Positions 1-47,309 of a stretch of DNA of 47,309 nucleotides are shown here, piece by piece (the first letter of the stretch is position 1; each line of letters opens with the position of its first letter). The DNA is taken from NCBI GenBank assembly GCA_038884455.1, contig JAWABU010000010.1, positions 1 through 47,309 on the forward strand, read 5' to 3'. The DNA is from Candidatus Thermoplasmatota archaeon. GTDB taxonomy: Archaea > Thermoplasmatota > E2 > DHVEG-1. A model generated the notes under the pieces. The model ran no database searches. It had not been told where the DNA came from and saw only the letters and a list, made by a program, of their open reading frames with translations. Position numbers and translations under genes: made by a program.

Positions 1-42
1 AAAAAATCTGTAAAAAAGCTTGTTGAATTATGATTTTTTCTG

Positions 43-69
43 TTTGCTGTGCGTGATTCTCACAGCAAA
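43..69. repeat. Inverted repeat (hairpin) at the left edge
   Basis: TTTGCTGTG at 43-51 and CACAGCAAA at 61-69 are perfect 9-bp arms around a 9-nt loop. The hairpin lies just beyond the stop of the small minus-strand ORF at 78-260. It is not followed by a T tract in the minus direction, so it is not a standard archaeal terminator. It could be an RNA 3'-end hairpin or an operator for a gene beyond the window edge. Confidence 0.5.
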
Positions 70-77
70 ATGAGACG

Positions 78-260
78 TTATGCTGAATTTATGGATTCAT
101 TTCGGGATGTAGCCCCATCTATGAGATCATTAAAATATAAAAATTTTGTACAAAGCTGGCAGAAAAACCAAGGATTCTCTATCTGTTGTTCTGACATAGC
201 ACTTCTCTTGTTTTTTTGAAGAAACTTTTTTATCGCAGTTAACGCTTGTATATTCCCCAT
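78..260 (-). CDS. Small hypothetical protein, 60 aa
   Basis: I do not recognise this 60-residue reading frame. It has two cysteines in a Cys-x-x-Cys arrangement (FFCQLC) near the middle and a basic N-terminal part. The main support is the promoter: on the minus strand a TATA-like stretch (ATATTTATATAG) lies about 25-30 bp before the ATG, which fits a leaderless archaeal transcript. The rest of the first 390 bases holds no other convincing gene. It could equally be a chance ORF. Confidence 0.3.
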   Translation of the reverse strand: MGNIQALTAIKKFLQKNKRSAMSEQQIENPWFFCQLCTKFLYFNDLIDGATSRNESINSA

Positions 261-391
261 CTTAACAAAAATAAATATGTATATTACTATATAAATATTT
301 TTATTCTGAAATTAATATTCTATATTTTTGAAAAGATACACCTCTTATAAGGAGGAGCAGCTAATCAAAAAAGGAGAAAATAGAATAAGAT

Positions 392-3300
392 TTAGGATAA
401 AAAGTAGGTCGTTCCATCCTGTTTGATATAAAATATCATATCTCCATAAGTTATCTCCCAGTCAGGATAATATGGAGAGTTACCCAGATACTTTAGTTTT
501 ATAGATAAACGTGTTGGTTCTGGATCAAAACCATTTTCTTCTAAAAAGTGATACGCTCGCATACGTGCATCAAATTCGTTGATGGGAAGATACGTCATTA
601 GCTGGCTAGTCCATGTTGCTTCTTTGAAGTGGCCATCAACTGCATCAATCAGGATAACGACCATGGTTGCGTCGTTTGTAGAGTACTGCTTTTTGGATTC
701 GCGATTTTCTTTAGCATATGTTATCTCTTTAATAAATGGAACTGCATAATACGCATTTCCCTGTGTACTATGAATATACAGAGGCGATCCTGGTTTTGTT
801 TGTTGGAAGATCTGTGCAAATTCTTGATCATAGGGAAGTAGTTGTTCAGATACTCCGAGAAGTGCTGCTCGGACAACCCAGTCATTTGCTACTCGTTTAA
901 TAAAATCCGGTAGTTTATTTTGCTGTTTTCCCTGCAGAACAGCAAGAAATCTTTGTTGTTCAGCTGTAAATCGTTTCGGTGACTCAGTCAAGTGAAGAAC
1001 CATTGACTGATCATCAAGTGGTGGTTCGCAGATGGCGACGTATTTTCCATGATAGGTATCGTTCGAAGATACTGGAAGATAATACGTCTGGATCCATTCG
1101 TTTATAGTTTTATAGGTATTTGCTCCGATGCCTGTCGGCAGAGGATCATTCACCCAGAATCCATAAATGGTAAGTTCACTTGGGAGAGGATAGGTATATC
1201 GATCGGTATGAATACCCCGAACTGCCATCCAGTTGCGATAATCTCCATATGCTGGTACCAGAGCTGGGACATGCAGTGGATGTCCTGGTTTTGAGCCGCC
1301 GTAGGTGCCGATAGTGTAGTTGATCCAAGTGCAGATTTGTTTGAGCATGATGTTTTGATCATTATTTGCGTATTTGTTGAAGTTGTATCCATAGGTGGTG
1401 TAGGGGAGGGGGCGGTAGGTTTGGAGGAGTTTCCATACTGCATTGGCGTCAAGGTAGGGTGTAGTTTGGTCAGTGTTGTTTGCGTGTCCTATGGTATAGA
1501 GCCATTGTTGATCTGAAAATGTTAATGGTGGTTCACTAGGGTTCTCTGTTTGGTTCCACCACATGTAATTAAGGGTCATTTGGGCAACTGCCGGCCCGCA
1601 CATTTTATTAAAATCAGGTCCTTCTGCTTGGTACATCGGATATTCTTTTATATCAAGATAAAATTCATTGAGGATGAGATCAACGCTGACGATACCAGCA
1701 TCGATTTCACTTTGAATGATCGTGTGCTCGGTTACATTTATCCAATGAACTGAATCCTTACAGATAAATCGAAGTGTATCTCCACTAGCTACATCAGTAG
1801 CCAATCCCATATTGAGAATAAGCGTATATTCGTTGTTATTAAGACCTCCAATGGTTGGCGTCCATTCTGTAGTGGTATTTAAATTCCGAATGAAGAGCAC
1901 AGGGTTTTGTTGTGGGGTGGTTCCATCACGTTTAAAGACGTATCCGTGGATAGTAATGGTTTGATCTAGTGTTTGTACACAGCTTGGTGGTCCAAATGAA
2001 GTCTCGATAGAGTCCATATTTCGTGCTTTTACTGAATAACAGTAATTCGTAAGTTCTTTTAAATTCTGGAGTGTTAGTATCCCCCATTCTTCATCGGTTC
2101 TCCAGACCGCGAAAGTACTTGGGTTCCCTAGGGCATCAACATATTTCCCATTCCAGAATGGATCAGACAGCGATGAACATTGAATAGCAAATTGAGTTTG
2201 AATCGGATTGGCATTGGGAATCACATCAAGTTTTACCGTATGAGACGTTACATCACTAAGAATCGGGGCAGCAGGAACATTTGCCAAGGTTACCTTACCA
2301 GTTGTTGGACTATATGCTGTTTCTATTGCGTTTTGATTCCGTGCTTTCACCCGGAATTCGTAGAGTGTGTTTGGAGCTAGCCCAAGTGCAGTATCTGTCG
2401 TTGTTTGTATCCATTCATTGATCCCCCCATCACCACCAGGAGTGGTGGAGTCAAAAAACACTCCAGAAGATCCGACATTTAAATTTGTTAGAGTTCCTGT
2501 TGCCATAAGAGCGATTGAGTTGCTGGTGACTGTTCTAAAACTGATCCCGGCAGGTGTTTCAATATACGTTGCCGTCGTTGCCGGGGTTGAGAAGCTGCCC
2601 TCATTGGGTTGGCTAGCACTGTCACGAGCTTTTGTTTGATACGTATATGCAGTGTTTGCCACAAGACCGGTATCAGTATACGTCGTGCTCGTTTGCCAGC
2701 TGCTATCGGTGCCACCAGAGCCTCCTGAAACAAAATCAAAGAAGTATTGCACCGGAGGTGTACCATCGGTTGCTGTGGTTGCAGTCATGGTTATTGCAGA
2801 GGTGCTGAGTGGCGCGGGTGGAGAAGCCCAGGTCAATGGATTTGGTGTCGGTGGAGACGTGTCCGCTTGTACAACCGTGGCAGTTCCTTCATAGGGGAGA
2901 TAGTTTTGTTTGGTCACGGTGACATACATAGTTCCGGGTGTGCTGGGATTTGGAGCAAAGGTGTAATCCCCATTTGAATCCGCGGTTGCAGTCATGTACA
3001 CCTCATTTCCCTTCCAGAGACAGATGTATGCAGAGGGAACGTTGGTATCTACAAGAAACGTGGATGTTCCTGTTGGTAAGGTACTTGGATGAGAGACAGT
3101 AATGGATGACGGCGTTGCAGTCCATATCGGCATCGCTGGTTCTCCTAACAGGTTGAACTCCCATTCGCAATGCCGTTTCACGTTCTGATCTGGGCTAGAG
3201 GTTGAGAATTGGTGTTTTGCATAAATGATTGTTTCACCGAGAATATATTTATTTTGAGAGAAAAGCCCGTAGTACCAATCTCGAACAAGTTGTCCTGATA

Positions 3301-4879
3301 ACGCTGCCGGCTGTCCTTGGTAATAATACCCAAGGCGAGTATTTCCATTGAATGCAAGCCCTGCTTTCATAGTGTTATACGTTACCCAATGTTCTGAGAA
3401 ACAATCAGTATAATCCACGTAGTTGACAAGACAGGCAAGAGTGGAGACAATCGACATCTTATTCGTGTTCGTGAGTGCATCAATATTAGAACTATATAGT
3501 CCCCATCCATGATTGGTATACCCAGTACCCCACCAGCCATCATTCCCGTGATCTGCATGGGCGACAAGATGCTGACCTGCATTAAGGTAGTCTGTTACTG
3601 CGGTTTGATGATTCCCAGTGTAGCTATCATACACTTTGTTTTTTGTAAACTGTGCTGGGATATATCCAGCGATTGTCTCCATTAAAGATTCACAATGGGT
3701 CTGAGAATCAACATCAAAGCCGAAGAGACCGACCTTAAGAATATAATCGGTCATTGGTGGAGTCTTTTCATAGAATAAGATTTTATTGATGAACCGATTG
3801 ACGCTGGTTGATCCCTCAGCGGTGACTCTACCGACAAAAACGTCATGAACCCAGTTATCATTAAAATCTGAATAGTACTGATCACTGGGTGTACTCGCAT
3901 ATTGAGGATATGACGGATCGGAATACCAAGTTTGGTATTGCATAGGAACTGTAGAAGGCTGTCCTGCCATCAGAAAATACATGGTTCCCCAGGTGTTATA
4001 CGCATCAATGACAAAGTTGCGGATCTTCTGCTGATTGGTTGATCCAGTATAATTTGCATAAATACTCTCAGTCGTAACGATGATGTCTTTGAGCCCCCGC
4101 TTTGTATGCCATTCGGCAAGCGGAACCCAATACGAAGCTTGCGCATTCGAAGTGATGATCACATGCGCATATGGTCCACCAGATGGCAATGCCTGGGTTT
4201 GAGGATGACCCAGTGGTGCTTCTTGTAATTTAACATCTTCAGGATTAATCACCATATCTTTAATCATGTTTTCATAAGTTTTCCTGCCATTTTCAGAGAC
4301 ACTTCTCGACAGGTAAGAGTCACAAATGTATCCATCAAAACCGCTAATTGAAAATGTTAGAGAAGTATACAATGTGAGTTTCTTTTTAGCAGGGATATAC
4401 TGCAACGGATGCAAATCAATAACTGCGATTCCCTGGCCAGCGAGATCTGTTTGATCAATAAAACTAACTATCTGTGATGGATACGGTTGATTTGATTTGT
4501 ACACCGTCTGATCTGGTTCAACAAATGCCGATGTATCACAAGAACCGTCAGTTCGTCGTGGAGGTTGTGCTGGAAAAATAGTGTATGCTCCTTTAAGGTC
4601 TACACAGGAAGTATCAATAATGTGTACGTCGGTAGCAAGCATACCTGCAGGTAACGCTACTTTTATCTCTTTTGCAGGTAGCAGTGGTTTTCCAATTTCT
4701 GTAAAAAAAGTAGCATCGCTTAATGTTATAATGTCGTAGTCCATAATTTTGCTAATCTGCAGATCTTTTTCAGAAAAGGTTATTGTGAATGTTAGTTGAA
4801 AAGGATTAGGCGTTGTTGTTTTTTCTTGCTTTATACTAGATTGGACTGGTTGCATAGTAGAAACCAAAAAAAATACCAA
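392..4879 (-). CDS. Secreted C25 (gingipain-like) cysteine peptidase with Fn3-like domains and a C39-like peptidase domain
   Basis: A protein of about 1,495 aa, probably exported and breaking down extracellular protein. Residues 1-230 resemble a C25 propeptide. Residues 235-640 are the gingipain-like catalytic domain, with the His in AHADHGNDGWW (about residue 440) and the Cys in STLACLVNY (about 482), the expected caspase-like dyad order. Fibronectin-III/Ig-like modules cover about 650-1010. Then follow a short carboxypeptidase-regulatory-like segment and, near 1075, a second cysteine-peptidase fold with the C39/papain-like motif MCGPAVAQMTLNYMWW (Cys about 1093). The C-terminal ~300 residues are not assigned. 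The TTG start at 4879 falls inside the signal peptide. The hydrophobic stretch IIAIASLVFFLV continues upstream in frame to a CTG at 4916-4918, and an ATG at 4926-4928 would be in frame if the A8 run at 4908-4915 had seven A's. A TATA-like box lies near 4961-4975. Family calls are firm; substrate is unknown. Confidence 0.88.
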   Translation of the reverse strand: MVFFLVSTMQPVQSSIKQEKTTTPNPFQLTFTITFSEKDLQISKIMDYDIITLSDATFFTEIGKPLLPAKEIKVALPAGMLATDVHIIDTSCVDLKGAYTIFPAQPPRRTDGSCDTSAFVEPDQTVYKSNQPYPSQIVSFIDQTDLAGQGIAVIDLHPLQYIPAKKKLTLYTSLTFSISGFDGYICDSYLSRSVSENGRKTYENMIKDMVINPEDVKLQEAPLGHPQTQALPSGGPYAHVIITSNAQASYWVPLAEWHTKRGLKDIIVTTESIYANYTGSTNQQKIRNFVIDAYNTWGTMYFLMAGQPSTVPMQYQTWYSDPSYPQYASTPSDQYYSDFNDNWVHDVFVGRVTAEGSTSVNRFINKILFYEKTPPMTDYILKVGLFGFDVDSQTHCESLMETIAGYIPAQFTKNKVYDSYTGNHQTAVTDYLNAGQHLVAHADHGNDGWWGTGYTNHGWGLYSSNIDALTNTNKMSIVSTLACLVNYVDYTDCFSEHWVTYNTMKAGLAFNGNTRLGYYYQGQPAALSGQLVRDWYYGLFSQNKYILGETIIYAKHQFSTSSPDQNVKRHCEWEFNLLGEPAMPIWTATPSSITVSHPSTLPTGTSTFLVDTNVPSAYICLWKGNEVYMTATADSNGDYTFAPNPSTPGTMYVTVTKQNYLPYEGTATVVQADTSPPTPNPLTWASPPAPLSTSAITMTATTATDGTPPVQYFFDFVSGGSGGTDSSWQTSTTYTDTGLVANTAYTYQTKARDSASQPNEGSFSTPATTATYIETPAGISFRTVTSNSIALMATGTLTNLNVGSSGVFFDSTTPGGDGGINEWIQTTTDTALGLAPNTLYEFRVKARNQNAIETAYSPTTGKVTLANVPAAPILSDVTSHTVKLDVIPNANPIQTQFAIQCSSLSDPFWNGKYVDALGNPSTFAVWRTDEEWGILTLQNLKELTNYCYSVKARNMDSIETSFGPPSCVQTLDQTITIHGYVFKRDGTTPQQNPVLFIRNLNTTTEWTPTIGGLNNNEYTLILNMGLATDVASGDTLRFICKDSVHWINVTEHTIIQSEIDAGIVSVDLILNEFYLDIKEYPMYQAEGPDFNKMCGPAVAQMTLNYMWWNQTENPSEPPLTFSDQQWLYTIGHANNTDQTTPYLDANAVWKLLQTYRPLPYTTYGYNFNKYANNDQNIMLKQICTWINYTIGTYGGSKPGHPLHVPALVPAYGDYRNWMAVRGIHTDRYTYPLPSELTIYGFWVNDPLPTGIGANTYKTINEWIQTYYLPVSSNDTYHGKYVAICEPPLDDQSMVLHLTESPKRFTAEQQRFLAVLQGKQQNKLPDFIKRVANDWVVRAALLGVSEQLLPYDQEFAQIFQQTKPGSPLYIHSTQGNAYYAVPFIKEITYAKENRESKKQYSTNDATMVVILIDAVDGHFKEATWTSQLMTYLPINEFDARMRAYHFLEENGFDPEPTRLSIKLKYLGNSPYYPDWEITYGDMIFYIKQDGTTYFLS

Positions 4880-4960
4880 ACTAGCTATCGCTATTATCTT
4901 TAAATTATTTTTTTTCAGTATTTCTCATACCCCCTTAAAACGTTGTAGTACATATGTTAC

Positions 4961-4975
4961 TTATTATTTATAGTT
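4961..4975 (-). promoter_or_regulatory. TATA-like box of the C25 peptidase gene
   Basis: Read on the minus strand, AACTATAAATAATAA lies about 35-45 bp before the candidate upstream starts (4918 or 4928), the right distance for an archaeal box A and a short leader. A GGGGGT that could serve as ribosome site follows at about 4928-4934. Confidence 0.45.
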
Positions 4976-5165
4976 AACGCATATTACTTTTGTTATCAGG
5001 TACATAGGTTCTATAATGCTACTTAACATTATTTTAATTATCATTTTGTAAAAATTAATTTCACTTGAAAAATTCCTAATGGGCTCTCTTCTACTGTGTT
5101 TCATCTAGCAAATTAGGAGAAGATTTAAATTATAGGATGTGTATTACCTGGTGGAGGTATGTTAA

Positions 5166-5351
5166 ATGGCCTATAACCATCAAGGATGGACATTATATAC
5201 ACGAGATGTGAATTTGAAAGGCGGACGACGACAAACAATCTATTTCTTTAGCAAAAAATCACCAAAAAGTGGTAAGCCCTGCGATTTACCAAATGGATAC
5301 GCTGTTGGTGTTAACAAAAGAACAGGTCTTCCATACTTAAAAAAGAAATAA
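5166..5351 (+). CDS. Small basic conserved-looking protein, 61 aa
   Basis: A 61-aa, very basic protein ending in three lysines, with a compact core: GWTLYTRDV, LKGGRRQTIYFFSKK and GYAVGVNKRTGLPYLKK. The start is well set: GGTGGAGGT at 5150-5158 sits 7 nt before the ATG. The pattern of Gly, Arg and aromatic residues looks like a real, conserved small protein, possibly a nucleic-acid binder. I recall similar short ORFs of unknown function in other prokaryotes but cannot name a family with certainty. It stands alone, with more than 200 bp free on each side, and is followed by a T-rich terminator. Confidence 0.8.
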   Translation: MAYNHQGWTLYTRDVNLKGGRRQTIYFFSKKSPKSGKPCDLPNGYAVGVNKRTGLPYLKKK

Positions 5352-5363
5352 TCAAAAATCAAT

Positions 5364-5392
5364 TATTTCTTTTTTTCTTTTTTTTAATTTTT
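5364..5392 (+). terminator. T-rich terminator after the 61-aa gene
   Basis: Shortly after the stop codon the plus strand runs into ATTATTTC followed by two T tracts (seven and eight T), the usual oligo-T form of archaeal transcription termination. The next 240 bp up to the beta-helix gene are AT-rich and hold nothing I can assign. Confidence 0.6.
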
Positions 5393-5567
5393 AGAATTTT
5401 TTAATTTGGTTAATATGTTCTCAGTACACATTTTCAGAAGATAGAAGAATGAGTTTATGATGGATACCAATTTGCCATTATTCTGCTACTACCTTGAATT
5501 TTTACGAGATGTTTCAGAATCCTTTTAGTTATGATTTTTTCTCATTTTGATATTTTGTCAGGATAGC

Positions 5568-5575
5568 TTTATATA
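5568..5575 (+). promoter_or_regulatory. TATA box of the beta-helix gene
   Basis: TTTATATA at 5568-5575, about 60 bp before the ATG at 5635, predicts a leader of roughly 35 nt. No strong ribosome site is visible in that leader. Confidence 0.45.
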
Positions 5576-5634
5576 CAGATAACCATAGAATGTATCTAGT
5601 TAACATTTATCACGATATGTGGTCGTGAAATGCA

Positions 5635-6690
5635 ATGAAACGAAAGTATCTTGGCTTTGCACTATTCTTGATTATCCTTGGAGTAAGTATAGAAATAACA
5701 ATCTATGCTCAAGCAGAAAAAAATACTACAACTAGAGTAGTCGTTGGCAAAACTTCAGAATATCTGTATCAGAGCATCCAAGATGCAATCAACTATGCAC
5801 CACCAGGATCAACGATTTACATCTCCTCAGGAATCTACAATGAAGCACTAATGATTACGAAGCCACTTACAATTATTGGAGAAAACAAAGATAATACCAT
5901 TCTTGCTTCAACATCAGAAAAAAATTCCTATGCCTTGCAGGTAACAGCTAACACTGTCGTGATTAATCAACTTTCTATAACAAACCAAGGAACCGGACTG
6001 TATGCCACTGGAATCAAAATAACAGGTTCACATACACTTCTTGAACATTGCTCTTTCTATAACACACCTATCGGAATAGCTTTGTGGAGTTCAGATAATA
6101 TTATCAGATCCTGTTCGTTTCAAAATTGCTCAGATGAAGGAATAGCTCTTCTCGGAAGTAACATTCAGCCTGTTACCAATAATCAGATACTAAATTGTGT
6201 TTTTATCAATAATTGCGATGGCATTGAACTCCAACATTCATTCAATACATATATATCAACATGTAGCTTTTTGATGAACACTCATGCAGGTATCGATTGT
6301 ATTGGTACAGGAAATTCTAAAATAACAATCAACCAATGTATCTTCACCGAAAATCCTGTATTTGGTATCTATCTCTCAGGTTCATCTTATTGTGAAATCA
6401 TATCATGTAGTTTTAAACAAAGCAATCTAAAGATTATTCGATCATTCAATACAATGATCTCCGCATGTACTTTTGATAAAGAACCAGAAACTTGCGAATC
6501 TGTTACTATGATGCATTGTACCTATTATGGCGAACCAAAATCAACTTTACCTGAGCAAAATTCAAAAAATTCTTTTGGATATCAGGAGAAAATTAACCAG
6601 TATTCATCACGACTGCCGTCAAAAATTATGTCAAAAATAAAAACTTTTATTCAAAGTATTCGTATTCGTTTACAACGTGTAACTATTTAA
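5635..6690 (+). CDS. Secreted right-handed beta-helix (NosD/pectate-lyase-like) protein
   Basis: 351 aa. The N-terminus is a signal peptide (basic MKRK, hydrophobic core GFALFLIILGVSI, cleavage near AQA). The segment SIQDAINYAPPGSTIYISSGIYNE is the typical opening of NosD/CASH-type beta-helix proteins. Residues 60-290 then show repeated short rungs with GI..., N and C positions (for example IIRSCSFQNCSDEGIALLGS and CDGIELQHS), as in parallel beta-helix repeats. Cysteines recur at the same rung position (CSF, CSFQNC, CVF, CSFL, CIF), which suggests a stacked ladder. The last 30 residues are basic and could sit on the membrane or the cell wall. Such proteins bind or cut polysaccharides, but no catalytic signature is clear, so function is open. 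Confidence 0.8.
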   Translation: MKRKYLGFALFLIILGVSIEITIYAQAEKNTTTRVVVGKTSEYLYQSIQDAINYAPPGSTIYISSGIYNEALMITKPLTIIGENKDNTILASTSEKNSYALQVTANTVVINQLSITNQGTGLYATGIKITGSHTLLEHCSFYNTPIGIALWSSDNIIRSCSFQNCSDEGIALLGSNIQPVTNNQILNCVFINNCDGIELQHSFNTYISTCSFLMNTHAGIDCIGTGNSKITINQCIFTENPVFGIYLSGSSYCEIISCSFKQSNLKIIRSFNTMISACTFDKEPETCESVTMMHCTYYGEPKSTLPEQNSKNSFGYQEKINQYSSRLPSKIMSKIKTFIQSIRIRLQRVTI

Positions 6691-7076
6691 TAGAAACAAG
6701 AGTTCAAAGTTGTCATAGCTCAGTTATTTTTCAAGTGGTATATCTACGTACCTCATATATGACGGATGTACACCATCTTCATATATTTTTTATTTCCCAA
6801 AAACCACCATCATGCAATTTTACAAAGTAACTATTTCCAAAAAAAGATAGTTAACGTTGTCCATTCAGGCGAAAAATCGAAGCAAAACTATATAAATAGT
6901 TAAACTTATAATTCTAGTACGATATCAATCAAGGAATAATCTTAAGAATTTCAGATTGCTGCTCACCACGTTTTTTGAAATTTTTATTTTTGTTCTCTAC
7001 CTAATCATAAACATTCTTTGTGGTTAAACTGATATCTATTCAAACAAAAACAATTAACAATAACTTGGTGAAAAAA
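6691..7076 (+). promoter_or_regulatory. Non-coding region with TATA box and long 5' leader of the helicase gene
   Basis: No gene is visible in these 386 bases. A strong TATA-like box, CTATATAAATAG, lies at about 6889-6899. The helicase ATG is at 7077, so transcription from this box would give a 5' leader of about 150 nt, far longer than for neighbouring genes. GGTGA at 7067-7071 is the likely ribosome site. No clear large hairpin was found by eye. Confidence 0.5.
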
Positions 7077-8255
7077 ATGAATTGTGAAGAAACACAACTC
7101 TCAGAAATACTCATCCAACAAATGAAAAAACAAGGCTTCGAAGAACTGACAGCAATTCAAGAAAAATGCATCCCAGAAATTCTGCGAGGGCGAGACCTTG
7201 TTGGTCAAGCTGAAACCGGTTCTGGAAAGACGTTAGCTTTTAGCCTCCCCATACTTAATAATATACGAATTCGACAAGGAATACAAGCATTAATTCTCAC
7301 CCCGACAAGAGAGCTTTGTGTCCAAGTAAGTACTGTTCTTGCAGAGTTTGGGAAAAAAATGGATATACACATTACAAGCATTTTTGGTGGCGTGAATATC
7401 GGCCCGCAAATTCAAAATCTCAGAACTTCTGAAATCGTTGTTGGAACACCTGGAAGAATCCTTGATCATGTCCGCAGAAAAACGATTGACCTCTCAAAAA
7501 TAAATATTCTTGTTCTTGATGAAACCGATAAAATGTTCGAAATGGGATTCATTGACGATGTTGAAGAGATTATTAAATGGATTCCGAATCATCACCAAAC
7601 ACTCATGTTCAGTGCAACACTTTCCTCTGAAATACAAAGAATTATTCATCAGCATCTTCAACATCCATGTATTGTCAGAACACGGTCATACGTCGACCAT
7701 CGTAAGTTGAAGCAGATTTATTATGACATTTATCCACAGAATAACAAATTTTCATTACTTGTTCATTTGTTAAAAAATAATACTTCTGGTCTTGCAATCG
7801 TTTTTTGTAGTACTCGCCGTGAATCCGATGTCGTTGCAAAAAACCTTCGTCATCATGGAATTAAAGTTTCAAAAATTCATGGTGGTATGGGCCAACAAAA
7901 ACGGTTGCAATCCCTCACAGCTCTAAAAAATGAAAACGTTGATGTTCTTGTTGCAACAGACGTGGCCGCCCGAGGTCTGGACATCAAAAACGTGACGCAC
8001 ATCTATAATTATGATGTTCCAAAAACTGCAACAGAGTACGTCCATCGTATCGGGAGGACTGCACGCGCCGGTGCTTATGGATCTGCTATCACGTTGCTAA
8101 CTGAAAGAGATTACGATAATTTTCGGAGAATTCAAAGCGACATCGATTTGAATATTGAACGAGCTGAGCTTCCTGATTTTAGAAAGGTTTCTTTCATCCG
8201 ACAATTCGAAAAACAATTCTACTCTTCGGTGCAACGTCGTTCTTGTATACAATAA
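7077..8255 (+). CDS. DEAD-box family ATP-dependent RNA helicase (DETD variant)
   Basis: About 392 aa from the ATG at 7077, chosen because GGTGA lies 5 nt upstream and because the protein then begins right at the Q-motif region. A GTG at 7020 would add 19 residues without known similarity. All helicase motifs are present: Q motif (F21..Q28), Walker A AETGSGKT (45-52), PTREL, TPGR, motif II as DETD (148-151) instead of DEAD, SAT, ATDVAARGLD and HRIGRTARAG. There is almost no C-terminal extension, so it is a minimal two-RecA-domain helicase that unwinds RNA duplexes, as in ribosome assembly, RNA decay or cold adaptation. The long leader points to post-transcriptional control. Confidence 0.95.
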   Translation: MNCEETQLSEILIQQMKKQGFEELTAIQEKCIPEILRGRDLVGQAETGSGKTLAFSLPILNNIRIRQGIQALILTPTRELCVQVSTVLAEFGKKMDIHITSIFGGVNIGPQIQNLRTSEIVVGTPGRILDHVRRKTIDLSKINILVLDETDKMFEMGFIDDVEEIIKWIPNHHQTLMFSATLSSEIQRIIHQHLQHPCIVRTRSYVDHRKLKQIYYDIYPQNNKFSLLVHLLKNNTSGLAIVFCSTRRESDVVAKNLRHHGIKVSKIHGGMGQQKRLQSLTALKNENVDVLVATDVAARGLDIKNVTHIYNYDVPKTATEYVHRIGRTARAGAYGSAITLLTERDYDNFRRIQSDIDLNIERAELPDFRKVSFIRQFEKQFYSSVQRRSCIQ

Positions 8256-8287
8256 CTTAAATTCTACTTCTTCGTAGTTTCAGCAGA

Positions 8288-8304
8288 ACAAAAAGAAAAA
8301 AAGA
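8288..8304 (-). terminator. Oligo-T terminator of the minus-strand secreted protein
   Basis: On the minus strand the transcript of the gene at 8314-9276 runs into TTCTTTTTTTCTTTTTG just after its stop. It lies between two convergent genes. Confidence 0.55.
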
Positions 8305-8313
8305 AGGGTTGTA

Positions 8314-9276
8314 TTATTTTTGTATAAAGAAAATCAGGATTAAAAGTCCTTCGACGTCGAGTGTTACCTGAGGAGCGTTTGCTGCTTCAGCGGTTGCATG
8401 GATGATTACCTTCCCAAGACCAATGAGCAGCAATCGTGTGTGAATACTATCGCCCGGAGATAATTCAGCAATACTTCCCTCATAGTGTTTTACCGGAGAA
8501 AACATGCTTTGGACATCAACGTTCCATGTAACGTCATAAGCAGGAACCGTGCCAATATTTTGAATAGTTAACGTTGGGAATATAATTCCATGGAGACTCA
8601 TGTGTAGGGATGTAGCTTGGAGTCCATAGGTTCTAAAACACATATCCCAGGTGATATCATCGCTGTTAATTGGAGTATAAAAATTTTCTTTTTGAAGGTC
8701 AAATGCTGCTGACTGATTACTCCAATTATTTCCATCAAGCGATACCCATGCGCAACCTTGTTGGTATGATGCCGAATCGTTATTAGCCGCCCAAATATAC
8801 CAGTTATCAGAAGTATTCTGTGTTGAACAGACAATATAATATGTTCTACTGATGTTTACCCAGAGATCAGGGATGTCAAATTCGACCCAAGAGAAATTTT
8901 GGGTTGGTATATCAACAGCATTAACGTTCGATTCAGCTAGATTTTCTCCTGAAAGTGCATCTCGAATAGCAACGTGGTAGGGGTAGGTCGTCGTCGTATT
9001 TTTTCCGATATATAGCTCTACTCGAGTGAGTATCTCTTTCTGAGGGATAAATGACTGCGCAACTTGAACATTAAAGGATACCTCGCCTAGGGATAATGTT
9101 CCAACTGGTACCAGAACACCAGGGATATAGGTTTCTTGTTTTTGATCAACTTCATCAGGATATTTGAGAGTTGGCTGAAGTTGCGGTTTTATCTGAATTG
9201 TTCGGTTTCCAAAAACAGGATATACTACTGCACAAAACAGCATACCCATTATTACTACTACAAGGATTTTTTTCAT
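8314..9276 (-). CDS. Secreted protein with a jelly-roll-like N-terminal domain and Ig-like C-terminal domain
   Basis: 320 aa with a clear signal peptide (MKKILVVVIMGMLFCAVVYPVFG). Residues 65-215 read like the choice-of-anchor R / DUF4082-type carbohydrate-binding-like domain: AQSFIPQKEILTRVELYI, then PYHVAIRD, FDIPDLWVNISRTYYIV, and WYIWAANNDSASYQQG followed by CAWVSLDGNNW. Residues 225-305 (LTIQNIGTVPAYDVTW) look like a CARDB/Ig-like strand domain. The protein ends in a short hydrophobic segment, GLLILIFFI, too short to be a confident membrane anchor. GGGAGG lies 6 nt before the ATG, and a TATA box (TTTATATACTA) near 9325-9338. Probable role: surface adhesion or glycan binding. Confidence 0.7.
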   Translation of the reverse strand: MKKILVVVIMGMLFCAVVYPVFGNRTIQIKPQLQPTLKYPDEVDQKQETYIPGVLVPVGTLSLGEVSFNVQVAQSFIPQKEILTRVELYIGKNTTTTYPYHVAIRDALSGENLAESNVNAVDIPTQNFSWVEFDIPDLWVNISRTYYIVCSTQNTSDNWYIWAANNDSASYQQGCAWVSLDGNNWSNQSAAFDLQKENFYTPINSDDITWDMCFRTYGLQATSLHMSLHGIIFPTLTIQNIGTVPAYDVTWNVDVQSMFSPVKHYEGSIAELSPGDSIHTRLLLIGLGKVIIHATAEAANAPQVTLDVEGLLILIFFIQK

Positions 9277-9412
9277 TTTTTCCTCCCTCTTTAAAACTTT
9301 CTTTATATCTATGAATCATCATATAGTATATAAATCATTGTAATGAAAATGATTTATTTTTTTATATACTAGTTAAAAATACCTTAAAAAAAATTTACAA
9401 CACTTTTTATTC

Positions 9413-10576
9413 TTATTCATTACGATTTCGTTTAGCAATATTTTTTTTATAAAAGTTGAATAACTCTGTATCAATTGCATGCCATTGCATTGGCTGACGT
9501 GCCTGAAGATCACCATGGATTGGTATATCCCAAATTGATCTCTGTTGAGACATACCTATTTCTGATCCATAATAGACAATTATCGGCTGACCAAGTGAAC
9601 ATTGAAATTCAAATGCTTGTTTCAATTTTTCTTTGTCGTTGCCAACGGTAAAAAGAAACCGGTCCATATCATGATTATCAAGAAATGTTGGTAAGTAAAA
9701 ATTTTTTGGGAATTGTTGATAATGACGTTGTAGTCTTTTAATAAAATATTTTTTGGGTATCTGACCGGTAAAAAAATGTTTGGTTAATTCTTGAAAACGA
9801 AAATCGAGAACCCCGTCAAGAACGTCGACATATTCTTGGAACAAACTATCAGATGCTGATCCTAAAAACCATTTCATATATCTATTGCGTACACGAAGTG
9901 TTTTCAACTCCTTTCTACGAATACCCATCATCCATGCCTCACCGATAAGAACAGCTGCAGGAAACTGTTGTTTGATTGTGCCTCTGAATTCTTTCCAAAA
10001 AGAACGAGCAGGCCCGATGACGTGATCCAAACGAAAACCATCAAATCCACATCGCAACCAATATACTGCAGCATCAATGACATGTTTCTTTGCTTGCGGA
10101 TTATCTAGGTTCAACTTCGGAAGATCTTGAATGCTTAAAAAACAGAGATATTCATCAGGCCATTTGGAGAAATAGAACCAGTCTTGATATTCACTGTTCT
10201 TATGTATGTATGCATGCTGAAAAAAAGGATGTTCTCGGGAACAGTGGTTTGGAACAAAATCAGCGATAATATACATATGTCGATTGTGAATTTCTCGAAT
10301 TAATTGTTTGATATCCTCAAGAGTTCCGAAATGGGAGTCAACCTGATAAAAATCTGTAATATGATAGCCATGGTACGCTGAGGTTTTATAAAACGGTGAA
10401 ATCCACACAGTGTTGACACCAAGATTTTCTAAATAATCTAACTTTTTAACAATGCCCTGTAGAGTGCCACCAATAAAGACAGGTTGGTGTGCATGTTCCG
10501 GTGAGTGATATCCTGCAAACCGATCAATAAGGATATGATAAATAGTACTTTTTTGAAACCATTCAACTCCTTGCAT
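9413..10576 (-). CDS. Alpha-amylase family (GH13) glycosidase, short form
   Basis: 387 aa, no signal peptide, so probably cytoplasmic. The GH13 barrel motifs are all present: ADFVPNH (region I), GFDGFRLDHV with the nucleophile Asp (about residue 185), IGEAWM with the acid/base Glu (about 212), and FLDNHDMDRF with the third Asp (about 300). It should hydrolyse or transfer alpha-1,4-glucan links, as in maltodextrin or glycogen use. The protein stops at LFNFYKKNIAKRNRNE, where most GH13 enzymes continue from the ...LIALRK... helix into the beta-sandwich domain C, so that domain is missing. The 130 bp downstream are AT-rich and show no remnant of it. A weak TATA-like stretch lies about 30 bp upstream and no ribosome site precedes the ATG, so a leaderless transcript is likely. 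Confidence 0.88.
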   Translation of the reverse strand: MQGVEWFQKSTIYHILIDRFAGYHSPEHAHQPVFIGGTLQGIVKKLDYLENLGVNTVWISPFYKTSAYHGYHITDFYQVDSHFGTLEDIKQLIREIHNRHMYIIADFVPNHCSREHPFFQHAYIHKNSEYQDWFYFSKWPDEYLCFLSIQDLPKLNLDNPQAKKHVIDAAVYWLRCGFDGFRLDHVIGPARSFWKEFRGTIKQQFPAAVLIGEAWMMGIRRKELKTLRVRNRYMKWFLGSASDSLFQEYVDVLDGVLDFRFQELTKHFFTGQIPKKYFIKRLQRHYQQFPKNFYLPTFLDNHDMDRFLFTVGNDKEKLKQAFEFQCSLGQPIIVYYGSEIGMSQQRSIWDIPIHGDLQARQPMQWHAIDTELFNFYKKNIAKRNRNE

Positions 10577-10691
10577 CTCAAATTACGTAACAAGCGATCT
10601 CTTTTTACTTTTATCATTTATTACTCGTTATCATTCTCACCAGTTGGTTTTATATGTAGAACTCCCATATCTACATGCTTTGTAGAATACT

Positions 10692-11084
10692 ATGCCAATA
10701 GCTACATCACTACATCATATCGCCCTACAATATTCAAATCGCTCACAAGCAGATATCTTTTTCATAGAGATCCTCAATCTGCGAAAGGTGAAACATTTTA
10801 ATTTATCGCCTGAACTTTCTGATATGATTTTTGGTATTGCAAAACCTGTTGAAGTTGACGTTTATGGTAATGACGTACTATCTATTGAAGTTTTTTTTAT
10901 AGAAAATCAACGACAACCGAATGATTTTACACATGTGTGTATTACTGTCAGTGATCGTGCTACGTTTATTCGACGGTGTGAACAGCATCATTTAACGCCG
11001 TTTACTGTTCAAAAGGACGGTAAAGAATACCTGTTTGTCCGTGATTTTTCCGGTAATCTTTTTGAAGTTAAAGTAACAAAATAG
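10692..11084 (+). CDS. VOC-fold (glyoxalase/bleomycin-resistance/dioxygenase) protein
   Basis: 130 aa. Two beta-alpha-beta-beta-beta halves can be followed. The four expected metal-ligand positions are occupied: His9 (LHHIAL), Glu66 (SIEVFF), His81 (FTHVCI) and Glu125 (NLFEVKV). This pattern fits a metal-dependent VOC enzyme such as a lyase, epimerase or isomerase, but the exact reaction cannot be read. It is transcribed divergently from the GH13 gene, 115 bp away. A TATA-like box, TTTATATG, lies at about 10649-10656. The start ATG is supported by the motif HHIAL starting shortly after it, as is usual in this family. Confidence 0.82.
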   Translation: MPIATSLHHIALQYSNRSQADIFFIEILNLRKVKHFNLSPELSDMIFGIAKPVEVDVYGNDVLSIEVFFIENQRQPNDFTHVCITVSDRATFIRRCEQHHLTPFTVQKDGKEYLFVRDFSGNLFEVKVTK

Positions 11085-11093
11085 AACTCTTTT

Positions 11094-13115
11094 CTAGATA
11101 TCGATACGTATCGGTATGATAACTGTCGTAAGACCTTTCCACTGGAGACGACGCTGGATTGCAAATGCGGTCTCATTGTGGAATAACTTATGCAGAATGG
11201 TTTCATGGCGGAATACTAATTTGCTTGAAAAAAATGTTGCAGAAGGAAATTCTTTTGCTATTTCTTCACAGAGTTTGCTGGCTGTCTCGACAACATCGGT
11301 TCCGACATCCATACGGTAATCAGCAGGATACCCAAGTTTTCGTGCAAGATTGACATATTTTTGCAATGATATTTGTACTGATTCTTGAAGTGCTTCAAGC
11401 TCTTCTATTCCCTTAAACGTACCTGAATTTATCTCTGCAACTGAAACAAAAATGATATTTTTATAGAGATTTGGAAAGTTTCTAATTAAGGATAAAAAGG
11501 TGTTTACTCCAAACCCTGTATAGCCATTTACAAATAATACCGCCGTTCTTTTTTTTGGATTGATCTGTTTTTTTGTTGGTGTACCGACCAGATGAAGATT
11601 TGATAATACAAGCACATCATCAAATTTCTTCATCGCTTTCTGGATTTTGTCATAATGCCGGCGGATGAAGTAACAGATGATAATAACACAAGACGTAATT
11701 GCCAACGTAAACGGCGCAAGGAGGCGATCATGGATGTCAAACCGTTCTGTTTCATAGGATGTTTTTTCATACATGGTGGTCATGAGAATGGTAAAACATA
11801 CAATAAATCCAACAAGAAAAATAAAGAAATGCCGTTTCCAATTTTTCTTTTTTTTCCGTTCTTTATATGAAAGTTTTGTCATACCCAACTGCGATAATGA
11901 AAACGTGAGAAATACATTGATTGAATACATGATCACAAGTTTGTCAATCTGTCCATCAGTAAAAATCATGAGAAGCAACGCCGCACCACCCATAACAAGT
12001 ACACCATTCCTCATTGTCAACTGTTCGGAAAGTGCAGCAAATTTTCTGGGAAGCCACGAGTCGGTCGCCATATTCGCCATAACACGAGGGCCACCAATAA
12101 AACCAGTTTGTGATGCAACAAGAAGAAGTAATCCTTCTGAAAAAATAATGATAAATGCAATAATATCTCCATACGGCCAACTTCTAAATAAGGTTGTTGC
12201 AAGGACAGCATTTAATGTTTGACCTTCCCGTGGCTGGATATTTAAGAAATAATAACATAACAATAATGAACCTGCGACAATTGCTAGTGATAAAGCCATA
12301 TACATCATAGTTCTTTTAGCGGTCTTTACTTTTGGTTCACGCATGATTGGAATACCGTTAGATACAGCCTCAATTCCGGTATACGTTCCACTTCCAAAAG
12401 AAAACGCTCGTAAAAAAATCGCGAAAACCCCAAGAAAACCAATCGTCGCAACACTTTGCTGAAGTTCAGTATTTATCGTCGTTAGATGCGTTCCGACAAT
12501 ATGTACATTACTCAATATCCCATAGCCCAAGAGAAGAATATGTGTCATAATAAAAAGAATGAAGATGGGAGCGAGAATTGTTATCGATTCTTTTATTCCT
12601 CGAATATTGAGAAGTATTAAAATAAGAATGAGGATTATTTTAAACAGTAATCGATAGGATTGAAGTTCAGGGGGTAAAAAACTAAAAATTGCATCGCCAC
12701 ACGCTGCAATTGAAACCGTAATCGTAAGTACATAATCTACAAGCAGAGCAGAACCAGAAATCACTCCAGCGTTTTTCCCCAAGGTATGTGTCGCAACAAC
12801 ATATCCACCACCACCATGAGGAAATCGTTCGATAATTTTTGAATATGTATACGAAATAATAAAAACAGTGAGGGCAGTTACAAGCGCTAGAAAAACTGCT
12901 AGATACACTGCTTGCTCAGTTATCAGCACGCGGTATGCTTCTTCTGGTCCGTAGGACGATGATGAAAGGCCATCTGCACCAAGTCCTATCCACGAGAGTA
13001 GAGCTATTAACGATATTTTATGAAAGATGTTTGGATCACGAAGATTGCGAGGATATCCTAGTATTTTTCTCTTTAGTTTATTGAAAAAATAAGATAACCC
13101 TGCTGTCTCTTCCAT
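11094..13115 (-). CDS. KimA-like potassium permease (KUP/APC fold) with C-terminal cytosolic alpha/beta domain
   Basis: 673 aa. Residues 30-500 form about 12 membrane segments. Several stretches line up with Bacillus KimA (YdaO), a proton-coupled potassium importer: GADGLSSSSYGPEEA, ERFPHGGGGYVVA, SALLVDYVLTITVSIAACGDAI, FSFGSGTYTGIEAVSNGIP, and QTGFIGGPRVMANMATDSWLPRKF. I make this call from recalled family sequence, not from a search. The generic alternative is an amino-acid permease of the APC superfamily. The last ~145 residues (RTAVLFVNGYTGFG... VIIPIRI) form an alpha/beta domain resembling a universal-stress or UspA-like regulatory tail. It neighbours other cation transporters. A TATA-like box, ATTTATAAATA, lies near 13172-13183. 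Confidence 0.75.
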   Translation of the reverse strand: MEETAGLSYFFNKLKRKILGYPRNLRDPNIFHKISLIALLSWIGLGADGLSSSSYGPEEAYRVLITEQAVYLAVFLALVTALTVFIISYTYSKIIERFPHGGGGYVVATHTLGKNAGVISGSALLVDYVLTITVSIAACGDAIFSFLPPELQSYRLLFKIILILILILLNIRGIKESITILAPIFILFIMTHILLLGYGILSNVHIVGTHLTTINTELQQSVATIGFLGVFAIFLRAFSFGSGTYTGIEAVSNGIPIMREPKVKTAKRTMMYMALSLAIVAGSLLLCYYFLNIQPREGQTLNAVLATTLFRSWPYGDIIAFIIIFSEGLLLLVASQTGFIGGPRVMANMATDSWLPRKFAALSEQLTMRNGVLVMGGAALLLMIFTDGQIDKLVIMYSINVFLTFSLSQLGMTKLSYKERKKKKNWKRHFFIFLVGFIVCFTILMTTMYEKTSYETERFDIHDRLLAPFTLAITSCVIIICYFIRRHYDKIQKAMKKFDDVLVLSNLHLVGTPTKKQINPKKRTAVLFVNGYTGFGVNTFLSLIRNFPNLYKNIIFVSVAEINSGTFKGIEELEALQESVQISLQKYVNLARKLGYPADYRMDVGTDVVETASKLCEEIAKEFPSATFFSSKLVFRHETILHKLFHNETAFAIQRRLQWKGLTTVIIPIRIDI

Positions 13116-13569
13116 ACTTCCATCTTTTTGTAAATTTTAACGTCTTTTTTGAAGGGTAATTAAACCGTTTCTTATTTATAAATTTGTAGTTTTGATTCTC
13201 GGATATAAAATAACTTATTACAGATTATTTATTGAAAAAATAGATATTTTTTAAATATATTACGCATCAGAAAGTACGTATAAACAAGACTGATAAAACA
13301 GATCAATCTCAGAGGCCAGATTCTATTTTTATGCTTACGTAAAAACATATAAAATCATACAAAAACGTAAATATTTTGATGCATAAGTCTTATTTCAAGA
13401 AAAAACAATAGTATATCAAAATTAGGCGGTACATATGAATTTTTATCAGTGGAATAACGTTGAGCTCGCTTGAAACTTCGGGCACTATGTTTTTAATTAT
13501 ATTTTTGAAAAATCTATAACGGTTTGGTAAGAATAGTATTTTAAAAATGAAGTGCTAGTTCCTCAAGAT
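13116..13569. other. AT-rich intergenic region, 454 bp
   Basis: It contains the TATA-like box of the KimA-like gene near 13172-13183. The remainder, up to the stop of the P-type ATPase, is AT-rich. I see no tRNA, no convincing ORF (one 12-codon frame starts at 13435) and no strong hairpin. It may simply be a decayed region. Confidence 0.5.
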
Positions 13570-16266
13570 TTAACGAATGTCTGATACTCTCATTTTACTT
13601 TTCTGAAGCTTAACTAGAGTATCAACAGCTAATCTGAATAGGGAAGTTATAAGAGAAAAGATCATGACAATACACCATAACGTAATATCATAGAAGGGTT
13701 GTGTATTAAAAAGAATATTAAACCAGGGCACATAAACTATCGCCACAATCATGATCAACGTGACAACAAAAAACAGTTTTAGAAGTTTATTTGAGGATCT
13801 GAATTTTTCTCGTATCGAACCATCGCGTAGAAAGAAGATATAAATTTGGGGTGAAATAAGTGTAATGACAAATGAACCAGTTCTCGCAAGGATATCATCA
13901 CCTGTTAGGGTAAATATAAGTATGTATCCTAGACATATTGCAATACCAAAAATAATCCCATCAAGAATCATATGCACACGATCAGAGATAGAAAATATTG
14001 GTTCAGAGAGTTTTGATGGTTTTTGTTTCATGATGTCTCCGCTTGTTTGATCTGTGCTGATAGCAACAGCAGGTATACTTTCCATGACAACATTTGACCA
14101 TAATATCTGTAATGCTAAAAGAGGAGTATTGAATCCAAGTATCGGATTGAGCAAAAGTCCTGTAACTTTGCCAAGGTTATTCGTAAGAAGATAACGAACA
14201 AGTTTTTTGAGATTTCGATACACTGTTCTCCCTTCTTGGATGCCCTTTAAAATTGTCGAAAAATCATCATCAGTTAGAATTGCATCTGAAGCTTCTTGAG
14301 CGACTTGTGATCCTGCCCGTCCCATTGCAATCCCGACATCTGCTTTTTTCAATGCAGGGGCATCATTAACACCATCACCAGTCATAGCAACAATATGGTT
14401 TTTTTCTTTTAGTTTTTGAACAATTCTAAGTTTATCAAGCGGACTTACCCGACAGTATACTCGTATATTTTCGACGGTTTCTGAAAATTGTTCTTCGGTC
14501 ATTTGTTCAAGCTCATTTCCGTCAATCACCTGATAAAAATCTTCTGCTATTCCAACATGTTCTGCGATGGAAAAACCAGTTTTTTTACTGTCTCCGGTAA
14601 TCATAACAACGTTAATATGAGCACGTTTTGCTTCTTCAATGGTTTTTTTTACCTCATCTTTTGGTGGATCATAGATAATAAGTACTCCTAAAAAGGTAAA
14701 GCCTTTGAGGTTGTGAATGTCAATTGACTCAGTATTCGTTAAAGTTTTTTTTGCAAAGGCAATCAATCTAAAACCTTTTTCAGAGCGCGTTGTAAGATGC
14801 TTGTGTATCGTAGTTCGAAGATCAGAAGTGAGAGGGGATTTTTCTCCGTTTAGATACAATGAATCGCTGAAGGAGAGAATTTTTTCTGGTGCTCCTTTAA
14901 TATAGATCTCTTTTTTTTGTTTTGAAAGTGTTATCACTGAAAGTGAAAACATTAAATCAGATGAAAACGGTACACACTGTTCGACTTGATAGGAATCGAA
15001 ATAGCTTGGTTTAAAACCAGCTATGATTCCAGCTTTGATAAGTGCTGTTTCTGTAGGATCACCAATTTCTTGTTCGATAGTTCCATCTTTTTCTACTACT
15101 TGGGCGGTTGAACATTTTACCGATATGAGAAAGATATCATGAAAAACGTCTGATTGCCCTTCAGTTATTAGTTTAAATATGTCACTAGTAGTATAAAATT
15201 GAGTATTGATATAGTATTCTTTTACCGTCATATTATGCTGTGTTATTGTCCCTGTTTTATCCGTGCAGATATAATCTACATTTCCAAGAGTTTCAACAGA
15301 AGATAACTTTTTAATTATGACTGAATTCTTTGCGAGGCGTTCAACTGCAAGTGATAATGCAATCGTGATTGAAGCAGGTAAACCTTCTGGAAAAACAGCA
15401 ACCATAATGCTAACTCCAACAAGAATGATCGGAACTACAGTCTGTTGAGAAAGTTGATCAATGTTACCGAGTCGTAGTATATTAATGATGATAACGAGGA
15501 ATGCTGAAAGAAACGCCAAAGCAACAAGAAATTTAATTTCTTGTTTAAGTTTTTTTTGCAATGGTGTTTTCTCAAGATCATCTTCTTGTATTTTTTCAGC
15601 AATTTTTCCAATTTCTGTTGAGTGTCCTGTGTTGACTATCAATACTTTTCCGGTTCCATCAAGAATCTTACTTCCAGCAAAAACAATATTTTTCATCTCA
15701 TAATGTTTTAACCCTAAAGAATTAAGTTCTTCTGCATTTTTTCTGATGGGCTCACTTTCACCGGTAAGATGTGCTTCATTGACAAGAAGGTTATGAGCTT
15801 GGATAATTCGTCCATCAGCAGGAACAATATCTCCTGCATCCAAAATAACAATATCCCCTGGAACAATGAAACGAGAAGCAATGAGTTCAATTTTTCCGTC
15901 TCGAAGTACTTTGGATTGCGGTGATAACATTTTTTTTAACGCGTCAACCTCTTTTTCAGCTTTTTTGTCTTGATAAAGACTGATAATAGTATTAATCCCA
16001 ACGACACCGAGTATTGCTACAGCTTCAAGATAATCTCCGATGAGAAAAGATAAACCTGAAGCAATGAGAAGGATGAGTGCCATTGGTTCAAGCAATGCTT
16101 TGATTATTTTTTCTAGGATTGTCTCTTTTTGTTTTTCAGGTATTTCATTTAAGCCGTATTGGAACTGCCGCTGTTTTACTTCATCTTGAGATAACCCCTC
16201 GCCTGATGAATTTAATTTTTGAATTGCTTTGTGGCTATCGATAGAATAGAACTCTTCTAAGTTCAT
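13570..16266 (-). CDS. P2-type cation-transporting ATPase (calcium-pump-like)
   Basis: 898 aa, full length for a P2A ATPase. It has the N-terminal cation-ATPase domain, TGES (actuator loop, about residue 168), M4 motif VAVFPEGLP, the phosphorylated Asp in CTDKTGTIT (about 334), GDPTE, KGAPE, TGDSKKT, TGDGVNDAPALKKADVGIAMG (hinge), and ten predicted membrane segments. By PEGLP and overall alignment it is closest to SERCA/PMR1-type calcium pumps. Aligning M5-M6 to SERCA without gaps gives Asn697 for N768, Lys700 for E771, Asn725 for N796, Met728 for T799 and Glu729 for D800. Thus site II is kept but site I has lost its Glu, so it would probably carry one ion per cycle, with Lys as a built-in counter-charge. 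Cargo could also be another cation. It is divergent from the CPA2 antiporter. Confidence 0.9.
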   Translation of the reverse strand: MNLEEFYSIDSHKAIQKLNSSGEGLSQDEVKQRQFQYGLNEIPEKQKETILEKIIKALLEPMALILLIASGLSFLIGDYLEAVAILGVVGINTIISLYQDKKAEKEVDALKKMLSPQSKVLRDGKIELIASRFIVPGDIVILDAGDIVPADGRIIQAHNLLVNEAHLTGESEPIRKNAEELNSLGLKHYEMKNIVFAGSKILDGTGKVLIVNTGHSTEIGKIAEKIQEDDLEKTPLQKKLKQEIKFLVALAFLSAFLVIIINILRLGNIDQLSQQTVVPIILVGVSIMVAVFPEGLPASITIALSLAVERLAKNSVIIKKLSSVETLGNVDYICTDKTGTITQHNMTVKEYYINTQFYTTSDIFKLITEGQSDVFHDIFLISVKCSTAQVVEKDGTIEQEIGDPTETALIKAGIIAGFKPSYFDSYQVEQCVPFSSDLMFSLSVITLSKQKKEIYIKGAPEKILSFSDSLYLNGEKSPLTSDLRTTIHKHLTTRSEKGFRLIAFAKKTLTNTESIDIHNLKGFTFLGVLIIYDPPKDEVKKTIEEAKRAHINVVMITGDSKKTGFSIAEHVGIAEDFYQVIDGNELEQMTEEQFSETVENIRVYCRVSPLDKLRIVQKLKEKNHIVAMTGDGVNDAPALKKADVGIAMGRAGSQVAQEASDAILTDDDFSTILKGIQEGRTVYRNLKKLVRYLLTNNLGKVTGLLLNPILGFNTPLLALQILWSNVVMESIPAVAISTDQTSGDIMKQKPSKLSEPIFSISDRVHMILDGIIFGIAICLGYILIFTLTGDDILARTGSFVITLISPQIYIFFLRDGSIREKFRSSNKLLKLFFVVTLIMIVAIVYVPWFNILFNTQPFYDITLWCIVMIFSLITSLFRLAVDTLVKLQKSKMRVSDIR

Positions 16267-16398
16267 GAATAACCTCTGGGAAACACAACAACATATAGAT
16301 CCGCTAATTCAATTAAGCATTTTAAGTTTTTTAAACAAGAACCTGTGAATGTTCGACTAACAAAACAACATATTTCGTATTTCTACATTATGTCGTGT

Positions 16399-16414
16399 AT
16401 ATGCTTGTGCATAT
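16399..16414. repeat. Inverted repeat 1 in the ATPase-antiporter intergenic region
   Basis: ATATGC-TTGT-GCATAT is a perfect 6-bp-arm hairpin or operator in the 317-bp divergent region between the P-type ATPase and the antiporter. Confidence 0.5.
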
Positions 16415-16419
16415 CTACA

Positions 16420-16441
16420 TACCATAAAGCTATTTATGGTA
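16420..16441. repeat. Inverted repeat 2 in the ATPase-antiporter intergenic region
   Basis: TACCATAAA at 16420-16428 and TTTATGGTA at 16433-16441 are perfect 9-bp arms around GCTA. The repeat follows the first hairpin by 5 nt. It lies about 40-60 bp before the small ORF at 16481, so it could overlap a promoter and act as an operator, or fold in a leader RNA. Confidence 0.55.
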
Positions 16442-16480
16442 CGATGACATAACATTTGTCCCTTATCTTTAAGGAGTGGG

Positions 16481-16555
16481 ATGCAGGTGGTAACTCATAG
16501 AAGTTCAAAATATTCTCATGCTCACCCTGTGTATCCTAATTCTGAAGTAGTATAA
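16481..16555 (+). CDS. Possible 24-codon leader ORF before the antiporter gene
   Basis: An ATG at 16481 follows AAGGAG (16471-16476) by 4 nt, among the best ribosome sites in this region, and opens a 24-codon frame ending in TAA at 16553-16555. The predicted peptide has three His in 24 residues and several Ser, with no membrane segment. It ends 28 bp before the antiporter ATG. It could be a leader peptide coupled to antiporter translation, or a chance ORF. Confidence 0.35.
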   Translation: MQVVTHRSSKYSHAHPVYPNSEVV

Positions 16556-16583
16556 AAGTAAAAAACTCTGCGAGGACTGAAGA

Positions 16584-17906
16584 ATGCTGTTTGAAATAGC
16601 AATCGTGCTTATTGTTGCAAAATTATTTAGCTTGCTTTTTGAAAAGATCAAACAGCCTGGAGTTCTCGGAGAAATTATTGCAGGAATTATTCTTGGTCCA
16701 TGCCTCTTTGGAGCTCTAACAGGGGTAAGTGTTGAATTATTTGGAACTAAAATTTATACGTTTGGTTTGCAGATTACATCACCGGAGTTTAAAGAATTAG
16801 CATTTATCGGCATCATTTTTTTGTTGTTTATTGTTGGATTACAAACAGATACAAGAGAGTTAAAAAAGAACGGAAAAGCAGGGATATATATTGCTATTTT
16901 CAGTCTCTTAATCTCGTTTATTTTTGGATATATTGTTGGCATGGCGTTTACTCAAAATCTGCTCCAAAGTATTGCAATTGCTGTAATTTTTATAGCGACA
17001 TCAATTACTCTAACAATCCGTCTGTTTTCTGAGTTACAACTCCTCTCCTCACGAGTTGGATTCGCAGTTCACACCGCTGATATCCTCAATGATATTATTG
17101 TCATTTTCTTTTTATCATTATTAATGGGAGAAGGTAATTCTGTGGTATTCCTATTAAAAATTACAATATTTTTTGTAATAACATTATGTGCAGGATTCTT
17201 AATTATTCATTTTGCTGCAAAAAGAAATACATCCCGCCGTTCACCAATCCTAATTCTAACAGTCAGTCTTATTGTCTGCTTCTTGTTCGCTGCTTTTGCT
17301 GAAAACATGGGTATCGCGGGTATAATCGGTGCTTTTTTTGCAGGTTTGATTTTACGGAGAACACCGCAAGTAAGGATGATCATTGATCAGATTGAAATGA
17401 TTGGCCATACCTTTTTCACACCATTGTACTTTGTTTGGGTTGGTGCGAGTTTAAATTTTATCTATTTCTTTTATTATTTTGAAAAGGATTTGATGGTATG
17501 GTTGTTTATCAGCTCAATTGTCTTTTTTGGTTTGATAAGTAAATTTATTGGGAGTTATATTGGTGCTCGTTTTGCAGGTTTTAACAGAACAGATTCAAAA
17601 CTCGTCGGTATTGGTATGATGCCGCGTTTAGGAATTGTTCTGATATTAGTAACAACTGAAGTTGATCGTGGTTTTTTTGGAAGTCCCAGTGGTCCTCTCG
17701 CTCAGCAAATTTTGTTAGCAACTCTCCTTTTAATCATTGTAAGTACTTTTTTAACACCAGTTATTCTGAAAAGAAGTTTGATTCCGCATTATATTAGACA
17801 TATGAAGAAAAACATACAAAAGAAAAAAACCGTTGCTAGACCTTGTTGTCTTTCATTGCGGATTCGAAATATGAAGCGTATTCCTTTTTCAAAACAGAAT
17901 TTATAA
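16584..17906 (+). CDS. CPA2-family monovalent cation:proton antiporter (KefB/NapA-like), no RCK domain
   Basis: 440 aa with about 12 membrane segments. The N-terminal KQPGVLGEIIAGIILGP is the classic CPA2 first-repeat signature. The ion-binding helix reads HTADILNDIIVIFF, with Asn-Asp where electrogenic antiporters have Asp-Asp and KefC has Gln-Asp, which favours electroneutral Na+/H+ or K+/H+ exchange. The C-terminal tail (residues 410-440) is short and basic, and no RCK/TrkA domain follows. Start: GAGG at 16572-16575 lies 8 nt before the ATG. TrkH begins 27 bp after the stop, so the two probably form an operon for cation balance. The long divergent region upstream contains two hairpins and a small ORF that could control it. 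Confidence 0.88.
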   Translation: MLFEIAIVLIVAKLFSLLFEKIKQPGVLGEIIAGIILGPCLFGALTGVSVELFGTKIYTFGLQITSPEFKELAFIGIIFLLFIVGLQTDTRELKKNGKAGIYIAIFSLLISFIFGYIVGMAFTQNLLQSIAIAVIFIATSITLTIRLFSELQLLSSRVGFAVHTADILNDIIVIFFLSLLMGEGNSVVFLLKITIFFVITLCAGFLIIHFAAKRNTSRRSPILILTVSLIVCFLFAAFAENMGIAGIIGAFFAGLILRRTPQVRMIIDQIEMIGHTFFTPLYFVWVGASLNFIYFFYYFEKDLMVWLFISSIVFFGLISKFIGSYIGARFAGFNRTDSKLVGIGMMPRLGIVLILVTTEVDRGFFGSPSGPLAQQILLATLLLIIVSTFLTPVILKRSLIPHYIRHMKKNIQKKKTVARPCCLSLRIRNMKRIPFSKQNL

Positions 17907-17933
17907 AAAGAACATGTTTGATATCCATTACTA

Positions 17934-19343
17934 ATGAAGCAGCTGTTGGCAAATCTTGGTTTTTTAAATCAGATGGCTGGGATTTTTATTATTCTGCCGA
18001 TTCTTGTTTCTTTTATTTATAATGAATTAACTTCGACCATTGCATTATTTATCGCTGCGATTACTTTTCTTTCATTAGGTTTTCTGCTGAATGCGTTATG
18101 TGAACGAAAAGAGTTATCGTTTCAAGAATCATCAAGCCTTATCGTTCTTGCGTTTGTTTTTCTATCACTCATCGGATCGATACCATATATGTATGTAAAT
18201 ATATCAAGTGGAACTATTGCTCAAAATATTACTGATAGCATTTTTGAGTCAGCATCTGGTTTTACCACAACAGGTTTTTCAATTATTTCTGACCTATCGG
18301 CATTACCAAAATCACTTATTTTTTATCGGGCATTGACCCAATTTATTGGCGGTATTGGTATTGTTCTTATCTTGCTAGCCTTTTTTTATCCTGATGCAAA
18401 GCTTCATGATTTCGCTCGTAGTCTTGGTTTTACAAAGAATCAGAAAATTAAAAAAACATTTTTAGTCATTCTTATATTTTATATCTCCTATTGTTTAGTC
18501 ATGATTGGTCTGGGCGTTATTTTTGGGGTCCATGATCTCATAACTCTGATCTCATTTATCTTTTCTGCATTAAGTACCGGGGGTTTTGCACCGCTGAATG
18601 ATATCACCGAAGTTATAACCAACTCACCACTCTATGGAATTTTAATAGTAAGTATGTTTTTAGGAGCAGCTAATTTCTTAGTTGTTGCAGGTCTTTTTAA
18701 AAAACAAGTAAAAAAATTTTTTAAATCAGAAGTTAGTTTTTATTTACTGTTAATTATAAGCTGTATTATTATTACTTCATTGTTTTTCAAATTGTCATTG
18801 TCTGACTCAGCATTTCATATTATGAGTGTGATGACAACTACCGGTTTTAGTTATCTTTCTATTTCTAATTTTTCAGAGAGTTTCAAACTCTTTCTTGTTG
18901 TTCTCATGTTTATTGGCGGTACAAGTCTTTCTACTGCAGGGGGTATCAAAATTTTTAGAATCGTTCTCTTTTTTAAGGTTTTACGAAAAACAGTTGCAGA
19001 GAGTATCACAAAAAAAGATACTACGCTTATGGTATTCGGTAAAGAATATTCAAACAAGGATATTATACAGTCCCTTGTGATAATTCTATTAATGGGTGTC
19101 ACCGTTGTTTGCTCTGCGATTCTCGTTAGTGGGTATGGTTTTTCTGTCGTTGATTCATTGTTTGAAACAACTTCTGCTGTTGCAACAACTGGTTTGAGTG
19201 TTGGAATTGTTGGTCCTACTCTTGCTTCAGAGTTGAAATGGCTTTTTATTGTTCTTATGATTCTTGGTCGTGTTGAGATTTTTTCTTTTCTGATCATGTT
19301 GTCGAGGAAAAAAACTCAACTTCATACAAATGAGGCTAAATAA
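17934..19343 (+). CDS. trkH: TrkH/KtrB-type potassium uptake channel subunit
   Basis: 469 aa. Four membrane-pore-membrane repeats can be followed, with selectivity-filter sequences at about residues 107 (SASGFTTTGFS), 213 (STGGFA), 300 (TTTGFS) and 417 (ATTGLS). The filter glycine is present in all four, as required for potassium selectivity. It lies 27 bp after the CPA2 antiporter. No TrkA/KtrA (RCK) gene is present in the window, so the regulatory partner would have to be encoded elsewhere. The start ATG at 17934 has no clear ribosome site; transcription from the upstream operon is expected. TrkH and KtrB cannot be separated by eye, but TrkH is the more usual annotation in archaea. Confidence 0.9.
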   Translation: MKQLLANLGFLNQMAGIFIILPILVSFIYNELTSTIALFIAAITFLSLGFLLNALCERKELSFQESSSLIVLAFVFLSLIGSIPYMYVNISSGTIAQNITDSIFESASGFTTTGFSIISDLSALPKSLIFYRALTQFIGGIGIVLILLAFFYPDAKLHDFARSLGFTKNQKIKKTFLVILIFYISYCLVMIGLGVIFGVHDLITLISFIFSALSTGGFAPLNDITEVITNSPLYGILIVSMFLGAANFLVVAGLFKKQVKKFFKSEVSFYLLLIISCIIITSLFFKLSLSDSAFHIMSVMTTTGFSYLSISNFSESFKLFLVVLMFIGGTSLSTAGGIKIFRIVLFFKVLRKTVAESITKKDTTLMVFGKEYSNKDIIQSLVIILLMGVTVVCSAILVSGYGFSVVDSLFETTSAVATTGLSVGIVGPTLASELKWLFIVLMILGRVEIFSFLIMLSRKKTQLHTNEAK

Positions 19344-19376
19344 AAATTTTTAAAAGATATCTAGATATTTCTCGTC

Positions 19377-21620
19377 CTATTTTTCTTTAGTAAGTTGTGA
19401 TGTTAGAAGCGTTGGTAAGATACAGAGACTTGCTGCTAATGATAACAGTATTAATACAATAACAACAATACTAAATTGATGGAGAACAGGAATATTAACA
19501 AAAAAGGTTGAAAGAAGCGCGGAAATCGTGGTTGTTCCTGCACCAAGTAATGACAAACCTGTAGTTTCAAGTGTTGTTTGCACTGCCATTGATTTGCTCA
19601 AACCCTTTGAAAGTTCTTCTCGAACCCTGTTGACTGTTTGGATGCTATAATCAATCCCTGTACCAATCATAATCGATGCAATCGTGATGTTTACCACCGA
19701 AAGAGGTATATCAAGAATGACCAGTGCTGCCGGCTCCCAGGATAAAATAAAAAGAACGGGAAGAAGTGCAATAAATCCAAGTACAGATGAGTTATATGCG
19801 ATGATCAGCGCTGCTAAGACAAACAGGAGTGCGGTAAATAGTGATTGTATTTGCGATCCTGCAAGCTGCCGGTTTAGTTGGACGTTAACAACGTCTTGGC
19901 CAGTGATTGGTGAAACCTTTCCATTATAGGGTAGTGTTGTTTGTGCTGCTATCTGGTTGACTTCATCAACATATTTTTCAAGTTGTTCTACACTGAGTCC
20001 AACTGGAAATGTAACTAGAACTATTGTTTTTGAATAACGTTCATCAACAAATCCTTTTTTTGCTACTTTGTCAACAATAATTTCATACAGATTTGTGATA
20101 TTTGCAAGTTTTTCAATAATGATATTGCGATCAAGGATCTCGCTTATTTTTTTTATTTCGTCAGCTATCGAATAAGCTGTTGCACCCGTTTTTCTTATTT
20201 CATTTTCCATCTGGTATATTGCTTCAAGTGTTTGTGGATCTGTCAAGCCATCTGGATCCGTTTGGATAAGCAACGCATTAAAGTTTGTCCCCCCACCAAA
20301 ATTTCGAGAATATTCAAGAAGTTTTTCGACTTCAGGTATTCCTTTTGGTGCCATGTCAAAATAATTTACATCGGTGGTGACCTGAGGTAAAATTATTAAG
20401 GAAATTACAGCAAAGAAACAAGCAACGACAAAAAGACGTCTTCGATACTCTACGACAAACGAGGAGAACCGTTTCCATCGATAGCTTTTTTCCTGATGTT
20501 CAAACTTTAAGATAAGGCACAGACAAGGTACAAGAATGACTGATGAAACAAGGCAAAAGAGAATTCCGATCGCACAGGTAAATCCAAAGGTAACCATCGG
20601 TGGTATCGATGAGGTCATTAATGAACCGAAACCAATCATCGTGGTGAATGCACACATGAACACCGCTTTGCCGGTTTGGCTTAGAGTTCGTTCAACACGA
20701 TCAATTTTTTCTGTTATACGATGTTCCTCCGCGAATCTGTTTGCAAGATATATTGCATAATCAATTCCTAATCCTAGGAGTAAAGCGGCAACAGCGATTG
20801 ACAAAATCGTCAATTGGGGTTGAATCAAACCAAGGATACCAAAGGTTAGGAGAAGAGCATATGCTAGTGGAAGGAAACCAATAATTAAACCTTTCAATGT
20901 TCGGTGAAAAATAAAAAGGTTGATACTGACAAATAATGCTGCGAGAGGAAAAACAATTTGTAATGATTGGAGGGTTTGACGTCGCATTGCTTCCTGCATT
21001 GCAATTGTGCCGGTTATCGTCATATCTGAATATCGTGCTTCCCGTTGGATTACAGATTTTATATGGTTGAGAACCTGGGTATAATCTGCCCTGTCGGCAA
21101 GTTGGAATATAATGACCGTCACGTTGTAGGTATCAGTATAAAGGATTCCCTTTGTTTCTTGGAGCAATGGACGTGCCATATATCGAGAGATGAGGGTTGG
21201 GTCATCAGGAATTTCTTTCTTTCCAGTTCCTCCGAGATCCCCCGGTAGATTTGGTTTTGCATTTTCGTCTTTAATTAATGTAGTAATACTGTTTACCGAA
21301 AAAATTCCATCTTGCTCCCCGCGATCGAGATCGTATTTGTTAATTTTTGTAATAACGCGATCTATCTCTTTGAGGACAAATGGATCTCGTATATCATCTG
21401 CCTCTACATAGATAATGATCGTTGATCCAATTTGAAATTCGTCGTATATCTTTAAGAGAAGTTGTACAGTTGGATCGTTTTCTGGTAAAAAGGAGACGAG
21501 ATCTGATTGCATATAGACATTTTGAATATTATATCCTATAGCAATAACAATAATGGTATACACTAAGAGAACTGTTTTCGGCCGTTTAACGATGAGAGTT
21601 GCAAGTTTTCGTGCTATCAT
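19377..21620 (-). CDS. RND-superfamily exporter, MMPL/HAE3-like
   Basis: 747 aa with the RND plan in two halves: a first membrane segment after MIARKLATLIVKRPKTVLL, a large extracytoplasmic loop (about 40-200), five membrane segments (about 210-370), then a repeat of the same layout (membrane segment near 395, loop 415-570, segments 575-745). Each half has the conserved MMPL-type GxxxDY motif (LLGLGIDYAIYLANR and MIGTGIDYSIQTVNRVRE) with the proton-relay Asp. This is the archaeal HAE3/MMPL type that moves lipids or hydrophobic compounds; substrate unknown. The gene starts 2 bp after the stop of the winged-helix gene upstream, so the two are co-transcribed and the regulator very likely controls the pump. 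It is convergent with trkH. Confidence 0.9.
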   Translation of the reverse strand: MIARKLATLIVKRPKTVLLVYTIIVIAIGYNIQNVYMQSDLVSFLPENDPTVQLLLKIYDEFQIGSTIIIYVEADDIRDPFVLKEIDRVITKINKYDLDRGEQDGIFSVNSITTLIKDENAKPNLPGDLGGTGKKEIPDDPTLISRYMARPLLQETKGILYTDTYNVTVIIFQLADRADYTQVLNHIKSVIQREARYSDMTITGTIAMQEAMRRQTLQSLQIVFPLAALFVSINLFIFHRTLKGLIIGFLPLAYALLLTFGILGLIQPQLTILSIAVAALLLGLGIDYAIYLANRFAEEHRITEKIDRVERTLSQTGKAVFMCAFTTMIGFGSLMTSSIPPMVTFGFTCAIGILFCLVSSVILVPCLCLILKFEHQEKSYRWKRFSSFVVEYRRRLFVVACFFAVISLIILPQVTTDVNYFDMAPKGIPEVEKLLEYSRNFGGGTNFNALLIQTDPDGLTDPQTLEAIYQMENEIRKTGATAYSIADEIKKISEILDRNIIIEKLANITNLYEIIVDKVAKKGFVDERYSKTIVLVTFPVGLSVEQLEKYVDEVNQIAAQTTLPYNGKVSPITGQDVVNVQLNRQLAGSQIQSLFTALLFVLAALIIAYNSSVLGFIALLPVLFILSWEPAALVILDIPLSVVNITIASIMIGTGIDYSIQTVNRVREELSKGLSKSMAVQTTLETTGLSLLGAGTTTISALLSTFFVNIPVLHQFSIVVIVLILLSLAASLCILPTLLTSQLTKEK

Positions 21621-21622
21621 AT

Positions 21623-22015
21623 TTATTCAACTTTATTAGTTATAATTTGTATTTGGACGTAAGCTGATTTTTCTGCGCATCTATCAATGCGATATATTTT
21701 ATTTAATCGTTGTTCGAGTTCTTTAATTCGTCGTTGAAGCAGCCGTCGAGGCGGTATTGGCTGGTAAAAGTACGGATTTTTTCCGATTGAGTCGTTTTTA
21801 ATTTTTGTTCGGGTTATCATTTTTTTATTATACATTTTCGATAGTAATTCTCGGACAGTACTTGGATGAAGTTTAGTTCCTTTGATAATTTCCTCACTTA
21901 ATGCACCATTTTTTTTCAATAAAAAAATATAGATACGTGCTTCTGCTCTAGATTTTAATAACTCAAAGACTGCAAGTTCTGTAGTTTTATCGATAAGACT
22001 CTTTGACCGCAGCAT
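21623..22015 (-). CDS. Winged-helix transcription regulator (TrmB/MarR-like), upstream of the RND exporter
   Basis: 130 aa. Residues 15-75 form a winged helix: ELLKSRAEARIYIFLLKKNGALSEEII, then the recognition helix around TKLHPSTVRELLSKM. A helical region at about 90-110 (RRLLQRRIKELEQRLNKIY) could dimerise. It is the first gene of a two-gene minus-strand operon with the RND pump 2 bp downstream, a typical local-repressor arrangement. A TATA-like box lies at about 22038-22050, roughly 25-30 bp before the ATG, so the mRNA has almost no leader. The palindromes just upstream (22089-22138) are good candidates for its binding site. Confidence 0.8.
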   Translation of the reverse strand: MLRSKSLIDKTTELAVFELLKSRAEARIYIFLLKKNGALSEEIIKGTKLHPSTVRELLSKMYNKKMITRTKIKNDSIGKNPYFYQPIPPRRLLQRRIKELEQRLNKIYRIDRCAEKSAYVQIQIITNKVE

Positions 22016-22088
22016 CCCTGTGCACCAATTTATTTTGTTTTTTATATAAAAATATGTTGTTTTGCTTGTTTATATAATTTGCTATTAT

Positions 22089-22105
22089 ATCGTCTCGGAG
22101 ACGAT
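22089..22105. promoter_or_regulatory. Palindrome 1 (candidate operator)
   Basis: ATCGTCTCGGAGACGAT is a perfect inverted repeat, 8-bp arms around one base, in the divergent region between the winged-helix regulator and folP. Confidence 0.6.
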
Positions 22106-22119
22106 AAAATATTTTATCG
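22102..22119. promoter_or_regulatory. Palindrome 2 (candidate operator)
   Basis: CGATAAAATATTTTATCG is a perfect 18-bp palindrome that shares its left end with palindrome 1. A third half-copy, CGATAAAAAT, follows at 22129-22138. The element CGATAAAA therefore occurs three times within 37 bp. The site could also contain the TATA element of folP, so binding could repress folP, the regulator gene, or both. Confidence 0.6.
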
Positions 22120-22155
22120 GATTAAAAACGATAAAAATCATTTATTTTCCTTCAT

Positions 22156-23037
22156 ATGTTAGGACAAGTATCTATTAATAGAAAAAAGCATATACCTTCT
22201 TTAACAGCTATGCGCAATACGATTCAATGTGGATCATATATTCTTGATTTCAAAAAAACGGTACTTATGGGCATCATCAATGTAACTCCTGATTCTTTTT
22301 ATCATGCTACCAGAACACAATCAATTGAGGAGGCAGTAGCATATGCACAGAAAATGATACAGGAAGGAGCTGATATCATCGATGTCGGTGCCGAAAGTAC
22401 ACGACCTGGTTCTGACCCAATATCAGTTGACGAAGAATTATCTCGCATTATTCCCGTCGTTAAAAGACTTGTTGAAGAATGTTCTGTTCCCATTTCAGTT
22501 GACACGTATAAACCAAAAGTCGCTGAATCTTGCCTAAAAGTAGGTGCTCACATAATTAATGACATCACTGGATTGACAAATAGTGACATGAGAAAGGTTG
22601 TTGCTCAATATGACGTTCCAGTAGTTCTTATGCATATGCAGGGAACTCCGAAAAATATGCAGCAAAACCCAGTGTATACTGACGTTGTTGCTGAAATTAA
22701 ATTATTTTTTATGAAACAAATTGAAAAAGCGCAGAGTTCAGGAATACAGAAAATTATACTTGATCCCGGGATTGGTTTTGGAAAAACTGTTACTCATAAT
22801 CTTAATATTCTCAAAAGACTACAAGAATTTCAAGATCTTGGATTCCCTATTCTTGTTGGTCCTTCCCGTAAATCGTTTATTGGAACAATTACAGGTTTAC
22901 CCGTAGAACAACGGTTAGAAGGAACAATCGCAGCTGTTGTTATTGCATGTATGCATGGCGCTCATATTGTTCGGGTGCATGATATTGCAGCGTGTAAGCA
23001 TGCAGTTCAAATTGTTGATGCTCTACGAGGTGTATAA
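22156..23037 (+). CDS. folP: Dihydropteroate synthase (folP)
   Basis: 293 aa. It joins the pterin pyrophosphate (from HPPK) to p-aminobenzoate or a related aromatic acid. DHPS signatures are all present: MGIINVTPDSF, GADIIDVGAESTRPG, PISVDTYK, INDITG, VVLMHMQGTPKNMQ, ILDPGIGFGKT, VGPSRKSFIG and HIVRVHDI. The ATG at 22156 adds about 18 residues before the next ATG at 22210; the shorter start is possible, as neither has a clear ribosome site. folK starts 4 bp after the stop, so they are co-transcribed. Some archaea use DHPS-like proteins for tetrahydromethanopterin instead, but the adjacent folK favours a folate-type route. Confidence 0.95.
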   Translation: MLGQVSINRKKHIPSLTAMRNTIQCGSYILDFKKTVLMGIINVTPDSFYHATRTQSIEEAVAYAQKMIQEGADIIDVGAESTRPGSDPISVDEELSRIIPVVKRLVEECSVPISVDTYKPKVAESCLKVGAHIINDITGLTNSDMRKVVAQYDVPVVLMHMQGTPKNMQQNPVYTDVVAEIKLFFMKQIEKAQSSGIQKIILDPGIGFGKTVTHNLNILKRLQEFQDLGFPILVGPSRKSFIGTITGLPVEQRLEGTIAAVVIACMHGAHIVRVHDIAACKHAVQIVDALRGV

Positions 23038-23041
23038 GAGA

Positions 23042-23533
23042 ATGGTACAGGTTTATCTTGGACTCGGATCAAACATAGGTGATAAGGAAAAAAACATACA
23101 AAAAGCAATACGCTCCATAAGAGAACTCTACTCAATAACAAAGATTTCAAAACTGTATCATACCGAGCCGGTAGGATATAAACAGCAGGATTGGTTTCTA
23201 AATTGCGCAGTTGAGATTGAAACAGATGTACATCCAGAAATTATTTTGGCATCTCTCCAGATGATTGAGAAAAAAATCGGTCGAACAGAGACTCGAGTAA
23301 ATGGTCCTCGAACTATTGATATCGATCTATTATTCTACGGCGACAAAAGTATGAATCGGGTTAATCTTACGATTCCTCATCCTAGACTTCATGAGCGTCG
23401 TTTTGTTTTACAACCACTGCTTGATCTGAATCCTGGTTTTCGACATCCAATTCTAAAAAAGACGATTCGAGAGCTTTACGATAACTTATCCGCACCGGAA
23501 CAGGTTCAACTATACAAAGAGAGCTTTTTATAA
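23042..23533 (+). CDS. folK: 2-amino-4-hydroxy-6-hydroxymethyldihydropteridine pyrophosphokinase (folK)
   Basis: 163 aa from the ATG at 23042. An in-frame upstream start (22937) would overlap folP by 100 bp and is not supported; GAGGTG at the end of folP gives a ribosome site about 10 nt upstream. HPPK motifs are clear: VYLGLGSNIGDK, YHTEPVGYKQQDWFLNCAVEIET, NGPRTIDIDLLFYG and IPHPRLHERRFVLQPL. It transfers pyrophosphate from ATP to 6-hydroxymethyl-dihydropterin, and the product is the substrate of the DHPS next door. Folate-type HPPK is unusual in archaea, which often use the unrelated MptE enzyme instead. Confidence 0.95.
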   Translation: MVQVYLGLGSNIGDKEKNIQKAIRSIRELYSITKISKLYHTEPVGYKQQDWFLNCAVEIETDVHPEIILASLQMIEKKIGRTETRVNGPRTIDIDLLFYGDKSMNRVNLTIPHPRLHERRFVLQPLLDLNPGFRHPILKKTIRELYDNLSAPEQVQLYKESFL

Positions 23534-23538
23534 TACCA

Positions 23539-23548
23539 TTTTATATAG
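23539..23548 (+). promoter_or_regulatory. TATA-like box of the PTPS gene
   Basis: TTTTATATAG lies about 37 bp before the ATG at 23583. The PTPS gene may therefore have its own promoter as well as being read through from folP-folK. Confidence 0.4.
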
Positions 23549-23582
23549 GACGTATCAATGATTTCCTTGAGGTTTGTTTAGC

Positions 23583-23921
23583 ATGCGGCTTTGTCGAGAG
23601 TTTTATTTTGATGCAGCACATTTTATCCCAAATTATAAAGGGAAATGCGAACAACCCCATGGTCATACCTATAAATTAGAGGTGGTTCTTGAGGGTAATG
23701 TACAGCGAGACGGCATGGTTGTCGATTTCTGCATCGTGAAAAAGATTGTTGAATCTGAAATAATCGAAAAACTAGACCATCAAAACCTTAATGACATCAT
23801 CGATACTCCGACTGCTGAACGTATTGCCGAATGGATTTTTTCACGCCTAGAAAACAAACTTCCTGTGTATTCAATTAAACTTTGGGAAGGCAGTAGTAAA
23901 TGGGTAGAAAAAATACGATGA
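23583..23921 (+). CDS. 6-pyruvoyl-tetrahydropterin synthase / QueD family, Cys-Glu variant (PTPS-I/III-like)
   Basis: 112 aa from the ATG at 23583; GAGGT at 23569-23573 lies 9 nt upstream, which decides this start over an in-frame TTG at 23574. It has the zinc ligands His13 (DAAHF), His26 and His28 (HGH), and the catalytic DH pair in KLDHQNLND. The active-site motif reads GKCEQPHGHTY: Cys22 as in QueD and Glu23 at the PTPS-III position. PTPS paralogs with both residues are known to form 6-hydroxymethyl-dihydropterin from dihydroneopterin triphosphate, replacing FolB. Its position 50 bp after folK fits that role. It could also, or instead, act in queuosine/archaeosine synthesis as QueD. No folE or folB is in the window. 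Confidence 0.88.
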   Translation: MRLCREFYFDAAHFIPNYKGKCEQPHGHTYKLEVVLEGNVQRDGMVVDFCIVKKIVESEIIEKLDHQNLNDIIDTPTAERIAEWIFSRLENKLPVYSIKLWEGSSKWVEKIR

Positions 23922-23927
23922 GTTTTG

Positions 23928-24923
23928 CTATTCAATTAACTGTGAAATTTTGAGAATACTTTCAACCGCCTTAGTTTTGTAGGTTGCTGCGAGATTAAAA
24001 TAATAATCTGCATCTGTATATTCTTTTTTAAGCATAGCACCTGCTGCTTTGTAAATATAATAGGTATATTGCTTGAATGATTCAAGACAGGTTTGTACTT
24101 CTTGTTTGAGTTCTTGGTATGTTTCTGTGAGTTGAAATCGCTTGAGATCATCTAATGCTTCGTTGATTATTGTTTGTGTTTTTTCTGCTCGATTTTTCAA
24201 GAGATCGTAGGATCCTTCTAGATCACCGAGATCACGATTCTGCAATTGGATACGACCAATCGTATTGATAATCCACGGTACAAACGATGTTGGTGTAAAG
24301 GTATCGGTTGTTTCATGAACTGTGATGAGCAGCGTTGTTGATCGTTGTTGCCCTCCGCTATCAGTAACTGAGAAAATCACCGAGTAGGTCCCTGGTTTTT
24401 CAAACTGATGGATGGGATTTTGTTCTTGCGACGTGGTTCCATCATCGAAATTCCAAGAATAGGTAATTATTGATCCATCAGGATCTGTTCCACAGCCAGT
24501 GAAGGAAACAGTTAATGGTGCAGTTCCTTGTGTTTTATCTGCATGTGCTTGAACTACAGGAGGGATATTTTGTGGTGGTTGTACTATGATCTTTTCTTGA
24601 TATGAATAGGTTTTTCTTGTCGTATCGGTTATTGTTAAGGTAATGATGTATTCTCCTGGTGTTTCATATCGATGAACCGGATTTTGTTCACATGATGTTG
24701 CTCCATCGCCGAAATCCCAGTAGTAACGTGCTGGTTGGTACTTAGAAGGGGACAACGTACCAATACAGTAGATTAGACATGGTGCCTCTCCTGTTTTTGG
24801 CATTATTGTAATAACAATCTCAGGAGGGGTTGATGATACATTGTAAAAACATTGTGCAATACCAATAGAAGACAGCATAGTGATACATACGATGGTTAAT
24901 AGGTATATGCACTGTTTTTTCAT
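23928..24923 (-). CDS. Secreted protein with two PKD domains and a helical C-terminus
   Basis: 331 aa with a signal peptide (MKKQCIYLLTIVCITMLSSIGIA). Residues 35-115 and 118-202 are PKD domains: each has the WDFGDG/WNFDDG core (YYWDFGDGATS and YSWNFDDGTTS) and the closing GEYIITLTITD / GTYSVIFSVTD strand. The last 110 residues are largely helical (ELKQEVQTCLESFKQYTYYIYKAAG) and resemble a coiled or spacer region. It is convergent with the PTPS gene, ends only 6 bp apart. Likely a cell-surface adhesion or spacer protein; no enzyme motif is seen. Confidence 0.8.
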   Translation of the reverse strand: MKKQCIYLLTIVCITMLSSIGIAQCFYNVSSTPPEIVITIMPKTGEAPCLIYCIGTLSPSKYQPARYYWDFGDGATSCEQNPVHRYETPGEYIITLTITDTTRKTYSYQEKIIVQPPQNIPPVVQAHADKTQGTAPLTVSFTGCGTDPDGSIITYSWNFDDGTTSQEQNPIHQFEKPGTYSVIFSVTDSGGQQRSTTLLITVHETTDTFTPTSFVPWIINTIGRIQLQNRDLGDLEGSYDLLKNRAEKTQTIINEALDDLKRFQLTETYQELKQEVQTCLESFKQYTYYIYKAAGAMLKKEYTDADYYFNLAATYKTKAVESILKISQLIE

Positions 24924-25040
24924 TATATTCTTTTTTATTTGATCAGATATTTAAACAATGTTGTACATCTCTTACCTGTTGGATTATAGCGTCTTTCGAA
25001 GGGAAGAACTTATAATAGATAGGACATATTAACGTTTCTT

Positions 25041-26126
25041 GTGCTTGCAGATAAGACAAAGCAACAACGTTTGAAACTATACATGCTCCTTAGCGCGATT
25101 ATAAGTATTGTGATCGTTGTTTTTATCCTAATGTTCACCGTTGATTCTAACACATTTCAATATCTGTCTCAAACAAAAATTAAGTATGAATTTTTTCTAG
25201 TTGCTGTACTTCTCAGTATTCTTGCGTGGTTTATCTGGGGTGCACGAATTTCTATATTGAGTCGAACACTTGACTCGCGTCATCCTGTTACTGTATTTTG
25301 CTCAACAAAAATCGTCCTTGCCAATCTGTTCCTAGCAGGAATAACTCCATCGATGGTTGGAGGAGAACCGGTTCGTATTTATCTATTAAAAAAAGAAGGA
25401 TTGAATCTTGGATGTGCTACAGCGGTTGTCCTCAGTGAACGTTTTATTGATGCGGTTTTTATCCTTCTCTGCATACCGTTCGCTTTCTTTATTTTCCAAG
25501 ATAAAATTCAGTTAAACATTATTCGAGTAGGTATTCTTGTTGGCATCATCGTTTTTTTATTGCTCATCTTTCTTTTTATTTATGCCGTACGGAATCCTGA
25601 AAAAACAAAATCTTTTTTAATTCAACTTGAGAAAAAAATTTTCCGTATTTTAAGAAAACAAGATACCACTGAACAGACCAAAATTGTTAAAACAATCAGT
25701 CAAGAGGTTGACAACTTTCATACAAGTATGAACCTGTTTGTCTCACATAGGAAAAAAACTTTAGTAGCGGTTGGTTTGTTAACTGTATTGTATTGGTGTA
25801 CTGGTTTTATGATCCCTTCATTGCTGCTCGTAGGATTAGGGTTACCTCCAATGATTGTTGAATCGTTTGCTGCTCAGATGATTCTATTAATAATAGTAAT
25901 GCTTCCCATAACACCCGGCAGTAGCGGTCTTACTGAAGGAGGCATGGCTGCACTCTATGGTATGATTCTCGGTTCGAATTATAGTTATGTCCTTGGTGTT
26001 TTTGTTATTCTCTTTCGATTCATATCGTATCATATGCAGGTCATAGTTGGTGCTGTCTTTCAATATAAGATCTTTCGATCATTTACTTCAGTATCACTAG
26101 AGTCTGAGGAGAATACAAAAACGTAA
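25041..26126 (+). CDS. LPG-synthase transmembrane-like (AglD/UPF0104, flippase-type) membrane protein
   Basis: 361 aa with about 8 membrane segments. The signature segments are GEPVRIYLLKKEGLNLGCATAVVLSERFIDAVF and PGSSGLTEGGMAALYG, typical of the LPG_synthase_TM/UPF0104 family, which includes the C-terminal part of archaeal AglD and YbhN-like proteins. Such proteins are linked to lipid or glycolipid flipping and glycan assembly, but no single reaction can be given. The GTG start at 25041 lies about 25-30 bp after a TATA-like box (CTTATAATAG, near 25008-25017), so the mRNA could be leaderless; the ATG at 25083 would be an alternative, but then the basic N-terminal segment would be lost. Confidence 0.78.
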   Translation: MLADKTKQQRLKLYMLLSAIISIVIVVFILMFTVDSNTFQYLSQTKIKYEFFLVAVLLSILAWFIWGARISILSRTLDSRHPVTVFCSTKIVLANLFLAGITPSMVGGEPVRIYLLKKEGLNLGCATAVVLSERFIDAVFILLCIPFAFFIFQDKIQLNIIRVGILVGIIVFLLLIFLFIYAVRNPEKTKSFLIQLEKKIFRILRKQDTTEQTKIVKTISQEVDNFHTSMNLFVSHRKKTLVAVGLLTVLYWCTGFMIPSLLLVGLGLPPMIVESFAAQMILLIIVMLPITPGSSGLTEGGMAALYGMILGSNYSYVLGVFVILFRFISYHMQVIVGAVFQYKIFRSFTSVSLESEENTKT

Positions 26127-26146
26127 TTGTTAATAAAATTGAAAAT

Positions 26147-26154
26147 GAAAAAAA
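26147..26154 (-). terminator. Oligo-T terminator of bioY
   Basis: On the minus strand an eight-T run follows about 30 nt after the bioY stop. Confidence 0.45.
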
Positions 26155-26185
26155 AGAAGAAAGCAATGAATTTGTGATAGTACCG

Positions 26186-26830
26186 TTATAATACCTTAGC
26201 ATCACGGTTGGTAGTGTAGGATGTCTTTGGTGTAATACCATATGCTATGGTCGCTGCGAGGATGATTTTTGTTGTATCCCCGATAATGAACGGTATCATC
26301 CCCATCATGAGAAGACCGATAATATCAATCGAAACACCAGAAAGTGACAACCAACCATAGAGATAGATCATACCAATACCATAAACGATGGCAAAATTTG
26401 CAAACAACATAAGTCCAAACATGCTTATAAGATTGCGCGCTTGGACATATCGGTCAACAAGATAACCAACAAAGAAAGCTGCAACAATAAAACCAATAAG
26501 GTACCCGCCAGTTGGTCCAGCAAGATACGCAAAACCTGCATTCCCTGCGGTAAACCAAGGAACACCTGCTGCTCCAATTCCCACATAGAATCCTTGACTA
26601 ATTCCACCCCATTTTCCAAGGATTACTGCCCCGAGGAGAACACCAAAGGTTTGACCTGTAATTGGTACCGGTGTCCAAGGTAGACTAATCCTGATCTGGG
26701 CAAGAAGACCTGTAAGACACGCAAATCCAAGAGCAAGCATCATTTTTTCAACAAAACCAAGTTCATATCGCCATCGGTAAAAATTGAACCGAACTTCTTT
26801 GAATTTATTTATATAGAGATTTACTTCCAT
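26186..26830 (-). CDS. bioY: BioY biotin uptake protein (ECF S component)
   Basis: 214 aa with six membrane segments. BioY signatures: WTPVPITGQTFGVLLGAVILG, GGISQGFYVGIGAAGVPWFTAG, and GFAYLAGPTGGYLIGFI. It binds biotin at the membrane and works either with an energy-coupling module (EcfT, EcfA) or, in some organisms, alone. No EcfA/T genes and no biotin-synthesis genes occur in the window, so the energising partner is elsewhere or absent. N-terminal residues 1-30 (VNLYINKFKEVRFNFYRWRYE) are longer and more basic than usual. GAAGGG precedes the ATG by about 5 nt. No biotin operator can be recognised in the 86 bp upstream. Confidence 0.95.
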   Translation of the reverse strand: MEVNLYINKFKEVRFNFYRWRYELGFVEKMMLALGFACLTGLLAQIRISLPWTPVPITGQTFGVLLGAVILGKWGGISQGFYVGIGAAGVPWFTAGNAGFAYLAGPTGGYLIGFIVAAFFVGYLVDRYVQARNLISMFGLMLFANFAIVYGIGMIYLYGWLSLSGVSIDIIGLLMMGMIPFIIGDTTKIILAATIAYGITPKTSYTTNRDAKVL

Positions 26831-26916
26831 AAAATTCCCTTCTTTTCTTCTTTCTTACGATGAAAATATCTTGTTGGAGGTATACATGAGGTTTTTATTT
26901 GTTTTTCGCTTGATTT

Positions 26917-27597
26917 TTATAGATGTTGATACCGAACAAACGAATCATCATCAGACCATCGGCTGGTCTCAGGTTTTTTTCTCAAATAAAAAACCATATT
27001 CCTTTTAGGCTTTTGAAATCGATCAATTTTATATTGTGGTATTGATTGAACCTTTTTTTGTTGAACAGACGGGAACAAATGAGAAAAACGTGACCTAAAA
27101 AATGAAACAGTGATATTTCGTGAAAGTTCAAAAACGATAGCGAGTTCAACAAAAAGTAATGCAACTGCAACAAACCATCCTGGAGCAAATAATTTGTACG
27201 ATATTCCGTACTGCGTATACAAGATGCCAAGAATAAAAATTGTTAAGAATGAAGGGATCAGATATAAAAAGTAGGTTGTATCTAACACAAAGGGGATGAT
27301 TCTTTTTTTTGCAGTGTAGGTTTCAAAAAGGGTATACGCATGGACAACAAGAAGAAAGCATCCTCCCGGTACTATAAGGAAAGCAAAATAAAACCAGAAT
27401 TGTGCTATAGTGCTGTAGAGGTCTGCATTGGTTAGATAAAAAAGAGAAGCAACAACAATAGCAGCAAGCGCTGTAGTAAGAATTGTTTCAATAACAGATA
27501 TTTTCTGAAGTTCAATAAATTTTTTACCTTCTTCTCCAGGTATCCCTTGGTTGGGCATTCCTGAAGTACTTTCTAAGAACGATTCTGTCGCTTCCAT
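26917..27597 (-). CDS. Unknown membrane protein with four segments
   Basis: 226 aa from the ATG at 27597. A TTG at 27609 would add four residues, but GGATGG lies just before the ATG and fits better. After a hydrophilic N-terminus of about 30 residues, four hydrophobic segments follow (about 38-58, 72-92, 112-132 and 145-168), then a basic, soluble tail of about 60 residues rich in Lys, Arg and Ser. I do not recognise a family. It lies 130 bp downstream of the OPT transporter on the same strand. A 16-bp palindrome overlaps its likely promoter, so it may be regulated on its own. Function unknown. Confidence 0.7.
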   Translation of the reverse strand: MEATESFLESTSGMPNQGIPGEEGKKFIELQKISVIETILTTALAAIVVASLFYLTNADLYSTIAQFWFYFAFLIVPGGCFLLVVHAYTLFETYTAKKRIIPFVLDTTYFLYLIPSFLTIFILGILYTQYGISYKLFAPGWFVAVALLFVELAIVFELSRNITVSFFRSRFSHLFPSVQQKKVQSIPQYKIDRFQKPKRNMVFYLRKKPETSRWSDDDSFVRYQHL

Positions 27598-27628
27598 AAT
27601 CCCATCCAATTTTTATAGTTGTATCAAA

Positions 27629-27644
27629 ATACGATATATCGTAT
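27629..27644. promoter_or_regulatory. Perfect 16-bp palindrome (candidate operator)
   Basis: ATACGATATATCGTAT reads the same on both strands. It lies about 30-45 bp before the ATG at 27597, where the TATA box of this gene would be expected, so a bound dimer would block transcription. Confidence 0.5.
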
Positions 27645-27727
27645 GAGTATAAAAAGGTTGATATAGTTGATAGTTCAGAAGGAAATATTTCTTAAAAATC
27701 AGGCAACCTCGATTTTTCAGAGGATGG

Positions 27728-29713
27728 TTAGGTTTCTTTGAACGTTGTTCGTAGTGGTATATAGAGAAGCAACACTGCAACAAAAATCCAAATAAGCAAA
27801 CCAGGATACCATGGCGCATCAGGAATGAGGGAGAGATTAAGACCAAGAACGATAATGACAGCAGCGACAACGCCCATGAGTGCTTCCCCAGCAACAAGAC
27901 CAGCAGTAAAAAGAAGACCTGTTCGTATCGTTTTTTCCTTTGGGGTGATATCGGTTTGTTTAACAGCTAGTTCCCAGTCGCTGATCTCTTCACGATCATC
28001 ACCATATTTTTTTTGCACTACTTTGTCAGTTCCATATCTGATGATTCCGCCGACGAAAATTGGAATGGAAAGTGTAAATGGAAGATAAATGCCGATTGCA
28101 ACGGGTAATACCGGGAGATCGATCAGGATTAGAATTAAGGCGAGTACCGCACCAGCAAGAATATACGGCCAGAGCATATCGCCACCAAGAACTCCTTGGA
28201 CAATTCCTTTCATGAGAAATGCTTGCGGTGCAGGAAGTTGTGTGCTCCCGATCGTGAATGCTTGATGAAGAAGTCCGATAATTAGACCGATGGTTGTTCC
28301 AATAGCAAGAACACCAACAATCATGGAAAGTTGTAGTTTTTTTGGTGTTGCACCAATCATATGCCCCGATGCCATGGTTTGGAGCAAATCTCCTGAAATC
28401 GACCCACCGATACAAATAATTGCTGAGATAAAAATAACGACTGCCATACCTTGTGGTCCCGTTGATCCAAAAATGAGCATAATGATACTAACAATGAGAA
28501 GTACCATGACAGTTACTCCTGATATTGGACAGTTTGATGATCCTACAAGACCTGTAAGGTATCCTGCAAGAGCACTAGCAATGAATGCAAGAAAGATTGT
28601 TATGAATGCCATGAAAAAGGATATGATGAGAGAACCTGAAAGCCATTGATAGAGGAAAAAAATAGGGACCGCCATGGCGAAAATCGCAATGAACACAAGT
28701 TTATAGCTTAAATCATCATCAGTTCGTTGTTTGTTTATGGATTTTCCACCGCTTTTTATCCCGAGAATTGCTTCTTTAATACTACTTGCGAGATTGTTTC
28801 TGATAGTATAAACTGCCCAGAGCCCACCAATAAGCATTGCTCCAACGCCGATATATCGCACTTGTTCACCCCATACAGTATAAAAACCGCCGATAAGAGT
28901 TCCAAGGCTTTCGTATCCATCTATCGGAATCGGTAAACCCTGTGCAAAAATGATCAATGGGGCAATGATAACCCAGCCGATAAGCCCACCGACGAGTACA
29001 TACGAAGATACGGTTGGTCCAATGATCCATCCAACACCAAGGAGCGCTGGTGAAGTAGTAATACCTCCATAAAACCATGCATCATGCTGGCGCCCGGCTA
29101 TCGTATATTTTCCAAGTGATATCATACCATCGATGGTATCTTTAAATATATTGAGTGAGAGTTGTCCAAATTTGAATAAAGCTGCAGTTCCACCGCCGAT
29201 GAGCAGCCAGATACCACTGATCTTTTCTTTATCTTGTTTTTCTTCTCCAACTGTACTGGTGAGGACTGTTGCAACTGCGATTCCTTCAGGAAATGGTAGA
29301 TCTGTTGTGACAACAAGTGCCCTTCGCAATGGTACCATCCAAAGAACACCGAGGAATCCGCCGATAAGAGCAATCATAGTTGTTTGAAGGTAGTTAACCT
29401 CAGTCCAAACGTTGAGGAGGAGCAAGGCAGGTATTGTAAATATAACACCTGCTGCAATGCATTCACCAGCAGACGCACCCATGGTTGCAATATTAACTTC
29501 AAGGATGTTTGGTTTGAATGGCTTCATAAGCGCTAGTGCCATCACTGCTCCAGGAATGATTGCTGAAACAGTCATGCCTGCATAAAGTCCTAGGTATGCA
29601 TTTGCTGCACCGAGAATGATTGCAAGAAAAATGCCAACAATCATTGCTTTCAGCGTTAATTCAGGAAGCAGCGCCTCTGATGGTATATATGATTTGAAAT
29701 TTTCCCGTGACAT
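27728..29713 (-). CDS. OPT-family oligopeptide transporter
   Basis: 661 aa with about 15 hydrophobic segments. The N-terminus reads ELTLKAMIVGIFLAIILGAANAYLGLYAGMTVSAIIPGAV, followed by TMGASAGECIAAGVIF and DLPFPEGIAVATVL, the OPT signatures. Such transporters import peptides, peptide conjugates or metal-siderophore complexes by proton coupling. A TATA-like box, CTATATTTATATGAG, lies about 20-35 bp upstream of the ATG, indicating a nearly leaderless mRNA. Next to peptidase-rich secreted proteins it fits a peptide-consuming lifestyle. Another minus-strand frame over the last 170 bp of this gene is a shadow. Confidence 0.93.
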   Translation of the reverse strand: MSRENFKSYIPSEALLPELTLKAMIVGIFLAIILGAANAYLGLYAGMTVSAIIPGAVMALALMKPFKPNILEVNIATMGASAGECIAAGVIFTIPALLLLNVWTEVNYLQTTMIALIGGFLGVLWMVPLRRALVVTTDLPFPEGIAVATVLTSTVGEEKQDKEKISGIWLLIGGGTAALFKFGQLSLNIFKDTIDGMISLGKYTIAGRQHDAWFYGGITTSPALLGVGWIIGPTVSSYVLVGGLIGWVIIAPLIIFAQGLPIPIDGYESLGTLIGGFYTVWGEQVRYIGVGAMLIGGLWAVYTIRNNLASSIKEAILGIKSGGKSINKQRTDDDLSYKLVFIAIFAMAVPIFFLYQWLSGSLIISFFMAFITIFLAFIASALAGYLTGLVGSSNCPISGVTVMVLLIVSIIMLIFGSTGPQGMAVVIFISAIICIGGSISGDLLQTMASGHMIGATPKKLQLSMIVGVLAIGTTIGLIIGLLHQAFTIGSTQLPAPQAFLMKGIVQGVLGGDMLWPYILAGAVLALILILIDLPVLPVAIGIYLPFTLSIPIFVGGIIRYGTDKVVQKKYGDDREEISDWELAVKQTDITPKEKTIRTGLLFTAGLVAGEALMGVVAAVIIVLGLNLSLIPDAPWYPGLLIWIFVAVLLLYIPLRTTFKET

Positions 29714-29863
29714 TTTATTACAACGCTCATATAAATATAGTTTTCAGAGTATTAAAAGGTAATTGTCGTTCGATTCATAGATATTTTTTTTAATTTAATA
29801 AAAAATATTATATAATGTTCATCGAATAACCTCCAAGTTAGTGCTTTACGAGGAGTGTTTGTT

Positions 29864-30133
29864 ATGGTTCAGAAACGACGATCTGAGATACAGATTATTG
29901 GAGAAATTCTTGACATATCAAAAAATGGGGTAAAAAAAACCGAACTTCTCTATCAAAGTAATATGAGTTTTACACAGCTTCAACAGTATCTTGACTTCAT
30001 GATTAAAAAAAACATTCTTCGTGAAAATGTCGTTATCAATCATCACGGTGAACCAAATAAAGTTTATGTGACGACTCCGAAAGGAAACGAATTACGAACA
30101 ATGATCCACAAAACGTTATCATATTTTGAATAA
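29864..30133 (+). CDS. Small winged-helix protein (archaeal HTH_45-like)
   Basis: 89 aa from the ATG at 29864, chosen because GAGGAG lies 8 nt upstream; a GTG at 29855 is less likely. The pattern KRRSEIQIIGEILDIS, then NGVKKTELLYQSNMSFTQLQQYLDFMIKKNILRE and YVTTPKGNELRTMI is that of the archaeal winged-helix PF14947 family, found in many small DNA-binding proteins. A TATA-like stretch, ATTATATAATG, lies about 50 bp upstream. It stands divergently from the OPT gene and is a candidate local regulator, but no target can be read. Confidence 0.82.
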   Translation: MVQKRRSEIQIIGEILDISKNGVKKTELLYQSNMSFTQLQQYLDFMIKKNILRENVVINHHGEPNKVYVTTPKGNELRTMIHKTLSYFE

Positions 30134-30218
30134 GTTACGCCGGGCTTTTTTATTGTATCGAACGTACATGTTTTGCCCATAGAAGCATCTTTCACATACA
30201 TTTATATATCATGCTTTG

Positions 30219-30232
30219 TATCACCTGTGATA
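30219..30232. promoter_or_regulatory. Inverted repeat upstream of the 86-aa gene
   Basis: TATCAC-CT-GTGATA, 6-bp arms around 2 bases, lies 36 bp before the ATG at 30268, between the TATA-like box (TTTATATATC near 30201-30210) and the strong ribosome site GGGGAGGT. It could be an operator at the start site or a small leader hairpin. Confidence 0.45.
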
Positions 30233-30267
30233 TAAAAAATAATTGATTTTCTGGGGAGGTCTACCAG

Positions 30268-30528
30268 ATGAAATCATCAACCTATGCAAGTCTTGTTACT
30301 ATTTTATTTATCAAACATTCCAAAAACGTAAGCCGCAGCATTGAAAGCGTGATTCGAATGACCGATCAATTATGTAAAAAGATGGGGGTCGAGAATACCT
30401 TGAGCCATATGACCAAATATCGAATTGTCAGTGAATTGATTTCAAACCATATTCTTTCAGTTCGTCGAACCAAAAAAAATGCAAAAGTATTCCTCTCAAA
30501 GAAAATTCAAACCTTTTTAGAAGATTAA
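30268..30528 (+). CDS. Small basic protein, probably DNA-binding, 86 aa
   Basis: 86 aa and rich in Lys, Arg and Ser. The start is well supported by GGGGAGGT located about 9 nt upstream, the strongest ribosome site in this stretch. The C-terminal half, TKYRIVSELISNHILSVRRTKKNAKVFLSKKI, resembles a recognition helix plus wing, so a short winged-helix fold is plausible but not certain. It sits in the same direction as the preceding winged-helix gene, 134 bp away, with its own promoter. I do not recognise a named family. Confidence 0.65.
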   Translation: MKSSTYASLVTILFIKHSKNVSRSIESVIRMTDQLCKKMGVENTLSHMTKYRIVSELISNHILSVRRTKKNAKVFLSKKIQTFLED

Positions 30529-30659
30529 ACACTAACATAAAAGGGACTCATTTCGTCAGTGAAGGAGAAGTAAAATATCGACGGGGCTTTAATTGAATGC
30601 ATTCAGTCATTTATGGTGATGTTGCTTTACAAAGTCAGGAAGATTAAAGAGGAAAAAGA

Positions 30660-30843
30660 ATTTTGAAAAAATTCACTCCGCCCAAGAAAATCTATTTCAT
30701 TGTTTTGAAAAATTGATTACTCGAAAGAAATATAAATTATACATGAGAGATCATAGAGCGATCTTAGAAATTGAAAAAGAAAAAATAATCATTCGTGTTC
30801 TACGGAGTGACCACTGAAAAAACATTTATGGAAACATGTAAGG
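30660..30843 (+). pseudogene. Remnant of a relE-like toxin gene
   Basis: A frame without a start encodes KKYKLYMRDHRAILEIEKEK and goes on to VLRSDH, then a TGA, then KNIYGNM and a stop. This parallels the complete copy at 31187 (YKLRVGDYRVILEIEKEK...). The Arg codon of the usual GHRK motif has become a TGA stop, and the first half cannot be aligned by eye. It is a decayed duplicate. The remaining bases between 30529 and 30660 show nothing I can assign; no antitoxin remnant is recognisable. Confidence 0.7.
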
Positions 30844-30870
30844 TGCTGGGTGTAAGCCGTAAGCCTCTTT
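30816..30870 (+). repeat. Direct repeat copy 1 (relE 3' end plus rnpB 3' end)
   Basis: 55 bp matching 31418-31472 with one mismatch (A at 30855, G at 31457). The copies are 602 bp apart. The left 28 bp carry the relE C-terminal codons and stop; the right 27 bp (30844-30870) equal the last 27 nt of rnpB. Similarity ends sharply after CCTCTTT. Confidence 0.9.
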
Positions 30871-30971
30871 GCAACAGTAGAAAAATTTGAATTTTTTTGA
30901 AGATACGTGTGACCGAAGTAACAAAATAAAATAGCGAAATGTTTATATTCTATAACATACTATATTATACT

Positions 30972-31190
30972 ATGGAAACTTCAATTCAGATAAGTAAAAG
31001 ATTACAGAAAGAGCTCTTAAAAAGGAAATTTTTTGATAAAGAGACCTACGAAGAGGTCATTTGGGATTTAATTGAAGATAATGAAGAATTAAATACACAA
31101 ACAAAAAAGGAACTTGCTGCTGCTCGTGCTGAAGCGAAAGCTGGTAAAGTGCATTCTCTTGCTAAAGTAAAGAAAGAGCTGGGGCTATGA
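30972..31190 (+). CDS. RelB/VapB-like antitoxin
   Basis: 72 aa from the ATG at 30972; a start at 30939 would place eleven more residues over the promoter and is unlikely. A TATA-like TTTATATTC lies about 25-30 bp before 30972, so the mRNA could be leaderless. The N-terminus (METSIQISKRLQKELLKRK) is a ribbon-helix-helix type DNA-binding start. The acidic middle and the C-terminus (AEAKAGKVHSLAKVKKELGL) are typical of RelB-type toxin-binding tails. The stop TGA overlaps the toxin ATG as ATGA, which shows translational coupling. It probably neutralises the RelE-like protein next to it. Confidence 0.85.
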   Translation: METSIQISKRLQKELLKRKFFDKETYEEVIWDLIEDNEELNTQTKKELAAARAEAKAGKVHSLAKVKKELGL

Positions 31191-31443
31191 CCTACCAAAT
31201 CTTTTTTACTGATAAAGCAAAAAAACAATTAGAAAAACTTGAGAAAGTCGATCAAGAACGAATCATCAAATCTTTACAACGAATTAGAATACGACCAGAA
31301 GCACATATAACAAAACTTGTAGATGATCCTGGATATAAATTACGCGTGGGCGATTATAGAGTTATTTTAGAAATTGAAAAAGAAAAACTAGTCATTCTTG
31401 TTTTATCATCGGTCATAGAAAAAACATTTATGGAAACATGTAA
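31187..31443 (+). pseudogene. RelE/ParE-like toxin gene with a frameshift near its 3' end
   Basis: The first ~73 codons encode a clear RelE-family toxin: MTYQIFFTDKAKKQLEKL, then RIRIRPEAHITKLVDDPGYKLRVGDYRVILEIEKEKLVILVL. Such proteins cut mRNA at the ribosome. The normal ending, GHRKNIYGNM and stop (31441-31443), is present but in another frame: near 31403-31417 the frame shifts, and the copy at 30816 has one base more in this stretch. The reading frame instead runs to 31528, giving a 113-aa protein with a meaningless tail on top of rnpB. Restored, the protein would be 85 aa, the usual length. Either the toxin is inactivated or the base is a sequencing error. Confidence 0.75.
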
Positions 31444-31472
31444 GGTGCTGGGTGTAGGCCGTAAGCCTCTTT
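31418..31472 (+). repeat. Direct repeat copy 2 (relE 3' end plus rnpB 3' end)
   Basis: Second copy of the 55-bp repeat described at 30816-30870. Here it joins the relE 3' end to the true 3' end of the rnpB gene. Confidence 0.9.
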
Positions 31473-31759
31473 CTGTTTTAACGGCATTTGTCTCATGCGC
31501 CCTACCTACGAGCAGTCTGAATAACTGATCCCGATGTTTGGGCTTGCTCCAGGAGCAGATTGGTCGTTTCATCAAATTCCTTGAAGACCTCATCATCCAA
31601 TGAATCATCGCATAGTTCAAGGACTGTGTCGTTTCTGTACCTCTGCTAAAGCTCTCGCTTTAACCATTTACATGGTTTCCTGATTCAGAGTGAGAGAGGA
31701 CTTTCCTCAGCAAAACATACAGGTATGTTTTACCGTCAGCCGTCCACCGACACCCAGCA
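31446..31759 (-). ncRNA. rnpB: RNase P RNA (rnpB), archaeal type
   Basis: On the minus strand a non-coding RNA of about 314 nt carries the conserved parts of RNase P RNA. GCTGAGGAAAGTCC (conserved region I) corresponds to forward 31698-31711. ACAGAAACGACAC is at forward 31626-31638. ACAGAAAGAGGCTTACGG (conserved region V) is at forward 31459-31476. The two ends pair exactly: TGCTGGGTGT at the 5' end and ACACCCAGCA at the 3' end make a 10-bp P1 helix. The RNA trims the 5' leader from pre-tRNA, together with archaeal Rpp proteins. A TATA-like box (forward 31784-31793) stands 24 bp before the 5' end. The 3' end lies 2 bp from the original stop of the relE-like gene, so the genes converge. Confidence 0.95.
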
Positions 31760-31783
31760 GCAAACACAATAGATTACATGAGA

Positions 31784-31793
31784 TATATAAAAT
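31784..31793 (-). promoter_or_regulatory. TATA box of rnpB
   Basis: On the minus strand TTTTATATAT stands 24 bp upstream of the 5' end predicted from the P1 helix, the normal archaeal spacing. The remaining bases up to 31900 show nothing else. Confidence 0.75.
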
Positions 31794-31900
31794 AGTTTGC
31801 TCTTCTCGTTGTGAATCTGTCAACTTACGGATTTAATCATACGTCTTCTCTCCAGATAGTTTGTGTTGAAACGGTCTTAAGTTCACCCTATCTCTTGTTG

Positions 31901-33472
31901 TTATGAAAAACGACTTGTTGATTCTTTTTCATGAACCATAGTATCATTAAAAAAGAGCCGGGTTTTTAACACCGTTGATACCTCATGAGGAACATCAATA
32001 ATCAGTTTGGTTTGTTGTATCAAATACGGTACCACCTTATATAGAGCGATCGATCGTGGATTATACATGATACTGCGATTGTCGACAAAACCTGCTTGAA
32101 GTACGACCTGATCTGCAGTTGTTCGACCATAGTTTACAATATATATGCAAAGAACGACATATTCTTTAGTTTTTCCTTCAGTGATATGAGTTGCGTTTTT
32201 CCACTGATGAAGAAGAATCGGACGATTCGAAATTGGATAGAGAGTAATGTCAGTTAATTTCTGATACTCCTCTGGAATGCGACCAAGTGTCCAACGACTC
32301 CGAGTGGTCTCAAGATAATAATAGTTTTCAACATAATAGGACTGAGACTCCAGGGGTTGCATGGTTTGAACTCCAACAGCCATATGATTTGGCAGTCTGA
32401 GTAACGCAACAGAAAAACCAAGCGAGTCAAGAAGTGCAGCAGTGAGAATCGCTTTGTCTTCACAATCTCCCTGTTTATCAAAAAGCATCTCAATTGGAAA
32501 CCGAGGATATTCAACAGTTATATCATGTGGATCATCCTCAGCATATCGAAGATGTTGGACAAATGATGCAATATAATTAATGGTATCTATCTCCCCTATG
32601 GTTTTTTGAAGTGATTGTAATTGCTTGGTAACAAGTGAAATATAGGGATCATCATACGGATCAAAAACATAAACTGCATAATCCTCAAGAATAATACGAT
32701 CTTTGGTGTGATAATACAAAGAGAGAAACGGTATGTTTGGTATGTGTATCTCAAAGTTTCCCTCGTAGTACCATGAATACGCAATATCCTGGACAAAATT
32801 CGAAGGAATTCTGTTGATCGTTGTATGGATGAGTTGCTGATCATCATTGGTGAAAAGAGCAAGATCAATTTGGAGATTCTGATAGGGAAGCACGTCAACA
32901 AAGACAAACCATGAACTCTGTGTTGTCTGCATCGGTTCTAAAACAGCTGGTAGAAGTAATGATGAAGTACTTTTCTCATGTATTGTAACAGTTCCTTTTG
33001 AAGGATATAACGGAAAATCACCAGGGTTAAAGAAAGTGATGTTGAAACCGACAAGCGCATAGGTGGTATCATGCTGCCACCAATAATCTTCAATGTGTGT
33101 TATCGTCACGTTTCGTTGGAAAAAACTCATTTCGTTTTTAAAAATGAGTGTATTTTTTTTATCAAAGACGTTAAGTGTGTATACTCCTGATTGTGGCGTC
33201 TGTCGGTACTCTGCAAGTGGTACCGAACGGTAATGTTCTCCTTGGTAAAAAGTCTCAGAAAAAATCTGTTTCCCAGTAGTGTTCATAAGTTGAAGAACAA
33301 TGAAATCACTAGTATTGAAGAACAGCCCAAGACAACAAAAACCATCTTCATCGAACATTTGCGTTGAAAGCAACTGAAACTCAGTTGTTTGAAAAAACAT
33401 ACAACCAGAAAATATACTAAACAAAAAACAGAGTATGAATCCAACGATGAAAAAGTTTTTTTTCACGTACAT
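31901..33472 (-). CDS. Lipoprotein with transglutaminase-like domain
   Basis: 523 aa. The N-terminus has a hydrophobic stretch ending in FSGC, a lipobox-like site that would anchor the protein in the membrane by Cys23. The middle (about 40-270) is beta-rich and Ig-like. Residues 320-390 form a transglutaminase-like core: GDCEDKAILTAALLDSLG with Cys337 and LPNHMAVGV with His363, then a likely acidic residue in YYYLETT. Many archaeal proteins with this core are proteases or cross-linkers; activity is unknown. The C-terminal part (about 440-520) is again Ig-like. Its start overlaps the aminotransferase stop by 10 bp, so they are co-transcribed. Confidence 0.8.
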   Translation of the reverse strand: MYVKKNFFIVGFILCFLFSIFSGCMFFQTTEFQLLSTQMFDEDGFCCLGLFFNTSDFIVLQLMNTTGKQIFSETFYQGEHYRSVPLAEYRQTPQSGVYTLNVFDKKNTLIFKNEMSFFQRNVTITHIEDYWWQHDTTYALVGFNITFFNPGDFPLYPSKGTVTIHEKSTSSLLLPAVLEPMQTTQSSWFVFVDVLPYQNLQIDLALFTNDDQQLIHTTINRIPSNFVQDIAYSWYYEGNFEIHIPNIPFLSLYYHTKDRIILEDYAVYVFDPYDDPYISLVTKQLQSLQKTIGEIDTINYIASFVQHLRYAEDDPHDITVEYPRFPIEMLFDKQGDCEDKAILTAALLDSLGFSVALLRLPNHMAVGVQTMQPLESQSYYVENYYYLETTRSRWTLGRIPEEYQKLTDITLYPISNRPILLHQWKNATHITEGKTKEYVVLCIYIVNYGRTTADQVVLQAGFVDNRSIMYNPRSIALYKVVPYLIQQTKLIIDVPHEVSTVLKTRLFFNDTMVHEKESTSRFS

Positions 33473-34680
33473 ACCGCTGTAAGTTTTTTTTCTATGACCG
33501 TTCCAAGACGTTTGATTCCTTCCTCAATTTTGTCGTTTGTCGGATAGGAAAAGTTGAGTCGCAATGATCGACCACCACCACCATCAACACAAAATGCTTT
33601 TCCATGGACGTAGGCAACTTTTTCTTTGATAGCATCAAGGAACATAAGTTCAGTATCGATACCTTCAGGAAGGGTAACCCAAGCAAACATACCACCTTTT
33701 GGCTTCACATAGTTACACCCCTCAGGAAAGTATTTTTTAATAGCTTTCATCATGATGTCTCGTTTTGGTTTGTACATCTCGCAGATTTTCATGATGTGAA
33801 GATCAAGAGAACCGCTCTTGATAAATTCACTTGCAATATATTGATTAAATGTACTCGTACAGAGATCTAATGCTTGTTTGCAGATCTCAAGTTTTCGTGT
33901 TATCTCTTCAGATGCAATGGTCCATGCAAGTCTGAATCCTGGTGCAAGGATTTTTGAAAACGTTGACATATAGATAACACGTCCTTCGTCATCGAATGCT
34001 TTGATTGGTTTAATGTGGGCAACATCATAGCTGAGTTTGCCATAAGGATCATCTTCAACAATGAGAAGATCATGCTCATTGGCAAGATCAAGGATCTTTT
34101 TCCGATGCTGTTCAGGCATAATGGTTCCATCAGGATTTTGAAACGTCGGAACCGTGTAAATAAACTTTGGTGTAATATCCTTTTTTAGAAGTTCTTTGAT
34201 TTTTTCTTCCAAAAGATCAAGACGCATTCCATCCTTATCAATAGGAATCCCTAGGAGATTTGCCTCATACGATCGGAATGCGTTTATACCACCAAGATAC
34301 GTTGGAAGACTGACCAATGCAACATCTCCAGGGTTAAGAAACATTTTTCCCACAGTATCTAAGCCTTGTTGGGAGCCACTCATGATAATAATATGTTCCT
34401 CAGTTACATCTTTCATGCCATCTTTCTGCGCACGTTCCGCGAGTTGCTGTCGGATCATTTTTTCTCCTTTCGTTGTTCCATATTGCAATGCTGCATGTCC
34501 ATGATGTTTGAGAACAGAATGAATAATACTCTGGAGATCATCAATGGGAAATGATTTGGGATTTGGAAGACCCCCCGCAAAAGAAATAACCTCAGGATCT
34601 TGAGCAACTTTTAACAATTCTCGAATCTCTGATTTCCTCATCTTCCCTGCTCGATCAGAATACAACCGGTCAATATCCAT
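33463..34680 (-). CDS. PLP-dependent aminotransferase, class I/II (LysN/ARO8-like)
   Basis: 405 aa. The fold type I aminotransferase pattern is complete: SFAGGLPNPKSFP, LQYGTTKGEKMIRQQLAER, SGSQQGLDTVGKMF, VPTFQNPDG, VEDDPYGKLSY, and STFSKILAPGFRLAW with the PLP-binding Lys243, then the substrate Arg in LRLNFSYP. This resembles the 2-aminoadipate/aromatic aminotransferase subgroup that also includes multi-substrate archaeal enzymes. It would fit amino-acid degradation in a peptide-using cell. The transglutaminase-like gene overlaps its 3' end. The start ATG at 34680 is followed by the family opening (IDRLYSDRAGKMRKSEIR), so it is well placed. Confidence 0.92.
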   Translation of the reverse strand: MDIDRLYSDRAGKMRKSEIRELLKVAQDPEVISFAGGLPNPKSFPIDDLQSIIHSVLKHHGHAALQYGTTKGEKMIRQQLAERAQKDGMKDVTEEHIIIMSGSQQGLDTVGKMFLNPGDVALVSLPTYLGGINAFRSYEANLLGIPIDKDGMRLDLLEEKIKELLKKDITPKFIYTVPTFQNPDGTIMPEQHRKKILDLANEHDLLIVEDDPYGKLSYDVAHIKPIKAFDDEGRVIYMSTFSKILAPGFRLAWTIASEEITRKLEICKQALDLCTSTFNQYIASEFIKSGSLDLHIMKICEMYKPKRDIMMKAIKKYFPEGCNYVKPKGGMFAWVTLPEGIDTELMFLDAIKEKVAYVHGKAFCVDGGGGRSLRLNFSYPTNDKIEEGIKRLGTVIEKKLTAVCT

Positions 34681-34782
34681 AAAAAAAACCCCGAGTCTGA
34701 CCCTGGTATACTCTGATATTTTATATGGATTTCGTTATGAAAAACTGTAAAAAAATTGATAAACTTTTAATGATATACAGGC

Positions 34783-34977
34783 TCATTGTTTTTCTTGTTT
34801 TGGTGAACAGAAAAGCGCTTTACAATGCTGTTCAAAAGCAGGCATAACCTCAACCGTATCCCAATCAAGATTAAATTTATGCATGAATAACGCTAACTGT
34901 TCATCAGCAGAAACTGTTTTTTTCCCTTCGACAAACATACAACTACTTTCAGTTGTATCAATAATTGTTTCTTCCAT
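34783..34977 (-). CDS. Small hypothetical protein, 64 aa
   Basis: 64 aa, acidic, with a C-terminal Cys pair (HCKALFCSP). I see no known domain. Support is promoter-based: on the minus strand a TATA-like box (forward 35008-35017, TTTATATAAT) lies about 30 bp before the ATG, which fits a leaderless mRNA. It sits in the 370-bp gap between the aminotransferase and the next surface protein. Confidence 0.55.
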   Translation of the reverse strand: MEETIIDTTESSCMFVEGKKTVSADEQLALFMHKFNLDWDTVEVMPAFEQHCKALFCSPKQEKQ

Positions 34978-35048
34978 AGACTCACAATAGATAAGCTTAC
35001 TAGATGTTTATATAATTTTTGCCTGTTGTTCTCAGTTCTCCGTATGGT

Positions 35049-37703
35049 TTATTTTTTCTTTTGATTTTTTCCTGTTTTGTCTTCTTTTTTTGTCTCTGGT
35101 TTATTTTCATTTGACGGTTGTTTCTCAGTTTGAGGCTGCAGTTGTTGTTGATCTGTTCTTTTTTTCATACCGACCAGAATGAGTATCCCAACGAGTACCG
35201 CAAGAACAAGAAGTAACAGCCCAAAGATAAGCAGTGCATTTGACGCTTCTGACGGCTGCTCAGTGTAGGTAGTTATCGTCTTGGTTTGAGGGTCGTAGTC
35301 AATATCCCAGATTCCATCGTTATCAATATCTAGTATATAATGACCATTTGAAAGTTTTTGAGGTGTTGTTTCAGAACTGGTTGCATTACTATAAAAACGA
35401 TCGTAGATTCCATCACCATCAGTATCGATAAGGAAACCATAGGTTCCAACATACTGCGCATCGATGAGAACAACATATGTTGATGATCCTGACTCTGTTT
35501 GATTATCAAACGCTGTTGCGGTGATGACAAATCGTCCCGCAGTTGCCCATTGATGTATCTGGATTATCTCAGTTCCACTGGGGAAAAACGTTGTCGTTGT
35601 TGTTTCACCATCACCCCAAGAGACATGATATTGAAGAGCATCATTGTCTGCATCTGTTGCCACAAAAGTATATTCTAACTGTTTATTTTTTTCTCCATAT
35701 GCTGGTCCAGTTATTGTTGGTTGTGTCGGAGGATTGTTTCCTGTAAGTATCGTTACAAGAGCAGTATCAGTTGCAGTTGAATTTTCATCATCAGTGACAC
35801 GCACGGTTACTAGGTATGTTCCTGGTTGCGTGTACGTATAGGTTGGTTTTGGTCCGATATTACTATGCCATGTATCATCAGCGAAGAATTTCCAGTCATA
35901 TCGAGTAATAATATTGGTTGTGTCGTTATCATAACTGCCAGTCGCATTGAACGTTATCTGTTCATCAACAAAACCGGTATATGGTCCGCCAGCATCAGCA
36001 ACAGGTGGTTTATTGATACTTCCGCCGCCTCCAGAGCCTCCGCCAGAACCGCCACCGCCACCACCGTTTCCACCACCTCCGCTTCCTGGATTTGAGGCGG
36101 TTGGCACACCACTTACCGGTGCGCAGAGAGGACCAAGATTCCCACTGGTGTCAACTGCTCTGATTCGATACGCATAGGATTGCTCATTGGTTAACCCAGT
36201 ATCTTGGTACGACGTTGTCGTACGATTCAATAGGAAGACGCCATCTCTATAGATTTGGTAATGGCTTACTGCAACGTTATCAGTTGCAGGATTCCATGCA
36301 ATGTTTAACTTTCCATCATGAGCATCGGTTACGGTGAGTCCAGTGATATTTGATGGCGGCTCATTATCACCAGGGGGTACAGTAGTAAAACTCCAAATCG
36401 GACTGGTGACGGTAGCACCATGATTATCAGTTGCGACGATTTTCCAGAAATACTGAGTCCCTACCAAGAGGGTGGGGAGATCATAGGTAAGCTGAAGTGT
36501 TGTTGCGGGTCTTGTGATGGTATCGTACAACGGGGGATTTGATGCTACCCCGAAATAGATACTATAGGTAACCGTATCACCAACATCTGGATCACCACCG
36601 GTCCAGCTCAAATCTGTGTTGATACTTTGACCGGTTGCACCATCCACGGGAGTAATATTTCCTGGAGTATATGGGGGATTATTTGGTGCAGATATCGTGG
36701 TGAAATCCCACACGGAACCAACATTAGAATACCCATGGTTATCCCATGCGATAATCTTCCAATAATATGAGGTACTATAGGCCAGAGCGCCGGGGTTGCA
36801 GGTGGTTCCTGATTGATTCGCTGAGACCTTGGTTGTCGGAGGGTTGCTCGTTCCAAAGTAGACATCGTAAGTCACAGGATCGCCATCGGGATCACCACCA
36901 GTCCAACCTAATATGGTGCCAGTAACTGGAACATTGAGTGCATGATTCACCGGTGTTGGAGTTTGTGGTTGGTACGGTGGATTGTTTCCACTGCCTCCGT
37001 TCATCGTGGTGAAACTCCACGTTGATGACGTATTCTGAAGTAGGGAATCGCTGGCAACTGCATACCAACTGTAGGGGGTATTTGGTGCACGTCCTGGCCA
37101 GACGATCGATACGGTACTCCCACTTACCACATAGGTTGCTAATCCGATGAGCTCATTGGTAGCAGCATTGTAAAAGTAAACATCAAGTAGATCGCCGTCA
37201 GGATCTGAGACTGTTACACTCAAGGTCGGATTTAAACCCACTCCAGTTGCACCGTTACTTGGCGAAGGATTCGTTGGTTGGTACGGGGCACGGTTCGTAG
37301 AGGTACTCAGATACAGATCAATTTGATATGGTGTAAGTACTGGTGGTTGATCAGGAATGGTAAACGAAGGATTCACTACGGGTGTGTAATAGTTGTACCC
37401 AAGTCTCACGTTAAAATAAATGGTTTCCCCGTAGGTTGCGAATGTTCGCGGAAAACTTTTTTTATAAATACCACCTGGTTGAGTAATGCTGCGAACGTAG
37501 TATTGTCCATAACTATTTGAAATAATGACATCGCCGTTTTGTGTGACCGGGACACCGTTGAGGTAGATGTAGCCAATGACAGTGTAATCAGGTGGTGGTG
37601 GTAATGCTGAGGTTATTTGCATAGGTACGATTAAAACCATCAGTACTATGACATATACTTGAATCGGTACAGTTTTTTTGTTCTTCATGGTTGTCTTCCC
37701 CAT
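35049..37703 (-). CDS. Surface protein with Ig-like, Fn3 and PKD domains and a C-terminal membrane anchor
   Basis: 884 aa with a signal peptide (cleaved near residue 30). A small carboxypeptidase-regulatory-like domain (YTVIGYIYLNGVPVTQNG) is followed by three Ig-like modules of the same type (NRAPYQPTNPSPSNGATG, NNPPYQPQTPTP, NNPPYTPGNITPVDGATG), then an Fn3 domain (DNVAVSHYQIYRDG), a Gly-rich linker of about 25 residues near 530-560, and two PKD domains. Two Asp-rich loops (DTDGDGIYDRF, DIDNDGIWDID) look like calcium-binding repeats. A single membrane segment near residue 830 is followed by a highly charged tail of about 45 residues, so it stays anchored in the membrane. The giant gene lies 55 bp upstream on the same strand and shares the same Ig-like modules. 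Confidence 0.85.
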   Translation of the reverse strand: MGKTTMKNKKTVPIQVYVIVLMVLIVPMQITSALPPPPDYTVIGYIYLNGVPVTQNGDVIISNSYGQYYVRSITQPGGIYKKSFPRTFATYGETIYFNVRLGYNYYTPVVNPSFTIPDQPPVLTPYQIDLYLSTSTNRAPYQPTNPSPSNGATGVGLNPTLSVTVSDPDGDLLDVYFYNAATNELIGLATYVVSGSTVSIVWPGRAPNTPYSWYAVASDSLLQNTSSTWSFTTMNGGSGNNPPYQPQTPTPVNHALNVPVTGTILGWTGGDPDGDPVTYDVYFGTSNPPTTKVSANQSGTTCNPGALAYSTSYYWKIIAWDNHGYSNVGSVWDFTTISAPNNPPYTPGNITPVDGATGQSINTDLSWTGGDPDVGDTVTYSIYFGVASNPPLYDTITRPATTLQLTYDLPTLLVGTQYFWKIVATDNHGATVTSPIWSFTTVPPGDNEPPSNITGLTVTDAHDGKLNIAWNPATDNVAVSHYQIYRDGVFLLNRTTTSYQDTGLTNEQSYAYRIRAVDTSGNLGPLCAPVSGVPTASNPGSGGGGNGGGGGGSGGGSGGGGSINKPPVADAGGPYTGFVDEQITFNATGSYDNDTTNIITRYDWKFFADDTWHSNIGPKPTYTYTQPGTYLVTVRVTDDENSTATDTALVTILTGNNPPTQPTITGPAYGEKNKQLEYTFVATDADNDALQYHVSWGDGETTTTTFFPSGTEIIQIHQWATAGRFVITATAFDNQTESGSSTYVVLIDAQYVGTYGFLIDTDGDGIYDRFYSNATSSETTPQKLSNGHYILDIDNDGIWDIDYDPQTKTITTYTEQPSEASNALLIFGLLLLVLAVLVGILILVGMKKRTDQQQLQPQTEKQPSNENKPETKKEDKTGKNQKKK

Positions 37704-37758
37704 TTTTTTATTGGTTTATACTCTCTTTGTAGTATTTAAATGTATGCAAGCAGCGGTT

Positions 37759-40700
37759 TTATAGAGGCGGCAGGGAGGTAATCTCGACATAGTAGTCTTC
37801 AACCTCGCCATCAAACGCGTAGCCGGTGTAACTTAAACCGCCATTTGAGTTGATTCTAAACCGGGCGTACGTCCATCCTGAGATTGCATCTGGTGGAACT
37901 GAGAAATCTAACGTTCGTACACCACCTCGGAACAGTGGTTGGTTAAGGAATATCTGTTCATTGGGATCATCCCAGTCTCCATCCTGGTTGAAGTCAACCC
38001 ATGCATTGAGGTATCCATCCTGAGGAGACCAAGTCATATCGATGTTGACAGATGCTGTTGTTCCAACAACCCACAATCCATTGGGTGTTACCCCATCCTC
38101 ATCATCGTTTCCATCGTTGTCATCACCATCAGCATTGGTTGTTGGTTGCCCGTTCCATTCCTTATCGACACCCGTACCCATATACGGTGCCCTTGCAGAG
38201 TGCCGTGCACCGTTATTCATTCGTGATGTTGCATAGGATGCTGGCGCATCACCGAAATCAAGCGTCGGCATCCCTGATGTTGTGAAACTCCACAGTGGCC
38301 CTTCGGTTGTTGCTCCATGGTTATCCTCTGCGACAATCTTCCAGTAGTACGTTGTCGAAGGATCGATAAGTATTCCAAGATTTGCATCAAACGGCCCGGT
38401 CATGGTTGCAGGCCACCAGCTGGTTGCAGCGGCATACTGCCAATTGTTTGGATCTACTCCAAAAGAGATATGATAGCGGACTTGGTCGGTGGAATCCTGA
38501 TCACCGCCATACCATCGAAGTATTACAGTGTCATCCATCATCACAACATCGGTTTCACCATCAGCTGGAACAGGATTTGAAGGCGTCAAAGGTGCATTAT
38601 TTGGCGTAATAAGCGGATAGGTATCCTGATTACTTCCCCCAGGAATCAAATATGGTGTTTCTCCAAGGCCATCACCATTTGTATCTCCACCGGTGTAATC
38701 ACTCCAGTAGTTCCCCCCGATCCAGTCTCCACCAATAATGTTGGTTCCCATAACTGGTGGATCAATATTCCACGTATTCGTGCTGTCATCAAAAGCATTG
38801 TACGGATTCCCCAAGTAATTGTTATAGATACGATTACCATAGCTAGAATAAACGGCGATGCCATAGTCCCAGCTGTCGCTTCCACCTTCTGTTATCGTAT
38901 TCCCATAAACGATACAATTATCTGACTCATACAGCTCAACTCCAGGACTATTTCCTTGAAGCGTGTTCTCCTCAATACGGGTCGCGGTAGAGCGGAAAGA
39001 AATGATTCCTCCTCCATTATTTTGGGTGATTATTGTATTGTGACTGATGATAACGTTATCAGCATAACTCACCTCGATAGCCCGTGACCTCCCATCACTG
39101 ATCTGGTTACTGTTGATGAGGATATCACCAACGATCAACGCAGCGTCCCCGTAGACGAAGTCGCCGAACCCATACATTTTCAAGGCTATTGCTGATTGAG
39201 AACCCTGGATAGTGTTTTCGTTGATCTCGATAGTACCCAGGGTGAACGTGGAGCTTCCGTAGAGATTATAAGCGCTCTCATGGATTTGAAGGTACAAACC
39301 ATCCCCGGGTGTGATGATCTGGTTCTTGTTCATCTTGATGCCACCCATCGTGAAGCATGCTTGATCATACATGTAGGAGCCAAGGTACATGTCGTAGAAC
39401 CAAGCGCCAGATGCCACGCAGGTCATAGTGTTCTCACAGATAAGGAAGTCACCCACGGCGACACTTGCATGACCGAACAGGTAGCTTCCAATTTCAACCG
39501 TGCTACTGAGTTCGAATGCAATTCCTCTCTCAGCGTTTATAGTATTCCGCTGAAATTCGATATTCCCCATGGTGAATGTTGCATAATTATTGAGTGAAAA
39601 CCCAAGGTTATCCATGAGATGAATGTAGATACCATCATCCTCACTTGTGATCGTGTTGTCATTGACAAAGAAGCCATCGCAGGTGAAAACAGAGGTATCG
39701 CACAGATCACGACCGAGATCGGTGATTTCATAGAAAGTAATCCCCTGAGCTGTACTGGTGATGATATTGTTGATAAGATGAATTCCTCCAAAGTGGAACT
39801 GAGACGATCCATGCATGTTCCTACCAATGCTGTCAAAGGAAGAGACGTCGACCCCGTAATCAGCAGTTATCACATTATTGGTGATTCGTAATGCTCCGAT
39901 GTCACAGAGAGCACTATCATAAAGACCATATCCCCACTCACTGCAATCAACCACAATACCACTGTACTCCCAGGCGAGCACGGTGATAGAGTTGTCGGTG
40001 ATGATTGATTCACCGACCGTAAAGACGGATGACCCATCTAGATTAGTACCTATATTGTCAACGTCAACAACAATCCCATCATACGTGGAGGTGATGGTGT
40101 TGTGTTGTATGGTAAAACCCAGAGCATAACATTCGATGCCCCACAGTGCATTCGTGATGGTAAACCCGTCAATGACCACGTTTTCAGCATGAATTGTGAT
40201 TCCTGTTCCATCCATGGCATCAATTACAGGTGTTGATGCTGCACGGAGGGTGAGTTGTTTGTACACATCAACATTTTCGTAAAACGTTCCTGTACTTACT
40301 TCAATAGTATGACCCTCTAAAGTATCCTCATCATCAATAGCATCTTGAATCGTGTCAAAATATTCATCGGTATTGAGGTTATGAACTAGCCCCGTAGGTG
40401 GTAATTCTTCGGTAGTAAAACTCCAGATGGGGCCTTCCGTGACCAATCCACCTGCATCCCTGGCAACGATCTTCCAATAGTAGGTTGTGCCTTCCTCTAA
40501 AATCCCAACAGTCCACCCATGCCACTGGATTGATCCTGACATGGGTGCTTCTTCATTATAGAACGGAGGGTCTGACTCGGTTCCAAAATAAATCGTATTG
40601 TAAACAGTATCTGAAGCTCCGTCAGGATCACCACCATACCATTGAAGAATGGTACCATAAATAGGTACATTTACAGCTCCATCAGCTGGAGAAGGATCAT

Positions 40701-43700
40701 GAGGCATATCAGGAGGTTGATTTACCAGTGGCGGTTCTGGATACCAGAACATGTTTGTATCATAACCCATCAATGGTACCAGGTCATGATCAAAAGCTTG
40801 AGCATACACATAGTATTGATGATAAGCTAATGGGAATCCTGGTTCAATCATGAGTCCCCATTGGAACGGTTCAGCTAGTGTGCCTGCACCTGTGCCATAA
40901 GCATCCCAGAAGAACGGATCAGTAGACCATTCCGCGCCAGTGTAATAGTAGGTTACACCATCATACTCATAGGTGAGTTGTACTTGTACACTATCAACAT
41001 AGGTGTCTAGGTCATAGGCAAACCCTGTTATGTGCAAGTATCCAGCTTGTTGATAGTTGAAGCTACCACCATCCTCAGGGTAGGTAATCTCAACAACAGG
41101 AGGATGAAATACGGTGGATTCCCCCATTGTTGTGAAACTCCAGAGAGGGCTTTCTGTTGATGCGCCATGAGTATCCCATGCGATAATCTTCCAGTAATAG
41201 GTTGTATCAGGTGTCATCGGGACTCCGAAGTTGACGGAAATAGGATTCGTATTATACCCAAATGGTCCAACCGTAGTACGATACGGAGGAGAGGGATCTG
41301 TACCAAAGTACACATCATAGGTTACCGTATCGCCACTATCAGGATCACCCCCATGCCATAGGACAGTTTCATCCCCTAACGGAATTTCAGTTGCTCCATT
41401 AGATGGGTAAGGATTATATGGTTCATAGGGAGGGTTATTTTCCGCAACACAGAGCTGTATACAATACGTATCCGCGCCCATAGGTCCATCATCATCGAGA
41501 AGAATAGTATGTGGACCATACGTGGTATCCCATTCGACAGATCCGCGTCCATAGAGCTTTTTGAATGATTCAAGATAGCTGATAGGGACTGAAATATAGG
41601 GGGCACCATCGATAAGGTAGTGAACCCCATCTGGTAGCGTTAAGGTATAGGAGATGCCGTTGATACTGATGCTCGTGATTGGCTCATAGTTGCGGTGAAC
41701 CATAGAGAGCTTCCCATCTTCAATAGTTATCCAGTCGCTGCCATCAACATGCTCCGCGATGAGTTCGATACAGGCTGGTGCTTCACAGGTGACATATATA
41801 GATGCGGTATCTTGCAGGTTTATAACGCCACCGCACACTGGCCAAACCGTGACATCTGCAAGATTGATAACTGGCTCACCGCAGCCTGTAACGGTTGCTT
41901 CAAACTCCACGTAGGCAACTGCACCAACTGGTACAAAGAATTCCTCATAGATATCCTCCCATTCAAGAGTCGTACCGACTTCTCGGGGGGTAACGAGTGG
42001 TTGTGCTTCCTCACCATCGTAGACATAGACTTCACCCATGTATTCAACAGTTACCACTGAGTTTCCTTCAACATATTCGAGCTCATCGGGGAGGTAATCA
42101 ATAAGGTATCCATTTTCATAAATGCAGCCGCCATCATTAAGAAGGCTGATTCTGAAAACAACGGTGTCTCCTAGTTCAGCCTCAGTAGAATCAGCCCAGT
42201 ATCCAACTTCCCCATCACACCAGACTTGCTTGGCAAAAGCAAGTGATGGCTCACAGGACATGAGTACCGATGCAGAATCGGTAGCATACAACAGATCACC
42301 ACATGCAGGATACACGGTTATCTCTGCGGTATTGGTCAAGAGTTCTTGACAGGCAGTAACTGTAGTATCATAGTCGAGATGCACTGAGCTACCCGGTGGA
42401 AGGTAATATACCCCAGTGTTTTCAATCCATTGGAGTGTTGTTGTTTCGTCAGGGTTGAGTATGACAACTGGTTGCACCTCAGGACCACTATATATGAAAA
42501 TATTATCCGGTGTAATCACAGTTATACTCGTACTACCCTCAACATAGGATAGACCTGCAGGGAGGGTGTCAACCAATGTTGCATCTTCGAGGTTGCAGTC
42601 GCCAGTATTGTGAAGACTGAGTCTGAACCGTACGATGTCTCCAACTTGTGCCTGTGTTGCCTCATCATCCCAGCGAATGCTGATATCGTCAACATACCAT
42701 CCTTCAAAGTTATTTGCTATTGAATCTCCAGTATCAAAGAAGAACTTAATCCGTATCATCTGCCCGGCATAGTCTGAGAGATCTACGAAGACTTCATACC
42801 ATTGGTTCTCAGGACCAGTTGACTCCCATATCTTATTCCATGTTTGACCATCATCACTGCTGATATAGACTTGTCGTGCATCCCAGCCGCAGAAACCATT
42901 GCATTCTGTCTGCTCCCAGCTCATGAAGGTGAGGAGCGGAGAGGTTGAAGTACTGAGATCAATAAGGGGTGAGATAAGACTACCAGAGTTCGCTATATCT
43001 CCAGTGTTGTAGGTATGCGTATCCTCATCGTTATACGCCCAGCTATGATCTGGGCTACTGCTCCGGTTGCTGGTGATATGCCAGAGGCCATCAGCAGTCC
43101 AGTCTTCTTGTTCGCTTTCAACATCATTGGAGTATATCTGGTTTTGAACGTATTTTGTAAAGGTCATACCTGGTTGTTGGTTGTAGATGCTGAAGACATG
43201 GGTGACGATCTCAGAGGGGTTCGTCGCAGAATCATACGCCAGTGCGCTGATAGTATACTCATGTCCATTGGTGAGAAGCTCGTTCGTGTTGTAGCTCCAT
43301 TCATCGCCATCAACAAAGGTACATGGTAGCCACTGAGGATCACCGGTTTGCCATGAATCACCAGTATAGTATTGACCCGTAGTCTCATCGACTAACTGGA
43401 TCCATACTGAAGCAATCGGTGATTCATCATCATAGGCAAAGATATTAGCATCATCCATACTGATTTTTACTTCGCCATCATCAGGATCATCGATCTCTAC
43501 CCAGGGTTTTCCAAGAACCGGATCATCAAAGAGAAATGCTGTCACTGCGGTTGATTCATGGTTCCCAGCAGCATCGGTTGCTTTCGCGTAGATATAATAC
43601 AACTGATTATTTGTGTAGTCTCCGATACTTGGTTGATCTGCGGTGAGATCCCAGGTATCATGAATCCCTGTCTGAGGAACCTGCTTCCAGGTTTCCATGG

Positions 43701-46700
43701 TTGTCCAGGTATGAGCATCGAAATCCCAGTACTGATCAACACCATCGTTGTAGGTTATCATCACGTTAACATACGCAAGCATCAGATTGTCGTCTGATCC
43801 ACCTGTGATATCAGGTGCTGCGTTTACATACGGATTGATCGGGTCGATATATGCGGCTGGTCGTACATCATCATAGATGAAGTATACTGTCGTGGTTCCT
43901 CCACATCCTGCGAGATCTCGTGCTTGTGCAAAGAGCGAGTAGATGTGTTCGTTCTCCCATGGGATCATACTTGAATCATAATACCAGTTCTCTGCTCCAG
44001 CGCAGATAAGAGATGAAGATGTATCCTCCCAGCTGTCACCATCCCAATATGTATTTGTGATTGTGTCATAGATCATGAGGGTGACGCTCTCGATGCCGGT
44101 CTCAAGATCAGAGGCGATACCAGATATCTGAAGGAGCTCATTGACATATTCTCCATTGAGCGGAGAAGTGATGGTAACTATCGGTGGATGGGTATCCGTA
44201 AAGAATCGATCAGCAACCTCCATATGGACCCAGTATTGGACACCGGTCTGCATCTCGGTAAGATCGTTGAACACGGGATCCCAGTATTTGTACCAGCTCA
44301 ACCAATCGCCGATATCTGGATCATAATAGTACACCCAGTCGAAGTTTCCATCAAGTGATGCAAGGACGTGTTCAACTGAGGTACCACATCCGATTTCACC
44401 AGGTGGGATAACCAAACTGTTCCATCCAAGAACCATCCATTGATCATAGCCGATAGTGCTGTCCACAAAAATCGTCACCGGCAGAGAACATCCTGTGTTG
44501 AATGCTTCATCGGTTGCATAGGCAAATAACGTGAGTTGTGCTCCATGTTGATATTCTGAAAGGTCAAGAGGAATGATGAAATATCCAGAGCTGGAATCAT
44601 AGGGGACGTTGTAGGTAAACGTTGGATCACCAGCACGGTAGACCAGAAGGTTTACTACGAGATCTGGTTGTATGGTAACATCATCCTGCGCATCAATTTT
44701 TACCGATATGGTTCCACTATAACTCATCGTATCAACCGGGTGTATGATGCGTACCTGTGGTGCCTGTGGAACGCTGATATTATGGTTTTTCACCAAGACA
44801 AAGAGCGGAACAAGCGTAGTTTGCATATTTCCAAGTACATCAGCAGATTTCAACATAACACTATGTAACCCATCATCAACCAGTGTTGTATCCCACGTAT
44901 AGGGACTTACGACGTTGAACCATGGACCACCATCGATCCGCATCTCGATGAAATCAACACCACATCCGTTTCCATCATCAACTGTGAAGACAATGTCAAC
45001 GATACCGCTGACTGTAGCAAAGTATTCTGGAGATATAAACATCATTGATGGAGCAGTATTATCGATGTAGATGTCCTCAAGAATTTGACTGCAGGTGTTT
45101 CCACCGTAATCATACGCTGTGATCTTGATTTGATACCCGGTCCCATCAGAAACCATTCTGGTATTCCACACAGTTTCAAATGGGGCGGACCAGTCAGTAG
45201 CAATCGGATACCAGCTGTCCCCTTCATCCGGACTGAATTCAAACACCATCTTTTGAGTATCATCTGACGGATTCAATGTTGTAATCGTCATGATACCTTT
45301 GTACCAGCCAGATTGGGTCACCACATCGAAACAGGGCAATCCAGCATTAATGGTAAATGAGCAGACATCTGACCATTGACCTAGACTTCCTGCGGTGTAA
45401 ATAACCGCGACACGCCAGTAGTAGAGACCATCTGCAAGTGAAGGTAAGGTATACTCAGTCCCGGTAACATTAACGTACTCGAAGGTTCCAAAGAAGATAT
45501 CAGTACTCCATTCTACGCGGTAGTTCTGCTGTGATGGTACTGGATGCCAGACAAGGGTTGGTGTATCATCGGTAATTATTGATCCACATGGTGGGCTCAC
45601 AAGTGTTGGATGTTCACCGATTTCACCATGGACAATAAACGTCTCATTATCAAGGATGTAGTTGCCAACGCAGTCAGAGGTGATAATCTCAACGTAATGG
45701 GTGCAATGTTCACTGAAACGGAAGCAACCAGGTGTTGTCATCCAGTCAGTCCAGTTTCCTCGGTACCAGATACGATATTTAAACGTAATCATGTCTGAAG
45801 AACAGGGACAGGGGATTTCTGGACAATCGTCTGCACTGACGCAGATCTGTGTATCGGTGGTTACCCACCAGATATCATGACCATATTCATCGACTCCTGC
45901 GTAGACTCGAGGCTGACTCACAGTTTTATTGATGATGGGTGGCGTGTTGTCAACATGGAAGACTTGTGATTTGATGTCACTGGGGTTGCACACGTTATCC
46001 TTTGCCCAGTAGTACAACGTATGCACACATTCTTCGGTGAAGAAGATTTGTTGTGAGGTTTCTGGAGTGTAATACCAGTTATAACCAATGATGTTCTGAT
46101 CCGTATACCCATACTTTGCTGCAAGTTCTGCACCGGTGATCACACCAGGACCTGAACCAAGCGGGTAACTGTATCCTTGGTAGTCATATCTCCAGAGGAG
46201 GTATTCGAGTCCTGCTTGGCAGGGACCAGTATCAGCTGCAGAGAGTGTGAAGGGAACACCGCATCTGATGAATCCGTCAGTGTTGTTGATTTCACAGTAT
46301 CCTGCGGCTGGTAGGGTGAGATCAGTGGCTGGTGGCGTGTTATCCACCATAAATGTGTGGTGGTATAGTTGACTTGGATGGCAGATATTATCCTTGGCCC
46401 AATAGTACAGATCATGCTGACATTGCTCCCCAAACTCAATCATCACAGAACTCTCCGACGTGTAATACCAATCATGACCGATATACGCCGGATCAGTATA
46501 CCCATACGCCGCAGCAAGCTCGACACCTGTAATCACACCAGCTCCTGGGCCAGACGGATACTCACTTCCATTATACACATACCGCCAGAGAACATACTCA
46601 ATACCTGCATGACAATTATTCGATGGAAGATCAACTGCAGAAAGAGTAAAACCAGTGTTGCATTTCAAATACCCAGTAGCATCATCAATCCGGTAGTATC

Positions 46701-47309
46701 CATGAGACGGCGGGATGAACACAACAGCAGGAGCTGAATTATCAACATAGAAAACATGCGACGTAATCACACTTGGATGGCACACATTATCCTTCGCCCA
46801 GTAGTAGAGCGTGTGCATACATTCCTCAGCGAATTGAACCTGCACTGAAGATGCTACCGCGTAGTACCAATCATGACCGATATACGCCGGATCAGTATAC
46901 CCATACGTTGCAGCAAGTTCTGCACCAGTGATCACATCAGGACCAGATCCTGTTGGATACTCAACACCATTGTACTCATATCTCCAGAGGAGATATTCAA
47001 GTCCTGCCTGACAGGGACCAGTATCAGCAGCAGAAATCACAAACGGCGTGTTACATTTCAAATAACCAGCGGCTGCACCAGCAATCGGGTAGTATCCATG
47101 ACCTGGGAACTGGATATCTGTGGTCGGCATCACTGCATCAACAAAGAACGTGTGCATCCTAATGATACCAGCATTACAGACGTTATCCTTGGCCCAATAG
47201 TACAGATCATGCTGACATTGCTCCCCAAACTCAATCATCACAGAACTCTCCGACGTGTAATACCAATCATGACCGATATACGCCGGATCAGTATACCCAT
47301 ACGCCGCAG
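37759..47309 (-). CDS. Giant secreted multi-domain surface protein, start outside the window
   Basis: At least 3,183 codons; the frame is open to the right edge, so the true start lies beyond it and the GTG at 47241 is not the start. From the visible N-terminal side: three to four ~132-aa Cys-containing repeats (to about 45930), an Ig/Fn3-like array, a MAM-like choice-of-anchor domain (about 42650-43140), two DUF11-type repeats (about 41740-42660), Ig-like modules (PPYEPYNPYPSNGATEI), a right-handed beta-helix (about 38700-40360), another Ig-like module, and a final GEVED domain (FDGEVEDYYVEI). No C-terminal membrane anchor is visible. The gene is GC-richer than most of the window. Function is probably adhesion or surface-layer formation. 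Confidence 0.9.
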   Translation of the reverse strand, partial: AAYGYTDPAYIGHDWYYTSESSVMIEFGEQCQHDLYYWAKDNVCNAGIIRMHTFFVDAVMPTTDIQFPGHGYYPIAGAAAGYLKCNTPFVISAADTGPCQAGLEYLLWRYEYNGVEYPTGSGPDVITGAELAATYGYTDPAYIGHDWYYAVASSVQVQFAEECMHTLYYWAKDNVCHPSVITSHVFYVDNSAPAVVFIPPSHGYYRIDDATGYLKCNTGFTLSAVDLPSNNCHAGIEYVLWRYVYNGSEYPSGPGAGVITGVELAAAYGYTDPAYIGHDWYYTSESSVMIEFGEQCQHDLYYWAKDNICHPSQLYHHTFMVDNTPPATDLTLPAAGYCEINNTDGFIRCGVPFTLSAADTGPCQAGLEYLLWRYDYQGYSYPLGSGPGVITGAELAAKYGYTDQNIIGYNWYYTPETSQQIFFTEECVHTLYYWAKDNVCNPSDIKSQVFHVDNTPPIINKTVSQPRVYAGVDEYGHDIWWVTTDTQICVSADDCPEIPCPCSSDMITFKYRIWYRGNWTDWMTTPGCFRFSEHCTHYVEIITSDCVGNYILDNETFIVHGEIGEHPTLVSPPCGSIITDDTPTLVWHPVPSQQNYRVEWSTDIFFGTFEYVNVTGTEYTLPSLADGLYYWRVAVIYTAGSLGQWSDVCSFTINAGLPCFDVVTQSGWYKGIMTITTLNPSDDTQKMVFEFSPDEGDSWYPIATDWSAPFETVWNTRMVSDGTGYQIKITAYDYGGNTCSQILEDIYIDNTAPSMMFISPEYFATVSGIVDIVFTVDDGNGCGVDFIEMRIDGGPWFNVVSPYTWDTTLVDDGLHSVMLKSADVLGNMQTTLVPLFVLVKNHNISVPQAPQVRIIHPVDTMSYSGTISVKIDAQDDVTIQPDLVVNLLVYRAGDPTFTYNVPYDSSSGYFIIPLDLSEYQHGAQLTLFAYATDEAFNTGCSLPVTIFVDSTIGYDQWMVLGWNSLVIPPGEIGCGTSVEHVLASLDGNFDWVYYYDPDIGDWLSWYKYWDPVFNDLTEMQTGVQYWVHMEVADRFFTDTHPPIVTITSPLNGEYVNELLQISGIASDLETGIESVTLMIYDTITNTYWDGDSWEDTSSSLICAGAENWYYDSSMIPWENEHIYSLFAQARDLAGCGGTTTVYFIYDDVRPAAYIDPINPYVNAAPDITGGSDDNLMLAYVNVMITYNDGVDQYWDFDAHTWTTMETWKQVPQTGIHDTWDLTADQPSIGDYTNNQLYYIYAKATDAAGNHESTAVTAFLFDDPVLGKPWVEIDDPDDGEVKISMDDANIFAYDDESPIASVWIQLVDETTGQYYTGDSWQTGDPQWLPCTFVDGDEWSYNTNELLTNGHEYTISALAYDSATNPSEIVTHVFSIYNQQPGMTFTKYVQNQIYSNDVESEQEDWTADGLWHITSNRSSSPDHSWAYNDEDTHTYNTGDIANSGSLISPLIDLSTSTSPLLTFMSWEQTECNGFCGWDARQVYISSDDGQTWNKIWESTGPENQWYEVFVDLSDYAGQMIRIKFFFDTGDSIANNFEGWYVDDISIRWDDEATQAQVGDIVRFRLSLHNTGDCNLEDATLVDTLPAGLSYVEGSTSITVITPDNIFIYSGPEVQPVVILNPDETTTLQWIENTGVYYLPPGSSVHLDYDTTVTACQELLTNTAEITVYPACGDLLYATDSASVLMSCEPSLAFAKQVWCDGEVGYWADSTEAELGDTVVFRISLLNDGGCIYENGYLIDYLPDELEYVEGNSVVTVEYMGEVYVYDGEEAQPLVTPREVGTTLEWEDIYEEFFVPVGAVAYVEFEATVTGCGEPVINLADVTVWPVCGGVINLQDTASIYVTCEAPACIELIAEHVDGSDWITIEDGKLSMVHRNYEPITSISINGISYTLTLPDGVHYLIDGAPYISVPISYLESFKKLYGRGSVEWDTTYGPHTILLDDDGPMGADTYCIQLCVAENNPPYEPYNPYPSNGATEIPLGDETVLWHGGDPDSGDTVTYDVYFGTDPSPPYRTTVGPFGYNTNPISVNFGVPMTPDTTYYWKIIAWDTHGASTESPLWSFTTMGESTVFHPPVVEITYPEDGGSFNYQQAGYLHITGFAYDLDTYVDSVQVQLTYEYDGVTYYYTGAEWSTDPFFWDAYGTGAGTLAEPFQWGLMIEPGFPLAYHQYYVYAQAFDHDLVPLMGYDTNMFWYPEPPLVNQPPDMPHDPSPADGAVNVPIYGTILQWYGGDPDGASDTVYNTIYFGTESDPPFYNEEAPMSGSIQWHGWTVGILEEGTTYYWKIVARDAGGLVTEGPIWSFTTEELPPTGLVHNLNTDEYFDTIQDAIDDEDTLEGHTIEVSTGTFYENVDVYKQLTLRAASTPVIDAMDGTGITIHAENVVIDGFTITNALWGIECYALGFTIQHNTITSTYDGIVVDVDNIGTNLDGSSVFTVGESIITDNSITVLAWEYSGIVVDCSEWGYGLYDSALCDIGALRITNNVITADYGVDVSSFDSIGRNMHGSSQFHFGGIHLINNIITSTAQGITFYEITDLGRDLCDTSVFTCDGFFVNDNTITSEDDGIYIHLMDNLGFSLNNYATFTMGNIEFQRNTINAERGIAFELSSTVEIGSYLFGHASVAVGDFLICENTMTCVASGAWFYDMYLGSYMYDQACFTMGGIKMNKNQIITPGDGLYLQIHESAYNLYGSSTFTLGTIEINENTIQGSQSAIALKMYGFGDFVYGDAALIVGDILINSNQISDGRSRAIEVSYADNVIISHNTIITQNNGGGIISFRSTATRIEENTLQGNSPGVELYESDNCIVYGNTITEGGSDSWDYGIAVYSSYGNRIYNNYLGNPYNAFDDSTNTWNIDPPVMGTNIIGGDWIGGNYWSDYTGGDTNGDGLGETPYLIPGGSNQDTYPLITPNNAPLTPSNPVPADGETDVVMMDDTVILRWYGGDQDSTDQVRYHISFGVDPNNWQYAAATSWWPATMTGPFDANLGILIDPSTTYYWKIVAEDNHGATTEGPLWSFTTSGMPTLDFGDAPASYATSRMNNGARHSARAPYMGTGVDKEWNGQPTTNADGDDNDGNDDEDGVTPNGLWVVGTTASVNIDMTWSPQDGYLNAWVDFNQDGDWDDPNEQIFLNQPLFRGGVRTLDFSVPPDAISGWTYARFRINSNGGLSYTGYAFDGEVEDYYVEITSLPPL
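38700..40360 (-). repeat. Beta-helix region with about eight repeated ~50-aa units
   Basis: Within the giant protein a beta-helix domain shows regular units in which a segment like GSSVFTVGESIITDNSIT or NYATFTMGNIEFQRNTI is followed by a variable GI... stretch and ..G..L. About eight units are seen. Each is close to 50 residues, longer than a usual single rung of ~22, so each unit probably makes two rungs. Confidence 0.65.
45930..47309 (-). repeat. Tandem ~132-aa Cys-containing repeats
   Basis: Three complete copies and a partial fourth, each with KC, PCQAG or NCHAG, the acidic-Cys EQC/EEC, YYWAKDNVC and the motif ITGAELAA-YGYTDPAYIGHDWYY. Four conserved Cys per unit suggest two disulfides. 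A stretch of at least 127 bp is identical at 46388 and 47183 (795 bp, two units, apart). Confidence 0.85.

Follow-up and report, generated by a model that had tools for sequence, protein, structure and literature searches.

The operon folP-folK-PTPS, encoded in the window (the whole stretch of 47,309 nucleotides analysed here, contig C10 of a Thermoplasmatota MAG of 1.70 Mb and 97.9% completeness, hereafter G000), raises the question of whether a single small PTPS protein can serve both folate synthesis and the synthesis of 7-deazaguanine tRNA nucleosides in an archaeon. Automatic pipelines would label the gene queD and leave a gap in the folate pathway.

A PTPS with adjoining Cys and Glu in a folate operon

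The gene is the third of the operon, with folP and folK directly upstream on the same strand:

22156..23037, + strand: folP, dihydropteroate synthase (TIGR01496, 346 bits against a cut-off of 163; PF00809, 301 bits)
23042..23533, + strand: folK, 6-hydroxymethyl-7,8-dihydropterin pyrophosphokinase (TIGR01498, 139 bits against a cut-off of 54; PF01288, 140 bits)
23583..23921, + strand: PTPS-I/III-type enzyme (COG0720/PF01242), 112 aa, matching PF01242 and TIGR03367
23646..23651, + strand: codons for Cys22 (TGC, 23646-23648), at the position of the QueD-type nucleophile, and Glu23 (GAA, 23649-23651), at the PTPS-III position

The open reading frame extends from an ATG at 23583 to a stop at 23921 and contains the motif GKC22E23QPHGHTY; its extent, its Cys-Glu pair and its position behind folK, which scores above its family cut-offs, are all as the initial annotation had described them. 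The ATG is the likely start, as the N-terminus that follows from it, MRLCREFYFDAAH, is common to the orthologues. The protein matches the PF01242 profile with 116.6 bits (cut-off 22.4) and the QueD equivalog TIGR03367 with 105 bits (cut-off 89.25), and its AF2 model (pLDDT 89.9) superposes on QueD and on PH0634 with TM scores of 0.88-0.90. It carries the Zn-ligand-like His13, His26 and His28, the pair Cys22 and Glu23, the pair Asp65-His66, and Glu102; except for Glu23, all of these are invariant among the 13 orthologues. The roles of the histidine ligands and the Asp-His pair in PTPS proteins we take to be established.

PTPS proteins are classified by their motifs, CxxxHGH marking PTPS-I (QueD) and ExxHGH marking PTPS-III, the FolB bypass, while CExxHGH hybrids, PTPS-I/III, exist and can serve the folate as well as the queuosine pathway (PMC5041015). 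Through CEQPHGH, the window PTPS matches all three motifs; PTPS-II, the biopterin PTPS, is ruled out, as it needs CxxxxxHGH and the spacing here is CxxxHGH. With CExxHGH already published as the signature of the hybrids, the class is known and the window PTPS is best filed as a new archaeal member of it (PMC5041015). It shares with the published hybrids the motif, the small single-domain architecture, the presence of a preQ0 pathway and the absence of FolB, but differs from them in its archaeal (Thermoplasmatota) host, in its place as third gene of folP-folK-PTPS, in being the sole non-phage PTPS of its genome, and in the use there of GCHY-I instead of FolE.

Among other characterised systems, PTPS-III proteins (Plasmodium PTPS, Rickettsia PtpS-III, Pyrococcus furiosus PF1278) have a Glu at the site of Glu23 and substitute for FolB or MptD; however, PTPS-III proper may lack the Cys that the window PTPS has as Cys22, and P. 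furiosus has a separate PTPS-I (PF0219), of which the window genome has none. The closest solved relative by sequence is PH0634 of Pyrococcus horikoshii (PDB 2dj6, 2dtt; E 2e-22, 42% identity, TM about 0.88), whose Glu aligns with Glu23 but which has a Trp in place of Cys22. E. coli QueD (6-carboxytetrahydropterin synthase, PDB 4ntk) shares the fold, the CxxxHGH motif and the TIGR03367 assignment, but has a non-acidic residue in place of the Glu and is only about 28% identical. For the PTPS of Plasmodium vivax, two structure entries, E37A and E37C, are labelled as mutants of a "catalytic residue", which supports a catalytic Glu at this site. The nearest named relatives of the protein are in Thermoplasmatota MAGs, including SM1-50, followed by those of Altiarchaeota.

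Folate and preQ0 genes in the genome and the order

Our survey set comprised 53 genomes of the window organism's order. FolB was found in none of the 53, and MptD was absent from G000, from all 21 genomes of one search and from all six order genomes of another; we therefore rejected a dedicated dihydroneopterin aldolase (DHNA) elsewhere in the genome, which the initial annotation had named as evidence against a bypass. FolE is likewise absent, and GCHY-I (FolE2/MptA family) is found in 48 of the 53. QueC-family matches occur in 52 of the genomes and TGT in all; in G000 itself, QueC scores 261 bits and GCHY-I 242 bits, and a TGT of the archaeosine type is present. The partners expected of a PTPS-I (QueC, GCHY-I and TGT) are thus encoded together with the context expected of a PTPS-III (a folP-folK-PTPS operon, with neither FolB nor MptD).

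In most of the order, the PTPS is ~165 aa long and usually adjoins queC; the 16 sequences read all have Gly or Arg at the site and none has Glu. The short form, as in the window, occurs in 13 genomes, on chromosome-like contigs. As to a second QueD, also raised in the initial annotation, the sole other PTPS of G000 (G000:C9:18759-19361), whose contig of 48 kb is phage-like, reads CRHLHGH, with Arg in the position of Glu23; standing without Glu among phage-like genes, it was rejected as a second chromosomal QueD and may be foreign to the host, leaving the window PTPS as the only non-phage PTPS of the genome.

Glu23 accompanies folP and folK

We found folK in 11 of the 53 genomes (G000, G011, G043-G047 and G049-G052), and all 11 have a short PTPS with Cys-Glu and keep the gene order folP-folK-PTPS; the conservation of Glu23, on which the initial annotation had made its proposal depend, is thus complete among the folK-bearing genomes of the order. 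As motif and operon are kept together in ten genomes besides that of the window, they are not a chance pattern. In nine of the 11, a UbiA-type prenyltransferase lies directly 3' of the PTPS, and at eight of these nine loci a divergent DtdA-like gene precedes folP in the fetched stretch; the operons of G000 and G011 have neither DtdA nor UbiA beside them.

The two remaining genomes with a short PTPS, G010 (91% complete) and G048 (84% complete), lack folK. At the same locus they retain DtdA, PTPS and UbiA without folP and folK, no relict of which was found in the gaps of the locus, and the Glu23 codon is replaced by CGG (Arg) in G010 and AAA (Lys) in G048, yielding Cys-Arg and Cys-Lys. Their PTPS proteins nevertheless keep Cys22, the histidines, Asp65-His66 and Glu102, and their QueC is intact, as would be expected where the QueD role alone is left. 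A dual-role enzyme that had been freed from folate synthesis would show just such a pattern. In the PTPS tree, the placement of G048 has moderate support (80/73) and that of G010, on a long branch, poor support, so that one or two losses are both compatible with it.

Comparison across archaea and CPR bacteria

Across archaea, MptD is found in none of 18 Glu-bearing but in 11 of 14 Glu-less genomes tested (Fisher p 2.8e-6, a value that overstates the evidence, as the PTPS tree requires only three Glu changes). An independent-pairs comparison on the tree likewise has few Glu changes to draw on, and we therefore take the co-variation of Glu with folate genes as suggestive and not as independent proof. 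The rule that Glu means no MptD was true in every genome tested; the rule that Glu means FolK, also considered, holds in the order but fails in Altiarchaeota.

The CE homologues of Altiarchaeota (60-64% identity) mostly adjoin queC, often near GCHY-I, while those of Peregrinibacteria and Jacksonbacteria, with the motif CENLHGH, are flanked by folP and folK, and through these two kinds of neighbours the hybrid motif is tied to both pathways. Glu-bearing Altiarchaeota mostly have no FolK, but mostly encode an MptE-like protein (PF01973, a family that is not specific), so that they plausibly need 6-hydroxymethyldihydropterin as well.

A putative dual-function enzyme and its alternatives

Taken together, we consider it likely that the window PTPS is a bifunctional PTPS-I/III hybrid. 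Both functions that the initial annotation had thought possible gain genomic support and stand as predictions, the FolB bypass from the lack of FolB and MptD and the linkage of Glu23 to folK, and the dual role from a preQ0 pathway with no other non-phage PTPS. The two chemistries, and the residues assigned to them, we infer from the published subfamily. The enzyme would act on 7,8-dihydroneopterin triphosphate or, should the archaeal GTP cyclohydrolase branch operate, on the monophosphate, and in a Glu23-dependent reaction would yield 6-hydroxymethyl-7,8-dihydropterin, which FolK and FolP, from the same operon, would convert to dihydropteroate; with the PTPS supplying these two enzymes, dihydroneopterin aldolase would be unnecessary. 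At the same Zn site, Cys22 would serve as the nucleophile in the formation of 6-carboxytetrahydropterin, from which QueE and QueC would make preQ0 for tRNA archaeosine (possibly queuosine). Such an enzyme would fill the missing dihydroneopterin-aldolase step in uncultured archaea with bacterial-type folK and folP.

The protein could instead be a QueD (PTPS-I) only, with Glu23 and the folP-folK neighbours incidental and 6-hydroxymethyldihydropterin made by an unrecognised enzyme. It does pass the TIGR03367 equivalog cut-off, Altiarchaeota keep the Glu in an operon with queC and no folK, and non-orthologous replacements of DHNA occur in nature. Yet the loss of Glu23 coincides exactly with that of folP and folK from the same locus; MptD-bearing genomes are without Glu and Glu-bearing ones without MptD, and the Altiarchaeota, which mostly encode MptE-like proteins and are devoid of MptD, likewise have a gap to fill. 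We regard this explanation as unlikely. Still less probable is a folate-only PTPS-III with Cys22 as a relic, in which case the 7-deazaguanine of tRNA would come from another QueD or from salvage. While the purely folate content of the operon, the phage-type second QueD in the bin and a Vut_1-type transporter beside a bacterial-type TGT (G000:C13) would agree with it, Cys22 is invariant even where Glu and folP-folK are gone, and folK-bearing relatives have QueC but no second PTPS. The archaeal PTPS-III-like PH0634, whose structure is solved, is moreover without the Cys, which need not persist in a PTPS-III.

Extending the bifunctional reading to the whole group, the CE-type PTPS, shared with Altiarchaeota, may toggle between dual and single function, replacing the ~165-aa QueD of the order and, where folP and folK were deleted (G010, G048), losing Glu23 to become QueD-only; we see the chances of this scenario as evenly balanced. 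If it is true, these two lineages amount to a mutagenesis experiment made by nature, in which catalytic promiscuity can be studied. Natural close pairs, with Glu and folP-folK on one side and Lys or Arg without them on the other, suit the question of how a single residue confers or abolishes a second reaction in the PTPS family.

Origin of the folate genes and other 7-deazaguanine loci

Although the host is archaeal, folP and folK (window 22156-23533) are of bacterial type. Further homologues that we fetched belong to Altiarchaeota, Caldiserica and CPR bacteria, and this distribution, together with the presence of folK in only 11 of the 53 genomes, suggests acquisition of folP and folK by horizontal transfer; a plasmid search with FolK returned solely bacterial homologues, all of <60% identity. 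Divergent from folP, the window encodes a TrmB-like winged-helix regulator (21623-22015, - strand), which could be a putative controller of the folate operon.

The phage-like contig of G000 encodes PHROG QueD-like and QueE-like proteins, a GCHY-like protein, a dCTP deaminase and an exonuclease. Its QueE-like, QueD-like and GCHY-like genes (G000:C9:1-40000; L048 / L049) suggest a phage 7-deazaguanine modification of DNA, and the contig is possibly a binning contaminant. A second short PTPS, with CANLHGH, is found in G042 (G042:C59; L050 / L003), where it adjoins topoisomerase- and helicase-like genes and shares the contig with a GCHY-I gene; this too resembles a mobile or viral element that carries preQ0 genes.

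G000 also encodes a bacterial-type tRNA-guanine(34) transglycosylase (L136:1501-2643, corresponding to G000:C13:38151-39296; TIGR00430, 454 bits), adjoined by the Vut_1/YhhQ-type transporter gene and a GatB-domain gene, and similarly strong matches occur in five more genomes of the order (one checked). The archaeon may make or salvage queuosine besides archaeosine.
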